A DNA stretch of 64,000 nt from the NCBI RefSeq assembly GCF_000616095.1, contig NZ_BAMS01000004.1:62001-126000 (forward strand), read 5' to 3'. The first letter of the stretch is position 1; each line of letters begins with the position of its first letter. Positions 1 through 64,000 of this stretch are shown in pieces. Origin of the DNA: Sneathiella glossodoripedis JCM 23214. Lineage in GTDB: Bacteria; Pseudomonadota; Alphaproteobacteria; Sneathiellales; Sneathiellaceae. The position numbers were made by a program, and so were the translations under genes. The notes below the pieces were generated by a model that worked only from the letters and a program-made list of their open reading frames with translations, was not told the DNA's origin and did not search any database.

Positions 1-2
1 CA

Positions 3-755
3 GTCCTGACGCCGATCACTAATGGTGAAACAGGGTTGCAATTGTCGCAGCAGGATCCTCGAATTATTGATAGCGTTTTTATTGAAGCTGGGTCAGGTTT
101 GCCATCAACAAATCTATTTGGTCTCAAAATGAGCGGTTATCCCGGCTTTTACTTCTGTGCCGTTTTGTTGATCATCTGTTTTTATATTTCAATGCGGATT
201 TTCAGGTCGCCTTTTGGATTGATGCTTCGCGGTATCAAATCAAACCAAAACCGAATGAGATATACTGGTTTGAACACGCGCCCCTACATGCTCACGGCTT
301 TTGTAATCTCGGGTATGTATGCGGGTTTGGCTGGTTCTCTGTTGGCTATAACAGATCCTCTAGCTGGTGCAGAGCGGATGCAATGGACAGCATCTGGTGA
401 AGTTGTGCTTATGACAATTTTGGGGGGTGTTGGTACCTTGGCGGGACCGATGCTTGGTGCAGGGCTCATTAAATATTTTGAAAATATTTTCTCTGCTTTC
501 AATAACAATGTGCTGATGGAAATTTTTTCATTCTTACCCAACGCTGTCGCAGAAATAATTGTGCCTATTGTTGGTTTGTTTGTTGGAAGTGGCTGGCATT
601 TGACCCTCGGTATTCTGTTTATGGTCATTGTAATTTATCTTCCTGGCGGAATTGTTGAGGGATTATCACGCCTTGCAAAATTCGCAGCTGGAGAGAGAAA
701 AAGTTCAAAAATTGCTGGGGGGAATACTTCCCCTCAGGATCAACCGGGTGAATAG
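3..755 (+). CDS. livM: Branched-chain amino acid-type ABC transporter permease LivM (5' partial)
   Basis: Inner-membrane permease subunit of a Liv/HAAT-family ABC importer. The open frame runs back to base 3, before the first usable start, so the N-terminus lies outside the window; about 250 residues are visible against roughly 320-350 for the family. Several hydrophobic segments are present. A charged cytoplasmic stretch (near bases 200-290) with the [13 protein letters not shown] pattern matches the region that contacts the ATPase in LivM proteins. The segment [16 protein letters not shown] is the conserved LivM permease signature. livG follows after 12 bases and livF after that, so this is a standard liv operon. 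The substrate cannot be told from sequence; these systems also carry amides, urea or short acids, and the downstream acs does not settle it. Confidence 0.9.
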
Positions 756-767
756 GGGGTAGTTGGT

Positions 768-1526
768 ATGAGTGATTTGGTTCTTCACCTGGATAATATT
801 CAGAAAAGCTTTGGTGGTTTGAGTGCTCTTTCCGATGTTAATTTACATGTGGAAGAAGGAACAACACATGCGATAATCGGTCCTAACGGGGCTGGAAAAT
901 CTACCTTGTTGAATGTCTGTATCGGTAGACTGAAGCCTGACTCGGGCCATGTCACTTTCAAGGGGCAGGAGCTGACTGGCCGTGAGCCGCATGAAATCGC
1001 ACAGATGGGCGTGGCCCGGGTGTTTCAAACGCCAGAGATTTTCCCTGAAATGACTTTATTGGAAAACGTTATGTTACCGGCTTTTTCCAAACGTGATGGG
1101 GCTTTCAAGCTGAACGCTTATTCTGGATTGGCGCAACAGGGAGATATTCGGGATGAGGCAGAACATATTCTTGAAGATGTTGGGCTGGCTGATCAGATGT
1201 TGCAAGAAGCTGGGAGTTTATCCCGCGGTGATAAAAGGCGTTTAGAGCTTGGTATGTGCCTGATTTTGCGCCCTCGCCTATTGTTGCTGGATGAGCCCAC
1301 TGCCGGTATGTCTCGTCATGATACAAACCGAACAATCGATTTGCTTAAGAAAATCAAAAGTCGTGGGATGACCAAGGTGATTATTGAGCATGATATGCAT
1401 GTGGTTTTTAGCCTGGCTGACAAGGTTAGCGTGCTTGCGCGGGGTGAGATTATCGCAGGGGGTAAACCCGAAGATGTTCGCGAAAACCCCAAGGTAAAAG
1501 AGGCGTATCTGGGAGGAGCCCACTAA
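768..1526 (+). CDS. livG: ABC transporter ATP-binding protein LivG
   Basis: ATPase subunit (252 aa) of the Liv-type importer. Walker A is GPNGAGKST near residue 38, the Q-loop is in ARVFQTPEIF, and Walker B is LLLLDEPTAGM with the switch histidine in IIEHDM. The signature is SLSRGDKRRLELG, a slight departure from the usual LSHGEQR form. The C-terminal AYLG motif is typical of LivG rather than LivF. It starts 12 bases after livM and shares one base with livF (stop/start TAATG), so translation is probably coupled. Confidence 0.92.
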   Translation: MSDLVLHLDNIQKSFGGLSALSDVNLHVEEGTTHAIIGPNGAGKSTLLNVCIGRLKPDSGHVTFKGQELTGREPHEIAQMGVARVFQTPEIFPEMTLLENVMLPAFSKRDGAFKLNAYSGLAQQGDIRDEAEHILEDVGLADQMLQEAGSLSRGDKRRLELGMCLILRPRLLLLDEPTAGMSRHDTNRTIDLLKKIKSRGMTKVIIEHDMHVVFSLADKVSVLARGEIIAGGKPEDVRENPKVKEAYLGGAH

Positions 1527-2242
1527 TGTCAGAGCAAAATGCATTTTTTAGTGTTCGCGATATTCACGCCTATTACGGTGAGTCCTATATTGTGCAAGGG
1601 GTTTCTTTCGATGTAGAGGAAGGTGAAATAGTTGCCCTCCTTGGACGGAACGGAGCTGGCAAAACATCCACTTTACGAGCTTTGGCGCGGGTCGATGAGC
1701 CCGCTCTAACTCAAGGTGAAATTTATCTAAATGGGCAGGCCGTTCATGAAATGAAGAGCTATCAGGCGGCGCAAGCTGGGATCCAACTCGTGCCGGAAGA
1801 TCGTCGAATAATAGGCGGGCTGACAGTTGAGGAAAACCTGATCCTCTCGCAAGTTGAAGAGCCAAAAGGCTGGGAGATTGAGAAAATTTATGATCATTTT
1901 CCTCGCTTGGGTGAGCGTCGTAATCAGGAAGCGACGACCATGTCTGGCGGTGAACAACAAATGCTTGCCGTGGCGCGGGCATTGGCACGGGATGTAAAAA
2001 TTCTATTCCTTGATGAACCTTATGAAGGACTTGCTCCTGTCATCGTCGAAGAAATTGAACGTATTCTGATAGAGGTTCGTAAACTGGGCATCACGACGAT
2101 AATTGTTGAACAGAATGCAGTCGCGGCGCTTCAATTGGCCGATAAAGCGCTCATACTCGATATGGGCAAAATCGCTTTTCGCGGAAGTGCACAAGAAGTG
2201 TTGGATAATCAGGAACTACGTCACGAATACTTAGCGATTTGA
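1526..2242 (+). CDS. livF: ABC transporter ATP-binding protein LivF
   Basis: Second ATPase (238 aa) of the Liv-type importer, forming a heterodimer with LivG under the membrane. Walker A is GRNGAGKTSTLRAL, the signature is TMSGGEQQMLAVARAL and Walker B is ILFLDEPYEGLAP, all in the arrangement usual for LivF; it ends with the family's RHEYLAI tail. It overlaps the end of livG by one base. After its stop there are about 160 bases before the acs start and no clear intrinsic terminator. Confidence 0.92.
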   Translation: MSEQNAFFSVRDIHAYYGESYIVQGVSFDVEEGEIVALLGRNGAGKTSTLRALARVDEPALTQGEIYLNGQAVHEMKSYQAAQAGIQLVPEDRRIIGGLTVEENLILSQVEEPKGWEIEKIYDHFPRLGERRNQEATTMSGGEQQMLAVARALARDVKILFLDEPYEGLAPVIVEEIERILIEVRKLGITTIIVEQNAVAALQLADKALILDMGKIAFRGSAQEVLDNQELRHEYLAI

Positions 2243-2299
2243 TAATTTTAAAGTGGTTGAGATGTGTATTCAGTTAATGTGATTTAAGATCGCCAGCGT

Positions 2300-2327
2300 T
2301 TGACAAACGCCTCTGACTTGATACCAA
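2300..2327 (+). promoter_or_regulatory. Candidate sigma-70 promoter of acs
   Basis: TTGACA at 2300-2305 is a perfect -35 box. A weak -10 (TACCAA, 2322-2327) follows at 16 bases. The transcript would have a leader of roughly 65-70 bases before the acs ATG at 2402. The -35 lies in a small inverted repeat (GCGTTT/AAACGC, 2296-2310). Prediction from sequence only. Confidence 0.35.
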
Positions 2328-2401
2328 TAGGGGTTTCAGAAATATCGTTAGAGATACGCTATTCAGGAACATACTTGAAGGCGCGCAAAGGGAAGCAGGA
2401 A

Positions 2402-4345
2402 ATGTCCGTAAATGAAGTTTATCCAGTGCCGGCAGAGACAGCGAATACGGCGTGGATTGATAACGCAAAATATGAAGCTATGTATAACGCCTCCATCGAA
2501 AACCCGGAAAAATTTTGGGCGGAACATGGAAAACGCGTGGACTGGATAAAGCCTTATACAAAAGTCAAAGACGTTTCCTATGAAGAGAAAGATCTTCACA
2601 TCAAGTGGTTCGAGGATGGCACATTAAATGTCAGTGCCAATTGTCTGGATCGACATCTCGCTAAAAGGGCGGATCAGACTGCTATCATATGGGAAGGCGA
2701 TGAACCCACTGATGATAAAACTCTGACCTACAGAGAGCTTCACGCGGAAGTTTGCAAGCTTGCTAACGCTATGAAGGGGCAAGGCATTAACAAGGGTGAT
2801 CGGGTTACGATCTACATGCCAATGATTGTCGAGGCTGCTGTTGCAATGCTGGCTTGTGCTCGCATTGGTGCCATTCATTCTGTTGTGTTTGGCGGTTTCT
2901 CCCCCGATGCATTGGCCGGTAGAATTCAGGATTGCGAGTCCAACTGTATCATAACTGCCGATGAAGGCGTTCGCGGCGGACGTATAGTCCCATTGAAGGT
3001 GAACACAGACAAGGCGCTGGAGAGTTGCCCTGACTGCAAAACTTGTATCGTTGTTAAACGAACAGGTAATCCTATCAATTGGGTAGAGGGACGGGATCAC
3101 TGGTACCATGAGATTACCGCCAACGTTCCAGCGGAATGCGAACCGGAAGAAATGAATGCAGAAGACCCGCTTTTCATTTTGTATACCTCTGGGTCCACTG
3201 GTAAGCCAAAAGGCGTGTTACACACTAGTGGCGGATATCTGGTATATGCCTCAATGACGCACCAGTATGTGTTTGATTATCATGATGGTGATATTTACTG
3301 GTGTACTGCGGATGTGGGGTGGGTGACCGGCCATAGCTATATACTTTACGGACCGCTTGCTAACGGTGCGACAACACTCATGTTTGAGGGGGTTCCCAAT
3401 TATCCGAACATGTCCCGGTTCTGGGATGTGTGTGACAAGCATAACGTCAATATTTTCTATACTGCCCCGACTGCAATTCGGGCGCTTATGCAGGCCGGTG
3501 ATGAACCCGTAAAAGCAACCTCCCGAAAATCACTGCGGTTACTTGGTTCTGTTGGAGAGCCGATTAATCCTGAAGCCTGGCGGTGGTATCACGAAGTCGT
3601 TGGTGATAAGCGTTGCCCCATCGTTGATACATGGTGGCAAACTGAAACAGGTGGCATTCTGATCACACCGCTACCCGGTGCAACCGACTTGAAACCCGGC
3701 TCGGCAACGCGTCCTTTTTTTGGTGTCGATCCGGTAATGGTTGACAATGATGGTAAGGAACTCGAAGGCGAGTGTGAAGGCGTACTATGCATTCGTGATA
3801 GTTGGCCGGGACAAATGAGAACTGTCTATGGTGACCATGAGCGTTTCTTCCAGACATACTTTGCAACCTTCCCCGGCAAATATTTTTCAGGTGATGGTGC
3901 TCGGCGGGATGCCGATGGATATTACTGGATTACGGGGCGCGTGGATGACGTGATAAATGTGTCTGGGCATCGTATGGGAACAGCGGAAGTAGAGAGTGCT
4001 CTTGTTGCCCATCCAAAAGTAACAGAGGCCGCAGTTGTTGGGTATCCGCATGATATTAAAGGACAGGGTATTTACGCCTATGTGACACTGGCCATGGGTG
4101 AAGAGCCAAGCGATGCATTGAGAAAAGAGCTTGTCACGTGGGTTCGACAGGAAATTGGTCCCATTGCTGCTCCTGACTTAATTCAGTGGGCGCCAGGTCT
4201 ACCGAAGACGCGTTCAGGGAAAATTATGCGCCGGATATTACGGAAGGTTGCTGAAGACGATTTTGGCAGCCTTGGGGATACATCCACGCTAGCGGATCCA
4301 TCAGTCGTGGACGAGTTGATTGAAAATAGAATGAATAGAAAATAA
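2402..4345 (+). CDS. acs: Acetate--CoA ligase (acetyl-CoA synthetase)
   Basis: Activates acetate to acetyl-CoA through acetyl-AMP in the cytoplasm. The start at 2402 gives 647 aa, close to the E. coli enzyme (652 aa), and has a purine-rich ribosome site just upstream; the longer TTG frame from 2300 adds 34 residues unlike the family. The adenylate-forming core motif [11 protein letters not shown], the [11 protein letters not shown] motif and the C-terminal [11 protein letters not shown] motif are all present. Lys607 in the last motif is the residue that is acetylated to switch the enzyme off in characterised Acs proteins. It is followed by a strong hairpin terminator and then by a receiver protein and a symporter-kinase fusion, a neighbourhood that in other bacteria (CrbS/CrbR) controls acs expression. 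Confidence 0.96.
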
Positions 4346-4353
4346 GACTATCT

Positions 4354-4406
4354 GCGCCAGTGTGTTACGTAGCAGCGTTTTGCAGCGTAGCCATACTGGC
4401 GCTTTT
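4354..4406 (+). terminator. Rho-independent terminator after acs
   Basis: GCGCCAGT (4354-4361) pairs with ACTGGCGC (4395-4402), with further pairing inside (TACGTAGC with GCAGCGTA region), followed by TTTT at 4403-4406. It sits 9 bases after the acs stop, separating acs from the downstream sensory operon. Confidence 0.75.
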
Positions 4407-4520
4407 GAGCTACACTTCATATTAATTGAGTGTGGCTTTTATTGTGTTCGTGTCCAAAATATTAAATAATGAATGCGAATAGGGGCCATGTCGCTGTGTC
4501 TTGGGAGGGAACGCGACACT

Positions 4521-4898
4521 ATGTCAAATACAGTGCTAGTCGTTGAAGATGAGCCAAATATAGTATTATCTCTGCAATTTGTTATGCGACAGGCAGGGTA
4601 CACAGTGCGTGTTGCTTCAGATGGAGAGCAGGCGCTGAAGGCTGTCGCCGAGTATGTGCCTGATTTGGTGTTGTTGGATATTATGTTGCCCAAACGTGAC
4701 GGTTTCGCTGTTTGCGAGGAAATTCGAAATAATCCAGCCTGCAAGAATGTTAAAATCATTATGTTGTCTGCCAAAAGTAGAGAGGCCGATCGGGAGCGAG
4801 CCTTGAAGCTGGGGGCTGACGAATTTATGACCAAGCCTTTTTCCACCCGAGAATTGGGTGACCTGGCGAAACGGTTACTCAAGATTGAAATTTCCTGA
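4521..4898 (+). CDS. Receiver-only response regulator
   Basis: Single CheY-like receiver domain of 125 aa with no output domain. The acidic pocket is VVEDEP (residues 8-12), the phospho-acceptor is Asp53 in LLDIMLP, the switch Ser83 follows IIML, and the conserved lysine is Lys105 in MTKPF. I chose ATG 4521 because GGGAGGGA lies about 10 bases upstream and the residues before it (from 4473) do not belong to the fold. It is followed after 30 bases by a small membrane protein and then by a histidine kinase fused to a transporter, so it is the likely phosphorylation partner of that kinase. With no DNA-binding domain it must act by protein contact or as a relay. Confidence 0.88.
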   Translation: MSNTVLVVEDEPNIVLSLQFVMRQAGYTVRVASDGEQALKAVAEYVPDLVLLDIMLPKRDGFAVCEEIRNNPACKNVKIIMLSAKSREADRERALKLGADEFMTKPFSTRELGDLAKRLLKIEIS

Positions 4899-4928
4899 GT
4901 GAGCCTCTCGGTTATAAGGGGGCAATAA

Positions 4929-5210
4929 ATGCAACGAACCGGACGAAAAAAAGAGTGGGCAATTTTTGTGTTTTGCCTTTTTTTTCTGGGCATCACGCCA
5001 CCTGTTTTAATGGTATTTGATAAACCGACTCTGGTTTTCAGCTTTCCTCTTAGTTTTTTGTATTTATATGGGTTTTGGGCGTTAGTGATCGTTTTTATTG
5101 CGATCGGAGCCCGAAAAAGGCAAATGCATGATGCTGCGAAAATGCAAATGCCAACCCCCTCGAATGACACCATTTTAAATGAAAGTTTGGGGGCTGAGGA
5201 TGCCAAGTAG
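4929..5210 (+). CDS. Small two-TM membrane protein, putative companion of the symporter-kinase
   Basis: A 93-residue protein with a basic N-terminus, two hydrophobic segments (about residues 10-29 and 38-60) and a polar 30-residue tail. The FPLSFLYLYGFW segment before the second helix resembles the small subunits (DUF3311/DUF4212-like) that accompany solute:sodium symporters; this family placement is inference. It overlaps the start of the symporter-kinase by 11 bases, so the two are translationally coupled and probably act as one complex. No catalytic motif is visible. Confidence 0.7.
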   Translation: MQRTGRKKEWAIFVFCLFFLGITPPVLMVFDKPTLVFSFPLSFLYLYGFWALVIVFIAIGARKRQMHDAAKMQMPTPSNDTILNESLGAEDAK

Positions 5211-7958
5211 CGTTGTCATCACGGCCTCTTTTTTATATTTGGGCTTATTGTTTGCAATTGCGCATTATGTGGACACACGCAGTAGCCTGAAGAACGTATT
5301 GTCGAGAAATCCGTATATTTATACGCTGTCAATTGCGGTGTTTTGTACTTCATGGACTTATTATGGAAGTGTTGGCCGAGCCGCTACATCAGGTTTGGAT
5401 TTTCTTCCCATATATCTGGGGCCAACATTGGTTTTTGTTCTGTGGTCATTTATCTGGATAAAAATTATTCGGATATGCAAGCAGAACAGAATTACTTCAA
5501 TAGCGGATTTTATAGCGTCGAGATATGGGAAACGATCAGTTGGTGGTTGGTAACTATAATTGCAGTGATTGGGACGATGCCATACATATCACTCCAATTA
5601 AAATCAATCGCGACCAGTTTTCGAATATTGATTACCTATTCGGGCGGTGGCAAAATTCCGGAAATTCCTATTGAACCTATATTTTTTATCGATACGACGT
5701 TCATCGTAGCGATTGCTCTTGCGCTTTTTGCGATATTGTTTGGTACCCGTCACATTGATGCAAGTGAACACCATGAAGGACTGGTTGCGGCGATTGCGTT
5801 TGAGTCTGTGGTGAAACTCGTAGCGTTCCTGTGTGTTGGAATTTTTGTGACCTATGGCATATTCGACGGCTTTGCAGACATATTTCAAAGGGCTTCTGTC
5901 GATCCCGAACTGGAGAGATTATTTACCGTAAATCAGGGAAATGATTACAGCCTGTGGATAACCATGATAATTCTATCGATGGCTGCTATCATATGTTTGC
6001 CGCGCCAGTTTTATATTACAGCCGTGGAAAATCCCGACGAAGGGTATGTGCGAAAAGCTACCTGGCTATTCCCTGCCTATCTTTTGGTGATCAATTTGTT
6101 TGTATTGCCGATCGCACTGGGAGGAAAACTTGCGTTCGCAAGCGCAGCTGTGGATGCTGATATGTTCGTGCTGACCGTACCCCTTTATTATGATCATGGG
6201 ACCATTTCCCTAATCGCATTTTTAGGAGGTCTCTCTGCGGCGACCTCAATGGTGATTGTGGCAGCGATTGCACTTGCAACAATGGTGTGCAACGATCTGG
6301 TTATGCCAATACTTCTTCGGTGGAAATGGTTTAAAGCAGATAAAAATACCGATTTGACCGGGTTGCTGCTGGCGATACGCAGAGGCAGTATTCTGATTAT
6401 CCTTATACTCGGGTATGGCTATTATCGTTTTGCAAGTGAGTCCTATTCGTTGGTGACAATTGGTCTAGTGTCTTTTGCCGCTGCCGCGCAATTCGCTCCT
6501 GCAATAATCGGGGGAATATTTTGGAAAAATGGAACCTTTAATGGTGCAATTGTTGGGTTATCTCTCGGATTTATTGTCTGGATGTATACTCTATTTTTAC
6601 CCTCACTTGCGCAGTCAGGATGGTTGCCGATCAGTTTTATTGAGCAGGGGCCGTTCGGTCTTAGCTGGTTAAAACCTTACTCTTTGTTGGGACTTGAAGG
6701 TTTTGATCGCTTAACCCATGCCTTGATCTGGTCAATGATGTTCAATGTCGGTGGATATTGGGTAATTTCCTTATTGAGTCACCAAACAGCAATTGAGCGA
6801 ATTCAGGCAAAATTATTTGTGGACGTGTTTAAGCTCACAGAACGTGGTAACGACAATACCTATTGGAAGGGGTCTGTAACCGTCGAAGAGCTTCAGCAGT
6901 TGGTAGGGAGATTTGTTGGGGTCGGCCGCGTCGCGGAAGCCTTCGATCAATTTGCCCAGGAACGCAGTATTACACTTCGAAAAAATCAGGTGGTAGACGC
7001 TCCTCTGCTGGAATATGCGGAGCGACTGCTGGCAGGGTCTATCGGATCAGCCACGGCAAGGGTATTGATCGGCTCTATCGTCAAGGGCGAAATTGTGAGT
7101 ATTGATGAGGTTTATCGCATTCTGGATGAGACCAGCCAGGTGATTGAATATAGCCATCGGTTGGAGCAAAAATCAGCAGAACTGGAAGAGGCCACCCGGC
7201 AATTACAGTTGGCCAATGATCGTTTGAAGGAACTGGATTCACTAAAGGATGATTTTTTGTCCATGGTTAGCCACGAGTTACGTACGCCGTTGACTAGTTT
7301 GCGAGCTTTTGGAGAGATTTTGTCGGACAATCCGGATGTTCCAATTGAGGAGAGAGCTCGGTTTTTGGGAATAATTATTACCGAAAGTGAGAGATTAACT
7401 CGTTTGATTGATCAATTGCTGGACCTTGCCAAGATGGAGGCAGGAAGAATGGATTGGCAGCTGGCAGAGGTCGACTTGGTGTCAACAATCGATGAAGCGG
7501 TTACAGCGCTAAACGGCCTGATTAAGGAGAAGGAAATTATACTAACCACAGACATACCTGAGAGTCTCCCGTCGGTTCAGGCAGACAGGGATCAGTTAAT
7601 TCAATTGGTCATTAATTTGGTCTCAAACGCGATAAAGTTTTGTAACCCACGGAATGGTAAAATCCATCTTTCAGTGTGCCGCGACAATGATTGGATCAAA
7701 ATATCGGTTTTGGATAATGGAATGGGCGTTCCCGCTCCACTTAAAGAGAAGATCTTTGAGCGCTTTCATCAAAGCGTATCAGCAACAGGCAACAAGCCAC
7801 AAGGTTCCGGTTTGGGATTGGCGATTTGCAGGCAGATCGTAACATATCTAGGAGGTGAAATCTGGGCTGAAAATAGCCAGCAAGGAGGCGCATGCTTCAC
7901 TTTTACACTTCCGCTCCAAGCTGAAACCGTTGACAAAAAAATCAAGACTGACGCTTAG
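5200..7958 (+). pseudogene. Sodium:solute symporter-sensor histidine kinase fusion (apparent frameshift)
   Basis: CrbS/CbrA-type sensor: an N-terminal SLC5 symporter domain with many TM segments (to about residue 510), a STAC domain (about 530-640), a short coiled coil, a HisKA domain with FLSMVSHELRTPLTS (His near 690) and an HATPase domain with NLVSNAIKF, DNGMGVP and GSGLGLAI boxes. As printed the frame breaks: 5200-5553 encodes SIADFIASRYGKRSVGG then a stop, while the following frame continues with LVTIIAVIGTMPYISLQLKSI, the next residues expected in this family. One extra T in the TT run at 5547-5548 joins them into 919 aa. It lacks the PAS and receiver domains of Vibrio CrbS; the separate receiver two genes upstream may replace the latter. 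Its stop interlocks with that of the convergent TauE gene. Confidence 0.85.
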
Positions 7959-8734
7959 AAGCCGATAGTCGCTCGGTAGATCATTGACGCGCCGATTAAT
8001 AAAATGAGGCTTAAAACCACCTTGCGGAATAATTCCTGATCGACTTTCTTGCGAAGTTGCGTTCCCAGCCATATGAAAAACATGATCGGTACCATTCCCA
8101 GAAGGCCGTATACTGCCTCAAGAAGGCCAAGGTGGTCTGTCCGCTGAAGGCAAATGGCAAGTAGGGTGCTGCCGCTAAATAAAAGTACGCTAACAGCGGA
8201 AACAAAACGCTCTTTTTCAAGTCCGACAGCTACCAGAAAGAATATTGGCATGATGGCAAACAAGGATGTCATGCCACCAATTATGCCTGAAAAAACTCCG
8301 ATAACAGGTGCTATAAAGGCCTGCTTCGTTTTTACAAAATCAAAGGTCAGCCCCAGTAACTCCATCGAAGTGACTAAGATTAACACGATACCCAAAATAA
8401 TGGACAAAGTATTGGTGTCTGCAACTGCGAGAAAATATACGCCAATTGGCAGGGTTACGAGAACCGTCAGATAGAGTGACCAGTGTCGCGCAACTGATCC
8501 TTTGACATCGCCAGCAATGAGCATTTGGTAGAGGTTGCTCAAGACTAAAGGGACCGCCAATACTGAAATGGCTGTTGGAAGAGGTAGTACCATGATTAAA
8601 ATTGGTACTGATACAGTCGGCAATCCGAAAGAACTAATGCCCTTAACAAGAGCACCCAAGCTTAAGGCTAGGCAGATCACTGCAAAGTGGATGATGTTAA
8701 AATCGGTTATTAATTGATCTATCAATGGGGTCAT
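7955..8734 (-). CDS. TauE/SafE-family sulfite/anion exporter permease
   Basis: A 259-residue integral membrane protein, almost wholly hydrophobic with about eight TM helices in two repeats, typical in length for TauE/SafE (DUF81) proteins. The GALVKGISSFGLPTVSVP segment in the first repeat and the GVFSGIIGGMTSLFAIMP segment in the second are the paired glycine-rich motifs of the family. Family members export sulfite, sulfoacetate or related organic anions; the substrate here is unknown. Its stop codon interlocks with that of the convergent symporter-kinase gene. The region 8735-8933 upstream shows no clear feature. Confidence 0.85.
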   Translation of the reverse strand: MTPLIDQLITDFNIIHFAVICLALSLGALVKGISSFGLPTVSVPILIMVLPLPTAISVLAVPLVLSNLYQMLIAGDVKGSVARHWSLYLTVLVTLPIGVYFLAVADTNTLSIILGIVLILVTSMELLGLTFDFVKTKQAFIAPVIGVFSGIIGGMTSLFAIMPIFFLVAVGLEKERFVSAVSVLLFSGSTLLAICLQRTDHLGLLEAVYGLLGMVPIMFFIWLGTQLRKKVDQELFRKVVLSLILLIGASMIYRATIGF

Positions 8735-8933
8735 AGGAGATAGGATTGTCTGGTTGTTCTTTTTTTCTACAGTAGCTCAATCTGGATACAGATGAACAGT
8801 TAATTGTTTGAAATGCACCGTTTTGGCTGAAAGTTTTCATTTGGTTGCCTATAGTGGTTTTCGGGATCATTATTAGTGATATAAATTTGCCTCGGCAATC
8901 TGCCACCATCGGGCGCAAGAAAAAGGAAAGATT

Positions 8934-9785
8934 ATGAAGTTATTGCGTGTTGGCCCAAGAGGTCAGGAGAAACCAGCCATATTGGATCAGGACGGTGCCG
9001 TCCGGAGCCTGGAAGGTATTGTTTCAGATATTGATGGTGCTGTACTCGGCGATGAGGCGTTGAGTAAGCTGGCGGCAGTTGATATTGCAAGTTTGCCAAA
9101 AATTGCTGAAGGAACACGAATTGGCCCCTGTGTTGGGAGTGTGGGCAAATTCATTTGTATTGGATTGAATTACTCGGATCATGCGGAAGAAACCGGTAAT
9201 CCCATTCCAAAAGAACCGATTGTTTTCATGAAAGCGACTTCAGCGATTTGTGGCCCAAATGATGATATTGAGATTCCACGGGGATCGCAGAAGACCGACT
9301 GGGAAGTTGAATTGGGCGTCGTAATTGGCAAGAGGGCGAAGTATGTTTCCGTTGATGATGCGCTTTCATATGTTGCGGGCTATTGCACCGTGAATGATGT
9401 ATCTGAACGCGCATTTCAGACAGAGCGCTCTGGTCAGTGGGTAAAAGGAAAAAGTCACGATACTTTCGGCCCGATAGGTCCCTGGTTGGTTACTCGTGAT
9501 GAAATTCCCGATACAGGTAATCTATCTATGTATCTGGAGGTAGACGGGCATCGCTATCAGTCCGGAACAACACAAACCATGATTTTTGATGTGCCAACAA
9601 TCATATCTCATCTCACAGAATTTATGACGCTGGAACCAGGCGATATAATTTCCACAGGAACGCCGCCAGGTGTTGGAATGGGTGTGAAACCGGAACCTGT
9701 ATATCTAAAAGAAGGTCAAACAATGATCTTGGAAGTCGAAGGTTTGGGGCGTCAAACTCAAAAAACAATCGCGGCAAAACCCTAA
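8934..9785 (+). CDS. Fumarylacetoacetate hydrolase (FAH)-family protein
   Basis: Cytoplasmic metal-dependent hydrolase or isomerase of 283 aa. The core motif CIGLNYSDHAEE (about residue 78), FMKATSAICGP, the metal ligands in DWEVELGVVIG, GYCTVNDVSER and the closing GDIISTGTPPGVGMG are all present. Ribosome site AAAGGAAAG precedes the ATG. Relatives act on 2-oxo acid or acylpyruvate intermediates of aromatic breakdown, and many are labelled ureidoglycolate lyase by similarity; the latter is unlikely here because a true AllA is encoded at 36280. A beta-lactamase-family gene follows after 22 bases, probably as an operon. Confidence 0.85.
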   Translation: MKLLRVGPRGQEKPAILDQDGAVRSLEGIVSDIDGAVLGDEALSKLAAVDIASLPKIAEGTRIGPCVGSVGKFICIGLNYSDHAEETGNPIPKEPIVFMKATSAICGPNDDIEIPRGSQKTDWEVELGVVIGKRAKYVSVDDALSYVAGYCTVNDVSERAFQTERSGQWVKGKSHDTFGPIGPWLVTRDEIPDTGNLSMYLEVDGHRYQSGTTQTMIFDVPTIISHLTEFMTLEPGDIISTGTPPGVGMGVKPEPVYLKEGQTMILEVEGLGRQTQKTIAAKP

Positions 9786-9807
9786 TAACAACAAAAGGGA
9801 GGGTAAA

Positions 9808-11025
9808 ATGGAGTTAACGGCAAAGCCTGAAAAAATGGGATTATCTGCTGCGCGTCTTGAAAATATCACTGAATGGATGCAGCGATATGTCGAAGAGGGA
9901 AAGTTGCCTGCAGCGCAGACTCTTTTAATGCGTGGAGGTGAAGTCGTTTACTCCAACTGGACAGGTTATGCGGATATTGACGCGCGGAAAAAATGGAATG
10001 TGGACACCATCGCGCGTTTTTATTCGATGACCAAACCTGTCACTTCACTGGCTTTGATGACTCTTTATGAGCAGGGGCTTTTCCATCTGGACGACCCTGT
10101 TGAAGAGTTTATTCCGGAATTTAAAGACATACGGGTTTTGCGTTCCAACGCTCAAACTATTGATGATACGGAACCGGCTAAAGTCAAGCTGACTATCAGG
10201 CACCTTTTAACGCATTGCTCAGGGTTGACCTATGACTTCAATTTGGGTGTACTGGAAAGCGAGTACGCTGCGCAGAAAATGAACTTTGGTCCGAAATCAG
10301 GGGCGCTGGAAAGTGAAATCCGTCGTCTGGCCAGCTTACCGTTGAAGTTTGAGCCAGGTAGTCGCTGGAATTATGGTGTGTCGACCGATGTCGTTGGGCG
10401 ACTGGTGGAAATAATTTCAGGGCAGCCTCTGGATAAATTCCTCTCTGCTAAAATTCTTCAGCCACTAGGAATGAAAGATACTTCCTTTTCAATTTCGGAT
10501 GGCAAGTTGGAGCGGCTTGCAAACAGCTACACACCGGATTCCGAAGGGAAGCTTAAATTGGTCGATAGTGCTGAAAATACGGTTTATGCATCTGAGAAGG
10601 TAAAATGCCTGTCTGGTGGAGGTGGCCTGTTGTCCACTGTCGCTGACTATCGGAAATTTGCTGAACTTGTCAGACGGCGTGGGGAATATAATGGGTATCG
10701 CCTGTTAGGTAGTCGAACGGTCGATTTTATTACAAGTAATCACATGCCGGGCGACTTGGCATCGATGGGACAACCCGTTTTTTCAGAAGTCTCATTTGAA
10801 GGGGTTGGATTTGGCCTTGGTGGTTGGGTTATGTTGGAGCCAGCAAAAGCTCAAATGATGGGATCTCCTGGTGACTTTGGATGGGGGGGCATGGCGAGTA
10901 CTGTTTTTTGGGTGGACCCGATCGAAGATATGACCATTGTGTTTGCAACCCAGTTGTTACCATCCAGTTATTATCCGATCCGTAAGGAATTGAGGGCACT
11001 CGTTTATCAGTCCTTGATTGATTGA
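9808..11025 (+). CDS. Beta-lactamase-family serine hydrolase (class C-like)
   Basis: 405-residue protein of the beta-lactamase/penicillin-binding-like esterase fold. The catalytic SxxK is SMTK (Ser73, Lys76), the second motif is YGVS in SRWNYGVSTDVVGRLVE, and GGGGLLSTVADY is the usual downstream conserved block. No signal peptide is seen, so it is probably a cytoplasmic esterase or amidase rather than a resistance enzyme. It follows the FAH-family gene by 22 bases, with GGGAGGG before the ATG. It ends 5 bases from the convergent kinase gene, leaving no room for a terminator. Confidence 0.85.
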   Translation: MELTAKPEKMGLSAARLENITEWMQRYVEEGKLPAAQTLLMRGGEVVYSNWTGYADIDARKKWNVDTIARFYSMTKPVTSLALMTLYEQGLFHLDDPVEEFIPEFKDIRVLRSNAQTIDDTEPAKVKLTIRHLLTHCSGLTYDFNLGVLESEYAAQKMNFGPKSGALESEIRRLASLPLKFEPGSRWNYGVSTDVVGRLVEIISGQPLDKFLSAKILQPLGMKDTSFSISDGKLERLANSYTPDSEGKLKLVDSAENTVYASEKVKCLSGGGGLLSTVADYRKFAELVRRRGEYNGYRLLGSRTVDFITSNHMPGDLASMGQPVFSEVSFEGVGFGLGGWVMLEPAKAQMMGSPGDFGWGGMASTVFWVDPIEDMTIVFATQLLPSSYYPIRKELRALVYQSLID

Positions 11026-11030
11026 CCGAT

Positions 11031-14000
11031 TTATTCAGAAGTGTAACTAGGCAGGACAATTCGGGCACGCGTTCCATCGCCAGACTTACTGTCAATATCG
11101 ACAGTACCATTTGACTGGTGAGCAAAACCATAGACCATACTCAGTCCAAGCCCGGTTCCCTTACCAACCTCCTTCGTTGTAAAGAAGGGCTCAAAGACGT
11201 GGGCGAGGGTTTGTGGATCCATTCCCTTACCCGTGTCAGTAACTTCAAGCCAGCTATAGCAACCCGGGGAAAGGTCAGGATATAGCTCTCTATTTGTATT
11301 GAGGTCCAGCATACCTGTGGAAATTCTTAGAATGCCGCCATTGGGCATTGCATCCCGTGAGTTAATACACAAATTCATCAAAGCGTTTTCCAGTTGGTTT
11401 GCATCTGCAAATACAGGTGGCGTCTCATCGTTAAACTCTGTTTCTATAACGATAGTTTCACCAAGCAGGCGATCAACCAGCGTCAATATTCCGCTAACCA
11501 GCTCGTTCAGGTTTACTGCGACCGGTCTTAACGATTGTTTACGTGAATAGGCCAGCAAGCGTTGCGTTAAAGTTGCTCCCTTTATAGCAGAAGCCTCAAC
11601 TATTTTAAGATGGCTTTCCAGTTGCAGGTCTTTTTCAATTTTTTCTCTCGCCAGCTCTACATTGCCAAGAATTACCGCCAGTATGTTGTTGAAATCATGT
11701 GCGATGCCACCTGTCAGTTGGCCGAGTGCCTCCATTTTTTGTGACTGACGCAACTGTTCTTCCATCTGATGAGCCTGTTCATCAGCAATAATCTGATGAG
11801 TGATGTCGCGCCCGGCGCCTCTGTAGCCTTTAAACTCACCGTTATTGTCAAATATCGGCATCCCACTGATAGAAGCATATAAAACACTACCATCATTGCG
11901 GGTTGCGGCGTAGGTGAACTCCCTAAAAGGTTTATGATTTAAGATAATATCGTGATGCTCTCGCCAAACCTCTTCGTCTGCGTATTTCTCCAGTACTTCC
12001 ATACGTGACTTGCCCATAAAGTCATCAGCAGATAAACCTGTCATTTCTTCAAAACGATCAGAGACATGATTGAAAATGTGATTTTCATCTGTTGCCCAAA
12101 ACCAGTCGGATGCTGAACTAGCGAAGGCTTCGAATTGCTCTTCGCTTTTTCGAAGCGCATCTTCAATCTTTCGGCGCTCCTCTATTTCTGAACGTAATTC
12201 CTCTGTCCGTTGAGCGACATGCTGTTCGAGTGTTTCATGAGAAGCTTTTAAAACTTCTTCAGCTTCTTTGATTTGAGAAATGTCGTTTAGCCAAAAGACA
12301 ATTTTGGGTTCATTTTCAATGATTATTGTTGTCCAGCTAATCAGCACCCAAACAGGCTCACCATTATGACGTTGAATTTGCATTTCTTTTGGTTTGACCC
12401 GACCGGTTCGTTTGAACTCCTCTACGAACGCTACTCTGTCTTCCGCTTTCCGCCAAAACTGGAAAGTCGTATCGCCCAACAGGTCTTCCGCTGGCATTTT
12501 TAACAGATTTGACAAGCTTTCATTCACGAATGAAATTTTGCCTGTTTTAATATCAGAAATTCCCAGCGCTACCGGGCTAGCAGCCAGCATATCACGTAAC
12601 GAATTTTCGGATTCAATAATTTTTTTCTGCGCAGCTTTTTCTTCAGATTGATCGATAATCCAGAAAACTGAATAGGGAACACCATCGCGTTCCAAGTATC
12701 TTCCATAAATTTTTGCAGGAAAGGTTTCGCCGTTAAATTTTTTTAAGGACACGTCTGAAAGCGCGTAGCTTTTCTTTTCATCTAGTTGCGTTAGAATTTC
12801 CTGTCGGTTCTCAGGAACTTCCCAAAGAATTGTTGGCTCCAATCCAATTAATGTTCCGCCTGGGGGTTGAAAAAGATCAATAAGGCTCTTGTTTTCTAGG
12901 ATGATTTTATCTGTCTGGAGGTTGGTCATACCAACGCTGATCGGACTAATGGAGAGGATTTCGTAAATGTCTTTTTCTGCCCGTTCACGATCTCTGATCT
13001 CTTCCGTGATTTGAGCAGTTCTTTGGCGTATCTGTTCTTCTAGATCTTGTGCTGCCAGTTTTAATTTGTTTTCGGCCTCCACCAATTCTGTGATTTCGGT
13101 TGCAATCCCAACTGTCGCAAAAACCTTTCCTTCTGAATCTTTCAAAGAAAACTTAACTGTAAGATGATCTTTAATTTCACCATTAACGTTTCTTTTGTCC
13201 TTAACAATGATCGGTAAATCCGAGTTGCGAACTTCTTGGTCGGCTTTCAAGTAGTCTTTCGCGATGTCTTCAGGAAAGATCTCTGTATCATGTTTGCCGA
13301 TCATATATCCGTCTTCCCAGCCGAAAATATGGTTCAGCTTTCTACTGACGACTTGATATCTACTCTGCGTCCTTTACGAAAATATGCGCTGGGCTGTTCT
13401 CGACAATTCCCTGAAAAATCATTTTTGAGTATTCAAGCTCTTTTTCAGTTTTGCGCGTTTCAGTTACATCTAGTACAATCCCAATAATGCCCTGTACGTT
13501 TCCAATTTTGTCCTTAAGTGCAGTTTTTTGGAAAATTACATTTTTTATTTCACCGGAAGAACTCTCATTAATACTCTCCTCGATTTGGACTTCTCCAGTG
13601 TCAAAAATCTCATTGTCAAAATATTGAAACTGGTCAGCCAGTTCTTTTGACACAAGATCATGAGCCGTAAATCCTATAACGTCTTCGCGTTTACGGTCAT
13701 AGAAATCAAGGAACGCTTGGTTACATGCGCGATATCTATGAGCCGTATCTTTGAAATAAGCGGGGGCTGGTATTGCATTTAAAATGAACTCGACGATTTC
13801 TGAACCGTTCAGCGTGACGAGATTGTCAGTAGGGTTAGTATTTCCGAATTCGAATTTACAAATTATATGATTATCAGAAAAGTTAAGCGTCAGTTTGCCT
13901 TTGTGAGAATACGAGCGCGTGTCAATGAGTTCTGCATTGTTCAGGACAAGAGGGGCGGGCGAAGGGTGCGCAAGAAAATTTTGTAGGGAATTGCATGTAT

Positions 14001-14184
14001 TTTCGGAAACTAAATCAACTAACGCGTAGTCTGAATGTGAAGTGCCTTTCAGTATTGTGGTCTGAAAGGAGGCATTGGCATGCAGGATATCTCCTTCGCG
14101 TGTACAGATCGCAGCAGGGACATTAATTAGATCCAGTATCGTTTTGTCCAAGGTGGATATTTGGGTATCAGACACGTTACTCAC
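11031..14184 (-). pseudogene. Multi-PAS sensor histidine kinase (apparent frameshift)
   Basis: Soluble hybrid-less kinase with several PAS domains, a HisKA box GGIAHDFNN and an HATPase domain (DTGKGMD, GKGTGLGLSMVYG). The printed frame stops at 13360 after SPAHIFVKDAE; the next frame resumes immediately with RYQVVSRKLNHIFGWEDGY and runs to 11031, exactly the next part of the same PAS domain. Unlike the other broken genes in the window, frame is restored by two missing bases (giving the PAS consensus DAEGRY) or one extra base. The reconstructed protein is about 1050 aa. The start is GTG 14184, 10 bases after the upstream kinase, so the two kinases form an operon. No response regulator is adjacent, and no TM segment is visible. 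Confidence 0.82.
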
Positions 14185-14194
14185 TTACAGGTAC

Positions 14195-16132
14195 CTAATT
14201 AATATTTGCAATTTTTCCGGGCACAAATTGAGAGTTCTCTGTTTTGCGGCGATCACTCGAACTATCGATGGTTGTTGGCCGGGGTAAATATAGTGTTACA
14301 CAAGTTCCCTCACCTATATCACTTTCGATCTGAATATTTCCTAAAGATTGGGCGACAAATCCAAAAACCATAGCAAGCCCCATTCCACTTCCTTTACCAA
14401 CATCCTTTGTAGTAAAAAATGGTTCCATGGATTTTTGCAACGTAAGTTTATCCATACCCGTGCCTGTATCTGCTACGGATACTCTGGCATATCCACCGGG
14501 TTGCATCATTCCTCCAACTCCATTTTGTGGCGTGTTGATTTCAAAATTCTCAGCGGTGATTGTTAAAGTACCACCTCCCGGCATTGCATCCCTGGCATTG
14601 ATACACAGATTGATGATGGCGTTTTCAAACTGGGTGGAGTCTATAAATGCTTCGCAACCATTTTCATCCAAGTGGGTAACGACCTCAATGTCTCCACCTA
14701 ACGTTCGCTTTAACATCCCGGACAAATTAGTGATGAGTTCATTTAAATTTACGACTTCAGGATGGAGCGCCTGTTTTCTGGAAAAGGCCAACAATTGCTG
14801 AGTAAGTACAGCTCCTTTTTCGCCGGACTTAATCGCAGACTCTACCATTTTTTTTAGGTGTGGGCTGTCTGTAAGTTCTTCTCCCAGAATTTCCAGGTTT
14901 CCGATTATGACTGCTAACAGGTTATTGAAGTCATGTGCAATCCCACCTGTGAGCTGACCAACGGCTTCCATCTTTTGCGACTGTCTCAATTTGTCCTGAG
15001 TTTCTTCAAAAGCCATGTTCTGTAGATAGCTTGCCGTTATATCTGCTGCAGAGCCTAAATACCCCTCAAATCGACCGTGAGAGTCGTACTTTGCGCTGCC
15101 AAAAAAGGATAATATGATGGGTTTTTCAAATTCTGAGAATTTAATCTGGATATCTCGAAAATCACGAGGATTCTCAACGATATCTCTTATAATAGTTGTA
15201 AGTTCCGGTGTGCTTCTGTCTAGAAACAACTTCGCTAAATTCTTGCCATTTAGACGGAGCTTGCTTTCTAACTTGATTGACTGCTGATCCGACGAAATCA
15301 ATTCAATTTGAAAATTTTTGTCGGTCTTCCAAAAAATATCTGAGCTAATTTTAGCCAATGTTTCGAACATTAGCATGCTTTCTTCTTTTTGCTCTTCAGC
15401 TAGCCTGCGATGCTCAAGGTTACTTCCCAGTAATTTTAGGGCTTTATTGATACCTTTTGTGAGAGTACCCAGTTCATCCTGTTCATGTGATTTCGGTGTC
15501 TGCAATAAACCCCGCTCCGGATGCTCGATATCAATTTTACTAATGCGTTCAGCGATTTGAGCAATTGGTTTGGTGAGGGTGTGATAAAAAACAATAATTA
15601 AGGCCAAAGCCAGAATTAGGTTTCTTGCAAAACCGGCGGTCAAAACAAACACAGCTCTGTCCAGAAAGGTTTGCGTTAAATATGTCGCGTCCAAGCGAAC
15701 TTGAATCAGGCCTGTAACGGTCCGTTTGTCGTCCAGTATGAGGGGGAGTTCGTATAGCTTTTGAACATCGAAAATCCACTCTGCGAGTCCTGTCAGGTTT
15801 TCATTTTGTTTTTCTCTGGTTTTTTGAGCGAGAAGCTCGTTTTGGCCTGAACCAAGAATTGCATATAAATATCCCTCGCTAATCTGAGGGTTTTCGAACA
15901 ATCCGTTTAAGACTTTACTTGATAAGTCTGTACTTAGGTTATAGGCGGCTTTAGTCGCGGGATCCCGCATGCTTCCCAGAATATGTTCAATATTTTTTTG
16001 TGTCCCTTCATGTTGCTGGGCCAGATCATGTAAAAGCTGGGAAAAGCTAAAAACAAAACCCACCAAAACGGCTGCAATCAGAGCAGTTTTGGCCTGTTTC
16101 ATCGCGATACTGTTTTTCAGCTTTTTCCGCAT
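14195..16132 (-). CDS. Membrane PAS sensor histidine kinase
   Basis: 645 aa. TM1 is at about residues 16-36, an extracytoplasmic sensing region runs from 37 to about 160, TM2 lies at about 162-184, a HAMP-like linker at 186-240, a PAS domain at about 255-370, and the kinase core has GGIAHDFNN with phospho-acceptor His400 and ATP-binding boxes NLCINARDAMPGGG, DTGTGMD and GKGSGMGLAMVFG. This HDFNN class of kinase often signals to a detached receiver. The downstream kinase gene begins 10 bases after the stop, and both share near-identical catalytic cores, which suggests duplication. An alternative start is Met11. No cognate regulator lies beside it; the receiver-only protein at 4521 is a distant possibility. 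Confidence 0.88.
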   Translation of the reverse strand: MRKKLKNSIAMKQAKTALIAAVLVGFVFSFSQLLHDLAQQHEGTQKNIEHILGSMRDPATKAAYNLSTDLSSKVLNGLFENPQISEGYLYAILGSGQNELLAQKTREKQNENLTGLAEWIFDVQKLYELPLILDDKRTVTGLIQVRLDATYLTQTFLDRAVFVLTAGFARNLILALALIIVFYHTLTKPIAQIAERISKIDIEHPERGLLQTPKSHEQDELGTLTKGINKALKLLGSNLEHRRLAEEQKEESMLMFETLAKISSDIFWKTDKNFQIELISSDQQSIKLESKLRLNGKNLAKLFLDRSTPELTTIIRDIVENPRDFRDIQIKFSEFEKPIILSFFGSAKYDSHGRFEGYLGSAADITASYLQNMAFEETQDKLRQSQKMEAVGQLTGGIAHDFNNLLAVIIGNLEILGEELTDSPHLKKMVESAIKSGEKGAVLTQQLLAFSRKQALHPEVVNLNELITNLSGMLKRTLGGDIEVVTHLDENGCEAFIDSTQFENAIINLCINARDAMPGGGTLTITAENFEINTPQNGVGGMMQPGGYARVSVADTGTGMDKLTLQKSMEPFFTTKDVGKGSGMGLAMVFGFVAQSLGNIQIESDIGEGTCVTLYLPRPTTIDSSSDRRKTENSQFVPGKIANIN

Positions 16133-16256
16133 TTACGGTCACATGTCCAATCGTGGCCGCTTAAACCAAGCGAGCCAATTGATACAGTAGTATAACCATT
16201 ATTTAATATAAGTTAAGAAGCGCACAATTGCGGAGCTATAAATTTTTGGCAGAACA

Positions 16257-17275
16257 TCACAAAACAGAGTTAAACAGTTGCTCCCAATTATTTAAAGCCT
16301 GTTCTTTTGTAAAACTTTTCTGATAGGCGTTCAGACCATTTTGTTGGATGGATTTAAACAAGGATCTATCTTGAATTAAGGTATTAATATTTTCTGATAG
16401 CTGATCACTATCCTCTATATTACTTAACAAGCCTGTTGATCCGTGTTCTATATAGCCGATGGGCCTTGCGCGCGCGCGGCTGCGATTGGGGTTTTAGATG
16501 CCCAGCTTTCCAGAATTACATTGCCAAAACCCTCCTGACGAGAGGGGAAGACAATTATATCGGCGCTAGCCAGCAACGCTTCCTTGTCAGTTCGCCAACC
16601 CAAGAATTTAACCCGGCCGATTAGGCCTAATTCACTCGCAAGTGATTTAAGTTTCTGTTCCTCAGGGCCTTCACCAGCTATCCACATGTAAGCCTCTGGG
16701 ATATTTTTCAGGGCTCTGATCGCTATATCAAAGCCTTTTATCGGATGCAGGCGTCCGAGCAGTAGTAATAATGGGACTTCCTCCGGTGTGGAATATTCGG
16801 CTCGACTTAGAGGTGGCTGCGGATGATAGTCCAGAAAATTAGGAACGTAGTGCACCTTGTTTTGGGGCCAACCCTGTTGGATGAGATATTCACACAGATG
16901 AGGTGTAATCCCGACAAGGTGATCACATTTTTTGAAATACTTTAGATTATAATAACCCCCTATTCGTGCAAATTTGGGAAAATTGCCCTTTGGCGTCATG
17001 GACGCCGCACGACTCATCCAGCTCAAATATATATCAGGTTTGTACCGATTAGCGATCTTTTGCAGCCTGAACGGTGTTAGTAGGTCCAATGCACCGCCAA
17101 ATTTCAGCGGGTCAAATGCGATACCTGCTGCTTTGAGCTGTTGGTCGCGAGCAGGGTGAGACCTGCAAGCAACTTGCTGGTCCCAACCTGCTTGTTCAAA
17201 TGCTGTGGCCAGATGCACAAAGAAATTTTCGGCGCCACCGTGCCCAGCACCGCCAATTGCCTGCATGAGTTTCAT
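16257..17275 (-). pseudogene. GT4-family glycosyltransferase (apparent frameshift)
   Basis: Group 1 (GT4, GT-B fold) glycosyltransferase. GGAGHGGAENFFVHLA is the N-terminal sugar-acceptor motif, LLLLGRLHPIKGFDIAI starts the nucleotide-sugar domain, and EGFGNVILE is the EX7E catalytic motif. The printed frame ends at 16448 after ARAQGPSAI, but the next frame gives AYIEHGSTGLLSNIEDSDQ and runs on to a TGA at 16257-16259. One extra base beside 16454 (T run on the coding strand) joins them into 339 aa, normal for the family. It lies 56 bases after puuD on the same strand, an unexpected partner. Acceptor and sugar are unknown. Confidence 0.85.
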
Positions 17276-17331
17276 GTCGTTTCCCCTTACTTGGGTTATA
17301 GCAAGCTGGGCCGGTTTGTATAGCCAGTCTA

Positions 17332-18534
17332 TTATTCGGTTTTACCTCCTTGGGCGATCCATCGCCCAAGCAGCAATCTTTCCTCTGGGGTCATTTCCGT
17401 AACATTGCCAAGCGGCATGGCATCGCTTTCCACCACTTGTTGCCGAATACGATTTATTTCGCGTTTGATCTGATCAACTGTTTCCAGCTTTACTGCCTTT
17501 GGTGCCACTTCAAAATCTGTATTGCTTGGTTTTTGGGCGTGGCAACTCACGCATCGTTCCTCGATGATGGCGTGAACAGTAGCAAAGGGGACGACAGGCC
17601 CTTCCGACAAGTCAATGGCTTTGGGTGCAGCAAAATATGCGACAAGAAAAAACAGAAGGAAAGAGAGGGGAAGCAAAAAGAAACCCTGCTTGGCCTTCCC
17701 TTGATTTTTCATGTTGAAAAAATGCCTGACAAGAATGCCAACAAGTGCCAGACCTGCTAGAACCAGCCAACTATATTCATGACCGAAAGTTCCGGGATAA
17801 TGGTTGCTGATCATGATGAACAGCACTGGTAAAGTGAAATAGTTGTTATGCAAAGAACGTTGTTTTGCTTTTAATCCAGGTTCGGGGTCGGGAACTTCAC
17901 CTTTTTCAGCTGCGGCTACCAAGGCACGTTGACCGGGCATAATAATCATCAACACATTGGCGGCCATTATGGTTCCTATAATGGCACCCACATGGATATA
18001 TGCGCCTCTTCCGCTAAAGACTAACGAAAGCCCCCACGCTGCAGCAGTTAGCAATATAAAAAGGACCAGTCCAAAGACACCTTGATGTTGGATAAGTGGC
18101 GTCTTGCACAGGAAGTCATATATAACCCAGCCACCAACTAACGAGCCAAGACCAATTAGGATAGCTGCGTCCGTTGAAATATCGGCAACAGATTTATCAA
18201 TGAGATAGATTTCAGCCCCAAAATAGTAAAGAACACAGAGAAGGGCGAAACCGCTTATCCAGGTAAAGTAGGCTTCGTATTTAAACCAATGAAGATGCGC
18301 AGGCAAAGTCGGGGGAGCTAGACGATATTTTTGAACTTCATAAAAACCACCACCATGGATCGCCCATAACTCACCGCCAACACCATCTTTGTCTTTGCGG
18401 CCATCTTTTTCCGGTGGCGTCAAGTTCATATCCAGCCAAATAAAGTAGAAAGAGGCACCAATCCACGCAATACCAGTTATGATGTGAATCCAGCGGATAC
18501 CAAGATGGATCCACTCCATGACATCAAATCCCAT
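17332..18534 (-). CDS. puuD: Membrane urate hydroxylase PuuD (urate oxidase with cytochrome c domain)
   Basis: Oxidises urate to 5-hydroxyisourate at the membrane, passing electrons through a C-terminal haem c domain instead of making hydrogen peroxide. The 400-residue protein has about eight TM helices in the DUF989 domain, opening with WIHLGIRWIHIITGIAWIGAS, and a C-terminal cytochrome c segment with the CVSCH haem site (about residue 345). I chose ATG 18534 because GGGAG lies 7-8 bases upstream; the longer frame to 18636 has no ribosome site. It is divergent from a LysR gene, which may regulate it, and is 14 kb from the other urate genes that it must serve. Confidence 0.92.
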   Translation of the reverse strand: MGFDVMEWIHLGIRWIHIITGIAWIGASFYFIWLDMNLTPPEKDGRKDKDGVGGELWAIHGGGFYEVQKYRLAPPTLPAHLHWFKYEAYFTWISGFALLCVLYYFGAEIYLIDKSVADISTDAAILIGLGSLVGGWVIYDFLCKTPLIQHQGVFGLVLFILLTAAAWGLSLVFSGRGAYIHVGAIIGTIMAANVLMIIMPGQRALVAAAEKGEVPDPEPGLKAKQRSLHNNYFTLPVLFIMISNHYPGTFGHEYSWLVLAGLALVGILVRHFFNMKNQGKAKQGFFLLPLSFLLFFLVAYFAAPKAIDLSEGPVVPFATVHAIIEERCVSCHAQKPSNTDFEVAPKAVKLETVDQIKREINRIRQQVVESDAMPLGNVTEMTPEERLLLGRWIAQGGKTE

Positions 18535-18651
18535 TTTCCCACTCCCGAATAGGCAGCTCTTCAGCTGCATCCAACTCGTCACATATGTCTTGCAGTTTCG
18601 CGGATTTTCTGCATGATGAAAAGCCTGATAATGCACTATAACCTTTCAAAA

Positions 18652-18667
18652 ATTATTTTAAAATAAT
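18652..18667. promoter_or_regulatory. 16-bp perfect palindrome at the lysR start
   Basis: ATTATTTTAAAATAAT is a perfect inverted repeat overlapping the ATG (18666) of the LysR gene, in the 131-base gap between puuD and lysR. It could be an autoregulatory site or simply AT-rich symmetry; the T-N11-A LysR box is not clearly recognisable. Confidence 0.3.
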
Positions 18668-19565
18668 GGCAAGCTTGTCTGATATGGCTGCCTTTGTGGC
18701 AGTGGTTGAAAAAGGGAGTTTCTCTCAGGCTGGAAGGGAATTGCGGCTCTCTACCGCCGTGATCAGTGCACGTGTTGCAAAGTTGGAGAGGGATTTAGGC
18801 ATTCGGTTGTTGAACCGAACTACACGGCAAGTTGCCCCCACCGATGAGGCGTACGCCTATTTTGAGGATTGCAAAACTATTCTGGAGCAGGTCGAGCTTG
18901 CTGAAGCCAACTTATCAAGTCGACAGAATAATCCAAAGGGAACAATCAGAATATCTGCTCCAACTGTGTTCGGGCGCAAGTATGTGGCGCCAGCATTAGC
19001 AAAATTTCAGCAAAAATATGCGGATATCAACATTCATTTGCATTTGGCTGACAGTTTTGTCGATCCGCTCAAAGATGGTTTTGATCTTGTTATTCGAATT
19101 GGCAAGTTAGAAAACTCAAGTCTTATTGCGCGAAAACTTGCGGATAGTCCTCGTATTTTATGTGCGTCGCCATCCTATATTGAAAAACGGGGAATGCCTG
19201 AAAAAATTGAAGATCTTCTGGATCACAATTGCCTGCTACTGCGCTTTCCGGGATCCACGCAATTTCAGTGGGAATTTCGAAAGGGGGGCAGCACGGTTCG
19301 CTTGCCGATAACTGGTTCGCTAGAGAGTAATAATGGAGATGTCCTGCGAGAGTGGGCTCTTGAAGGGCTGGGGATAACACTCAAATCCCGCTGGGAGGTC
19401 ATCACATTGTTGCGGGATAACAGGTTGATTGAAATACTTACCGATACGCCGCCAGCGCCGGTATCTATCAATGCTCTCTATCCTCTAGGAAAAATACTTC
19501 CGTTAAAGATGCAGCTTATTCTGGATTTCCTTTCGCAACAGTTTCAGGATTTTACAGGTGCCTAG
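18666..19565 (+). CDS. LysR-family transcriptional regulator
   Basis: 299 aa with an N-terminal winged helix-turn-helix (residues 1-60; FVAVVEKGSFSQAGRELRLSTAVISARVAKLERDLG) and a periplasmic-binding-protein-like effector domain from about residue 90. The sequence is of the CrgA/aaeR-like subgroup (RISAPTVFGRKYVAP block). It is divergently arranged to puuD, the usual position for a LysR regulator of the neighbouring gene, so urate control is a reasonable guess but unproven. Its stop interlocks with that of the convergent haemoglobin gene (CTAG, 19562-19565). Confidence 0.88.
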   Translation: MASLSDMAAFVAVVEKGSFSQAGRELRLSTAVISARVAKLERDLGIRLLNRTTRQVAPTDEAYAYFEDCKTILEQVELAEANLSSRQNNPKGTIRISAPTVFGRKYVAPALAKFQQKYADINIHLHLADSFVDPLKDGFDLVIRIGKLENSSLIARKLADSPRILCASPSYIEKRGMPEKIEDLLDHNCLLLRFPGSTQFQWEFRKGGSTVRLPITGSLESNNGDVLREWALEGLGITLKSRWEVITLLRDNRLIEILTDTPPAPVSINALYPLGKILPLKMQLILDFLSQQFQDFTGA

Positions 19566-19999
19566 GTTTGCCTGAGCTCAGGCATATGATGAGGACTTGC
19601 CGGGTTGAAGAACATGCCAAGCGAGAGGCTTTTCGCAATATTTTCTGCTTTCAAATAGATGAAATCGGCCTCATCTTTGGTAAAAAGTTCATCAAGGGTT
19701 GCACGAAACAGCTCCAGCCAATGAGAAAAGTCTGACGGCTCCACATGCTGCTGGAGGTTCATATGAACTGCCATGGGATTCCCACTGTAAACTCCACTTG
19801 TATTTAAAACCGACGACCAGAAACGATACATTTTTGGCAGATGGACGTGCCAGTTATCACCGATGCTGTTGTTAAAAATCGGGCCGAGGCGAGGATGTTT
19901 CTTTACACCCTCATAAAAACGATCAACCATTTCAACTATTTGCTCGTCACTGAAACGGACAGTTCTGTTCTTGCGGCGTTCGAAGTTCTGATCATGCAT
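19562..19999 (-). CDS. Group III truncated haemoglobin
   Basis: 145-residue globin of the 2-over-2 group III type. It has FYEGVKKHPRLGPIF near the N-terminus, the WHVHLPKMYRFWSSVL segment, and the proximal-histidine region NPMAVHMNLQ. Group III globins bind oxygen or other small haem ligands; their physiological role is poorly defined. AAGGA lies 8 bases before the ATG. It lies between a LysR gene and the purine locus and has its own short upstream gap (20000-20080), in which I see no clear promoter. Confidence 0.88.
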   Translation of the reverse strand: MHDQNFERRKNRTVRFSDEQIVEMVDRFYEGVKKHPRLGPIFNNSIGDNWHVHLPKMYRFWSSVLNTSGVYSGNPMAVHMNLQQHVEPSDFSHWLELFRATLDELFTKDEADFIYLKAENIAKSLSLGMFFNPASPHHMPELRQT

Positions 20000-20080
20000 G
20001 GAAGGTTCCTTAAAAAGCTACGCCCGACTTTACTGCACTAAGGTACCATGTAAAATGTGACATTTAGTCCTATCTTGGTT

Positions 20081-21097
20081 TCATGGGTTAGCCGCAATGT
20101 AGGCATTAAGCTTCTCATGCATGACCTCTTTTTCTTTTTCGGTGCAGAAAGTCGCGTCAATACCATTTTGAGCCAGAGTAATGATTTCATCTCTCTCTAG
20201 TGGGAGAGCATTTGCTACAGCTAAATAGTTTTCCGTCATATACCCTCCAAAATAGGCAGGGTCATCAGAATTTATTGTAGCTTTGAGGCCTTTTTGCAGC
20301 ATGGTTTTGATGGGGTGTTTACTCATGTCAGTGACACCCGCCAATTTATAATTGGAAAGTGGACAAACCGTGAGTGCAATTTGACTGTCCGCCAGGCGTT
20401 CAGTCAAGCTCGCATCTTCCAGGCTGCGGTTCCCGTGGTCTAGGCGGTCAATTTTCAATATATCCAGAGCTTCTTTAACATATTCTGGGGGCCCTTCTTC
20501 ACCAGCGTGGGCTACGAGCTTAAATCCCTCGCGCCGTGCTCTTTCAAATACGTTTTTGAATTTGGAAGGAGGGTGGCCCAGTTCAGATGAGTCCAATCCC
20601 ACACCATGGATTTTTGTTTTATGAAAAAGAGCGGCATCCAGCGTTTTTTCGGCCGATAATTCATCCAAATGGCGTAGGAAACACATGATTAGCTTGCTGC
20701 TGATACCAAACTCTTCTCGCCCTTTATCCAAAGCACTTGAAATACCGTTTATAACGGTATCAAAAGAGACACCGCGATCTGTATGTCCTTGTGGGTCGAA
20801 GAAGATTTCAACATGCATTACATTTTGCGAATGAACTTTTTCAAGGTAAGCCATTGTCAGATCATGGAAGTCCTGTTCGGTTTGTAAAACCCCCATTCCC
20901 TGATAATAAATATCCAGAAAGTCCTGTAACTGAGTAAATTGGTATGCTTTACGTACCTCTTCTACAGAAGCATAAGGCAGGTCAATTTCGTTGCGCTTTG
21001 CCAGTTCAAACATAAGCTCCGGCTCAAGACTACCTTCTATGTGCAAGTGCAGTTCAGTTTTCGGTAGACCTTCAATGAAGTCTCTAATATCAGCCAT
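20081..21097 (-). CDS. add: Adenosine deaminase
   Basis: Hydrolyses adenosine to inosine (some family members act on adenine). Zinc and catalytic motifs are complete: [10 protein letters not shown] (two N-terminal His), VAHAGEE (His and catalytic Glu), LDHGNR and [10 protein letters not shown] (catalytic Asp). 338 aa from ATG 21097, which is preceded by GGAGGACAGGGAA; the codons from 21112 are probably not translated. It is the last gene of the ten-gene minus-strand purine arm, just after the nucleoside ABC transporter, from which it is separated by a hairpin terminator. It links imported adenosine to the xanthine dehydrogenase route. Confidence 0.9.
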
Positions 21098-21127
21098 TTC
21101 CCTGTCCTCCATTCATTCAGATAACAT

Positions 21128-21166
21128 AAAACCCCCGCCAGAAGCTTCAAGTCCAGCGGGGGTTTC
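21128..21166 (-). terminator. Hairpin terminator between the BMP-protein gene and adenosine deaminase
   Basis: CCCCCGC (21132-21138) pairs with GCGGGGG (21156-21162). On the minus strand the stem is followed by TTTTAT, so it terminates or attenuates transcription coming from the transporter genes before add. The plus-strand side is also T-rich. Confidence 0.7.
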
Positions 21167-21183
21167 TTTTTGTCGCTCAGGTA

Positions 21184-22263
21184 TTATTTAGGCAATTTGC
21201 CTTGCACACCTTCAACATACCAGTCCATTCCAAGGAGAGTTCCATCGTCAAGGGTTTCACCCTCTTTGGCGGCAACAGTACCGTCCTGTTTTTTGATAGG
21301 GCCTGCAAACGGGTGAATAGTACCGTTGATAATCCCATCGCGAGTTTCTTCAGCCAGCTTGATTACGTCAGCAGGAATGGCTTCGTTAAATTTCGCCATT
21401 TCTACCATGCCGTCTTTCAGACCTGCCCATGTGTCTTGTGATTTCCAAGTACCATCAAGAGCTGCTTTTGCCCGTGCAACATAGTACCTGTCCCAATTGT
21501 CAATGATAGCGGTCAGCTGTGCTTTTGGTGCAAAGTGATGCATGTCAGAAGCCTGACCGACGCCCCAGACACCGCGTGCTTCAGCAACCTGCAATGGGGC
21601 AGGGCTGTCTGTGTGTTGCATGATAATGTCTGCACCCTGATCAATGAGAGCTTTTGCTGCATCTCCTTCTTTACCCGGGTCATACCAAGTATTAACCCAA
21701 GCAACTTTGATTTCTACATTTGGGTTTACGCTGCGTGCTGCCAGTGCTGTCGCATTGATGCCGCGCACAACTTCTGGGATTGGAAATGAACCAACATAGC
21801 CAATAACATTTGTTTTGGTCATTTTGCCGGCAATTTTACCAACAACATAACGGCCTTCATAAAAACGGCCGGAATATGTGCTAACGTTGGCTGAGCGTTT
21901 AAAACCTGTCGCATGCTCAAATTTCACGTTAGGAAATTGCTTCGCAACCTTGAGAGTCGGGTTCATGTAGCCGAAGGATGTGGTGAAGATGATTTTGTGA
22001 CCATCTGCAGCCATTTGACGAATGACACGTTCTGAGTCGGGGCCTTCCTTGACGCTTTCTACGTAAGTTGTCTTGACCTTGTCACCGAGTTCTTTTTCAA
22101 CCGCTTGGCGGCCAATGTCATGACGGTATGTCCAGCCATGATCTCCGATTGGCCCCACATAGACGAAGCCGACTTTATCTTGTGCAGATACGTTTGCAGA
22201 TACCAGCATTGAGCCAGCGACCGCAACCGCACCTAACACGGATGCTATTGTTTTTGATGTCAT
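21184..22263 (-). CDS. BMP-family ABC transporter substrate-binding protein (purine nucleoside type)
   Basis: 359-residue periplasmic binding protein of the Bmp/PnrA/Med family. A Sec signal peptide is visible (Lys4, hydrophobic core, cleavage after NVSA near residue 27). The mature protein begins with the family block KVGFVYVGPIGDHGWTY, and has NVKFEHATGF and the GKIAGKMTKTNVIGYVGSFPIPEVVRGINA block. Family members bind purine nucleosides; with xdh and adenosine deaminase as neighbours, a purine nucleoside or base is the likely ligand. Last component gene of the ATPase-permease-permease-binding protein set. Confidence 0.92.
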   Translation of the reverse strand: MTSKTIASVLGAVAVAGSMLVSANVSAQDKVGFVYVGPIGDHGWTYRHDIGRQAVEKELGDKVKTTYVESVKEGPDSERVIRQMAADGHKIIFTTSFGYMNPTLKVAKQFPNVKFEHATGFKRSANVSTYSGRFYEGRYVVGKIAGKMTKTNVIGYVGSFPIPEVVRGINATALAARSVNPNVEIKVAWVNTWYDPGKEGDAAKALIDQGADIIMQHTDSPAPLQVAEARGVWGVGQASDMHHFAPKAQLTAIIDNWDRYYVARAKAALDGTWKSQDTWAGLKDGMVEMAKFNEAIPADVIKLAEETRDGIINGTIHPFAGPIKKQDGTVAAKEGETLDDGTLLGMDWYVEGVQGKLPK

Positions 22264-22300
22264 AAGTTTCTCCTCTGTCTTATAGCGTTACTATGCCCAA

Positions 22301-23230
22301 CTATGCCGCTGGATGAAAGATTTTTCCGATGCAGGCGGGGGCATGTTTTCTGATCCGGGACTGATCTTTCGAAATCAGCACCAGTACAATAACTGTGGCC
22401 AGATAAGGCAACATGGAAAGAGTTTGCGAAGGAAGATCCAGCCCAGCAGCCTGCGCATGAAGCTGCAGGATCGTAATACCGCCAAACATATATGCACCGA
22501 TCAGAACAAGACCCGGCTTCCATGTCGCAAAGACGATCAGGGCCAGCGCGATCCAGCCGCGACCGGCAGTCATGTTTTCGGCCCACATTGGTGTATAGGC
22601 TAGTGATAGATATGCACCGCCCACTCCGGACATTGCACCGCCGAACATCACGGCAAGATATCGAATGCCGATGACCGAATATCCAATTGAATGGGCCGCA
22701 GTGTGTGAATCGCCCACAGCTCTCAGAATAAGTCCAGCTTTAGTCCGGTATAAAAACCAGCTTACGGCAGCGACTGAAACAAAAGACAGGTACACAAGCG
22801 CATCTTGACCAAACAGGATCGGTCCGATGAAAGGTATATCTGTTAATCCTGGAATATTCAGTTTCGCCAGTGCCGTGACAGGAGTTCCTACAAAATCCTG
22901 TCCAATCAGCGCGCTAAGACCAACTCCAAACAATGTGAGTGCGAGGCCAGTCGCAACCTGATTGGCCATGAGTGATAATGTCAGAATTCCAAATAGAAAC
23001 GCCATAAACATTCCGGCAAGCGCACCTGCTGCTACCGCCAAAATGTAGTTTCCTGTGAGTGTCGCTGTGACAAAGGCAGATACCGCACCGACGAGCATCA
23101 TTCCTTCAACGCCTAGATTGAGAACGCCTGATTTCTCAGTCACAAGTTCACCTATTGCCGCAAATACGAGCGGTGTTGCCGCAGTAATAACCGTCAGGAT
23201 TACCGGAGCCAGCCATTCAATACCCATCAT
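22301..23230 (-). CDS. Nucleoside-type ABC transporter permease (second)
   Basis: 309 aa, about 8-10 TM segments, of the RbsC/YufQ-like family. The blocks TPLVFAAIGELVTEKSGVLNLGVEGMM and RAVGDSHTAAHSIGYSV are those of permeases that partner BMP binding proteins. It overlaps the preceding permease by four bases (ATGA), so the two are co-translated; the binding-protein gene starts 37 bases further on. Confidence 0.9.
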   Translation of the reverse strand: MMGIEWLAPVILTVITAATPLVFAAIGELVTEKSGVLNLGVEGMMLVGAVSAFVTATLTGNYILAVAAGALAGMFMAFLFGILTLSLMANQVATGLALTLFGVGLSALIGQDFVGTPVTALAKLNIPGLTDIPFIGPILFGQDALVYLSFVSVAAVSWFLYRTKAGLILRAVGDSHTAAHSIGYSVIGIRYLAVMFGGAMSGVGGAYLSLAYTPMWAENMTAGRGWIALALIVFATWKPGLVLIGAYMFGGITILQLHAQAAGLDLPSQTLSMLPYLATVIVLVLISKDQSRIRKHAPACIGKIFHPAA

Positions 23231-24303
23231 CCTGAAACCCTCCCGGTTCGATTAAGTGCAAAGCGGTAACTAATTAAAACGTCACAGGCCAAAAGGAAAA
23301 AGAGGACCATACCCTGAAACACACCGGTTACAGCTACGGGCAGTCCGAGATTGATTTGAGCCGTTTCTCCTCCCAGATAGGTAAGCGCCATCAGCAGGCC
23401 TGCAAAAATAATTCCTACTGGATGAAGGCGTCCCAGAAACGCTACGATAATGGCAGTAAATCCATAGCCCGGAGAAATGGAAGGCAGGAGTTGACCAACT
23501 GGCCCTGATACTTCGGACACTCCGGCAATACCTGCCATTGCTCCGCCGAATAGAAGGGTGAACCAAATGATCTTTTTCTGGCTAAACCCCGCATAACTAC
23601 CAGCTTTAGGGGCTGCTCCAATCACTTTTATCTGAAACCCGACCAATGTTTTTGCAAGCATTAACCAGGTTCCCAGCACAGCGATAATGGCAAGAATTGT
23701 ACCAAAATGCAGGCGCGTTCCTTCCAGAATTAACGGCATTGTCGCGCTTTCACTAAACATTCGGGATTCTGGAAAATTGAAGCCGTCTGGATCTCTCCAT
23801 GGTCCATGTATTAAAAGGCTCAAAAGCAGCGTAGCCACGTAGACAAGCATAAGGCTGGTTAGAATTTCATTGGCATTAAACCGGGTTTTTAGAAACGCCG
23901 GAATACCTGCCCAAAGGGCCCCGCCAATCGCGCCAAGTAGGATCATGCCCGGTAAGAGGAAGACGCTGTCAACGTCATGCAGATAGACAAAGAGGCCTCC
24001 TCCGAATATGGCTCCCAAAGTCAATTGACCCTCAGCACCAATATTCCAGACATTAGCTCTAAATCCAACAGAAAGGCCAATTGCACACAAGATAAGAGGG
24101 GTCGCTTTTACCAATAATTCAGAAGCTCCGTATGCATTGTTAATTGGCACAATGAAAAAATTTCTAAGAGCCTCAACCGGGTCTACTCCCAAAAAAGTAA
24201 ACACACCCATACTGCATACGACAGTCAGCACTAACGCCATCAAGGGGGTCAGGTAGACCATGGCCCGCGATGGTTCGGGCCTTTTTACTATTTTAAGCAA
24301 CAC
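23227..24303 (-). CDS. Nucleoside-type ABC transporter permease (first)
   Basis: Integral membrane permease of the YufP-like family, with about 9 TM segments and the blocks KATPLILCAIGLSVGFRANVWNIGAEGQ and GAAPKAGSYAGFSQKK. I place the start at GTG 24303 (358 aa), which overlaps the end of the ATPase gene by 11 bases; ATG 24342 lies deeper in that gene and ATG 24261 is also possible. Forms a heterodimer with the next permease. Confidence 0.85.
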   Translation of the reverse strand: MLLKIVKRPEPSRAMVYLTPLMALVLTVVCSMGVFTFLGVDPVEALRNFFIVPINNAYGASELLVKATPLILCAIGLSVGFRANVWNIGAEGQLTLGAIFGGGLFVYLHDVDSVFLLPGMILLGAIGGALWAGIPAFLKTRFNANEILTSLMLVYVATLLLSLLIHGPWRDPDGFNFPESRMFSESATMPLILEGTRLHFGTILAIIAVLGTWLMLAKTLVGFQIKVIGAAPKAGSYAGFSQKKIIWFTLLFGGAMAGIAGVSEVSGPVGQLLPSISPGYGFTAIIVAFLGRLHPVGIIFAGLLMALTYLGGETAQINLGLPVAVTGVFQGMVLFFLLACDVLISYRFALNRTGRVSG

Positions 24304-25845
24304 TTTGAGCTTCCTTCTGCGATCCGCTTCCCTCTGTACCACCCATTAACAGGCCAATCTGCTCGATGGAAATTTCTTTGATGTCCCGACTGACTGACAG
24401 GCGTCCTTCTGCAATCACAGCAATGCGATTACTGATTGCAAATAGCTCGTCCAGATCTTGGCTAACCACCAGAACTGCAGCTCCATTTTCCGCAAGATCG
24501 ATTATGGCTTGATGGATAGCAGCCGCTGCACCAGCATCCACTCCCCAAGTGGGGTGGGCAATAATGATCAGCTTAGGGTCTTGAAGCATTTCCCTGCCAA
24601 CGATAAATTTTTGCAGGTTACCACCGGACAGGCTGCTGGCGGTATGTGTTACCCCTGCCGTTCTAACATCGAATTTAGCAACGATTTCCTCAGCATACTG
24701 AGTGCTTTTCTTGTGGTTGATCAGGCCGTTACTAATGAGTTTTTTCTGGCCATACGAACTCAGAAAAGCATTGTCAGTTAGGCTCATATCTGGAACAGAG
24801 CCATGCCCAAGTCTGTCTTCCGGAACAAATGCGATGCCTAATTCACGCCGCTCGGTGGGGTTTAGTTTGCCTATGGGCGTACCTTCAAGAAGCAGGTGTT
24901 CAGCCTCGTCACACAACATTTCTCCGCTAAGCACTTCCAGCAGTTCTACCTGTCCGTTACCTGCTACTCCTGCGATTCCCATAACCTCACCGCCTCGAAC
25001 ATCGAAATTAATCAAATTCAAGTCAATGCCGAACTGTTCGTGACTATCCAGCGACAGATTATGGACTTTGAGGCGAACAGGTCCTCGTTTTGATCCATCA
25101 TCGTGGCGTGGTGTCGTCAAGTTGGTGCCGATCATCATTTCTGCCAGACTTTTGGATGTCTCTTGCGTGGGATCGCATTCCGCAATGTATTTTCCGCCTC
25201 GCAATATAGTGGCCTTATGACATAGAGCTTAATTTCATCCAATTTGTGGCTGATATATAAAATGGACACTCCTTCAGATGCTAATCTGCGCAGGGTTTCG
25301 AACATCTTATCTGCTTCTTGCGGGGTTAGAACCGAAGTTGGTTCATCCATGATTAGCAGCTTTGGATTTTGCAGCAGGCAACGCACGATCTCAATGCGCT
25401 GTTTTTCGCCGACGGACAACGTATGTACATAGCGCGCTGGGTTGAGCGGTAGGCCGTAATTTTCTGACACTTCTACGATCCGTTTGGACAGCTCTGCCAT
25501 ATTCTGGCGACCAGGCATTCCAAGAGCGATATTTTCAGCCACTGTCATCGCTTCAAATAACGAGAAATGTTGGAAGATCATACCAATGCCGAGTTTTCGG
25601 GCAGCTTGTGGATTAGCAACATTTATGGGCGTGCCGTTCCATTTGATACTGCCGCTATCAGCTTTTAAAACGCCATAGATGATCTTCACCAATGTGCTTT
25701 TGCCGGCGCCATTTTCACCAAGCAAGGCATGGATCTCTCCTGGCAGTATTTTCAAGTCAATACTGTCATTGGCAAGAACACCAGGATAGGCCTTGGTTAT
25801 CCCGTTAAGCTCCAGTCGTGGCTCGCCGTTCCCTGCGGTACTCAT
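24293..25845 (-). pseudogene. Nucleoside ABC transporter ATP-binding protein, two ATPase domains (apparent frameshift)
   Basis: RbsA/YufO-like protein with tandem ATPase domains. The first has Walker A GENGAGKST, signature LSVGEKQRIEI and Walker B LLIMDEPTSVLTP; the second has the usual degenerate Walker A (GVAGNGQVELLEVL) and signature LSGGNLQKFIVGREM. The printed frame leaves the family after ISHKLDEIK and stops at 25135; the next frame gives ALCHKATILRGGKYIAECD, the expected linker. One extra base in the AA run at 25229-25230 restores 517 aa, the normal length. It begins 97 bases after xdhC on the same strand. Without this subunit the importer could not work, so whether the break is real matters. 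Confidence 0.88.
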
Positions 25846-25902
25846 TTATTGTCTCCCCGTCAGATGTCTGCTTTTACAGATCACCTTATAACTACTGCTG
25901 CC

Positions 25903-25924
25903 AGGCGGTATTTATAACACCGCC
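25903..25924 (-). terminator. Weak hairpin after xdhC
   Basis: GGCGGT (25903-25908) pairs with ACCGCC (25919-25924) around an AT-rich loop, 19 bases after the xdhC stop and before the ABC transporter genes. There is no T run, so it may only attenuate or stabilise the 3' end. Confidence 0.35.
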
Positions 25925-25942
25925 CTGACATTTGCGCATGAC

Positions 25943-27013
25943 TTAATGGCCGCCAAACGCAACTTTATTCCCCTTGGCGTCTTGATCACTTGAAACCGCA
26001 TGCTGACGCCGTGCATGAAGTTGCAATATTTCTGCTGCTACAGATATCGCAATTTCAGTAGGGTGTTTCCCACCGACTCCGGTGATACCTATTGGGCAAG
26101 TTACCTGCAACAGCTCCGCATCGGAAAAACCGGCGGTTTTCAATCGGTTGAAAAATCTGCTTTTCTTGGTCTTTGATCCAATTAGCCCCAAATAGGCACT
26201 GTCTTTTCTTTTGAGAATTTCTGCAACTAGCTCCTGATCCAGTTTGTGGCTGTGGGTCATCACCAGAAAATAGCTTCCCTTTGCAGCCTTTTGAACAAAG
26301 TTGGTTGGATTGATATCTGTATGTTTTTTAACGTTAAACGGTATGGTCTTTGGAAATTCGGCCGCTCTGCTATCGACCCAGTGAATTTTGCATGGTAGCG
26401 CTGCAAACGTATGAACAAGCGCGCGGCCAACATGTCCTGCCCCAAAAATTACCAGTTCAAATCGGTTTGTCTCCATTGGCTCAACCAACTTGAATTCTCC
26501 GGAATACCTGCTGGCTTCAAGTATACTGCAAGTTCCAAAATCCTGTGCTTCCTGAAGGGCTAAAGCAAAGTCCGCATCGGTATGCTGTGTCGCAGATGAA
26601 TATGGAAACAGTTGGCGCTGGACTTTATCTTCGGTCCAGCTGGTGATCAGCGCATAATCTGAAAAGTCTGACTGTTCAACTCGCACGTCATTGAAACAGG
26701 TGAGGTCCGCTGAGTTCAATTTTTCCAACATGATTTCTGTATAACCACCGCAGCATTGGGTCAGTTCCGGTCCGAGTGGTAATTGCATCAATTCATGAGT
26801 GGAAGCGAGCTCATTTTCGAGCATTCTTCGTGATTTTTCGATGACTACATATTCCAGCTGGCCACCCCCTATAGTGCCTCGTATCTCTGTAGGACCAACC
26901 AGCATTTTAACACCACTGTCCCGCGGTGTAGAACCACGTGCGGCGCCTACTGTGACAAGTATCCAGTTTGGATCTGAAGATTGCTCTTCTAATATTTCAG
27001 TCCAAGAAATCAT
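25943..27013 (-). CDS. xdhC: Xanthine dehydrogenase accessory protein XdhC
   Basis: Binds the molybdenum cofactor, promotes its sulfuration and inserts it into xanthine dehydrogenase. 356 aa. The N-terminal XdhC/CoxI block has VGAARGSTPRDSGVKMLV and GTIGGGQLEYVVIE; the C-terminal Rossmann-like part has IFGAGHVGRALVHTFAALP and closes with CPIGITGVGGKHPTEIAISVAAEI. It overlaps the end of xdhB by four bases (ATGA), as expected for coupled production of enzyme and insertion factor. Confidence 0.93.
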   Translation of the reverse strand: MISWTEILEEQSSDPNWILVTVGAARGSTPRDSGVKMLVGPTEIRGTIGGGQLEYVVIEKSRRMLENELASTHELMQLPLGPELTQCCGGYTEIMLEKLNSADLTCFNDVRVEQSDFSDYALITSWTEDKVQRQLFPYSSATQHTDADFALALQEAQDFGTCSILEASRYSGEFKLVEPMETNRFELVIFGAGHVGRALVHTFAALPCKIHWVDSRAAEFPKTIPFNVKKHTDINPTNFVQKAAKGSYFLVMTHSHKLDQELVAEILKRKDSAYLGLIGSKTKKSRFFNRLKTAGFSDAELLQVTCPIGITGVGGKHPTEIAISVAAEILQLHARRQHAVSSDQDAKGNKVAFGGH

Positions 27014-29336
27014 GTCACTTTTCCGTCAAGCTCGTGAATTGCTTTTAAAATGCATTCAGGTGTCGCTGGAGCATCAAGGTTGGGAAAGGACTTATAATCG
27101 GAAGCACTGTAAACAGCATCTGTTAAGGCATTAAATGCTGAAATGGCCAACATGAATGGGGGCTCACCAACTGCCTTTGATTTATGAATACTGTCTTCGA
27201 CGTTTTCGCCGCTTTCATAAAGCTCCATATTAAAAATTTCCGGTCGATCACTGCATGCAGGGATTTTGTAAGTCGAGGGCGCATGTGTTCGAAGCAGTCC
27301 TTTTTCGTCGAAATAGAGCTCTTCTGTTGTCAGCCATCCCATGCCTTGTATGAAACCGCCTTCGACTTGTCCCAAATCAATGGAGGGGTTTAAGCTTTTA
27401 CCCACATCATGGATGATGTCTACGCGTGTGATTTTGTTTTCACCTGTTAAGGTGTCGATTATAGCCTCGCTGACAGCAGCGCCATAAGCAAAGTAATAAA
27501 ACGGGCGACCGCTGTAGTTTTCTGCATCATAATGGATTTTAGGGGTTCGGTAATACCCTGTGGCGCTTAATGACACCCTGTTAAAGTAGGCTTGTTGTAC
27601 AAGTTCCGCGAAGCCTACTGTTTTTTCGCCAATATCAATCCGGTTAGGTTTGAAGATAATGTCAGCGCGATCGACGTTATAATGATCAGCGGCAAATTTA
27701 ATCAGGCGCTCTTTTATTTTACGGGCGGCAGCCTGAGCTGCCTTTCCATTCATGTCAGACCCAGAAGAAGCCGCAGTTGCAGACGTGTTGGGAACTTTGT
27801 CTGTGCGTGTCGAGGTGATTTTGATCCGTTCAATATCAATTTGAAGCTCTTGTGCAACGACTTGGGCAACCTTGATAAAAAGACCTTGGCCCATTTCAGT
27901 GCCGCCGTGATTAAGCATTACGCTGCCATCGGTATAGACATGAAGCAGTGCGCCAGCCTGATTGAGGAATGTGGTCGTAAATGAAATGCCAAACTTGACT
28001 GGTGTCAGTGCAATTCCTTTTTTGAGGAAAGGGCTGGTTTCATTAAATTTTCTAATAGCGTCCCGCCGTTTGGCGTAATCGGATTTTTCTTCCAGTTCCC
28101 TGATGATTTCTGGAGCAACATTATCCTCAACAGTCATATGGTATGGAGTGACATTTCGGTCTGTTTTGCCATATAGATTGACTTTTCGAACATCAAGCGG
28201 GTCTTTCCCAAGCTTGTGCGCAATCTCATCCATGACACGTTCGATGGCTATCATTCCTTGAGGGCCACCAAATCCGCGGAAAGCAGTGTTGGAGACGGTG
28301 TGTGTTTTGCATCTGTGTGAAGTAATACGAACATCTTTTAAATAATAACAGTTGTCCGCATGGAAAATTGTCCGGTCATTTATGGCCGCTGACAAATCGG
28401 CGGACCGACCACAGCGTGATGCAAATGTAAAATCTATACCGTCAAGGCGTCCATCATTGTCATATCCGACGTTATATTCGATCACAAAATCATGCCGTTT
28501 TCCGGTCATGATCATATCATCATCCCTATCCAGTCGGAGTTTAGCTGGGCGCCCTGTATCTTTTGCAGCCAGTGCAGCCATTGCTGCAAACCAAGCGCCC
28601 TGCGTTTCCTTTCCGCCGAAACCACCTCCCATTCGACGAACTTCAACCGTGACGGAATGATCAGGAATATCCAGAAATTTGGCTACATTGTGCTGCACTT
28701 CTGTCGGATGCTGGGTTGAGGAAAAAACATGCACATCGCCATCTTCGCGCGGATAGGCAAGTGCAATCTGCCCTTCAAGATAAAAATGGTCTTGTCCTCC
28801 GATTTCAAATCGACCGTTAAGCCTGTTCGGAGCGGAGTTAATAGCTTGCTCAGGATTTCCGCGCAAAAGTGTTTTACTTGGCATCACAAACGAGCCAGCG
28901 GCTAAAGCCTGGTCAATGGTGACGAGGGCTTCAAGTTCCTCATATTCAATTTCAGCTCGCTTTGCAGCGGCCCGCGCCTCTTGGATACTGTTCGCAGCGA
29001 CAACAAACAGAGCTTGACCAGCATATTCGACAATATCCTCAGCGAAAACTGGATCATCGCCTGCCACAGGTGATGCGTCATTTATACCGGGCACATCATT
29101 CGCATCATATACAGCAACTACCCCCGGAGATGATTTAACGGCCTGTAAGTCCATCTTCAGGATTTTCGCATGGGCATATGGCTTTGAGCCACATATAAAT
29201 GGAGCAAGTCTTTCGGTTCCGGAATATCATCGATATACTCGGCTTCACCAGAAACCTGTTTGATTGCACTGTCATGGGGTAGCTTTTTGTTTACGGCACC
29301 GCGTATGACAGTTTCGCTTAGCGGTGGATTACGCAT
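27010..29336 (-). pseudogene. xdhB: Xanthine dehydrogenase molybdenum-binding subunit XdhB (apparent frameshift)
   Basis: Large subunit that oxidises hypoxanthine and xanthine to urate at the Mo centre. Motifs: GGGFGGKETQ, FRGFGGPQGM, ASSGSDMNGKA and the catalytic-Glu region KAVGEPPFMLAISAFNAL. From ATG 29336 the frame reads LLHLYVAQS and then drifts to a stop at 29157, while the next frame has YAHAKILKMDLQAVKSSPGVVAV, the standard continuation. One extra C in the CC run at 29180-29181 gives AQSPYAHAKIL and 775 aa, normal for XdhB. The start overlaps the xdhA stop by eight bases. Confidence 0.9.
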
Positions 29337-30794
29337 TTTCAAGTCTCCCGATTCCAACAAGGCGGGTATTCGCTTCGGGTGTCGTCGTCTCAATATAGAA
29401 TTTCTTGAGCAAATTCTGTGCGGTTTTCATCCTGTATTCACTACTTGCACGCATGTCTGTCATTGGCGTGTAATCTCTGCTCATCGCAGCCATTGCTTTT
29501 AAAACAGTTTCCTCGGACCAGGCATTTCCAATCAAAGCTTGTTCAGTGTTCGTTGCCCTTAAAGGTGTTCCGGCCATTCCGCCATAGCAAATGCGTATGT
29601 CGCTACTGTATTACCCTCCAGTCGGAGACTGTATGCTGCACAAAGGGCCGAGATATCCTGATCAAAGCGTTTGGAAATTTTGTAAGTTCTGAACCGCTGT
29701 TGTGCTTGGATTTTGGGAATGTCAACGCTTGCCACAAATTCACCAGAGAGAAGATCCTGCTTTCCATATTCGATGAAGAAATCTTCTAGTGCAATAGAGC
29801 GAACACCCTTGGAGGATTGCAAATTCAGAGTCGCGTTCAGCGCAATTAACGCTGGTGGAGTGTCGCCAATTGGTGATCCATTGGCGATATTACCGCCGAT
29901 GGTTCCCGAATTTCGGATTTGCGTAGATGCAATCCTGCGAATAAGTTCTCCAAGATCGGAGGACAGGCTTTGCAGTATTTCCCACGCCTCACTATAACTA
30001 ACCCCGGCACCAACACGAATGAAATCGCCCTCGTCGGAAATCTGTTTTAGTTCCTTGATTTGGCCAATATATATAAGTGTTTGGAGGCGTTCATGTTTTT
30101 TGGTGACCCATAAACCGATATCTGTAGCACCCGCCAAAATGGTGGCTTCAGGGTGGGTGTCCAGTAATTGGACAAGTTCTGAGGTGGTGGTTGGTGCGAA
30201 GAATTGATTATTTGCCCCCGACGTTGCCAGCATTTCATCATTGGCAAGTTCTGATAACAATTCCGCCGTTAGTGTTTTTCTGGCCTGAAAATGACTGGAT
30301 GTATCACTGGTGACGGCGTTTCTGGCGGCTTCAATAATTGTCCCGTAACCTGTGCAGCGGCAAAGGTTTCCCGCAAGGACATCGTTTATGCTTTGCAGGT
30401 CGCTTCTTGCTTTGCCCTGAGCTTCCGCAAAGATAGACATGACAAAACCTGGTGTGCAAAATCCACATTGTGTGGCATTTGCATCAACCATAGCTTGCTG
30501 TACAGGGTGTAAATGGCCATCATCGGATTTTAGATTTTCAACAGTAATCAGTTCTTTGCCGTCAATCATCGGTAAAAATTGGATGCAGGCATTTACAGCT
30601 TGATACTGAACTTCATCGCCTTTCAGCTCTCCCAGCACAACGGTGCAGGCACCACAATCTCCTTCAGCGCAGCCTTCTTTCGATCCTGTCTGAGCATCCT
30701 CATAACGCAGAAAGTTCAACACGGTCTGGTTGGGGTCTACGTTCTCCAGCTCACGGATCTGCCCATTTTGTACAAACCGAATTTTGTTTCTCAT
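29329..30794 (-). pseudogene. xdhA: Xanthine dehydrogenase small subunit XdhA, FeS and FAD domains (apparent frameshift)
   Basis: Carries electrons from the Mo site to NAD. Two [2Fe-2S] clusters (EGCAEGDCGACTV near residue 40 and GFCTPGFVMS / NLCRCTGYG) precede an FAD domain (TILAGATDIGLWVTK, GTIGGNIANGSPIGDTPP). The frame breaks after EGNTVAT; the next frame continues IRICYGGMAGTPLRA, the conserved CO-dehydrogenase-flavoprotein C-terminal block. One extra A beside 29598 restores 488 aa, the family norm. ATG 30794 has GAGG 6 bases upstream and is preferred over ATG 30830. It is the second gene of the xdh operon with a break within 500 bases. Confidence 0.9.
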
Positions 30795-30859
30795 CTTTGC
30801 CTCTGATGTTTTCAGCAATGATTTACTCATAACTTACATAGGTCACTTAAATTAAATGT

Positions 30860-30885
30860 CGCCCCGACAGCAAACTGTCGGGGCG
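30860..30885 (-). terminator. Strong hairpin between the NCS2 permease and xdhA
   Basis: CGCCCCGACAG (30860-30870), four-base loop, CTGTCGGGGCG (30875-30885): an 11-bp perfect stem 17 bases after the permease stop. On the minus strand it is followed by ACATTTAATTT, only a weak T tract, so it may be an attenuator or mRNA end-protector rather than a full terminator of the purine operon. Confidence 0.6.
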
Positions 30886-30902
30886 TTTGATAACAATTAT
30901 CG

Positions 30903-32287
30903 TTATATGTGATCTTCTTGCGGCAGGATTGCGTTTAGAAGAATAGACAGGAATGCCACTGGTAGCAGTCCGGAAGTGAGCATCATTTCCGCCCAACTTG
31001 GAAAAATCTGCACTACATCTGGTTCTGCTTTCAAGCCTAAGCCGACCCCTAATGAAACAGCGATGATTACCATATTTCGGCGGTTCATCTTTACATCCCC
31101 CAGAAGGTTCAGGCCTGCACTCGCTATCATACCAAACATGACGACCGCACCACCGCCAAGTACCGCGTAAGGCATGGCTGAAATAACGGCTCCAATCTTG
31201 GGGACAAAAGCTGCCAGTATAAGCACCACAGCTCCGATCGTAACAACGTGGCGACTCATAATGCCAGTTAGTGAAATAACACCAACATTTTGACTGTATG
31301 AAGTATTAGGCATGGAGCCAGAAGACTGCCGAGTGCAGTGCCGAGGCCGTCTGCCATCGTGCCACCCGCGATCTCCTTGTCTGTGGCTTCTCGTCCAGCG
31401 CCGCCTTTTGTAATGCCAGAAATATCACCAACCGTTTCAATGGCGGAGACAATTGCCATAAGGCACATTCCGATAATCGCGGCTGTAATAATCCCCTGTG
31501 TGTCTACGTTGTCGCTGGTGAAGGTCAGGCCGTATTTCAAGGGTTCGGGAAACGCAAACCACGACGCGTTGGCAATGTTAGCCGTTTTCACCATACCCAT
31601 AGGAAACGCGATGACATAGCCTGCAACCAGACCAATCAGGATGGCAGAAGCAGAAGTCATACCTTTGGTGAGAAATTTCACACCAAGGATAATAACAATA
31701 ACAGCACTACCAAGAAGAATATGATACCAAGCGCCAAAATCTTTGGTTACAAATTTCGCAAATTTGCCGCCGCCGACATATTCAACGCCGATTGGCAGCA
31801 AGGACAAGCCGATGGTCGCAACCACTAGCCCCGTTATGAGTGGAGGGAGAGCCCTTCTGAAGCGACCGATAACCGTTCCGATCAGGAAATGGAAAATACC
31901 GCCTGCCAGTGACGCGGCAAATATAATCCCGAGCGCGTCTGTGCCTTTTATAGCAGCGGCAACCGGGATCATAACTGGAATAAAGGCGAAACTGGTTCCT
32001 TGCATGATAGGAAGCCTTGCGCCAATAGGGCCAGCTCCGATTGTTTGCAGAAGCGTCGCAATGCCCGCTGCTAACATGGCCATTTGAATCAAAAAGACCT
32101 TGTCTGCTCCATCTAATCCAGCCGCATTTGCAATGATAATGGGTACGGTTACGTTCCCCGCAAACATGGCAAGCGTATGCTGAATTCCCAGCGGTACTGC
32201 TTTCAGCATTGGTGGAGTGTAGTCCGGATCTTTCAGTCGTGCCGGATTCAGATCCGGATCACTTGTGCTTTGTGAAATCTCACTCAT
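30903..32287 (-). pseudogene. NCS2-family xanthine/urate permease (apparent frameshift)
   Basis: Nucleobase:cation symporter-2 (uracil-xanthine permease) family membrane protein with 12-14 TM segments. QHTLAMFAGNVTVPII is the TM1 motif, and the signature SQNVGVISLTGIMSR lies in the second fragment; the QN(V)G form is that of xanthine/urate carriers rather than uracil carriers. The printed frame leaves the family after GLGTALGSLL, and the next frame starts GSMPNTSYSQNVG. One extra G in the GG run at 31318-31319 joins them into 461 aa, normal for NCS2. It lies between hiuH and xdhA, so xanthine or urate uptake is its likely job. Confidence 0.9.
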
Positions 32288-32353
32288 TTTATAGCCCCCT
32301 GCTATTAAAAGATAACTCGCGCCTGTCGCTCCCTCTTCAACAGGCGTCGAGAC

Positions 32354-32707
32354 TCAGCTACCTCGATATGTGGAATAGCTGAAAGGTGACATGAGAAGAG
32401 GTACATGGTAATGCTCAGTCGCATCTGGAACCCCAAATCTCAGTACAATTTCGTCAAGGAATTTGGGTTCAGGCAGGTCAATTCCCGCCTGATCAAAATA
32501 CTGCCCAGCGTGAAATACAAGCTCATACTGACCTGTTTTCAGCATGTCTCCTTCAAGTAATGGCTCGTTACATCGACCATCGTCATTAGAGACCGTCTCT
32601 TTTAAAAGTTCCCAACTGTCACCGTTCAGATAATACAGTTCAATACGAACATTTTTACCCGGCTTACCAGCACTGGTGTCTAGGATGTGTGTTGTGAGCT
32701 TTCCCAT
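32354..32707 (-). CDS. hiuH: 5-hydroxyisourate hydrolase (transthyretin-like)
   Basis: Converts 5-hydroxyisourate, the PuuD product, to OHCU. 117 aa with the family's N-terminal LTTHILDTSAGKPGKNVRIELY (catalytic His) and the diagnostic C-terminal tetrapeptide YRGS; HYHVPLLMSPFSYSTYRGS closes the protein. It is the first gene of the minus-strand purine arm, reading out of the 354-base divergent control region, with the NCS2 permease 66 bases downstream. Confidence 0.95.
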   Translation of the reverse strand: MGKLTTHILDTSAGKPGKNVRIELYYLNGDSWELLKETVSNDDGRCNEPLLEGDMLKTGQYELVFHAGQYFDQAGIDLPEPKFLDEIVLRFGVPDATEHYHVPLLMSPFSYSTYRGS

Positions 32708-33061
32708 TGCTTCTCGCTGTTTTGCATTTTTACGCGATAATCAGTTCTCCGATTGTCAGTTCGGATTTTCTGATCATTTTGTCAAATATTGAAAATGAGG
32801 ATGCATCAGTCTTTCATTATTGTCTACGGTTTTTGTATTTTTTGTATGAAATTTAAAATCTGAGCTTAACAAAAAATTGCACCAAATATTGAATTTTTTG
32901 GGCCTTGATCGGTATTTTAATGCCATAAATTTAAGCAAATGAACGAGTTTTGGGCAAAATCAAATAAAAAGAATTCTTGATTTATTGTATACAATAGAGA
33001 TACTTTATTGTTGAAAATTGTTTGTCAAAGTTTCCATCAATCTTAGAGAGATTACGTATCG
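32708..33061. other. Divergent control region of the purine locus (354 bp without a gene)
   Basis: AT-rich intergenic region between hiuH (leftwards) and gntR (rightwards). It holds the palindromic GntR-type operator described separately, a TTGACA-like -35 on the minus strand (32785-32780) without a convincing -10, and several A/T tracts. No open frame of note and no RNA structure is seen. Both arms of the locus must be transcribed from here, which makes it the likely decision point for purine catabolism. Confidence 0.6.
32983..32996. promoter_or_regulatory. GntR/FCD-type operator palindrome
   Basis: TATTGTATACAATA is a perfect 14-bp inverted repeat 65 bases before the gntR start. The core TTGTATACAA is of the GT-AT-AC type bound by FCD-class GntR regulators. 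It contains a possible -10 (TACAAT), so a bound repressor would block gntR-puuE-uraD-alc-allA and could influence hiuH. I did not find a second full copy in the window. Confidence 0.6.
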
Positions 33062-33793
33062 ATGCAGTTTGCGTCCACAGTCAATAATGCGGAGAAGACA
33101 AGCCGCAAAGTTCATGATGACCAGATTTATGATCAGATGTTTGCAGCTATTTTGCAGCAGCGGCTTACTCCGGGTACGAAACTTTCCGAAGATACACTGG
33201 GTGAGATTTTTGGCGTTAGTCGAACTGTAATTCGCAAAATATTGCAACGCCTTGCATATGAAAAAGTGGTGCAGATATTACCAAATCGCGGCGCTTTCGT
33301 GGCTGAGCCTTCTGCAGAAGAAGCCAGAGAGGTTCTGTATGCAAGACGTGTAGTGGAGGCGGCTATAATGAGGCTTGCTGTGAAAAGCCACAGTAAGGAA
33401 GACTTGAAAACGCTTGAGCGGAATCTTGAGGCTGAAGCGAAAACAATTGAAGCCGGGCAGCATAGCGACTGGGTAGCGCTTTCCGGAAATTTCCACTTGC
33501 TACTGGCGGAAATAGCTTCCAACAGAACGCTTGCTGACTATTTAAGAGAGCTCGTTTCACGAACTTCCCTTATCCACATTCAGTATCAGAGTAATAAAAT
33601 TGCGAACCAGTCCTGCTCTTGTGATGAACATGCTGACATTATCGAGGCAATTCGTGAACGAGATGAAGATAAAGCCGTCGCACTGATGGAACGGCATATT
33701 GAAGAAATTGAAAAATCTCTCAATTTGGATGGGCGTGGTGCAGCCAGTGATCTTTACGAAATATTTGGCGCTTCAGGTGGAGTGCAAGGATAA
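33062..33793 (+). CDS. GntR-family (FCD) transcriptional regulator of purine catabolism
   Basis: 243 aa with an N-terminal winged helix-turn-helix (about residues 15-80; LSEDTLGEIFGVSRTVIRKILQRL) and an all-helical FCD effector domain (about 90-220) that keeps the metal-binding histidines of the class (SGNFHLLLAEIASN, CDEHADIIEAI, MERHIEEIE). First gene of the plus-strand arm, 17 bases before puuE, and next to a matching palindrome. Very probably senses a purine degradation intermediate; whether it represses or activates cannot be told. Confidence 0.9.
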   Translation: MQFASTVNNAEKTSRKVHDDQIYDQMFAAILQQRLTPGTKLSEDTLGEIFGVSRTVIRKILQRLAYEKVVQILPNRGAFVAEPSAEEAREVLYARRVVEAAIMRLAVKSHSKEDLKTLERNLEAEAKTIEAGQHSDWVALSGNFHLLLAEIASNRTLADYLRELVSRTSLIHIQYQSNKIANQSCSCDEHADIIEAIRERDEDKAVALMERHIEEIEKSLNLDGRGAASDLYEIFGASGGVQG

Positions 33794-33810
33794 ATAACAG
33801 GGATAAGAAA

Positions 33811-34728
33811 ATGGATCGTGATTATCCAAGGGATATGATTGGATATGGTGAGAATCCACCAAATCCTAATTGGCCAGGGAATGCCCGCATCGCTGTTCAA
33901 TTCGTCTTGAATTACGAAGAGGGGGGTGAAAATTGCATTCTGCACGGAGATGAAGCTTCAGAGGCATTTCTCTCGGAGATAATCGGAGCAGATATGCTTC
34001 CGGGCGTTCGCCATATCAGTATGGAAAGTATTTATGAATATGGTAGCCGAGCTGGCGTATGGCGCCTGCTTCGTTTGTTTAGGGAACAGGAAATTCCTCT
34101 AACCATATTTGCTGTTGCGATGGCGATGGAGAGGAATCCTGAAGTTGTCGAAGCTTTCCTTCGCGACGGCCATGAGATCTGCAGTCATGGATATCGTTGG
34201 ATTAATTATCAATATGTGCCCGAAAATGTGGAACGGGAACATATGCAGAAGGCTGTTGAAATTATCAAGGCAATGACAGGGCAGAGGCCTTTGGGTTGGT
34301 ACACTGGCCGCACGAGCCCCAATACCCGCCGTCTGGTGGTGGAAGAGGGCGGTTTCGTTTATGATGCGGATGCCTATGACGATGATCTGCCATATTGGAC
34401 AGATGTCGCGGGAAAAAAACAGCTGATTGTTCCCTACACTCTTGACGTAAACGATATGCGTTTCGCCGCTTTGCAAGGTTTTAACAGTGGTGATCAGTAT
34501 TTTTCCTATCTAAAGGACACGTTTGATACGCTCTATGAGGAAGGGGCTGCTGCTCCTAAAATGATGTCGGTTGGTTTGCACTGTCGCTTGGTGGGACGCC
34601 CTGGACGCATAGCGGCACTGAAACGGTTTATTGAGTACGTTAAAAATTATGATCAAGTGTGGTTCGCCCGCCGGATTGAAATTGCACGTCATTGGCAGAA
34701 AAAATTTCCAGTTGAGGATACCAAATGA
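33811..34728 (+). CDS. puuE: Allantoinase PuuE (polysaccharide-deacetylase fold)
   Basis: Opens the hydantoin ring of allantoin to allantoate. 305 aa of the metal-independent, NodB-like allantoinase family, not the dihydroorotase-like AllB. It begins DRDYPRDMIGYGENPPNPNWPGNARIAVQFVLNYEEGGE, the family's N-terminal hallmark in part, and has SMESIYEYGSRAGVWR, DGHEICSHGYRWI and GWYTGRTSPNTRRLVVEEGG blocks. The uraD ATG overlaps its stop by four bases. RBS GGGATAAG-type before the ATG. Confidence 0.94.
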   Translation: MDRDYPRDMIGYGENPPNPNWPGNARIAVQFVLNYEEGGENCILHGDEASEAFLSEIIGADMLPGVRHISMESIYEYGSRAGVWRLLRLFREQEIPLTIFAVAMAMERNPEVVEAFLRDGHEICSHGYRWINYQYVPENVEREHMQKAVEIIKAMTGQRPLGWYTGRTSPNTRRLVVEEGGFVYDADAYDDDLPYWTDVAGKKQLIVPYTLDVNDMRFAALQGFNSGDQYFSYLKDTFDTLYEEGAAAPKMMSVGLHCRLVGRPGRIAALKRFIEYVKNYDQVWFARRIEIARHWQKKFPVEDTK

Positions 34729-35252
34729 CTGACTTGAAATGTAAACCTTCAAAGATGAGCAGAGAAGAGTTCGTTGGAGTTTTTGGGGGTGTTTATGAGC
34801 ATTCTCCCTGGGTCGCAGAACGGGTATGGGATGCGGGACTGAACGAGGATCATAATCGAGTTGAAAAACTTGCTGAAGCTATGGCGAAAGTTGTTGCATC
34901 TGCAACTTATGAAGAACAGCTGAAGCTAATCAAAGCTCATCCCGATTTGGCAGGAAAGGCTGCTGTGCGCGGAGAGTTAACAGCGGAGTCTACGTCTGAG
35001 CAAGCGGCTGCCGGACTTGGGCAATGTACAGAAGAAGAATTTGCCCGTTTCCAGGAATACAACGCTGCCTATAAATCAAAATTTGGTTTCCCTTTCATAA
35101 AGGCGGTTCGTAACAGCAACCGGTTTGAGATTTTAAAAGGCTTTAAAGAGCGTCTGACGAATGACGTGAATTCAGAATTTTCCACTGCGTTGGCGGAAAT
35201 TGATAAAATTGCAGCTTCCGTTTACAGGATCTGTAAGACGGTGGCCCATTAA
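34725..35252 (+). CDS. uraD: OHCU decarboxylase
   Basis: 2-oxo-4-hydroxy-4-carboxy-5-ureidoimidazoline decarboxylase, producing (S)-allantoin from the HiuH product. 175 aa. [20 protein letters not shown] holds the catalytic His, [13 protein letters not shown] is the family signature, and [35 protein letters not shown] closes the active site. ATGA overlap with puuE and a 13-base gap to alc show a tight operon. Confidence 0.95.
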
Positions 35253-35265
35253 ACTGGAGTATAAA

Positions 35266-36270
35266 ATGACATTTCTTCTACCCGAAGAGGCAGATTTTTT
35301 AACAAATTGTGTGGATTTGGCTCAGCCCAGGTTAGGTGCTGAGGTAATATTCGCAACTGATGATTTTTTTGCTGACAAATCCCGCCTGATTGACCCTGCT
35401 GATCCAGTATTCATTGAAGGTAAATATGATGAAAACGGAAAGTGGATGGATGGCTGGGAAAGCCGCCGAAAAAGGGGGGAAGGGCATGACCATTGTATTG
35501 TGCGTCTCGGTTTGCCAGGTGTAATTGAAGGCGTCAATATTGATACCAGTCACTTTACAGGTAACTATCCGCCAGCGGCTTCCATAGAGGCGTGCAATGT
35601 GGACGGTGAACCTGACGAGAACACAGTTTGGACTGAAATTGTCTCCGCTGTTTCGCTAGGGCCCGATAGTCATCATCTGATACGTGTTACCAGTAATGAA
35701 ACTTGGAGCCATTTACGCCTCAATATTTTTCCTGACGGAGGCGTAGCGCGGCTTCGTGTCTATGGTCGCGTGAATTGCAATTGGGATAACCGTGACCCTG
35801 AAGAATTGGTGGATCTGGCGTCCATGCTAAATGGTGGGCGCGCGGTTTGCGCCAATAATCAGCATTTTGGGGTGCCATCGAACCTCCTTGCTCCCGGACG
35901 TGGGGTTAATATGGGAGACGGTTGGGAAACAAGACGTCGGCGCGAGCCCGGTAACGACTGGGCAATTATCGAGCTCGGTCATGCGGGTGTTATATCCTCT
36001 GTTGAGATTGATACAGCACACTTTAAAGGAAATTTTCCAGATCGTTGTTCTCTACAAGCGGCATTCGTCACCGGCGGGACAGATCAGTCACTGGTCACGC
36101 AAAGCATGTTCTGGAAAACTTTGTTGCCGGAACAGAAACTCAGCATGGATGCCATTCATAAGTTCGAAAAAGAAATCGAAAACATTGGGCCGGTCACACA
36201 TGTCAGGCTGAACATCTTTCCAGACGGTGGTGTGAGCCGCTTGCGGCTGTTTGGCAAGATCAGCAAATAG
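35266..36270 (+). CDS. alc: Allantoicase
   Basis: Hydrolyses allantoate to ureidoglycolate and urea. 334 aa made of two homologous jelly-roll halves, each with the pattern [16 protein letters not shown]...IVRLG/IELG...G.I..V.IDT.HF.GN.P and [31 protein letters not shown] chose ATG 35266 (ACTGGAG upstream); the longer frame from 35200 overlaps uraD by 53 bases without reason. allA follows after 9 bases. Confidence 0.95.
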
Positions 36271-36279
36271 GAATTACTG

Positions 36280-36773
36280 ATGAAACTGAAGGTCGAGCCG
36301 TTAACAAAAGAGGCATTTGAGCCATTTGGGGATGTAATCGAAACCAATGGTACAGATTATTTTCTGATCAATAATGGCTCCACTCGCCGTTATCATGATT
36401 TGGCAAAGGTTGAATTGCTTGATGGTGGGCATGCGCTCATTAACATATTTCAGGCGACACCACTTGACTATCCGCTAGAAGTGAAGCTGGTGGAGCGGCA
36501 TCCGCGTGGAAGTCAGGCCTTCATACCGTTAAGCAAAAATCCATATTTGGTGCTAGTGGCGAAAGCGGGTGAAACTGTTGAACCTGCTGATCTTAAAGCA
36601 TTTATTGCAAAGCCCGATCAAGGGTGAATTATCACGCGGGCACGTGGCATCATCCTGTTCTCGCACTTGATGGGATAAGCGATTTTTTGGTAGTTGATCG
36701 CGGTGGAGATGGCGATAATTGCGACGAGCTCTATTTTAGTAATGATGTAAAAATAGAGCTTGATCGGACATAG
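36280..36773 (+). pseudogene. allA: Ureidoglycolate lyase AllA (apparent frameshift)
   Basis: Cleaves ureidoglycolate to glyoxylate and urea, the last step of the locus. The N-terminal LTKEAFEPFGDVIETNG and the VERHPRGSQAFIPLSKNPYLVLVA block are typical. The printed frame stops at 36627 after KPDQG; the next frame gives [28 protein letters not shown], the conserved C-terminal half, and ends with TAG at 36771-36773. One extra G in the GGG run at 36622-36624 restores 164 aa, the family length. The convergent GNAT gene's stop is one base away. Confidence 0.92.
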
Positions 36774-36774
36774 T

Positions 36775-37533
36775 TTACGTGGGTATTTCGGTTTTTATGT
36801 AATAGACATAGCTGTATAACTCTTCATTGAAGCCTGCCGCACGCCAGAATTTTTGCCCAATCAGGTTTTGCTGAACCACCTGCGCATAGGCTTTTGTCGC
36901 ACCCTTCCGGTATCCGTCTTGCAAAAGCTTGAGGAGAACTTCCAGCGCATATCCTTTGCGCTGGAAAAGGGGATGTGTTGCAAATTCAAAAAGACCTAAC
37001 AGATTTTCCGCGTAAGTCGCCATTCCTACCGAAACTATCTGTTGCTCAACTTCTTTGTAAGCAAATAATGTCGGGATTTTCGTATTTTTAAGCGAGTTGG
37101 CGAAATCACCTCTGTAGTGTTTTTGCTTGCCGGTTAATCTGCAAAAATCTTCAAATTCTCGCTCGTTTAGTCGATCTACAAGTTTACAGTCGCCTGACTG
37201 AGCCAGTGCATCCATATTCGCGATATTCATTAAAAGGACGTCAGTAGGATCCGCCTCAACATAGGAATTTTTTTTAAGTTCTGCTCTTAGATCCGATGGT
37301 AATGCTAGCGGCGTAATTCTGAAGATGCAGGCCTTGTTCAAGTTGAAATAGGCATTTTCGCAATATTGAATTTTATCAGCCAACGGTATGGCTTGCTTGT
37401 TGGTCGTTGGAAAATTTACTGAATTGGCTCGTTTAATAGGTGAGGCGCTAAAGCGTAAGAGCCAGCTATCATAAATTTCTTCTTTATCCGCAGGAGTTGA
37501 GAGAAAAGAATGAGCTTCTATAAGTTCGATCAT
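36775..37533 (-). CDS. GNAT-family N-acetyltransferase
   Basis: 252 aa from ATG 37533; a TTG start at 37584 would add 17 residues. The acetyl-CoA binding region is FEFATHPLFQRKGYALEVLLKLL (Q-x-x-G-x-A form) in the C-terminal half, followed by the closing KFWRAAGF motif common in GNATs. The N-terminal half (LLRFSASPIKRANSVNF) resembles acetyltransferases with a leading non-catalytic domain. Substrate unknown. Divergent from the RND exporter gene. Confidence 0.78.
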   Translation of the reverse strand: MIELIEAHSFLSTPADKEEIYDSWLLRFSASPIKRANSVNFPTTNKQAIPLADKIQYCENAYFNLNKACIFRITPLALPSDLRAELKKNSYVEADPTDVLLMNIANMDALAQSGDCKLVDRLNEREFEDFCRLTGKQKHYRGDFANSLKNTKIPTLFAYKEVEQQIVSVGMATYAENLLGLFEFATHPLFQRKGYALEVLLKLLQDGYRKGATKAYAQVVQQNLIGQKFWRAAGFNEELYSYVYYIKTEIPT

Positions 37534-37593
37534 GACGCTAACACTTTTCTGAGTTAGTTTTGAAAGTGGATGCGGATTTAGCAAGGTTTTCGC

Positions 37594-39711
37594 GTGAAAT
37601 CAGATTCTGAATTTTTGAAAAAAACCTGGATGACATTAGCAGTGTCATTTCTATTTGTCATCGGCGTGATTTTCAGTCTGGTTGCCGATTTGACTCCAAA
37701 AATTTCACCTGATTTTTTTTTCGGCTCCCATGATCCCGAAATGGCGGATACCCAGAAAATTGCGGACCTCTTTCCGGCTGAAGAGTTTATTATTCTCAAT
37801 GTCGCCGGACAGAACATCCGCTCACCCGAATACCTTAGATCTATTTCAAACCTGACTGATAAGCTCAAAGATTTGGGTGGTTTCCAGCGAATACTGAGTT
37901 TGACAAGTGGCCCACAGAGCCCTTCTTTAGCAATTGAAAGCCCTTTTTGGCGACCGTTACTTGTTGAACAGAACGAGCAGGCTTCTTTTATTCTAGCGTT
38001 TGTACAACGCCAATCGGATAGCACCCTTGTATCGGCAATTGAAGAAATTGTTGCCGGTGTACAAAAGAATGCTGGGTTGGGTGAAATTTCAATTTCCGGG
38101 ATGCCTTACATAGCGGAGCATATGCGCCGAAATATTGCGCGTGATGCTGCTATATTCAGCCCAATAGTTGTACTGGTTTTCGCAGCAATGATTTTCGCTG
38201 TTTTTAGATCCCCGGTGATCACAATCGGCGCCATACTCTCGGGTGTAGTTGCAATTTTGTGCAGTTTCACTGGTCTTACACTATTACAGCAACCTGTTGG
38301 GATTCTGACAGCCAATCTTGCGATAATCATTTTTGTTTTAACGCAGTCGCAAATAATTTACCTGACAAACAATTTTCGCAGCTCTGCAAAGAGCGGAGTA
38401 TCACGTACAGTTGTTGCGCTAAAAACTTCACTATTACCTGCACTACTTTGCTTTGGTACAACATTCCTAGGCTTCACCAGCTTGCTTTTAGTCTCGGCAG
38501 AACCACTCCGTCAGTTGGGTGTCGGTGGGATGATGGGAAGCGTATTTGCACTTTGTGCTGTGATTTTTATCTTTCCGGCTTTTCTAAATTTTGCTCACCT
38601 ACTCAAGGTGACTGCTGAGAAACAACAAATTGCAACAGAAGACAATTTTAAGCGGCGACTTATATTAATTGGTGCAATCGTAATTTTGATAGTCTCTGCA
38701 ATCGCTCTTCCTGGCTTGTTAAAATTGAATGCCGATCCGGGATTGCTGGGTTATTTTAAACCAGACAGTGAAATTGGAACGGGATTAAAGACTATCGATC
38801 AAAATGGGGGTAGCAGTCCTCTGCAGCTGGTTGTTCGTCTCAAAACTTCAGAGAAACTCGATACGGAACAGGCCTATCAGAAGCTTTGGGTACTGCATAA
38901 TGCCTATCAGCAACATCCTGCGGTTGGAACAGTCTTGTCTTTGCCTGCATTACTAGCTGAAGCAAATAATCACCCATTAGCATTCATACTTCCATGGCGT
39001 GAGATTGTGACTCTATTGAAGATGGAAAGCAATCAACAGGTGGTCGATAACTTCTTAGGGCCAGACCGTAAAAACGCCCTGTTTTTGCTTCGAATGAAAG
39101 AGCAGTATTCTAACGGGAACAGACATCAAATATTGTCTGACCTTGAAAAGGTAACTTCCTCATCGGGTTTTGTTTTAGAGCTACAAGGCGGCATATATAG
39201 TTTGCAGGCCCATTTGACCCACTTGCTACGTGAAAGTGTATTTATTGGGGTATCTGTTTTTCTGCTCATATTTGCTGCGTTGTCCTATGCGATGACACAG
39301 CGGTTAACTCTCAGTTTTTCGATGGTCGCAACAGCGACGGTTATCCCGATTATAGTTTTGGGCATTAATGGCTGGCTTTCAAATCCGTTGGATATCATTT
39401 CAGCACCAGCGATCAACATTTCATTGGGACTTGGGGTGGATGCCTTGATCCACTTGGGAATGGCAGTGCAGCGTCATACGAAAATTCATAAGCGTGAAGT
39501 AGGTTGGCGATTGGCGATTTCAGAGCAAGTTTCAGGAATCGTGATTGGCAGCCTTATAATTGCGATCGGATTTGCAATTTTTGCAGTTTCGGAATTTCCA
39601 CCGACCGTTCGATTTGGTCTGATTGTCACCACGGGAGCGCTGGTGACTGCTGTTACAAGTCTATGTGCATTTCCGGTTCTTGACAGACTTATGTGTAAAC
39701 AAAGAAACTGA
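37594..39711 (+). CDS. RND-superfamily (MMPL-type) exporter
   Basis: 705 aa from a GTG start. Two repeated halves: an N-terminal TM (about 10-32), a large periplasmic loop (to about 185), a cluster of five or six TMs (186-355), a second loop (to about 545) and a second TM cluster (546-700). The layout is that of MMPL/HpnN-like exporters of lipids or hydrophobic molecules, but it is shorter than HpnN. A nine-T run in the early coding region keeps its frame. It stands alone, with HrpB 40 bases downstream. Confidence 0.82.
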   Translation: MKSDSEFLKKTWMTLAVSFLFVIGVIFSLVADLTPKISPDFFFGSHDPEMADTQKIADLFPAEEFIILNVAGQNIRSPEYLRSISNLTDKLKDLGGFQRILSLTSGPQSPSLAIESPFWRPLLVEQNEQASFILAFVQRQSDSTLVSAIEEIVAGVQKNAGLGEISISGMPYIAEHMRRNIARDAAIFSPIVVLVFAAMIFAVFRSPVITIGAILSGVVAILCSFTGLTLLQQPVGILTANLAIIIFVLTQSQIIYLTNNFRSSAKSGVSRTVVALKTSLLPALLCFGTTFLGFTSLLLVSAEPLRQLGVGGMMGSVFALCAVIFIFPAFLNFAHLLKVTAEKQQIATEDNFKRRLILIGAIVILIVSAIALPGLLKLNADPGLLGYFKPDSEIGTGLKTIDQNGGSSPLQLVVRLKTSEKLDTEQAYQKLWVLHNAYQQHPAVGTVLSLPALLAEANNHPLAFILPWREIVTLLKMESNQQVVDNFLGPDRKNALFLLRMKEQYSNGNRHQILSDLEKVTSSSGFVLELQGGIYSLQAHLTHLLRESVFIGVSVFLLIFAALSYAMTQRLTLSFSMVATATVIPIIVLGINGWLSNPLDIISAPAINISLGLGVDALIHLGMAVQRHTKIHKREVGWRLAISEQVSGIVIGSLIIAIGFAIFAVSEFPPTVRFGLIVTTGALVTAVTSLCAFPVLDRLMCKQRN

Positions 39712-39751
39712 AAATATTTTAATTCTCGGAAATCTCTGATAACTCAGCCAT

Positions 39752-42312
39752 ATGCATGTAACTATTCCTAAAACGGGCCTTCCTGTAGAAGACGTGTTGC
39801 CAGAATTACTGGATCATCTCTCCAAACAGAATGTGGCGGTTCTGCAAGCCCCGCCGGGTGCAGGTAAAACAACAACTGTGCCTTTGTGGTTGTTGCAGTT
39901 GCAATCTTTGGAGAACCGGAAAATCATAATGCTTGAGCCTCGGCGCCTCGCGGCTCGTGCTGCGGCTGTTCGTATGGCGGGTCTGTTGGGCGAAGCTGTT
40001 GGTCAGACTGTCGGATATCGTATTCGATACGAGAATAAGGTCAGTTCACAAACCCGAATTGAAGTAGTGACTGAGGGGATTTTAACCCGAAAATTGCAAA
40101 GTGATCCTGAACTTTCTGATACGGCAGTTGTTATATTTGACGAATTTCACGAGCGCAGCCTGAACTCAGATTTGGGGCTGGCTTTGATGCGACAAACGCA
40201 GGAGTTCCTTAGAGAGGACCTAAAGGTGCTGGTCATGTCGGCAACTCTTGACGCTGAAGGTATTGCTAAGTTGTTGGGCAATGCACCAATCGTCACCAGT
40301 CAGGGTAAGCTTTTTCCTGTTGAGACCAGATATATTGAGCGAACACCAAAAGGCCGATATGAAGGGATTTTAAGCAACTGGATAACTGATATCCTTCATG
40401 AAGAGCCAAGTGGCGATATGCTTGTTTTCCTTCCGGGAGCAGGAGAAATAAACCGTGTGTCGTCGAATCTATCAGCCAAAAGTGAGCTAGCTGACTTTGC
40501 GATACATACTCTTTTTGGAAACTTATCACAAAAACAACAGGATAAAGCGTTGTCTCCTGACCCTAAAGGGCGAAGGAAGATCGTGTTGGCTACAGATATT
40601 GCTGAGACAAGCCTGACAATTGATGGGGTTCGTATCGTCGTTGATACGGGGCTTTCAAGGAAGCCATTTTTTGATCCAAATAGTGGTATGAGCAGGCTTG
40701 AGCTTAAGCGTATTTCACGGGCTTCAGCGGATCAACGTCGCGGGCGAGCGGGCAGACAGCAGGCAGGTGTTTGCTATCGCATGTGGAGCGCCGCTGAGGA
40801 TCGAGGTTTAATTCCTTATTCAGAACCAGAAATTGCGGTCGCGGATCTTAGTTCTTTAGCGTTGGAACTGGCAAAATGGGGGGTAACAGACGTAAGTGAG
40901 CTTGCTTGGCTGACCGAACCGCCAGAGGGACTACTCTCACAAGGGAGGGAAGTATTGCGATCCTTGGGCGCATTGGATAAGACTGATAAAATTACAAAAT
41001 TGGGTAGCCGAATTGTTAATTTGCCACTGCATCCTCGTCTTGCCAGTATGATTGTTAAGTGTGAGTTCAGTGATGATCTGGCGCTTGCCTGCGATATGGC
41101 GGCCCTATTGTCAGAAAGAGACATTCTCCCGAAAAATCGAGATGGCTCAAATGCTGACTTAAGAAAGCGACTGCAACTGTTGGAAAATGCGAGGTCACAA
41201 TCGGCGCGAAACCCAGCGCTCGGCGCAGTCTTAAAGAACTCTGCGGACATACGGAAACGCTTTCGGGTTAATTCTGATCAATTGGTGAATTTATCAAATG
41301 CTGGTTTGGTACTGTCGTTAGCTTATCCTGATCGCATTGGTGAAAAACGCAAAGGGAAATCCGTCTCTTACCGCCTCTCTGGTGGACGAGGGGCGGCACT
41401 TGCGGAGCGGGATGAACTTGCAGGCGAGCCGTATCTGGTTGTTGCTGACCTGGATGGAAAAGGACGAGATGCGACGATCCGGTTGCTGCGCCCATGACAT
41501 ATCAACAGTTGATACATCAGTATCAGAACGCTATCGAGCACCGGGTCAATCTGTATTGGGATGCAGAAAAAGATCGAGTGATTGCAGATCAAGAGACTTG
41601 TATAGGGGCGCTTGTTCTCGACCGGAAACGAATGAAACAACCAGACACCAACGATGTTGCGAAAGTATTACTGGATGTGATCCGGAGCAAAGAGATGCGC
41701 CCGCTACCTTGGACTCCAGAGGCGCAGGCAGTAATTGACCGAGCCGCATTCGTGGTTAGGCATTGTTTTGGTTCTGAAGAAAATGTAACGAGCCAAAAAG
41801 GGGAAGTCCTTTCTGTTCAGCGATTTAGGAATTTGAGCAGAGATTGGCTTATGGAGCGTATGGAGGAATGGTTGCTTCCCCATCTATTGGGGCTGATTAG
41901 CCTCGCTCAGCTCGAAAAACTAAATTTGGAGCAGATTTTCGAAAACCTTCTGGACTGGCCAGAGCAACAGTATTTGAATGAAATTGCACCCGCCAGATTA
42001 AAAATGCCCACAGGTTCCCAGATCAGGTTAGATTACAGTGATGTCGATAATCCGGTACTTGCCGTTCGTTTGCAAGAGCTGTTTGGACAGGCAGATATCC
42101 CTAAACTTGTCGATGGTAAAGTACGCATATCCATACATCTATTAAGCCCAGCTTACAGGCCTGCACAAATAACCACTGACCTGGCTGGGTTTTGGGCAAA
42201 TAGCTATGATGCGGTAAAGAAAGACCTGAAAGGGCAATACCCTAAACATTACTGGCCTGATGATCCAATGCAGGCCGAACCCACCACTCGTGCAAAACCC
42301 CGCAAGAAGTGA
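39752..42312 (+). pseudogene. hrpB: ATP-dependent RNA helicase HrpB (apparent frameshift)
   Basis: DEAH/DExH-family helicase. Motif I is APPGAGKTTTVPL, motif II is the HrpB-type DEFHERS, motif III is MSATLD, and motif VI is QRRGRAGRQQAG; the HrpB C-terminal domain follows in a second frame (IEHRVNLYWDAEKDRV to PRKK). The first frame stops after ATIRLLRP at 41497; the second frame overlaps at 41494. One extra G beside 41485 gives IRLAAPMTYQQ and a single 853-residue protein, normal for HrpB. Its stop is one base from the convergent cobS stop. Confidence 0.9.
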
Positions 42313-42313
42313 G

Positions 42314-43099
42314 CTAGCTGATGAAGGCTGCCATGCTGATAAAAAATGCACATTCGCTGATTTGTTGAATGCTTCCCAGTACATCTCCGGTTTGTCCACC
42401 GATCTGCCGGTAGGCAATAAAGCCGATAAATAAGGCGCCTGCAATAGCAGAAAATACAGCTATTGAACCCGCGTATGGGCCTAGCAATATCACTGGTATG
42501 ATGATGGCAAAGGCTAAGGACGTTAAGGCTGCAGATACAGGAGGGCGGCCAGCGCTTGCACCAAGGCCATCCGCACGAGCAGCGGGCATAAAATACATCG
42601 CTGCGCCCATCAAGCCGCGACTGCAAGTTGCCGCTGAGAGGAGGATGCCAAAAGTAAACCAAGTGCCGGGATAGCTTGCAATTGCGGAGACTTTTATTCC
42701 AATAATTAATATTAGTGTAACGACAGCGTAGGTGCCAACGCGGCTGTCGCGCATGATTTCAAGCTTTTTGTCTTTATCAACACCACCGCCGAAACCATCG
42801 GCGACGTCACCGATTGCATCTTCGTGCAGTGCCCCCGTTAGTATAATTTGTGCGGAAACTGCCAGCATTGCCCCCAAAACAGGTGGAATGCCGACATTGA
42901 AAGCAAGCCAGTAGACGCCAGCGCTTAACCCTCCCACAATAATCCCGATCAATGCGAATACGCGACTGGCAAGACCAACATTTTTCATGGAAAACTGAAT
43001 GTTAAGCCGAACTGGCAGGCGCGTTAAAAATACGAGTGCAATCAGGAAATCGTGAACCCAGCTACCGTTATATTTTTTCTGTAATTCTGAATTTGTCAT
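42314..43099 (-). CDS. cobS: Adenosylcobinamide-GDP ribazoletransferase
   Basis: Joins adenosylcobinamide-GDP to alpha-ribazole, the last step before cobalamin phosphate is completed. Also called CobV. 261 aa integral membrane protein with about six TM segments and the family motif GALHEDAIGDVADGFGGG (usual form EDGLADxxDG). ends the minus-strand unit cobA-cobB-cobU-cobS; cobU ends three bases upstream. Confidence 0.93.
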   Translation of the reverse strand: MTNSELQKKYNGSWVHDFLIALVFLTRLPVRLNIQFSMKNVGLASRVFALIGIIVGGLSAGVYWLAFNVGIPPVLGAMLAVSAQIILTGALHEDAIGDVADGFGGGVDKDKKLEIMRDSRVGTYAVVTLILIIGIKVSAIASYPGTWFTFGILLSAATCSRGLMGAAMYFMPAARADGLGASAGRPPVSAALTSLAFAIIIPVILLGPYAGSIAVFSAIAGALFIGFIAYRQIGGQTGDVLGSIQQISECAFFISMAAFIS

Positions 43100-43101
43100 T
43101 T

Positions 43102-43617
43102 TTATTTTAGTTGCTGAGGTAGACCGGCAGTAATCAGATATACACGGTCGGCAAGCGCGGCTATTTTCTGATGCAGGATACCGGCATGGTCCCGAAACCG
43201 TCTGGCCATTTCGTTTTCTGGAACGATCCCCAAGCCTACTTCATTAGATACAAGTATAACCGGACCGTTAGCCTGTTGCAGTGCATCGCATATCGAGTTT
43301 CCTGCGTCTTCAATATTCCGTTCGGCGAGCACGAGATTTGTCAACCAAAGGGTCAGACAATCAATCAATAGAATATTACCGCTACCAGTTTGCGTTTTTA
43401 AAATTTTTCCCAGATCAATCGGTTCTTCAATCGTGATCCAGTCACCACCGCGACTTTGTTGATGCAGATTAACCCTTTCCTGCATTTCAGCATCAAATAT
43501 CTGACTCGTGGCCACATAAATTTTATTTAAACCGCTATCGATAGCTAATTGTTCTGCAAATCGGCTTTTACCTGATCTGGCACCACCAAGAACAAAAGTG
43601 ATTTTTGAAGTGTTCAT
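43102..43617 (-). CDS. cobU: Adenosylcobinamide kinase / guanylyltransferase
   Basis: Phosphorylates adenosylcobinamide and adds GMP (also called CobP). 171 aa from ATG 43617. P-loop GGARSGKSRFAEQ, the DCLTLWLTNLV block and VSNEVGLGIVPENEMARRFRD are all present. An ATG at 43659 would overlap cobB by 38 bases and is less likely. It lies between cobB and cobS. Confidence 0.94.
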   Translation of the reverse strand: MNTSKITFVLGGARSGKSRFAEQLAIDSGLNKIYVATSQIFDAEMQERVNLHQQSRGGDWITIEEPIDLGKILKTQTGSGNILLIDCLTLWLTNLVLAERNIEDAGNSICDALQQANGPVILVSNEVGLGIVPENEMARRFRDHAGILHQKIAALADRVYLITAGLPQQLK

Positions 43618-43621
43618 TTGC

Positions 43622-44944
43622 CTACTGTGCCCGATCGATAAGATGAATGAAAGACCCAAAGGCGGATCCGGCGATCAGTCCAAATTCACCCAAGTTATTT
43701 GAAAGTGCGTCAGTCGCTGTAAATAGTGGAGTGGCATAAGAGGATTTCTGAACTTCACTGGCATAGTGAAACTCATGGGCCCTAAATCTGCATCCGGCAG
43801 CCCCTAAAGAAGTAGAATGCCGTAATTTAGCCTGCCGGTAACCCAGATGCAGCTTTGGTGTTTCAAAAGATGTTTTTAAAGGGAGCACACCTGCCATAGG
43901 ATAAGTCTTCCCATCCTTTCCAACAATTGCCTCACCCATAACCATATAGCCACCGCATTCGCCATAAATGGAAACGCTTTTATCCTTTGCATCACGGATG
44001 CCTTTTAAAAAGTTTTCTGCGCTGGATAGCTTGGGTAGATGCAATTCCGGATATCCTCCCGGCAAGTATATGAAATCTGCATTTGGGTGTGGTGCTTCAT
44101 TTGCAAGTGGTGAAAAAGGGCTCACGTGAATTCCCGCTTCACGCCAGGCCTTTTTATAATGTGCATATGTGAAGCGAAACGCATTGTCTTCCGCTATAGC
44201 GATATGTTGCCCTGAAATTATTGGGGGTGTAGGTGCCTCCTGTAAAAGCTTCTGCGGTTTTTTCGCAAGCGTTGTAAGAGCAGTTAAATCGATGGATTGC
44301 GAAATGATTTGAGCGGCCTTGCTTAGAAACCTTTCAAGGGAGCTGTTCTCATCAGCCTGCACCAATCCTAAATGTCTACGAGGAATGTTTAGGTCCTCAT
44401 GTTTTGAAATGAGGCCGACACATGGTATTCCAGCTACGCTTGAAGCTGTTCTTAAAATTTCACCGTGATTTGAGCTGCCGACACCATTAAAAATTACGCC
44501 AGCAATGGAGATATCATCTCTAAAATTCTGAAATCCTTGCAATAATGCCGCGGCGCTACTTGAAAGACCAGTGGCTGAAACGACCAGTATAATGGGGATA
44601 TTAAACTCTGCTGCCAAATCAGCGGTCGATCCGCTTCCATCGCGTGCGCCGTCAAAGAGCCCCATAACACCTTCTCCAATTACGATGTCGGCGTCATTTT
44701 GGCAACTGCTGAGAAGGTGGTTTCGGGTATTTGTCTCCATTCCCCAAGGATCGATATTAACACATGGCTTACCACTCGCTTTATGGTGAAACACAGGATC
44801 AATATAGTCTGGGCCGGTTTTAAACGATTTGACGGATAAGCCTTTGTCTTTAAGGGCCCTCAGGAGTGCAAGTGTGAGTGTTGTTTTTCCTGAATTTGTT
44901 GCAGGGGCAGCGATAAGCAGAGTAGGGGCTGAGCCTCTACTCAT
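43622..44944 (-). CDS. cobB: Cobyrinate / hydrogenobyrinate a,c-diamide synthase
   Basis: Amidates the a and c side chains using glutamine and ATP. 440 aa: N-terminal dethiobiotin-synthetase-like domain (LLIAAPATNSGKTTLTLALL, GPDYIDPVFH, EGVMGLFDG) and a C-terminal type I glutamine amidotransferase-like domain (YLPGGYPELH, YGECGGYMVMG with the catalytic Cys, then the EFHYA region). ATG 44944 shares ATGA with the cobA stop; the longer frame is rejected. Confidence 0.94.
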   Translation of the reverse strand: MSRGSAPTLLIAAPATNSGKTTLTLALLRALKDKGLSVKSFKTGPDYIDPVFHHKASGKPCVNIDPWGMETNTRNHLLSSCQNDADIVIGEGVMGLFDGARDGSGSTADLAAEFNIPIILVVSATGLSSSAAALLQGFQNFRDDISIAGVIFNGVGSSNHGEILRTASSVAGIPCVGLISKHEDLNIPRRHLGLVQADENSSLERFLSKAAQIISQSIDLTALTTLAKKPQKLLQEAPTPPIISGQHIAIAEDNAFRFTYAHYKKAWREAGIHVSPFSPLANEAPHPNADFIYLPGGYPELHLPKLSSAENFLKGIRDAKDKSVSIYGECGGYMVMGEAIVGKDGKTYPMAGVLPLKTSFETPKLHLGYRQAKLRHSTSLGAAGCRFRAHEFHYASEVQKSSYATPLFTATDALSNNLGEFGLIAGSAFGSFIHLIDRAQ

Positions 44945-45738
44945 GTGTTCTGTTCCGCAATTACTTTGGCAAACCATCCGAGTTTGTTGTGTAGTTCCAC
45001 GACTTGTCCCACTACGATTAGCGCTGGAGGCTCCAGATCACTGTTAGAGAGATCAGCCACCGCATCTTGAAGCGTCGTTGTCACCATTTTTTGCGTAGGC
45101 AATGTGGCATTAGCAATAATTGCGACCGGTTCATTGGGATTGCGACCGTGTTTCATCAGCATGGAGGTGATTTCGGCAATATGTTTAACGCCCATGTAAA
45201 TGACAATTACAGGCGAGCCTTTTGCTATATATTCCCAATTTACACTGGGAACTTTCCCATTGGCGTCATGTCCGGTGACAAAGGTCGCCGCAGAATTTGT
45301 GCTTCGGTGTGTCAATGGAATGCCAGCGTATGCTAGTCCTCCAACTCCGGAAGAGACCGCTGGAATTACGCGGAAGGGGATGTTGTTGTCGACAAGCTTC
45401 AAGGCTTCTTCACCGCCCCGCCCGAATATATATGGATCTCCCCCTTTTAGGCGAAGAACCCGCTTGCCTTCTTTTGCAAGCGCAACTAGGCGGTCACTGA
45501 TATCTTTTTGCTTGGCAGACGGTTTTCCGCCCCGTTTGCCTGCATATTCCAGTACACAGTCAGGATTGGTGAGGTCTAGAATTTCCTGACTGACAAGTGC
45601 GTCATAAACCAGCACATCAGCCTGCCTGAGACCCTCAATGGCGTATAGTGTAAGCAGGCCCGGGTCACCGGGACCAGCTCCTAGTAGCCAGACGGAGCCC
45701 GGCTCAAAAGCCGGTATTTGTCGAAGGATATGTTCCAT
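44941..45738 (-). CDS. cobA: Uroporphyrinogen-III C-methyltransferase
   Basis: Makes precorrin-2 by methylating C2 and C7 with two SAM molecules. 265 aa. SAM-methyltransferase blocks VWLLGAGPGDPGLLTLYAIEGL, KRVLRLKGGDPYIFGRGGEEA, GIPLTHRS and FVTGHD are canonical for SUMT without a siroheme (CysG) extension. First gene of a four-gene minus-strand unit, divergent from cbiD with 68 bases between. No riboswitch is visible in that short gap. Confidence 0.95.
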   Translation of the reverse strand: MEHILRQIPAFEPGSVWLLGAGPGDPGLLTLYAIEGLRQADVLVYDALVSQEILDLTNPDCVLEYAGKRGGKPSAKQKDISDRLVALAKEGKRVLRLKGGDPYIFGRGGEEALKLVDNNIPFRVIPAVSSGVGGLAYAGIPLTHRSTNSAATFVTGHDANGKVPSVNWEYIAKGSPVIVIYMGVKHIAEITSMLMKHGRNPNEPVAIIANATLPTQKMVTTTLQDAVADLSNSDLEPPALIVVGQVVELHNKLGWFAKVIAEQNT

Positions 45739-45806
45739 AATTTTCTTTTACACAGGAATAACTTGTGACGCTAGCCAACAGTACATTGTAGGCCTATAAA
45801 TAATAC

Positions 45807-46898
45807 ATGAACACGAAGGTGCCCACGGAAAAATTACGTTATGGATGGACAACCGGCGCCTGTGCCACGGCGGCCTCCAAATCCGCCCTGTCTGCATTGC
45901 TGGGGCGCGGCTTTCTGGATCCTGTCACGATCACTTTACCAAAGGGGCAAAAACCAGCTTTTTCGCTGGCGACCGAAGACTTGGGAGACAATTACGCGAC
46001 GGCAAGTGTTATCAAGGATGCGGGGGATGACCCCGACGTGACACATTTGGCGCGTATCATAGCAACTGTCCGACCTGTAACAGCGGGCGGTGGAATTCAA
46101 TTTCGAGCTGGTGAGGGAGTGGGGACGGTAACCCGTGAAGGTTTACCATTGGCAGTTGGTGAACCAGCGATCAATCCTGTCCCGCGCCAGATGATCACTG
46201 ATGAAATTTTAGAGCTTTGTAAACAATTTGATGTTGCACCCGATTTCGAAATCGAAATTGGAATTGAAAACGGCGCTGAGCTTGCGCGCTATACCATGAA
46301 TGGGCGATTGGGAATTAAAGGCGGTCTCTCCGTTCTTGGGACAACAGGAATAGTTGTTCCGTATTCTTGCGCAGCATGGATTGCTTCCCTTCACAGAGGG
46401 ATCGATGTGTCGATTGCAGCCGGTGCAGAACATTTAATCGCATCTACTGGTTCAACGTCGGAAAAAGCGACAAATGCAATATATGATCTGCCGGATTACG
46501 CATTGCTTGATATGGGGGATTTTGCTGGTGGAGTGCTGAAGTATTTGAAAAAGCACCCTGTTCCCAAACTGACCCTTGCTGGAGGGTTTGCAAAATTCAC
46601 CAAACTTGCCGAAGGCCACATGGACCTTCATTCTGGTCGATCTTCTGTAAATTTTAACTGGCTGGCAGAACAACTTAAACTGCTGGGCGCATCGGATGAA
46701 TTGATTGATCAGGTAAGAAAAGCCAACACAGCGATGCAGGTTCTGGGATCTTGCGAAGAGGCAGGTATTCCGATTGCAACGCATATAGCAAATTTAGCAG
46801 CAAATACTGCTCAAAAAATTGCGGGCAAAGAGATTAGTATAGAAGTTCTTATCTTCGATAGAAAAGGAGTTTTAGTGGGGCAAAATAATGACCGCTAG
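45807..46898 (+). CDS. cbiD: Cobalt-precorrin-5B C1-methyltransferase CbiD
   Basis: Adds the C1 methyl group after ring contraction; it is the oxygen-independent-type enzyme that replaces CobF. 363 aa. RYGWTTGACATAASKSALSALL is the family N-terminal block (in part), followed by AGEGVGTVTREGLPLAVGEPAINPVPR, and SVLGTTGIVVPYSCAAWIAS and LAGGFAKFTKLAEGHMDLHS. Overlaps cobK by 11 bases, so they are coupled. The divergent gap to cobA probably carries both promoters. Confidence 0.94.
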   Translation: MNTKVPTEKLRYGWTTGACATAASKSALSALLGRGFLDPVTITLPKGQKPAFSLATEDLGDNYATASVIKDAGDDPDVTHLARIIATVRPVTAGGGIQFRAGEGVGTVTREGLPLAVGEPAINPVPRQMITDEILELCKQFDVAPDFEIEIGIENGAELARYTMNGRLGIKGGLSVLGTTGIVVPYSCAAWIASLHRGIDVSIAAGAEHLIASTGSTSEKATNAIYDLPDYALLDMGDFAGGVLKYLKKHPVPKLTLAGGFAKFTKLAEGHMDLHSGRSSVNFNWLAEQLKLLGASDELIDQVRKANTAMQVLGSCEEAGIPIATHIANLAANTAQKIAGKEISIEVLIFDRKGVLVGQNNDR

Positions 46899-47634
46899 GA
46901 AGAATATTCTGCTCCTGGGAGGGACAGGTGAAGCAGTTGAACTCAATAGATATCTGAACTCCCTTCCATCTGTTAATCTGATAACCAGCCTCGCGGGGCG
47001 AACTAATAAACCCACCTCTTTGGAAGGGGAGGTGATTTGGACGGGCTTTGCCAAATTCGGTGGGTTGAGTGAGTATTTGAAAGATCGAAATGTTCATCTT
47101 GTCGTTGACATGACACACCCCTTCGCTAGCGTAATTAGTCCGAAAGCAGCAGATACCTGTTCCCGCTTATCAATCCCCTATTTGCGCTTCGAAAGGCCGG
47201 CTTGGAAGCCTTTGGTTGGAGATCGCTGGATCTCCGTGGAGGATTTGAAATCAGCCTGCAGAGCCTGTGAGCCTTATACAAGATTATTTCTTAGTATTGG
47301 TCGTCAGGAAATATCTTGTTTTTTATGTTTAACCGGTAAATTAATATTTATAAGGTCAATCGAGCCTATTGACGTTGAAGGCTCGGCAAATGAGATTCGA
47401 AATATTATTGGGAGAGGCCCTTTTTCACTTGAGGATGAGCTGGTCTTTTTGAAGGATCAAGGCATTAATGTATTGATCACCAAAAATAGTGGGGGAGATG
47501 CAACTTATGCAAAAATAGAGGCGGCGAGACAACTCCAGATTCCGGTTGTCATGATAGATCGCCCCTATAGTCCTCCCCAAAATGCGTTTACAGATATTGA
47601 AGACCTTAAACGCAGCCTCATGCTTTACGTTTAG
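46888..47634 (+). CDS. cobK: Precorrin-6A reductase
   Basis: NADPH-dependent reduction of (cobalt-)precorrin-6A. 248 aa; [16 protein letters not shown] at the N-terminus, [28 protein letters not shown] and the closing [33 protein letters not shown] block identify CobK/CbiJ. It converges with cobM and the two coding ends overlap by 17 bases. Confidence 0.92.
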
Positions 47635-48382
47635 GACGTAGAACATGCACATGCTCTGCATGATATAATGCGCTATCACGATAGTCTTTCGCATCCAGAA
47701 CCCTACCTACAATGACAAGGGCAGTTCGGGTTATCTTTTCAGCTCTGACCAACTCCTGGATGGTATCAAGTGTTCCTCGTATTATTTTTTCATCAGGCCA
47801 GGATGCGCGATATACAACGGCAACGGGGCAGTCTGCACCGTAATGAGGTATAAGATCAGCGGTCACTTTGCGCAGGTTTCGAACACTTAAGTGAATGGCA
47901 AGCGTTGCTCCGGATTTACCCAGTGTATCCAGATCTTCGTTATTTGGCATTTCGGTTGCCTTCATGGCAGTCCGCGTCAGAATAATGCTTTGGCTGATGT
48001 CAGGTAGGGTGAGCTCCGTGTTGAGAGCAGCGGCAGCGGCCGCAAAAGCGGGGACACCCGGTGTGATGGTGTATTTTATGCCCAGTTCTTCAAGCCGCCG
48101 CATTTGCTCTCCGATCGCACCATATATACTGGGGTCACCTGAATGAACTCTGGCAACATCCTGTCCTTTTGCATCAGCTTTTTTGAATTCTTCCATGATT
48201 TCATCCAGATGCAGTGGAGCTGTGTCGATGATCAAGGCATCATCGGGGGCATGTTCCAGAATTTCTACGGGAACAAGTGAACCTGCATACAGGCAAACGG
48301 GGCAGGATGCGATTAGATCCCTGCCGCGAAGCGTAATCAGATCTGCAGCCCCCGGTCCGGCTCCAATAAAATGAACTGTCAT
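47618..48382 (-). CDS. cobM: Precorrin-4 C11-methyltransferase
   Basis: SAM-dependent methylation at C11. 254 aa with [44 protein letters not shown] and [21 protein letters not shown], the CobM/CbiF hallmarks. Follows the CbiG-CobJ gene by one base and is the last gene of the cbiX-cobH-cobL-cobI-cobJ-cobM unit. Overlaps the convergent cobK by 17 bases. Confidence 0.95.
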
Positions 48383-48383
48383 A

Positions 48384-50207
48384 TCAGAATTCCTTTTTGC
48401 TTAGGGTCATTTTGCCGGCGTACCCTCTAGGTGTGTATGCCCATGATTTCAGACCGGAGTTTGTGCTTGTAATCTTGCTTTCGCTTGAGCCCACCATTAC
48501 CAAAGTGAGCATGTCCACCTTCTCAGGATCAAGATCGGCAAGAGGGAGTATTTTAACAGTTTCGTCTTCTCTGCCGAGATTTCGGGCGACTATCACTGGT
48601 GTAGTTGCTGGACGATGCTCGCTCAAGATTGCTTTGGCTGCATGCAGTTGCGTGCGACGTTTTTTTGAAACCGGATTATAAAAAGCAACCACGAAATCTC
48701 CGGCGGCTGCGGCTTTCAAGCGTTTTTCGATTGCTTCCCAAGGCGTCAGAAGGTCGGAGAGGGAAATCGTGCAGAAGTCATGCCCAAGTGGAGCGCCCGC
48801 CCGTGCTGCTGCAGCCTGCAATGCGGACATCCCGGGAGTGACCTGAATATCAAGTCTATCCCATTCAGGTTTTTCTTCTATCTGGATCAGCTCAAAAACG
48901 AGTGTGGCCATTGCGTAGATGCCGATATCCCCGGACGAGATGAGCGCAACATTTTTTCCTTCCGCTGCCAGATCAAGGGCATATCGCACCCGCTTTTCTT
49001 CTTCACCCAAATCAAAATCATGGCGAATTTTTCCAGTTGCGGCCTTGCCAAGTAAATCCGTATACAGCCCATAGGCTACGATATCGGTCGCTTCGTGGAT
49101 TAGCTTGGATGCTTCCGGTGTCCGCCAAGGCTCCTGTCCCGGGCCAATACCAACAACCGATAGTTTTCCTTGCATTTTGCCGGTACGGCTGGGGTTTATA
49201 GGCAGTTCAGAAATTGCCGCAGCCATTGTCGCGCGCTTGGATTTAACTTTGGGAATGATCAGCATGCCAGTCCTACCTGCCGCTGCCAACGCAGCGCCTT
49301 CACTGACGCCATGGCAACCGACCTCACTAAACACGACTGAGGAAGGGTTGATTAATCTGTCTTTTTCCGCTTCTAAAGTCTTAGCATCAAAAAAGCGTGC
49401 GGTTACACCAAAGTAGCGAGCGACTTCATGTACTGCATGTTCGTCTGATTTCAGATCTATGGAAAAAATGCCGCCAACAGATAATGGTGACAGTTTGTTT
49501 TCTTTAAGAGTGCTTTTTACAAGTGAGATCAATTCCTCACTGTCGCAACTTCTCTCACAGCCCACACCAACTGATATCAGTCTGGGATGATAGACGAGTT
49601 TGCCTGCATCTCCCGGTATATCTCTGGTGGTAACTTCAATGGTGAGATCTGCTTCGGTTGAAAAAGGCAAATCAGATTGTTCAAGCCATTGATTGTCACC
49701 AAGAAGTTTGACTTTTTCACCTTGCAAAAGGCGAGCAGCAAACTCTTTCATATGTTCGGGATTAGCGAGGGTCAGACCTGGCGGCGGACTGTCCAGAGCT
49801 ATGTTGAATTGTAGATCGCTTGCAGTTGTAATTGCAGGCACGGCCTTTAGATGTTTTGCAATTTCAGCGGCTTTTTCATTTGCGCCATGGTGCCCACCTA
49901 ACAGAGGAACGACCACAGTACCAGTGTCCCCTAAACTGAGGACGGGCGGTTCCGTGTTTTTGTCCATGAGCACAGGTGCCAGACACCGAATTAAGATTGC
50001 AGATGCACATATTCCGATAATTGGTGTGCTACTTTGATACAATTCTTTCAAATGCTGAGCAGTTTGCTGAAAGGTAAGGTCTGCTCCCTCCACTCGACCG
50101 GCAAGACCATGTGTCAAACTTTCCGGGTACAGCTCCTGTAATTTGCGGGCGGTTTGCCACCCAGTGTTGCTGAGCAGGATAATCGCTATGGGAGGGGTTA
50201 TTTCCAT
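48384..50207 (-). CDS. cobJ: Fused cobalt-precorrin-5A hydrolase (CbiG) / precorrin-3B C17-methyltransferase (CobJ)
   Basis: 607 aa, two enzymes in one chain. The N-terminal ~340 residues are CbiG: central-domain [45 protein letters not shown] and the C-terminal [15 protein letters not shown] block. The rest is Cob[66 protein letters not shown]. CbiG opens the delta-lactone in the oxygen-independent route. The fusion is known elsewhere; it implies tight handling of consecutive intermediates. Overlaps cobI by 10 bases. Confidence 0.94.
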
Positions 50208-50901
50208 GCCTGTCCCCGCTTGTGAATCAGGATCATTGAAAAATAAGGGGCTGCATCGGCAGGTACTTCTCGTAGTGGTGTGATTTTCTGATTTTGCATG
50301 CTTGCTCGTTCGATATAATTGGCTTGGTCTGCGAGCCCCATGTCAATAATAAGACCCCGGATCCGATCAAAATGGCGGCCAAGTTTCATGAGAGCGACAC
50401 TGTCCGCAGCTTCAATCCGCGCTTTCAGAATAGAGTTTTCAAGAGGGGCAGGAAGCACGGTCAGTATATCGTTCCGAGCGGAAAGAGGTGTCTCTAGGGC
50501 AGTTGCACACGCAGTTAAAGAGGACACACCGGGAATGACTTCAACAGGAAAGTTCAATGCCATTCGGCCGAAAAGATACATAAAAGATCCATAGAAAAAA
50601 GGATCGCCTTCACATAGGACAGCAACATCTCGGCCGGCTTTCAATTCTTCAGCTAGTTCGATGGCTGCCATGTCATAAGCTTTCTGTGCCGGCTCTCTTG
50701 CGACAGTCATAGGAATGCGAATGGTAATTTCGTGTTTCTTATCCGTTAAGTGAGGTGCGATGATAGATCGCGCCAGACTGTCACCGTCTTCTAACGTAGG
50801 GTAGGCCAACACAGGTGAAGCCTGTAAAATTTTTAAGGCTTTCAACGTAATTAGATCCGGATCACCGGGTCCAATTCCCAGCCAAACAGTTTGCCTGTCA
50901 T
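50198..50901 (-). pseudogene. cobI: Precorrin-2 C20-methyltransferase CobI (apparent frameshift near the start)
   Basis: SAM-dependent C20 methylation of precorrin-2. The open frame from 50845 lacks the N-terminal SAM loop. ATG 50901, which overlaps the cobL stop as ATGA, begins MTGKLFG; the other frame then gives LGIGPGDPDLITLKALKILQASP, the expected GPGDPE loop. One extra base at 50881-50883 restores 234 aa. The remaining motifs (VAVLCEGDPFFYGSFMYLF, VIPGVSSLTACATALETPL) are intact. If read literally the enzyme would lack its SAM-binding loop and be inactive. Confidence 0.9.
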
Positions 50902-52106
50902 TTTTTTATCAACCTTAACTGTGTAACCTGCCGATAGGGCTTCCAACTTGTAAAGCCACCAATTTTGTTGGCTCTTGAAACATTAAGACGCGAAAGTTCA
51001 CCGTCATATTTGTCAAAAAGATCAAAAGCAATTTTTTCGCCTTCAATCGTCACCGTATTGGCAACAAGAATGCCCCCAGATTTGAGTGAACTCCAGCAGG
51101 CTTCAAATAAACCTTCAAGACTCAAACCTCCACCAATAAAAATACGGTCAGGGTGTTTCAGGCCATCAAGTGCTTGAGGCGCCATACCTTTCACAATTTG
51201 TAACGCTGGGACACCCAGAGTTCTCCTGTTTTTCTCAATATGTAGCAGCCTGCTTTCGTTATGCTCAACAGCAATTGCACGGTTTAGAGGGTTTTGGCGC
51301 ATCCATTCAATCCCGATGGAGCCAGACCCTGCTCCAACATCCCAAAGCAATAATCCGGGAATGGGATTCAAGGCCGATAGCGTTATGCTGCGAATTTCTT
51401 TTTTCGTTAGCTGACCGTCATGAGAGAACGCTTCATCATTTAAACCGGGAGCTGTAGAATGTGTGAGTTCCTTCAATGATTTTTCGCAAGTAATTGCGAT
51501 GGTGTTCAAGTCAGCTGCATTTTTGCCAATCCAGTCCTTAGCCGGTAACGTAATTTGGTTTTCGCTCACTCCGCCCATATGCTCCAAAACGCACAAGGAA
51601 CTCGAGGCATATCCTAAATCTACCAATAGCTTTGCCAATTTAGAAGGGGTCTCGCCATTGTCTGAAAGGGCCAATATTTTTGCGCCTTCAAATAAATGTG
51701 GAATTATTAGCTCTAGCGGTCGTCCATGAAGGGTAAGTTTTGTAACTTGGGACAAATCCCAACCCAGGCGCGCAGCGGCCAGCGAGAAAGCTGATGGACT
51801 TGTATATATCTTATAATCTTCAGGCTTGAGTCGCTTTGCGAAAGTTACACCAATGCCAAAATGCATCGGATCGCCAGTCGCCAAAATGACGACTTGCTTG
51901 CCAGCCATGCCGATGACGTCTTCAACCAGTTTCATCAGTGGACTTGGCCAACTCATTGTTTTGGCGGAAATAGTTGCCGGAATCATTGACAGATGCCGAT
52001 CTCCACCGATGATGAGTTCTGCACTTTGAATGACAGAGAGCAGCTCTGGTGAGAGATGCTCAAGGCCTTCATCGCCTACGCCAATTATGTGTAACCACGG
52101 CTTCAT
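50898..52106 (-). CDS. cobL: Precorrin-6Y C5,15-methyltransferase (decarboxylating)
   Basis: 402 aa fusion of a CbiE-type methyltransferase (residues 1-~205; HIIGVGDEGLEHLSPELLSVIQ, LATGDPMHFGIG) and a CbiT-type Rossmann methyltransferase/decarboxylase (LLWDVGAGSGSIGIEWMRQ, IFIGGGLSLEGLFEACW). ATG 52106 lies just after the cobH stop and fits the family start. Methylates C5 and C15 and decarboxylates the C12 acetate. Confidence 0.95.
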   Translation of the reverse strand: MKPWLHIIGVGDEGLEHLSPELLSVIQSAELIIGGDRHLSMIPATISAKTMSWPSPLMKLVEDVIGMAGKQVVILATGDPMHFGIGVTFAKRLKPEDYKIYTSPSAFSLAAARLGWDLSQVTKLTLHGRPLELIIPHLFEGAKILALSDNGETPSKLAKLLVDLGYASSSLCVLEHMGGVSENQITLPAKDWIGKNAADLNTIAITCEKSLKELTHSTAPGLNDEAFSHDGQLTKKEIRSITLSALNPIPGLLLWDVGAGSGSIGIEWMRQNPLNRAIAVEHNESRLLHIEKNRRTLGVPALQIVKGMAPQALDGLKHPDRIFIGGGLSLEGLFEACWSSLKSGGILVANTVTIEGEKIAFDLFDKYDGELSRLNVSRANKIGGFTSWKPYRQVTQLRLIKK

Positions 52107-52107
52107 G

Positions 52108-52743
52108 TCAGGTTGCATCCCTAGCGGCGGCGTTTAATGCGGCCGCGGCCATAGCGCTGCCTCCTTTTCGGCCTTTTATTGTAATAAACGGAATGTCTAA
52201 ATCCGCTTCAATCAGGGCTTGTTTGGATTCCGCTGCACCAACAAAACCAACCGGAAAACCTAGTATTGCCGCTGGTTTAGGGGCTCCGTTTTCGATCAGT
52301 TCGAGTAAATGAAAAAGGGCGGTGGGGGCGTTTCCAAAAACAGCAACAGCGCCACTCAAATATGGCAGCCATAATTCGACAGCAGCTGCCGAACGGGTTG
52401 TATTCAATTTCTGAGCCAGATCAGGAACGATTTCATTGTTTAGCGTACAAACAAGTTCATTTTGTCGAGGTAAAAATTTTTGGGTAATTCCATTTTTGAC
52501 CATTTCGCAATCACAAAGAACTGGCGCACCAGATCCAAGAGCTATCGCTGCTTCTTTTGCGATGTCATTACTAAATTCCAGGTCTTTTCGTATTTCCGGC
52601 ATGCCGCAGGCATGAATAATCCGGATCACCATATTGCGAAGCTCAGGGGATAAGCCGTCAAGATCTGTTTCAGCCTCTACCGTTGCAAACGATTGTGCAT
52701 AGATTGCAGCAGGATCTTTCACGTAATCATACATTTGCATCAA
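52108..52743 (-). CDS. cobH: Precorrin-8X methylmutase
   Basis: Moves the C11 methyl to C12, giving hydrogenobyrinate or cobyrinate. 211 aa. MVIRIIHACGMPEI has the catalytic His, LEFSNDIAKEAAIALGSGAPVLCDCEMVKNGI is the family core, and AAILGFPVGFVGAAESKQAL binds substrate. ATG 52743 overlaps the cbiX stop as ATGA; Met4 is an alternative. Confidence 0.95.
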   Translation of the reverse strand: MMQMYDYVKDPAAIYAQSFATVEAETDLDGLSPELRNMVIRIIHACGMPEIRKDLEFSNDIAKEAAIALGSGAPVLCDCEMVKNGITQKFLPRQNELVCTLNNEIVPDLAQKLNTTRSAAAVELWLPYLSGAVAVFGNAPTALFHLLELIENGAPKPAAILGFPVGFVGAAESKQALIEADLDIPFITIKGRKGGSAMAAAALNAAARDAT

Positions 52744-53759
52744 TCACTTTTTTTCATGCTTAATGGCCCCAAGGGGTGATCGGCATGGGGATAAGGATGA
52801 TGGTGATGGTCGTGATCGTGGGAATGGCCATCACCGTGATGATGTTGATGGCTATGATCGTGTGAATGGCTATGGGCTTCGCCTGTTCCAATCCCTTCCA
52901 CATGGTGATGATGGCTTTCCTGTATCATGCCGACTTCGTCTTCAAAGCCAAGCGCCTGCTCACGATACTTGCAAAGCCCGCAGTTCATGTTGTTGGTCCC
53001 CTCCAGAATTTCTCTGACGCGATCAGCAAAACAATCGAGTACGAGCGGATGATCATTCAGGTATGGGGCTTTTATGAATTCGATGTCAGGGTGCGCGGCT
53101 GCGACCTTGTCGGTGTAATCATAAATGCGATTGACGAGAACACCGGTAAACAGGAAATAAGGAAAAACGACGATGCGCTTATAACCAAGTCGGGCCGCAT
53201 GCTCCAGACCGGGTTCAACAAGAGGGAAGGTGACGCCGGAATATACTGTCTCTCCCCAGCCAAATCCAAGTCCCTCCCATAACATGCGCATGACTTTGCT
53301 GACATTGGAATTCGCATCAGGGTCCGATGCTCCTCTGCCTACGACAACAAGCATGGTTTCATGCATGGGTACATGCTCATCTGCACTTTCCAGTGCCTCG
53401 CGAATGCGGTCACCAGCAGCCCGGATCATTTTCAGATCAATTCCGAGTTCCCGGCCATATGAGATTTTAAGGTCTTCCTTTTTAGCGGCATAGGCATTCA
53501 GCACGGACGGAATATCATTTTTGGCGTGACCAGCCGCGAAGAGCATGCCGGGAACTGCAAGAATATGGTTATGTCCACTTTCCACCAGCTTATCCAGGCC
53601 AGTTCGGATAATGGGTGTTGCAAATTCAAGAAAACCGGATTCTACTTCATATTGGGGTAAACGCTCGGCTATCCCTTTGGCCACAGATGCAAATTCTCGA
53701 ACTGCGCCTTCATCGCGGCTCCCATGTCCGCATACCATTACACCAATTTTTTCCGTCAT
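52740..53759 (-). CDS. cbiX: Sirohydrochlorin cobaltochelatase CbiX with a His-rich tail
   Basis: Inserts cobalt into sirohydrochlorin, the early-cobalt step. 339 aa. The two-domain CbiX-long form is visible: VMVCGHGSRDEGAVREFASV and the domain-1 VPGMLFAAGHAKNDIPSVL (His ligands), then VVVGRGASDPDANSNVSKV and FPYFLFTGVLVNRIYD. A conserved CGLCKYREQ motif (near 285) precedes a tail in which about 21 of the last 59 residues are histidine. I chose ATG 53759 because GGAG lies 6 bases upstream. First gene of a six-gene unit. A siroheme ferrochelatase role is not excluded. Confidence 0.92.
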   Translation of the reverse strand: MTEKIGVMVCGHGSRDEGAVREFASVAKGIAERLPQYEVESGFLEFATPIIRTGLDKLVESGHNHILAVPGMLFAAGHAKNDIPSVLNAYAAKKEDLKISYGRELGIDLKMIRAAGDRIREALESADEHVPMHETMLVVVGRGASDPDANSNVSKVMRMLWEGLGFGWGETVYSGVTFPLVEPGLEHAARLGYKRIVVFPYFLFTGVLVNRIYDYTDKVAAAHPDIEFIKAPYLNDHPLVLDCFADRVREILEGTNNMNCGLCKYREQALGFEDEVGMIQESHHHHVEGIGTGEAHSHSHDHSHQHHHGDGHSHDHDHHHHPYPHADHPLGPLSMKKSD

Positions 53760-53869
53760 ATCCAGCTCCATTTGGCAGCAGTTACTGGGCTTGCAAATAT
53801 AGATGCAAGCCCTGACTTGCTTTTGAAATATTTGTTGACGCAAGTTTTCCTGCACACCATCCTTGCGCC

Positions 53870-54871
53870 ATGTCTACCCACTTCTATCATTTTGTCGACA
53901 ACTCTTTTGATCCGTTTGCCATCGCGTTTGTTGCTCTGGTGATTGATCTTTTGATTGGTGATCCGAAGTGGCTGTATAGAAAAATTCCCCATCCTGTTGT
54001 TTTGATTGGAAATTTTATTTCGACTTTGGAGAAGCACCTGCTTCTCATGCGATCCTCGTGGATTGTTCAAGTGGTTTTGGGGACCGCCCTCGTTATTGTG
54101 GTTGTTTTGATCACCGGCTTTTTGGGAGGCATAATCGCCAGTCTTCTGGGGTCTCTTCCCTTTGGTGGGATTCTGATCGCAGTTGTCGCCAGTACGCTTA
54201 TTGCCTGCCGTGGCTTGTATGTTGCGGTAAGGCAGGTCCGAGATGGACTTTCCATATCCTTGCAAAAGGCCCGAATGGCAGTTCGTCATATTGTTGGGCG
54301 TGATCCCGACAGTCTCAATGAAGCAGCCGTTTGTCGTGCATCTATCGAAAGCCTTGCCGAAAATTTTCTGGATGGCACTGTGGCGCCACTTTTTTGGTTT
54401 GTTGTACTGGGTTTGCCGGGGTTGTTTGCTTATAAGGCAATAAATACGCTTGATAGCATGATTGGCCACAGGAATGACCGTTACGAGTATTTTGGCAAAT
54501 TTGCTGCCCGACTTGACGATGTGGCTAACTATATTCCGGCCAGATTGACCACGGTAATTATCATTTTCGGGGCTGTTTTTGCGCGAAAAGGAGATGTTCG
54601 CGGGGCCATAAACGCGACCCTTGCTGATGCTGGAAAACACAAAAGTGTGAATGCGGGGTGGGCAGAAGCTGCGATGGCGGGTGCTCTCGGAATTGCACTC
54701 GCGGGCCCCCGTCAGTATGAGGGTAAGGTAACAACAGATCACTGGATGAATGAGGGCGGGAGGAAGGATTGCACGTTGCACGACATATCCGCAGCCCTTG
54801 CTCTGTATCGTATTTGCGTTATGGGACTGCTTGCAGGGCTTATTGTGATCGCCAGTCTTGTTACACTTTAG
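53870..54871 (+). CDS. cbiB: Adenosylcobinamide-phosphate synthase CbiB
   Basis: Attaches the aminopropanol(-phosphate) arm to adenosylcobyrate. Called CobD in oxygen-pathway naming. 333 aa membrane protein with about five TM segments; VALVIDLLIGDPKWLYRKIPHPVVLIG is the N-terminal signature, with SIESLAENFLDGTVAPLFWF, NTLDSMIGHRNDRYEYFGKFAARLDD and the C-terminal WAEAAMAGALGIALAGPRQY. A single-gene unit, with 110 bases to the divergent cbiX and interlocked stops with cobQ. Confidence 0.95.
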   Translation: MSTHFYHFVDNSFDPFAIAFVALVIDLLIGDPKWLYRKIPHPVVLIGNFISTLEKHLLLMRSSWIVQVVLGTALVIVVVLITGFLGGIIASLLGSLPFGGILIAVVASTLIACRGLYVAVRQVRDGLSISLQKARMAVRHIVGRDPDSLNEAAVCRASIESLAENFLDGTVAPLFWFVVLGLPGLFAYKAINTLDSMIGHRNDRYEYFGKFAARLDDVANYIPARLTTVIIIFGAVFARKGDVRGAINATLADAGKHKSVNAGWAEAAMAGALGIALAGPRQYEGKVTTDHWMNEGGRKDCTLHDISAALALYRICVMGLLAGLIVIASLVTL

Positions 54872-56361
54872 CATTGGGCGATCTCCAGCATTCTGTCGAT
54901 ATCCAAATGCTTTTCCAAATGCTGTGAAAGTTGGTCCAGTGTGTTTTCAATCTCGGTTTCAAAATGACGGACACGACGGGTGTGTGGTTTCAGTTCATTT
55001 AAAAAACTCAGGCGAAACTCATCATTTGCAAATAACCCATGAAGGTAAGTCCCCATAATCGAACCGTCAGCAGATTGGCAGCCATCAGGACCGGATTGTA
55101 ACCTTAAAAAGGGGTGCTTTAGCGCTTCACCGCGGCATTCACCCAGATGCATGTGGTATCCGTTGACAACACATTGACTGGGAATATGCGTACCGTTTTC
55201 CTGAAGGAGTTTTTTATTGCCCGACATGGTGGTTTCGAAATCAAGGAGCCCAAGTCCTTCAATTTTCCGTGTGCTTCCTTCAATACCATCAGGGTCACGG
55301 ATCACCTTGCCCAGCATTTGATATCCACCGCAAATACCTAACAGCTTTCCGCCTCGTCGTAAATGAGCCTTGATATCGATATCCCAACCTTGATCTTTTA
55401 GAAATCTCATATCTGCGATTGTGGATTTTGATCCAGGCAAAATGACAAGATCGCTATTGCCCGGGATCGGTTCGCCTGCGGAAACCATGATGAGTTTGAC
55501 ACCGGGCTCACTCCTTAAGGGGTCAAAATCATCAAAATTGGCAATTCTGGAAAAAATGGGAACAGCAATGTGTATGGTCGGTGACTTTTCCTCTGAATTC
55601 CAGTTGTGAACGTCTTTGAGCGCACGCGTGGACGGCTCGATTGAGAAAGCATCTTCCGGAGGTAATTTTTTTGCCGCATTGAAAAAGGGAACAACTCCCA
55701 TACTCTGCCAACCGGTTTTCGCGGTCGTTATTTTCAAACCATCATCAAATAATGTGAGGTCTCCACGAAATTTATTGACGATATAGCCCTGAACGCGTTT
55801 CTTTTCGGAGGCACTTAATAAGGCGTGAGTGCCAACTATTTGCGCGATAACACCGCCCCGATCTATATCACCAGCCAGGATCACTGGTATATCCGCAGCT
55901 TCAGCAAAACCCATATTGGCAATATCATTTTTGCGTAAATTGACTTCGGCCGGGCTCCCGGCACCTTCAATAATAACAAAATCGTATTTGTTTTTTAACC
56001 GGTTAAAACTATCTAGTGAGTGAGGAAGAAGTGTCCGCTTGATTTCCTGATATTCCCTCGCGTCTGCGCTCTTCACCATGTGGCCTTGAACCACAACCTG
56101 CGCTCCAATGTCTGATTGGGGTTTTAGTAAAATCGGGTTCATGTGGTTGGATAGAGGAACCCGCGCAGCTCTGGCTTGCAGGGCTTGTGCACGGCCAACT
56201 TCACCGCCCTCAACCGTAACTGCTGCATTGTTGGACATATTTTGCGGTTTAAACGGTGCGACGGACAGCCCACGATTAACAAGTGCACGGGCGATGCCAG
56301 CGACAAGTAAAGACTTGCCAACATCTGAGCCTGTTCCTTGTATCATCAGGGCGTAGGACAT
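54868..56361 (-). CDS. cobQ: Cobyric acid synthase
   Basis: Amidates side chains b, d, e and g of adenosylcobyrinate a,c-diamide. 497 aa. ALMIQGTGSDVGKSLLVAGIARAL is the P-loop region, FKPQNMSNNAAVT follows, and the glutaminase domain has LLGICGGYQMLGK (catalytic Cys) and SIMGTYLHGLF (catalytic His). Shares one base with the cobO stop and converges with cbiB through an interlocked TTAG. Confidence 0.96.
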   Translation of the reverse strand: MSYALMIQGTGSDVGKSLLVAGIARALVNRGLSVAPFKPQNMSNNAAVTVEGGEVGRAQALQARAARVPLSNHMNPILLKPQSDIGAQVVVQGHMVKSADAREYQEIKRTLLPHSLDSFNRLKNKYDFVIIEGAGSPAEVNLRKNDIANMGFAEAADIPVILAGDIDRGGVIAQIVGTHALLSASEKKRVQGYIVNKFRGDLTLFDDGLKITTAKTGWQSMGVVPFFNAAKKLPPEDAFSIEPSTRALKDVHNWNSEEKSPTIHIAVPIFSRIANFDDFDPLRSEPGVKLIMVSAGEPIPGNSDLVILPGSKSTIADMRFLKDQGWDIDIKAHLRRGGKLLGICGGYQMLGKVIRDPDGIEGSTRKIEGLGLLDFETTMSGNKKLLQENGTHIPSQCVVNGYHMHLGECRGEALKHPFLRLQSGPDGCQSADGSIMGTYLHGLFANDEFRLSFLNELKPHTRRVRHFETEIENTLDQLSQHLEKHLDIDRMLEIAQC

Positions 56362-56996
56362 TAAAATTCGATGCCCACCTGAGCTTTCACGCCGGATCGG
56401 AACGGATGTTTGATCTGCGTCATTTCGGTCACCAGATCCGCGATCTCAATCAATTCCTCTTTGGCATTACGGCCTGTGACAACTACGTGTAGTTGTTCTG
56501 GTTTTCTGGATAGAAAATCTACAACTTCCCCAAGGTCGATGCTGTCGTATCTGAGCACGATATTGAGCTCATCAAGGATGATCATATCAAATTCCGGATT
56601 ATCACCGCGGCAGGCCTCGATCATGGATTTTGATTTTTCCCATGCCTTTTCGGCAGCGCGAATGTCCCTCTCACGATCCTGTGTCTCCCAGGTGAAACCT
56701 TCACCCATAGTGTGGATTTCAATCTGTTCAGGGAATGCCTCTAATACTTTTCTTTCACCAGTTTCCCATTTGCCTTTCACATACTGAACCACGCCAACAC
56801 GCATATCATTTCCAATCGCGCGCGCTGCAAGTCCGAATGCCGCTGTTGATTTTCCTTTTCCTTTTCCGGTGTGAACAATCAACAATCCCTTTTCTATGGT
56901 TTTCGTCGCGAGCATCTTGTCACGAGCCGCCTTTTTTTTGCGTGCTTTTTCGTTTGCGCGAGCGATTTCCTCTTCTGTCAGCTTCGTCTTGCTCAT
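56361..56996 (-). CDS. cobO: Cob(I)yrinic acid a,c-diamide adenosyltransferase
   Basis: Adds the 5'-deoxyadenosyl group to cobalt (BtuR/CobA-Salmonella type). 211 aa. P-loop VHTGKGKGKSTAAFGLAARA, VVQYVKGKWETGER, and FDMIILDELNIVLRY. A lysine-rich N-terminus precedes the fold. Overlaps cobN by four bases (ATGA), so it is coupled to it. Confidence 0.96.
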   Translation of the reverse strand: MSKTKLTEEEIARANEKARKKKAARDKMLATKTIEKGLLIVHTGKGKGKSTAAFGLAARAIGNDMRVGVVQYVKGKWETGERKVLEAFPEQIEIHTMGEGFTWETQDRERDIRAAEKAWEKSKSMIEACRGDNPEFDMIILDELNIVLRYDSIDLGEVVDFLSRKPEQLHVVVTGRNAKEELIEIADLVTEMTQIKHPFRSGVKAQVGIEF

Positions 56997-59900
56997 GCAT
57001 TTGCCTCCTTTTTGAGTTGCTCAATGTCGACACCGAGACTGTTGCGTCGCGGTTGCCATAACCCTCTTTCAATCGCCTCTTCAAAGCGATCGAGTATATC
57101 GCGTAGTGCATCAGGGTTATTTGTTTTCAGAAAATCCCAAACCTCTGGGTCACAGATATAGGCATCATACAGGATGTCAAAATGATGATCTTTGACGGCC
57201 TTGGCTGTCGCCGCGAACGCAAAAAGATAATCCACTGTGGCGCTCATTTCGAAGGCACCCTTGTATCCATGCCGCATCACGCTTTGTATCCATTTCGGAT
57301 TGGCCGCACGAGCACGGACCACTCTTCCGATTTCATCTTCGAGTGTTCTGATTTTCGGGTTTTCAGGTCGTGAGTGATCGTTGTGATAAATGTCCGGCTG
57401 ACTACCTTTCAAATGCCGAATTGCCGCGGTCACTCCCCCTTCAAACTGGTAATAATCATCGCTATCCAACAGGTCATGTTCGCGGTTGTCCTGATTGTGA
57501 ATAACTGCGTCTACTGATTTAAGCCTTGTTTCAAAAATTCCATGAGCGGCGAGTCCGTCTTCTTTGGAACCATAGGCATATCCTCCCCAGGCCACATAAG
57601 CTTTCGCAAGGTCGGCATCATCTGACCAACCTTTTTCATCGATAAGGGCTTGCAGACCCGCTCCGTAGGCACCGGGTTTTGATCCAAACAATCGAAATGC
57701 GGCCCGATGTGACGCATCCTCGCTGGCTACTCCTTGCTCAATCAATTTTTGCGCATCTTGGTGAACTCGTGCAGCTATCGGATTGATTTTTTCTGGCTCA
57801 TCCAGTTTGGATACGGCCCTTACTGCGCTATCAAATAGCGCCATTTGCTGAGGAAAGGCATCTCTGAAAAAACCTGAAATACGGAGTGTCACATCAATTC
57901 GGGGACGATCCAGCATGCTTGCAGGAATGATTTCAAATCCAGTTACGCGATTTGAGGCTTTATCCCATTTTGGGCGAACCCCCATCAAGGCAAGTGCTTG
58001 AGCGATATCATCACCGCCAGTTCGCATGTTCGAAGTTCCCCATGCACTCAGGATCATGGATTTGGGCCAGCTTCCATTTTGTTGCCGATAGTGATTGATC
58101 AATCGTTCTGCTGATTTCCACCCCAAAAGCCATGCTGTGGGGGTTGGTACGGAACGGCTATCAACGGAATAGAAATTTCTGCCAGTTGGCAAGACATCAT
58201 TTCTACCGCGTGTTGGTGCACCAGAAGGGCCTGCAGGAACAAATCGTCCGTCTAACGCAGTCAGGACAGCATCAAGCTCTTTATCACCGCAACTTTCCAC
58301 AACTGGTTTAAGATAAGTTCTGACATATTCAAGTACTGATGCTGTGTTTTTCCAGGTGGGATCAATCGGTGTTTCTGCACTGATCAAAGAAGCCGCCAGA
58401 ATCTCAAGCCTTTCGACCGTATCCGCATTTGTACGCCATTTAGTATTGATATTCTGTAGTGCTGAAGGTTTCTCACCCAACCAAGGGTCGGCCATCACAC
58501 AATCTAGCGGGTCGAAATCCTCATGTAAGTTAAGATCCTTTGCCAAAGCCCGTATGAGTGACTGGTTCTTATCAACACCATCACCACGGGGAATTCTGAC
58601 AAGCGCAACCAGAAGGTCGACAAGAGATTTATTCGTGGGTGATTGGCCAAAAACATGCAAGCCGTCGCGGATTTGCAGCTCTTTTAGTTCGCAAAGGTAA
58701 TTATCCAGTTTGCTTAGCTGTTCTTCTTCCGGATCAATTGGAGCGATCCCGCAATCCTGATCTATGCCGGATAGCTGTGTCATCTCTAGAATTTGGGTTC
58801 TAAGTAGTTCCAGCCGTCGTGGGTCAACACCCGCGGCTTCATAATATTCATCGACCAAACGTTCCAGATCAGCCAGCGGCCCATAACTTTCCGCGCGGGT
58901 CATAGGGGGTGTTAGGTGATCAATAATAACAGCGGCGCTCCGCCTTTTCGCCTGAGTTCCCTCGCCAGGATCATTGACAATAAACGGATATATATGGGGC
59001 AGGGGGCCAAACACAGCTTCCGGATAACATTCAGAGGAAAGTGCAAGCGATTTTCCGGGCAGCCACTCCATATTTCCGTGCTTGCCCATGTGAATTACGG
59101 CATGGATACCTGCAATTTCACGTAACCAGATATAAAACGCCAGATACCCATGAGGTGGGACCAAATCGGGATCATGGTAACTTGAGGCGGGGTCTATATT
59201 GTATCCACGTGCGGGCTGTATCCCGATAAAAATATTGTCATATTGCACTATAGATAGGTGAAATTCACCATCCACAAAAAAGGGATCGGCGTCTGGTGTC
59301 CCCCACCTTTGTGTGATTTCGGTCTGTACTTTGGTAGGCAGAAGAGAAAAATGATGCCGATAATCAGCAAGCGTAAGACTACAGTCACTGAGTTTAATTT
59401 TTTCTATGTTGCGGTCATTGGTTGGCCCCGCAAGTAATCGGCTGATCAGATCGCTGCCATTTTCAGGCAGGTCTGACGCCGTGTAACCCGCGCGTTTTAA
59501 TCGCTTGAGTAACTCAATCGTTCCGGCGGGGGTGTCAAGCCCCACACCATTTCCAAGTCGTCCGTTTTTGTTTGGATAGTTGGCAAGAATGATCGCGACT
59601 TTTCGATCTTCAATCATTGTTGTCGAAAGTCGTGCCCAATTGCTCGCAAGTGTTGCGACAAAATCGATGCGATCCACAACTGATTTATAGGACACAAGGT
59701 TGGTTTGTGTGTTGGTGTCGAAGCCGGCATCCGCCTTGAACGATACCGCACGGCTCAGGATACGCCCATCCACTTCGGGAAGGGCTACATTCATGGCTAT
59801 GTCTCGAGCTGATAATCCGTTGAGCCCGTCTCGCCAGCCGTCTTCATTACCGCCTGAAAATATGACCTGCAACACTGGGCAATTTGCATGATCAAAAGGA

Positions 59901-60739
59901 GTTTCTTTTTGGGCTCCGCCCGGTGTACTGACAGCAAATCCGGTAGCGTTCAGGATAACGGCTGGCATGCATTCATGTATACAGTTCTGCACGACACCAG
60001 CGGAAACCGGATCTTTCAAGCTGGAGACAAATATGGGAAGGGGGTTAAGGCCTTTGTTTTGCAGCGCCTTGATCAAATCAATTACGGGCGAGAGATTATT
60101 CGCTTGAAAAAGAGCACGATAAAATACGATCAGAGCGACAGGATTGTCATTTACCCATTGTTCTTGGATATGTTTAAGCTCGGTGGCTGCGGTGTCTGGC
60201 CAGTATAAACCTGCATTCAATAATGGGCGCGGTTCACGCCAATCGCTTATACCATCCAATAGAAACTGGCAATAGTTCAGGAACTGACGATAATTTTCAC
60301 CTCCTCCTTGCACTAGATATTGCCACAATCGGTGACTGACTTCCCGAGGCAGAGTGTTAAGCCCTGCAAGTTCTTCATCCGGCTGGTCATCCCCGGGTAA
60401 AAAAGCAAGCTTGATACCTTTTTTACGGCAACATTCGGTTATTTGTTCAACGCCATAAGGCCAGTAACCAACACCACCCAAAAGTCGCACGACAACCAGC
60501 TTTGCATGAGCGATGATTTCTTCCACATATATATCTACGCTCAAATTGTGAATGAGTTGCATGGAGTTTGCCAGTCGCAGATCATTCAGCGGTTTATGGC
60601 TTTCACCATTAACAGTGGCAAGCGATGACAGCTCTGTATCGGCTGCGCTTAAAAATACAATATTCCCGGGGCTCTGACCTAGATCTACAGCTTCGGATCC
60701 ATCGGAAATACCACCGGGTGTCGCCGCCAGTAAATGCAT
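56993..60739 (-). CDS. cobN: Aerobic-type cobaltochelatase subunit CobN
   Basis: Large porphyrin-binding subunit (1248 aa) that inserts cobalt into hydrogenobyrinate a,c-diamide with the CobS/CobT AAA partners, which are not in the window. VIHMGKHGNMEWLPGKSLALS, IYPFIVNDPGEGTQAKRRSAAVIIDHLTPPMTRA and EYYEAAGVDPRR, plus the C-terminal SMILSAWGTSNMRTGGDDIAQAL, are the family blocks. Length matches CobN (about 1250-1280). Follows cobW by two bases. Its presence with CbiX, CbiD and CbiG is discussed as a finding. Confidence 0.96.
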   Translation of the reverse strand: MHLLAATPGGISDGSEAVDLGQSPGNIVFLSAADTELSSLATVNGESHKPLNDLRLANSMQLIHNLSVDIYVEEIIAHAKLVVVRLLGGVGYWPYGVEQITECCRKKGIKLAFLPGDDQPDEELAGLNTLPREVSHRLWQYLVQGGGENYRQFLNYCQFLLDGISDWREPRPLLNAGLYWPDTAATELKHIQEQWVNDNPVALIVFYRALFQANNLSPVIDLIKALQNKGLNPLPIFVSSLKDPVSAGVVQNCIHECMPAVILNATGFAVSTPGGAQKETPFDHANCPVLQVIFSGGNEDGWRDGLNGLSARDIAMNVALPEVDGRILSRAVSFKADAGFDTNTQTNLVSYKSVVDRIDFVATLASNWARLSTTMIEDRKVAIILANYPNKNGRLGNGVGLDTPAGTIELLKRLKRAGYTASDLPENGSDLISRLLAGPTNDRNIEKIKLSDCSLTLADYRHHFSLLPTKVQTEITQRWGTPDADPFFVDGEFHLSIVQYDNIFIGIQPARGYNIDPASSYHDPDLVPPHGYLAFYIWLREIAGIHAVIHMGKHGNMEWLPGKSLALSSECYPEAVFGPLPHIYPFIVNDPGEGTQAKRRSAAVIIDHLTPPMTRAESYGPLADLERLVDEYYEAAGVDPRRLELLRTQILEMTQLSGIDQDCGIAPIDPEEEQLSKLDNYLCELKELQIRDGLHVFGQSPTNKSLVDLLVALVRIPRGDGVDKNQSLIRALAKDLNLHEDFDPLDCVMADPWLGEKPSALQNINTKWRTNADTVERLEILAASLISAETPIDPTWKNTASVLEYVRTYLKPVVESCGDKELDAVLTALDGRFVPAGPSGAPTRGRNDVLPTGRNFYSVDSRSVPTPTAWLLGWKSAERLINHYRQQNGSWPKSMILSAWGTSNMRTGGDDIAQALALMGVRPKWDKASNRVTGFEIIPASMLDRPRIDVTLRISGFFRDAFPQQMALFDSAVRAVSKLDEPEKINPIAARVHQDAQKLIEQGVASEDASHRAAFRLFGSKPGAYGAGLQALIDEKGWSDDADLAKAYVAWGGYAYGSKEDGLAAHGIFETRLKSVDAVIHNQDNREHDLLDSDDYYQFEGGVTAAIRHLKGSQPDIYHNDHSRPENPKIRTLEDEIGRVVRARAANPKWIQSVMRHGYKGAFEMSATVDYLFAFAATAKAVKDHHFDILYDAYICDPEVWDFLKTNNPDALRDILDRFEEAIERGLWQPRRNSLGVDIEQLKKEANA

Positions 60740-60741
60740 GA

Positions 60742-61776
60742 TTAATCCATTAACTGGGCTGTGATTGCCGTTTGATCCAAACCATGTTCACCGATAATTA
60801 CCAGTCGGCTAGTACGATCTTCACCCTCTTTCCAGTCTCTATCAAAATAATGCTGTATACGGTTCCCGACCGCTTGAATTACAAGGCGCATATCCTTGCC
60901 CTGGACCGCAATAAACCCTTTAGCTCGTAAAATGTTATGATTAGCAATGGCCGTTTCCAGCTTTGAAATCAAAGAGTCTACATCAGCGGGGTTTGTGAGA
61001 TTGACGACAAAGCTGTCAAAATCATCGTGCTCGTGGTCATCGCTATCATCGTGGTGTGACTTACGCGCATCCAGATCGTCTTCCGCCATTGCTCCTATAC
61101 CGAGGAGCACTTTAGCATCCAGTTTTCCATGGCTTGATTTGATGATTTTCACAGACGGGCGTACCCGGTTTTGAATTTCTGTTGCGGCTTTTTCGAAATC
61201 CTGCGTCTCTAGCATATCTGATTTGTTCAGCAAGACCATATCCGCACAGTTCAGTTGGTCTTCAAACAGCTCTTCAAGCGGGCTTTCGTGGTCCAGGTTT
61301 TCATCAGCCTCACGCTGCGCCTGTACCGCTAACGGGTCCGATGCAAATAATCCATCACGGTAGGCTGGACCATCGATTACGGTGATCACACCATCCACAG
61401 TTACCTGAGTGCGGACTTCAGGCCAACCAAATGCTCGAACAAGCGGTTTTGGAAGTGCCAGACCGGATGTTTCGACGATTATGTGATCAGGTCGTTCTTC
61501 CCGATCAAGCAGAGCTTGAATGGTAGGAAGAAAATCATCAGCGACAGTACAGCAAATGCAGCCATTCGCCAGTTCGACAATATCCTCTTCGGAGCAGTTT
61601 TCATTTCCGCAACCTTTGAGAACTTCGCCGTCAACGCCCAGATCGCCAAATTCATTAATGATAAGCGCAAGTTTTTTACCGCCTGAATTTTCAATAAGAT
61701 TGCGAATAAGGCTGGTTTTGCCGGCGCCCAGAAATCCAGTGATAACGGTTGCGGGTATTTTTTCCGAGTTACGCAT
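60742..61776 (-). CDS. cobW: CobW-family GTPase, cobalt chaperone
   Basis: G3E-family GTPase thought to supply cobalt to CobN. 344 aa from ATG 61776. GFLGAGKTSLIRNL is the P-loop, ELANGCICCTV holds the metal-binding CxCC, LLNKSD is the G4 box, and a His/Asp-rich loop (HHDDSDDHEHDD) lies near residue 245. AGGG sits about 7 bases before the ATG. The short open frame upstream ends across this start codon, so the two are probably coupled. First enzyme gene after the cobalamin riboswitch; cobW-cobN-cobO-cobQ follow as one unit. Confidence 0.93.
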   Translation of the reverse strand: MRNSEKIPATVITGFLGAGKTSLIRNLIENSGGKKLALIINEFGDLGVDGEVLKGCGNENCSEEDIVELANGCICCTVADDFLPTIQALLDREERPDHIIVETSGLALPKPLVRAFGWPEVRTQVTVDGVITVIDGPAYRDGLFASDPLAVQAQREADENLDHESPLEELFEDQLNCADMVLLNKSDMLETQDFEKAATEIQNRVRPSVKIIKSSHGKLDAKVLLGIGAMAEDDLDARKSHHDDSDDHEHDDFDSFVVNLTNPADVDSLISKLETAIANHNILRAKGFIAVQGKDMRLVIQAVGNRIQHYFDRDWKEGEDRTSRLVIIGEHGLDQTAITAQLMD

Positions 61777-61894
61777 ATGAATGCCCTGTATGATGTGAGA
61801 AAACTGCAGTTGCAAAGAGGCCTTGCGCTGCCGCATGACGGTTTGCGTATTTTGTATTTTTAAGGCATTTCTGCCAGTCTTTCATGCGGCGCAT
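61769..61894 (-). CDS. Candidate small ORF between the cobalamin riboswitch and cobW
   Basis: 41 codons (MRRMKDWQKCLKNTKYANRH at the start), with a perfect GGAGG at 61905-61901, 6 bases before the ATG at 61894; a second ATG directly precedes it. Its TAA (61771-61769) straddles the cobW ATG (61776), an 8-base overlap typical of translational coupling. Composition is basic with several His near the end. I recognise no family, and it does not match CbtB. It could be a leader peptide or only a good ribosome site by chance. Confidence 0.4.
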   Translation of the reverse strand: MRRMKDWQKCLKNTKYANRHAAAQGLFATAVFSHHTGHSYA

Positions 61895-61928
61895 CATGAT
61901 CCTCCGTCATGTGGTGAATAACAAATTG

Positions 61929-62095
61929 ATGGCAGGTCTCCTGACTTGCGAATGGCACCGCACTCTGCCTTCCCGTTTCAAACAGTGGCCAATGATTGCG
62001 GCTAGTCGCCTACAGTTGCGGGGACAGTCACGGACTAGAGCCAGGCTCGCACCGTGTTCCCTTTTAATCCCGAACCAAAATGTTCTGGAACCATC
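61929..62095 (-). ncRNA. Cobalamin (B12) riboswitch
   Basis: Read on the minus strand the element has the ordered conserved blocks of the class: GGTTCC at the 5' side, GGGAACACGGTGCGAGCC, the B12-box-like CTGTCCCCGCAACTGT, GCCACTG, CGGGAAGGC and the 3' AGTCAGGAGACCTGCC. It lies 150 bases upstream of cobW, directly before the small ORF's ribosome site, so binding of adenosylcobalamin should lower expression of cobW-cobN-cobO-cobQ. It is the only copy in the window; the other four cobalamin units have no visible riboswitch. Confidence 0.96.
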
Positions 62096-62102
62096 GGCAC
62101 AG

Positions 62103-62131
62103 ACGCTACGTGCCTCAGGGGCTTCTGTCAA
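62103..62131 (-). promoter_or_regulatory. Candidate promoter upstream of the cobalamin riboswitch
   Basis: TTGACA (62131-62126) with a 17-base spacer to TAGCGT (62108-62103) on the minus strand, placing the transcript start just before the riboswitch. The -35 is perfect and the -10 is weak. Confidence 0.45.
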
Positions 62132-62149
62132 TTCTTTAAGTGACAGCAA

Positions 62150-62161
62150 CGTTCATGAACG
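62150..62161. promoter_or_regulatory. 12-bp palindrome in the riboswitch/VOC divergent gap
   Basis: CGTTCATGAACG is a perfect inverted repeat just upstream of the riboswitch promoter and 38 bases before the VOC gene. It could be an operator for either direction; I know of no regulator to assign to it. Confidence 0.3.
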
Positions 62162-62199
62162 GTATTTTACTGGCTTTGAAATAAAAATCGGACGTCATC

Positions 62200-62616
62200 A
62201 TGCCCCCATTCCATCTCGCCTTTCCTGTGAAAAATATTGAGGACACTCGACGTTTTTTTGTGAATATATTGGGCTGCACAGTTGGCCGCGAAGCGGAAAA
62301 GTGGATTGATTTCAACTTTTTCGGCCATCAGATTTCAGCCCATGTCAAACCGGAAGAGTGTGAAATAGCAAAAACCAATGAGGTAGATGGTGACAATGTT
62401 CCTGTCCGGCATTTTGGTGCTGTGCTTGAATGGTCTGAATGGGAAGCGTTGCGCGATAAAATTGCGGCTTCTGAAATTGAGTTCCTGATTTCCCCAAGGA
62501 TTAGATTCGAAGGGGAAGCCGGTGAACAGGGAATATTTTTTCTGCGTGATCCATCGGGTAATGGTATGGAATTCAAGACGTTCAGGAATATGGAAGACCT
62601 TTTTGCGACCGATTAA
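62200..62616 (+). CDS. VOC-family (glyoxalase/dioxygenase-fold) protein
   Basis: 138 aa. PPFHLAFPVKNIEDTRRFFVNILGC opens the first beta-alpha-beta-beta-beta unit and GIFFLRDPSGNGMEFKTF closes the second with the acidic metal ligand; together they mark a single VOC domain. His5 and the Glu in MEFK are plausible metal ligands. Function unknown. Divergent from the cobalamin riboswitch unit; its stop interlocks with that of cobC. Confidence 0.8.
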   Translation: MPPFHLAFPVKNIEDTRRFFVNILGCTVGREAEKWIDFNFFGHQISAHVKPEECEIAKTNEVDGDNVPVRHFGAVLEWSEWEALRDKIAASEIEFLISPRIRFEGEAGEQGIFFLRDPSGNGMEFKTFRNMEDLFATD

Positions 62617-63625
62617 GCATCTTTGAGCGCGTTTTGCAGCCGATCCCATTCGGCTTCTGTCGCGGGATGTCCAAACCGAAGCTTTTCAGGTGAATGCTCG
62701 AAAGGTCTCGTTAAAATATGCGCGCGGCACAGCAGATTGAAAATCTGTTCCGCTTGTGGATGTTGGGCATATGTAAATAAGCTGGTACCGCCTGCTATAT
62801 TGAAGCCTGACTGGATCAGCAACTGTTCCAAACGTGCGCGATTGTTTGCTAAGGTTTTACGGGTGGAGCTTATCCATTGAGTATCACAAAATGCTTTAAT
62901 TGCGACTTCCATTGGAATGCCACTAACAGCCCAAGGGCCAAGTGCCGCGTGTAGTTTTGTGATGATTTCCGTATCACCTATTGCGAAACCAAGCCGTAAG
63001 CCTGCAAGACCAAAGAACTTTCCAAAAGATTTCAAGGCGACGATACCTTCCAGGCGAAGTCCTGTGGTTGGAGTAGTCTGATCACTCACATCACCAAAGG
63101 CCTCATCTAAAACCAGAAAACCATTTCGCGCTTTTAAGTTTTTGGCAAGCCTCAGCAAATCGGTTTTGTCATATTCTTTACCTGTTGGGTTGTTAGGTGA
63201 CACAACCACGGCAATATCGGTAGTGGAAGGAATTTTATCCAGATCTGATACCTCTATAATTTTATGCCCGTGGTCAGACCAACATTTGGCGTGTTCAGCA
63301 TAGGTCGGACAAATGATAGCGACTTCAGCACAGTCAATTAGCAGGGGAAGTAACTGAATGATGCTTGTGTTCCAGAAGCTGCCACAAGCGGGGTTTCGCT
63401 TGAAATGCCATAGTAGAGGCGGGCGGCATCATGAAGCCTTTTCTCAAGACTGGCTGAAGGAAGTCGCACCCAGGCTTCTGTTGACAGTTCAGGTATCGGG
63501 TAGGGATGGGGATTAATGCCTGTACTGAGATCTATCCAGGTGGGCCCGCCACTTCCATAAACACTCATTGCGTGGTCCAGATCACCACCATGAAAGACTT
63601 CTCTATTGTAGCTGCCGTTGTTCAT
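62613..63625 (-). pseudogene. cobC: L-threonine-O-3-phosphate decarboxylase CobC (apparent frameshift)
   Basis: PLP enzyme of the class I/II aminotransferase fold that makes aminopropanol phosphate for the nucleotide arm (Salmonella CobD). The N-terminal fragment has HGGDLDHAMSVYG, WIDLSTGINPHPYPIP and VAASGTQA; the C-terminal one has VVSPNNPTGKEYD, LVLDEAFGDV and the PLP-lysine block LKSFGKFFGLAGLRLGFAIG. The first frame drifts after ASGTQA to a stop at 63338; the next frame has IIQLLPLLIDCAEVAIICPTYAEHA. One extra base beside 63362 gives 337 aa, the family norm. Confidence 0.9.
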
Positions 63626-63735
63626 TAGCTGGATCCGCGCAAAATTTTTATCAATAGAGCCTGTTTAATAGAATGGCGTTTGAAATTTCAAGTTGATCCT
63701 GTAGGTTGTTTAAAAATAACGACGAGACCCAAAAC

Positions 63736-64000
63736 GTGACACAGGCGAACCTAAAGATACGCGTGAGAGAGCTGAACAAAAGTTTCTCTGGCAAACGAGC
63801 ACTCGACAAAATGTCGCTCGATGTAAGAGACGGAGAGATATTAACTCTGATCGGTCCATCAGGTGCTGGTAAAAGCCTGTTGTTGAAAACCATTTTGGGA
63901 CTTGTAAAAGCTGACTCTGGTGGCATTTTGGTCAATGGAGAAGATGCTCGCGATTTATCCGGTGAAGAGTATGACACCTATCTGAATCAATTCGGCGTCT
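63736..64000 (+). CDS. MlaF-like ABC transporter ATP-binding protein (3' partial)
   Basis: Begins at GTG 63736 and runs off the window, giving 88 residues. VRELNKSFSGKRALDKMSLDV precedes Walker A GPSGAGKSLLLKTILGLVKADSGGILVNGED; the SLLLK after the P-loop (in place of STLL) is typical of the MlaF/Ttg2A group that moves phospholipids between membranes. The Q-loop is just beyond the edge. It is probably the first gene of an mla operon continuing to the right. The 110 bases upstream show no clear promoter. Confidence 0.8.
   Translation, partial: MTQANLKIRVRELNKSFSGKRALDKMSLDVRDGEILTLIGPSGAGKSLLLKTILGLVKADSGGILVNGEDARDLSGEEYDTYLNQFGV

Follow-up and report, generated by a model that had tools for sequence, protein, structure and literature searches.

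A predicted four-part SLC5/STAC transceptor system with a receiver-only regulator downstream of acs in Sneathiella glossodoripedis

How a response regulator that consists of a receiver and nothing else might pass on its signal is the question raised by a cassette (4521–7958) located downstream of acs in Sneathiella glossodoripedis JCM 23214. In the window, by which we mean the whole stretch of 64,000 nucleotides analysed here, the cassette encodes a receiver-only response regulator, a 93-aa membrane protein, and an SLC5-STAC histidine kinase. Both the output of single-domain response regulators and the conversion of transport into signal by transceptors are open questions, for which this cassette provides a compact, widespread and testable case. 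We propose a four-part two-component system built around an SLC5/STAC transceptor of a PAS-less class and made up of the kinase, a CbrX-like subunit, the response regulator, and a RamB/ScfR-type regulator containing a DHp domain (DHp-ScfR), and assign this reading a probability of about 0.6.

The acs gene for AMP-forming acetyl-CoA synthetase (2402–4345, + strand; start set by reading) matched NCBIfam PRK00174 with 1116 bits. It lies 3′ of LivM-, LivG- and LivF-type ABC transporter genes (36–2242, + strand; named by eye), which begin 5′ of the window. A gene order with acs 5′ of the response regulator gene, the small ORF and the kinase gene was found in all 20 same-genus loci (L043–L062), which is more than chance would give. 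Among 80 named loci, fetched by kinase similarity alone together with flanks of up to 6 kb on either side, 26 had acs in this stretch and 70 had at least one gene for acs, ActP, DUF294, DUF4212 or an exonuclease.

The response regulator (4521–4898, + strand; 125 aa) matched Pfam Response_reg with 107 bits over residues 5–113, and the phospho-acceptor D53 as well as S83 and K105 were recognized by reading. The domain scan detected no output domain, in agreement with the first-pass annotation, which had described a regulator without a DNA-binding domain. This receiver-only protein is encoded in 74 of the 80 named loci, two of these genes (L114, L148) being far away or on the opposite strand, and in 29 of the 31 alphaproteobacterial genomes that have this kinase.

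In the kinase (5200–7958, + strand; phospho-histidine codon at 7272–7274 by reading), Pfam found HisKA and HATPase_c, with an SSF match below cut-off. No PAS or receiver domain was found by the domain scan, as had been claimed from the letters alone, and the S. chungangensis kinase too matched HisKA and HATPase_c, with neither PAS nor receiver. The kinase profile aligned with the CbrXA structure 10ED across SLC5 and STAC (positions 6–625, E 2e-101); 10ED was not among the matches listed in the structure searches. The SLC5 fold is present in an AlphaFold2 model of a relative, and all 92 of 92 alignment rows have Lys where CbrA carries its proton-site lysine K196. We conclude that the window kinase is a PAS-less member of the SLC5/STAC histidine kinase class. 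In the genome comparison, the PAS-less class was set by an open-frame length of 890–1041 aa, backed by the kinase, small-protein and response-regulator profiles; length, and no domain scan, was the basis for calling longer kinases (1103–1417 aa) PAS types, and one kinase fragment (G242) was left unclassed. An alignment comprised 62 rows, 23 of them carrying the small part. A tree, whose labels mark "small" also on L139, L148, L149 and L151, where the small ORF was not found, has long branches and many open forks. Eight CrbS/RpuS-like rows group together (support 83) between two sets of PAS-less rows, and 11 alphaproteobacterial rows fall outside a group (support 92, open) of CrbS-like and other PAS-less rows. 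Because of this position of the CrbS-like rows, the PAS-less class may be paraphyletic, with CrbS derived from within it; no origin is drawn from the tree.

A break of the kinase frame at 5541–5550 (+ strand) was overlooked in the first-pass annotation. Frame 1 runs from 5200 to a stop just past 5550, and homology resumes in frame 3 from about 5547; the site has 11 nt here and 15 nt in the nearest relative (L014). The spot is read through in all 28 relatives among the matches listed. If the break were a real mutation, the system would be dead in this strain, and the 4-nt difference, which is not a simple homopolymer slip, would fit that reading. However, the two kinase parts still match the nearest relative at 95% and 82% identity. 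In the ABC substrate-binding gene of the upstream operon, moreover, the frame is broken a second time, with 94–97% identity on both sides, which points to assembly indels. We therefore consider an assembly error likely and a dead system unlikely.

The gene for the 93-aa membrane protein (4929–5210, + strand; two helices by eye) shares its last 11 nt, stop included, with the start of the kinase gene (ATG at 5200); the first-pass annotation had noted an overlap. Of the 77 named loci that could be evaluated because they have at least 300 nt upstream (L139, L149 and L151 have less), 76 carry such a small gene upstream of the kinase gene, the single miss being L148. It was also found there in all 31 alphaproteobacterial genomes with this kinase, so that the expected co-occurrence was borne out. 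Neither Pfam nor NCBIfam has a family that the protein matched over cut-off, nor did a PDB sequence search give one. In profile comparison with CbrX, HHalign returned a probability of 91.2%, against at most 15.9 for 60 hydropathy-preserving column shuffles, at most 4.3 for 40 full shuffles and 0.7 for the reversed profile. This comparison places the small protein in the CbrX family, and since it is conserved beside the kinase and homologous to CbrX, it is likely a subunit of the symporter (SLC5) domain, as had been proposed. The likeness to small subunits of solute:sodium symporters that had been suggested was not supported: there was no Pfam match to DUF4212, and HHalign gave only 9.4%. DUF485, compared by Pfam scan alone, gave no match. 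In an AlphaFold2 model of the small protein read through into the kinase, block means over residues 21–70 (the hairpin) were 90–96 pLDDT.

The small gene could alternatively be a mere leader that is translated in order to open the start of the kinase gene, the peptide itself having no role. In 71 of 76 loci its end lies 50 nt or less from the kinase start; in P. putida another peptide, equal in length, is reported to restore CbrA levels (PMC6591292), and in Pseudomonas growth on histidine is reported not to depend on CbrX (PMC13022988). A leader alone is nevertheless quite improbable, as the hairpin, which is homologous to CbrX, has a sequence that profiles recognize across phyla, and as the gap to the kinase is more than 100 nt in some loci (L091, L128, L131). 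Moreover, CbrX is described in PMC13022988 as a CbrA-bound peptide that co-purifies and is resolved on the CbrA SLC5 domain by cryo-EM. In the parts of the published literature searched, CbrX relatives outside Pseudomonadaceae were not found; the present comparison would make CbrX one member of a family that spans several phyla.

One path that the signal might take from the kinase is a CrbSR-like arrangement, in which the kinase would phosphorylate a LuxR-type regulator encoded elsewhere, and the receiver-only protein would be a phosphate sink or competitor; the association with acs is as in CrbSR. The search for such a regulator in the genome gave two proteins with LuxR domains, neither a clear CrbR. 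The closer one, the REC-LuxR protein L069 on contig C12, is 36% identical to the Azospirillum CrbR-type regulator, and appears to be only a distant candidate. It shares just 32–37% identity with four CrbR-type regulators, whereas the Azospirillum protein shares 49–64% with those of Tistrella, Halomonas and S. fredii, which lie beside PAS-REC kinases. ACTU-like sites, searched with a pattern built from 4 printed sites, numbered 52 in the window (up to 2 mismatches) against a chance mean of 54, and no site directly precedes acs or the response regulator gene (window only; the operon promoter lies 5′ of it). A CrbSR-like circuit is improbable, and with no PAS, no REC and no adjacent LuxR regulator, the earlier view that the route differs from CrbSR is supported.

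The four-part reading draws on a gene outside the window. About 8 kb from the kinase gene and divergent from the ABC-acs operon, the genome (G000, contig C9, 57338–58993) encodes a regulator that matched PF09856 with 190 bits and HTH_3 with 50 bits, and NCBIfam RamB with 411 bits, below its cut-off of 700. It is a RamB/ScfR regulator with an HTH and a ScfRs C-terminal domain. PccR, MccR and RamB are regulators of acetate and propionate metabolism according to PMC10370305, which also mentions, without following them up, two more ScfR-like proteins in Paracoccus; genes of a two-component system lie in a cluster with one of them. The ScfR has a DHp inserted between its HTH and its M78 domain. A DHp HMM made from the kinases matched 8 of 10 ScfRs (nine from the 80 loci and the C9 copy) with up to 67 bits, the best shuffled or reversed control reaching 9 bits; of the other two, L151, at a contig edge, had no DHp match and L122 was cut off. 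Pfam HisKA exceeded its cut-off in 4 of 6 DHp-ScfRs and was absent from both canonical ScfRs tested; it fell short in that of the window genome (25.9 vs 26.9), where the family-specific DHp HMM gave 47 bits, and in L103 (18.4). When the ScfR DHp was used as query in 8 genomes, the top two places in all 8 were the DHp-ScfR and then the cassette kinase (43–65 bits), the next-best kinase-like place scoring 21–33 bits. An AlphaFold2 model of the inserted segment was poor (pLDDT 63); its top Foldseek matches were mostly histidine kinases, none reaching E 0.001. A DHp insertion in ScfR was not found in the published literature searched.

The DHp-ScfR accompanies the kinase. Of 31 genomes that have the kinase, 27 encode one; of 28 assessable genomes that have a ScfR but not the kinase, none does (two fragments, G150 and G278, were unreadable). 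Of the three-part sensor first envisaged, the parts were confirmed, but the response regulator was left without an output, and the genome data suggest the DHp-ScfR as a fourth part. The comparison of DHp sequences gave no pair-specific signal: similarity between cognate kinase and ScfR was 0.332, against 0.317 for non-cognate pairs (in this work the ScfR profile cross-matched the exonuclease protein of L105). A Mantel correlation of 0.59, not reached in any of 2000 permutations, can be explained by phylogeny.

Outside Alphaproteobacteria, the response regulator gene lies mostly beside exonuclease, DUF294 or acs genes, and ScfR is therefore not a universal output. The main partner of the response regulator might be an exonuclease protein of TM-PAS-DEDDh make-up whose DHp is degenerate and lacks the His, the ScfR being a lineage-specific add-on. 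Of 74 loci with a response regulator, 50 (51 with L105) have an exonuclease gene no more than 400 nt away on the same strand, and in 48 the response regulator comes first; of 47 exonuclease proteins, the DHp HMM matched 40 (E 0.01 or better); and among the four kinase genomes that lack a DHp-ScfR, three have the order response regulator, exonuclease, small protein, kinase. We hold this alternative to be rather unlikely, as no exonuclease gene was found in three Sneathiella kinase regions (10–16 kb) and the DHp match of the exonuclease is weaker than that of ScfR (38 vs 77 bits at best). A broader statement seems to us evenly balanced: that the response regulator controls transcription through a kinase-like DHp in the metabolite-sensing RamB/ScfR, and in other phyla acts on the His-less exonuclease DHp, the kinases forming a phylum-spanning class with CbrX-type subunits.

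For the four-part system, the domain make-up, conservation, co-occurrence, and CbrX and DHp relationships were computed as above; the order of phosphorylation, the docking, the control of acs and the acetate-like signal would be as follows. The SLC5 domain of the kinase may bind or carry a small metabolite, possibly an acetate-like molecule, and its state would be relayed through STAC to the DHp-CA core. The CbrX-like protein, its translation coupled with that of the kinase, would pack on the SLC5 domain as a structural subunit. Phosphate would pass from the kinase to the receiver-only response regulator, and the phosphorylated form would dock on the DHp inside the RamB/ScfR-type regulator. 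The DHp histidine is kept in most lineages, where this DHp could also accept the phosphoryl group in the manner of an Hpt; it is Phe in three of three Sneathiella genomes, where docking alone would therefore have to do. The ScfR, with a C-terminal domain of the type that binds acyl-CoA in RamB, would set transcription of the ABC-acs operon facing it. A kinase-type docking domain would have been inserted into an acetate-type regulator, with one receiver reading both.

Among the known systems nearest to this arrangement is CbrXA/CbrB of Pseudomonas, which likewise has an SLC5-STAC kinase, an overlapping gene for a two-helix peptide sitting on SLC5, and the proton-site lysine. CbrA, however, has a PAS domain (seen in the CbrA-type L166) and an NtrC-type (sigma-54) regulator, and its pocket residues S53, A56 and F248 correspond here to T, T, and S or A. 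CrbS/CrbR (MxtR/ErdR) and RpuS/RpuR share the SLC5-STAC kinase, and CrbS is also tied to acs and acetate genes; unlike here, their kinases carry PAS_7 and REC (L163, L172, L175) and work with a LuxR regulator. No two-helix small ORF was found within 400 nt upstream of CrbS/RpuS-type kinases (L160–L163, L172, L173, L175). The DHp-ScfRs share the XRE-HTH, M78-like and ScfRs C-terminal domains with PccR, MccR and RamB, and differ from the canonical type in their inserted HisKA/DHp, in a shorter ScfRs match over about 141–144 of 157 positions, and in their location next to or near the response regulator–kinase cassette. In Caulobacter, according to PMC4211667, the receiver-only DivK is read by the kinase core of DivL, a protein without kinase activity; the wiring proposed here is similar, but the DHp lies within a DNA-binding regulator, has no CA domain, and is linked to transcription. 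CstR, a single-domain response regulator of Methylobacterium described in PMC13344952, may also be relevant.

In acs-yjcH-actP operons, yjcH lies between acs and actP. Here, too, a small membrane protein is encoded before an SLC5 protein near acs, but DUF4212 is, by profile comparison, another sequence family. Promoter and terminator scans at the present locus gave nothing above chance. In some members of the genus there may be a promoter between acs and the response regulator gene, as an alignment of these intergenic regions suggests.

A receiver-only response regulator (RR, window 4521-4898) lies 3' of acs, which itself follows transporter genes identified by eye as LivM-, LivG- and LivF-type (36-2242). 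It is followed by an ORF for a 93-aa membrane protein (4929-5210) and by an SLC5 kinase with HisKA and HATPase_c domains, whose ATG is at 5200. No DNA-binding domain was found in the RR, and a Pfam scan of the kinase found neither PAS nor receiver. The observation of this gene set beside acs at 4521-7958, made in the first-pass annotation, was borne out and proved more general than could be known at that stage. The SLC5 part fell just below the Pfam SSF cut-off; the kinase family profile nevertheless aligned to 10ED, the structure of the Pseudomonas kinase CbrA in complex with the peptide CbrX, over both SLC5 and STAC (E 2e-101), and the cassette kinase was the sole SSF match in the genome at E 0.001. 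A TauE/SafE-like membrane protein gene (7955-8734, minus strand, named by eye) converges on the kinase, and the two stop codons overlap.

The kinase starts in frame 1, which meets a stop shortly past 5550, and continues in frame 3 from about 5547, with 11 nt between its TCA and GTA codons versus 15 nt in the related locus L014. The parts on either side of the break are 95% and 82% identical to the compared genome G005. The ABC substrate-binding protein gene of the upstream operon, 5' of the window (L225, 3639-4981; G000:C9:59138-60480), also changes frame, at 4625, with 94-97% identity to G005 on both sides, which suggests assembly indels in this genome. For the kinase, an assembly error is more likely than decay. 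A PAS-rich histidine kinase on the minus strand (window 11031-14184) occupies two frames versus one 1060-aa kinase in G005.

Among 60 relatives searched, the SLC5 part was present in 32 and the small ORF in 27, one of which (G042) gave a weak match with an internal stop and no kinase. Within Sneathiella, acs was upstream of the cassette in 20/20 loci (L043-L062). Named genomes were scanned with the kinase alone as query and the best 80 loci were kept, which favours close relatives of the query. These came from Alpha-, Beta- and Gammaproteobacteria, Desulfobacterales, Myxococcota and Bacteroidota, and from single MAGs labelled Chloroflexota, Nitrospirota and Cyanobacteriota. In 77 of the 80 loci the sequence covered 300 nt or more ahead of the kinase, and 76 of these 77 had the small ORF there; in 71 of the 76 it came no farther than 50 nt from the start of the kinase. 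The RR was present in 74 of the best 80 loci (26 upstream, 48 downstream; two far off or on the opposite strand). Within the fetched stretches of these 80 loci (up to 6 kb each side) were found acs in 26, ActP in 35, DUF294 in 42, DUF4212 in 20, a TM-PAS-exonuclease gene in 53 and a RamB/ScfR-type regulator (ScfR) in 9. The small-ORF stop and kinase start have one base in common in L023-L027 and L029-L033; the overlap is 8-11 nt in L014, L015 and L019-L022, and a 3-nt gap separates the two in L017 and L018. In a sample of 192 alphaproteobacterial genomes, 49 matched the SLC5 kinase at an E value of 1e-20, 31 of them of the length of the PAS-less class to which the window kinase belongs, 17 longer only and one a fragment. 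Profiles found the small ORF in 31/31 and the RR in 29/31 of the PAS-less-length genomes; co-occurrence of the three genes was a check suggested in the first-pass annotation.

HHalign comparison of the small-protein profile (77 sequences) with 28 CbrX sequences gave a probability of 91.2%, against maxima of 15.9 in 60 hydropathy-class shuffles and 4.3 in 40 full shuffles, and 0.7 for the reverse. A relationship to DUF4212 was not supported (HHalign 9.4). Passages of PMC6591292 describe cbrX as overlapping cbrA, with coupled translation, and the part of PMC13022988 on the cryo-EM map places CbrX on the SLC5 domain of CbrA. An AlphaFold2 model of a read-through from the small ORF into SLC5-STAC at locus L080 had a mean pLDDT of 84.9 and pTM of 0.84, with block means of 90-96 pLDDT for residues 21-70, and a structure search with it returned SLC5 folds. 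The best reading of the small protein is that of a predicted CbrX-type subunit, in agreement with its earlier proposal as a subunit of the transport domain. Claims for a signalling role are limited, because passages of PMC6591292 and PMC13022988 state that neither growth nor reporter output, as assayed in them, required the CbrX peptide itself. A passage of a review (PMC8871633) calls CbrAB unique to Pseudomonadaceae. No two-helix small ORF was found within 400 nt upstream of CrbS, RpuS and Azospirillum-hybrid type kinases (L160-L163, L172, L173, L175); the GAF-PAS type kinase L164 has one of 58 aa upstream. On a plasmid of Azoarcus sp. KH32C (L074, 4445-7841), a GGDEF-EAL protein has an SLC5 match as its N-terminal half and a CbrX-like two-helix ORF of 66 aa 4 nt before the chosen start, the annotated start being later; its transporter domain is apparently wired to cyclic-di-GMP in place of a kinase.

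K196 of CbrA occupies the sodium site, according to PMC13022988. Its position is Lys in 92/92 aligned rows, while S53 is replaced by Thr in 90 and A56 by Thr in 91, and the F248 position is Ser or Ala in all 92. Because of these pocket residues, the SLC5 domain is probably coupled to protons, and histidine is probably not its ligand. Judging by the neighbour genes, the ligand may be acetate or another short carboxylate.

The cassette route is not that of CrbSR, the acetate-linked SLC5 kinase/LuxR regulator pair, as known. The first-pass annotation had suggested as much, and the adjacent RR without a DNA-binding domain and the kinase without PAS or receiver agree with it. No clear LuxR-type CrbR was found elsewhere in the genome. 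It encodes two LuxR-domain proteins (Pfam GerE); L069, the closer of them and perhaps a CrbR, has 36% identity to an Azospirillum CrbR-type regulator, whose own identity to the Tistrella, Halomonas and S. fredii regulators is 49-64%. No ACTU-like site was found directly before acs or the RR.

The most surprising element lies beyond the window: a metabolite-type regulator that carries a kinase docking domain and tracks the cassette. This ScfR gene (G000:C9:57338-58993) is 5' of the window, divergent from the ABC-acs genes and 72 bp from the next listed ORF; in Thalassospira and others it adjoins the RR. The DHp HMM of the kinases matched an extra stretch between HTH and M78 in 8 of 10 ScfRs gathered, at up to 67 bits against a best of 9 bits for shuffled and reversed controls; the remaining two are L122, which is truncated, and L151, which gave no match. 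Pfam HisKA exceeded its cut-off in 4/6 DHp-ScfRs (L079, L100, L258, L268), fell below it in the S. glossodoripedis copy (25.9 versus 26.9) and in L103 (18.4), and was not found in two canonical ScfRs tested. Of 27 ScfRs, 22 retain the DHp histidine; the three from Sneathiella have Phe there and two others Gln. Only 5 of the 27 have Glu at the acidic position that follows, whereas all 27 have Thr, Ser or Asn four residues past it. Since it is without a CA domain, the ScfR DHp should not autophosphorylate; it may act by docking, dephosphorylation or phosphotransfer. Phosphotransfer to the histidine position is excluded in Sneathiella, where the residue is Phe. The nearest precedent for its reading an RR is DivL/DivK, in which the DivL kinase core reads DivK~P (PMC4211667). 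We infer all functional steps of the cassette-ScfR circuit.

ScfR was present in 59 of the 192 genomes. DHp-ScfR was found in 27/31 PAS-less-length kinase genomes; in 20 it lies no more than 1 kb from the kinase, and in the other 7 it is more distant or on a different contig. Among 30 ScfR genomes without a PAS-less kinase, no DHp was found in the ScfR of the 28 readable ones, nor in second, canonical ScfRs of kinase genomes such as L222 of S. glossodoripedis. Three kinase genomes without DHp-ScfR (G135, G166, G206) have the order RR-exonuclease-small-kinase; in another, G139, no exonuclease gene was found nearby. The weakest DHp matches (17-18 bits; G194 and G281, loci L269 and L270) have Gln for His and the kinase on another contig, and their output is possibly changed or decaying. 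When the ScfR DHp segment of G158 was used as query, DHp-ScfR and the cassette kinase took the top two places in 8/8 genomes; in S. glossodoripedis they scored 64.2 and 59.1 bits, the next place 25.8. From this similarity we propose shared descent of the two DHp domains, which one shared receiver probably serves. The claim is held to that, without pair-wise coevolution, because cognate pairs were barely more similar than non-cognate ones (0.332 versus 0.317).

The RR outputs may differ between phyla, since a TM-PAS-DEDDh exonuclease protein with a DHp match adjoins the RR in 50 of the 74 RR-bearing loci among the best 80. The DHp HMM matched this protein in 40/47 at E 0.01 or better, more weakly than it matched ScfR, and by eye no His was present at the histidine position in the 30 alignments shown. 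Such a degenerate, His-less DHp was seen at L080, L090-L093, L099, L126 and others. Among the best 80 loci, acs comes after the RR in 5/7 from Bacteroidota, and a DUF294 gene takes that place in five others (L109, L119, L121, L132, L135).
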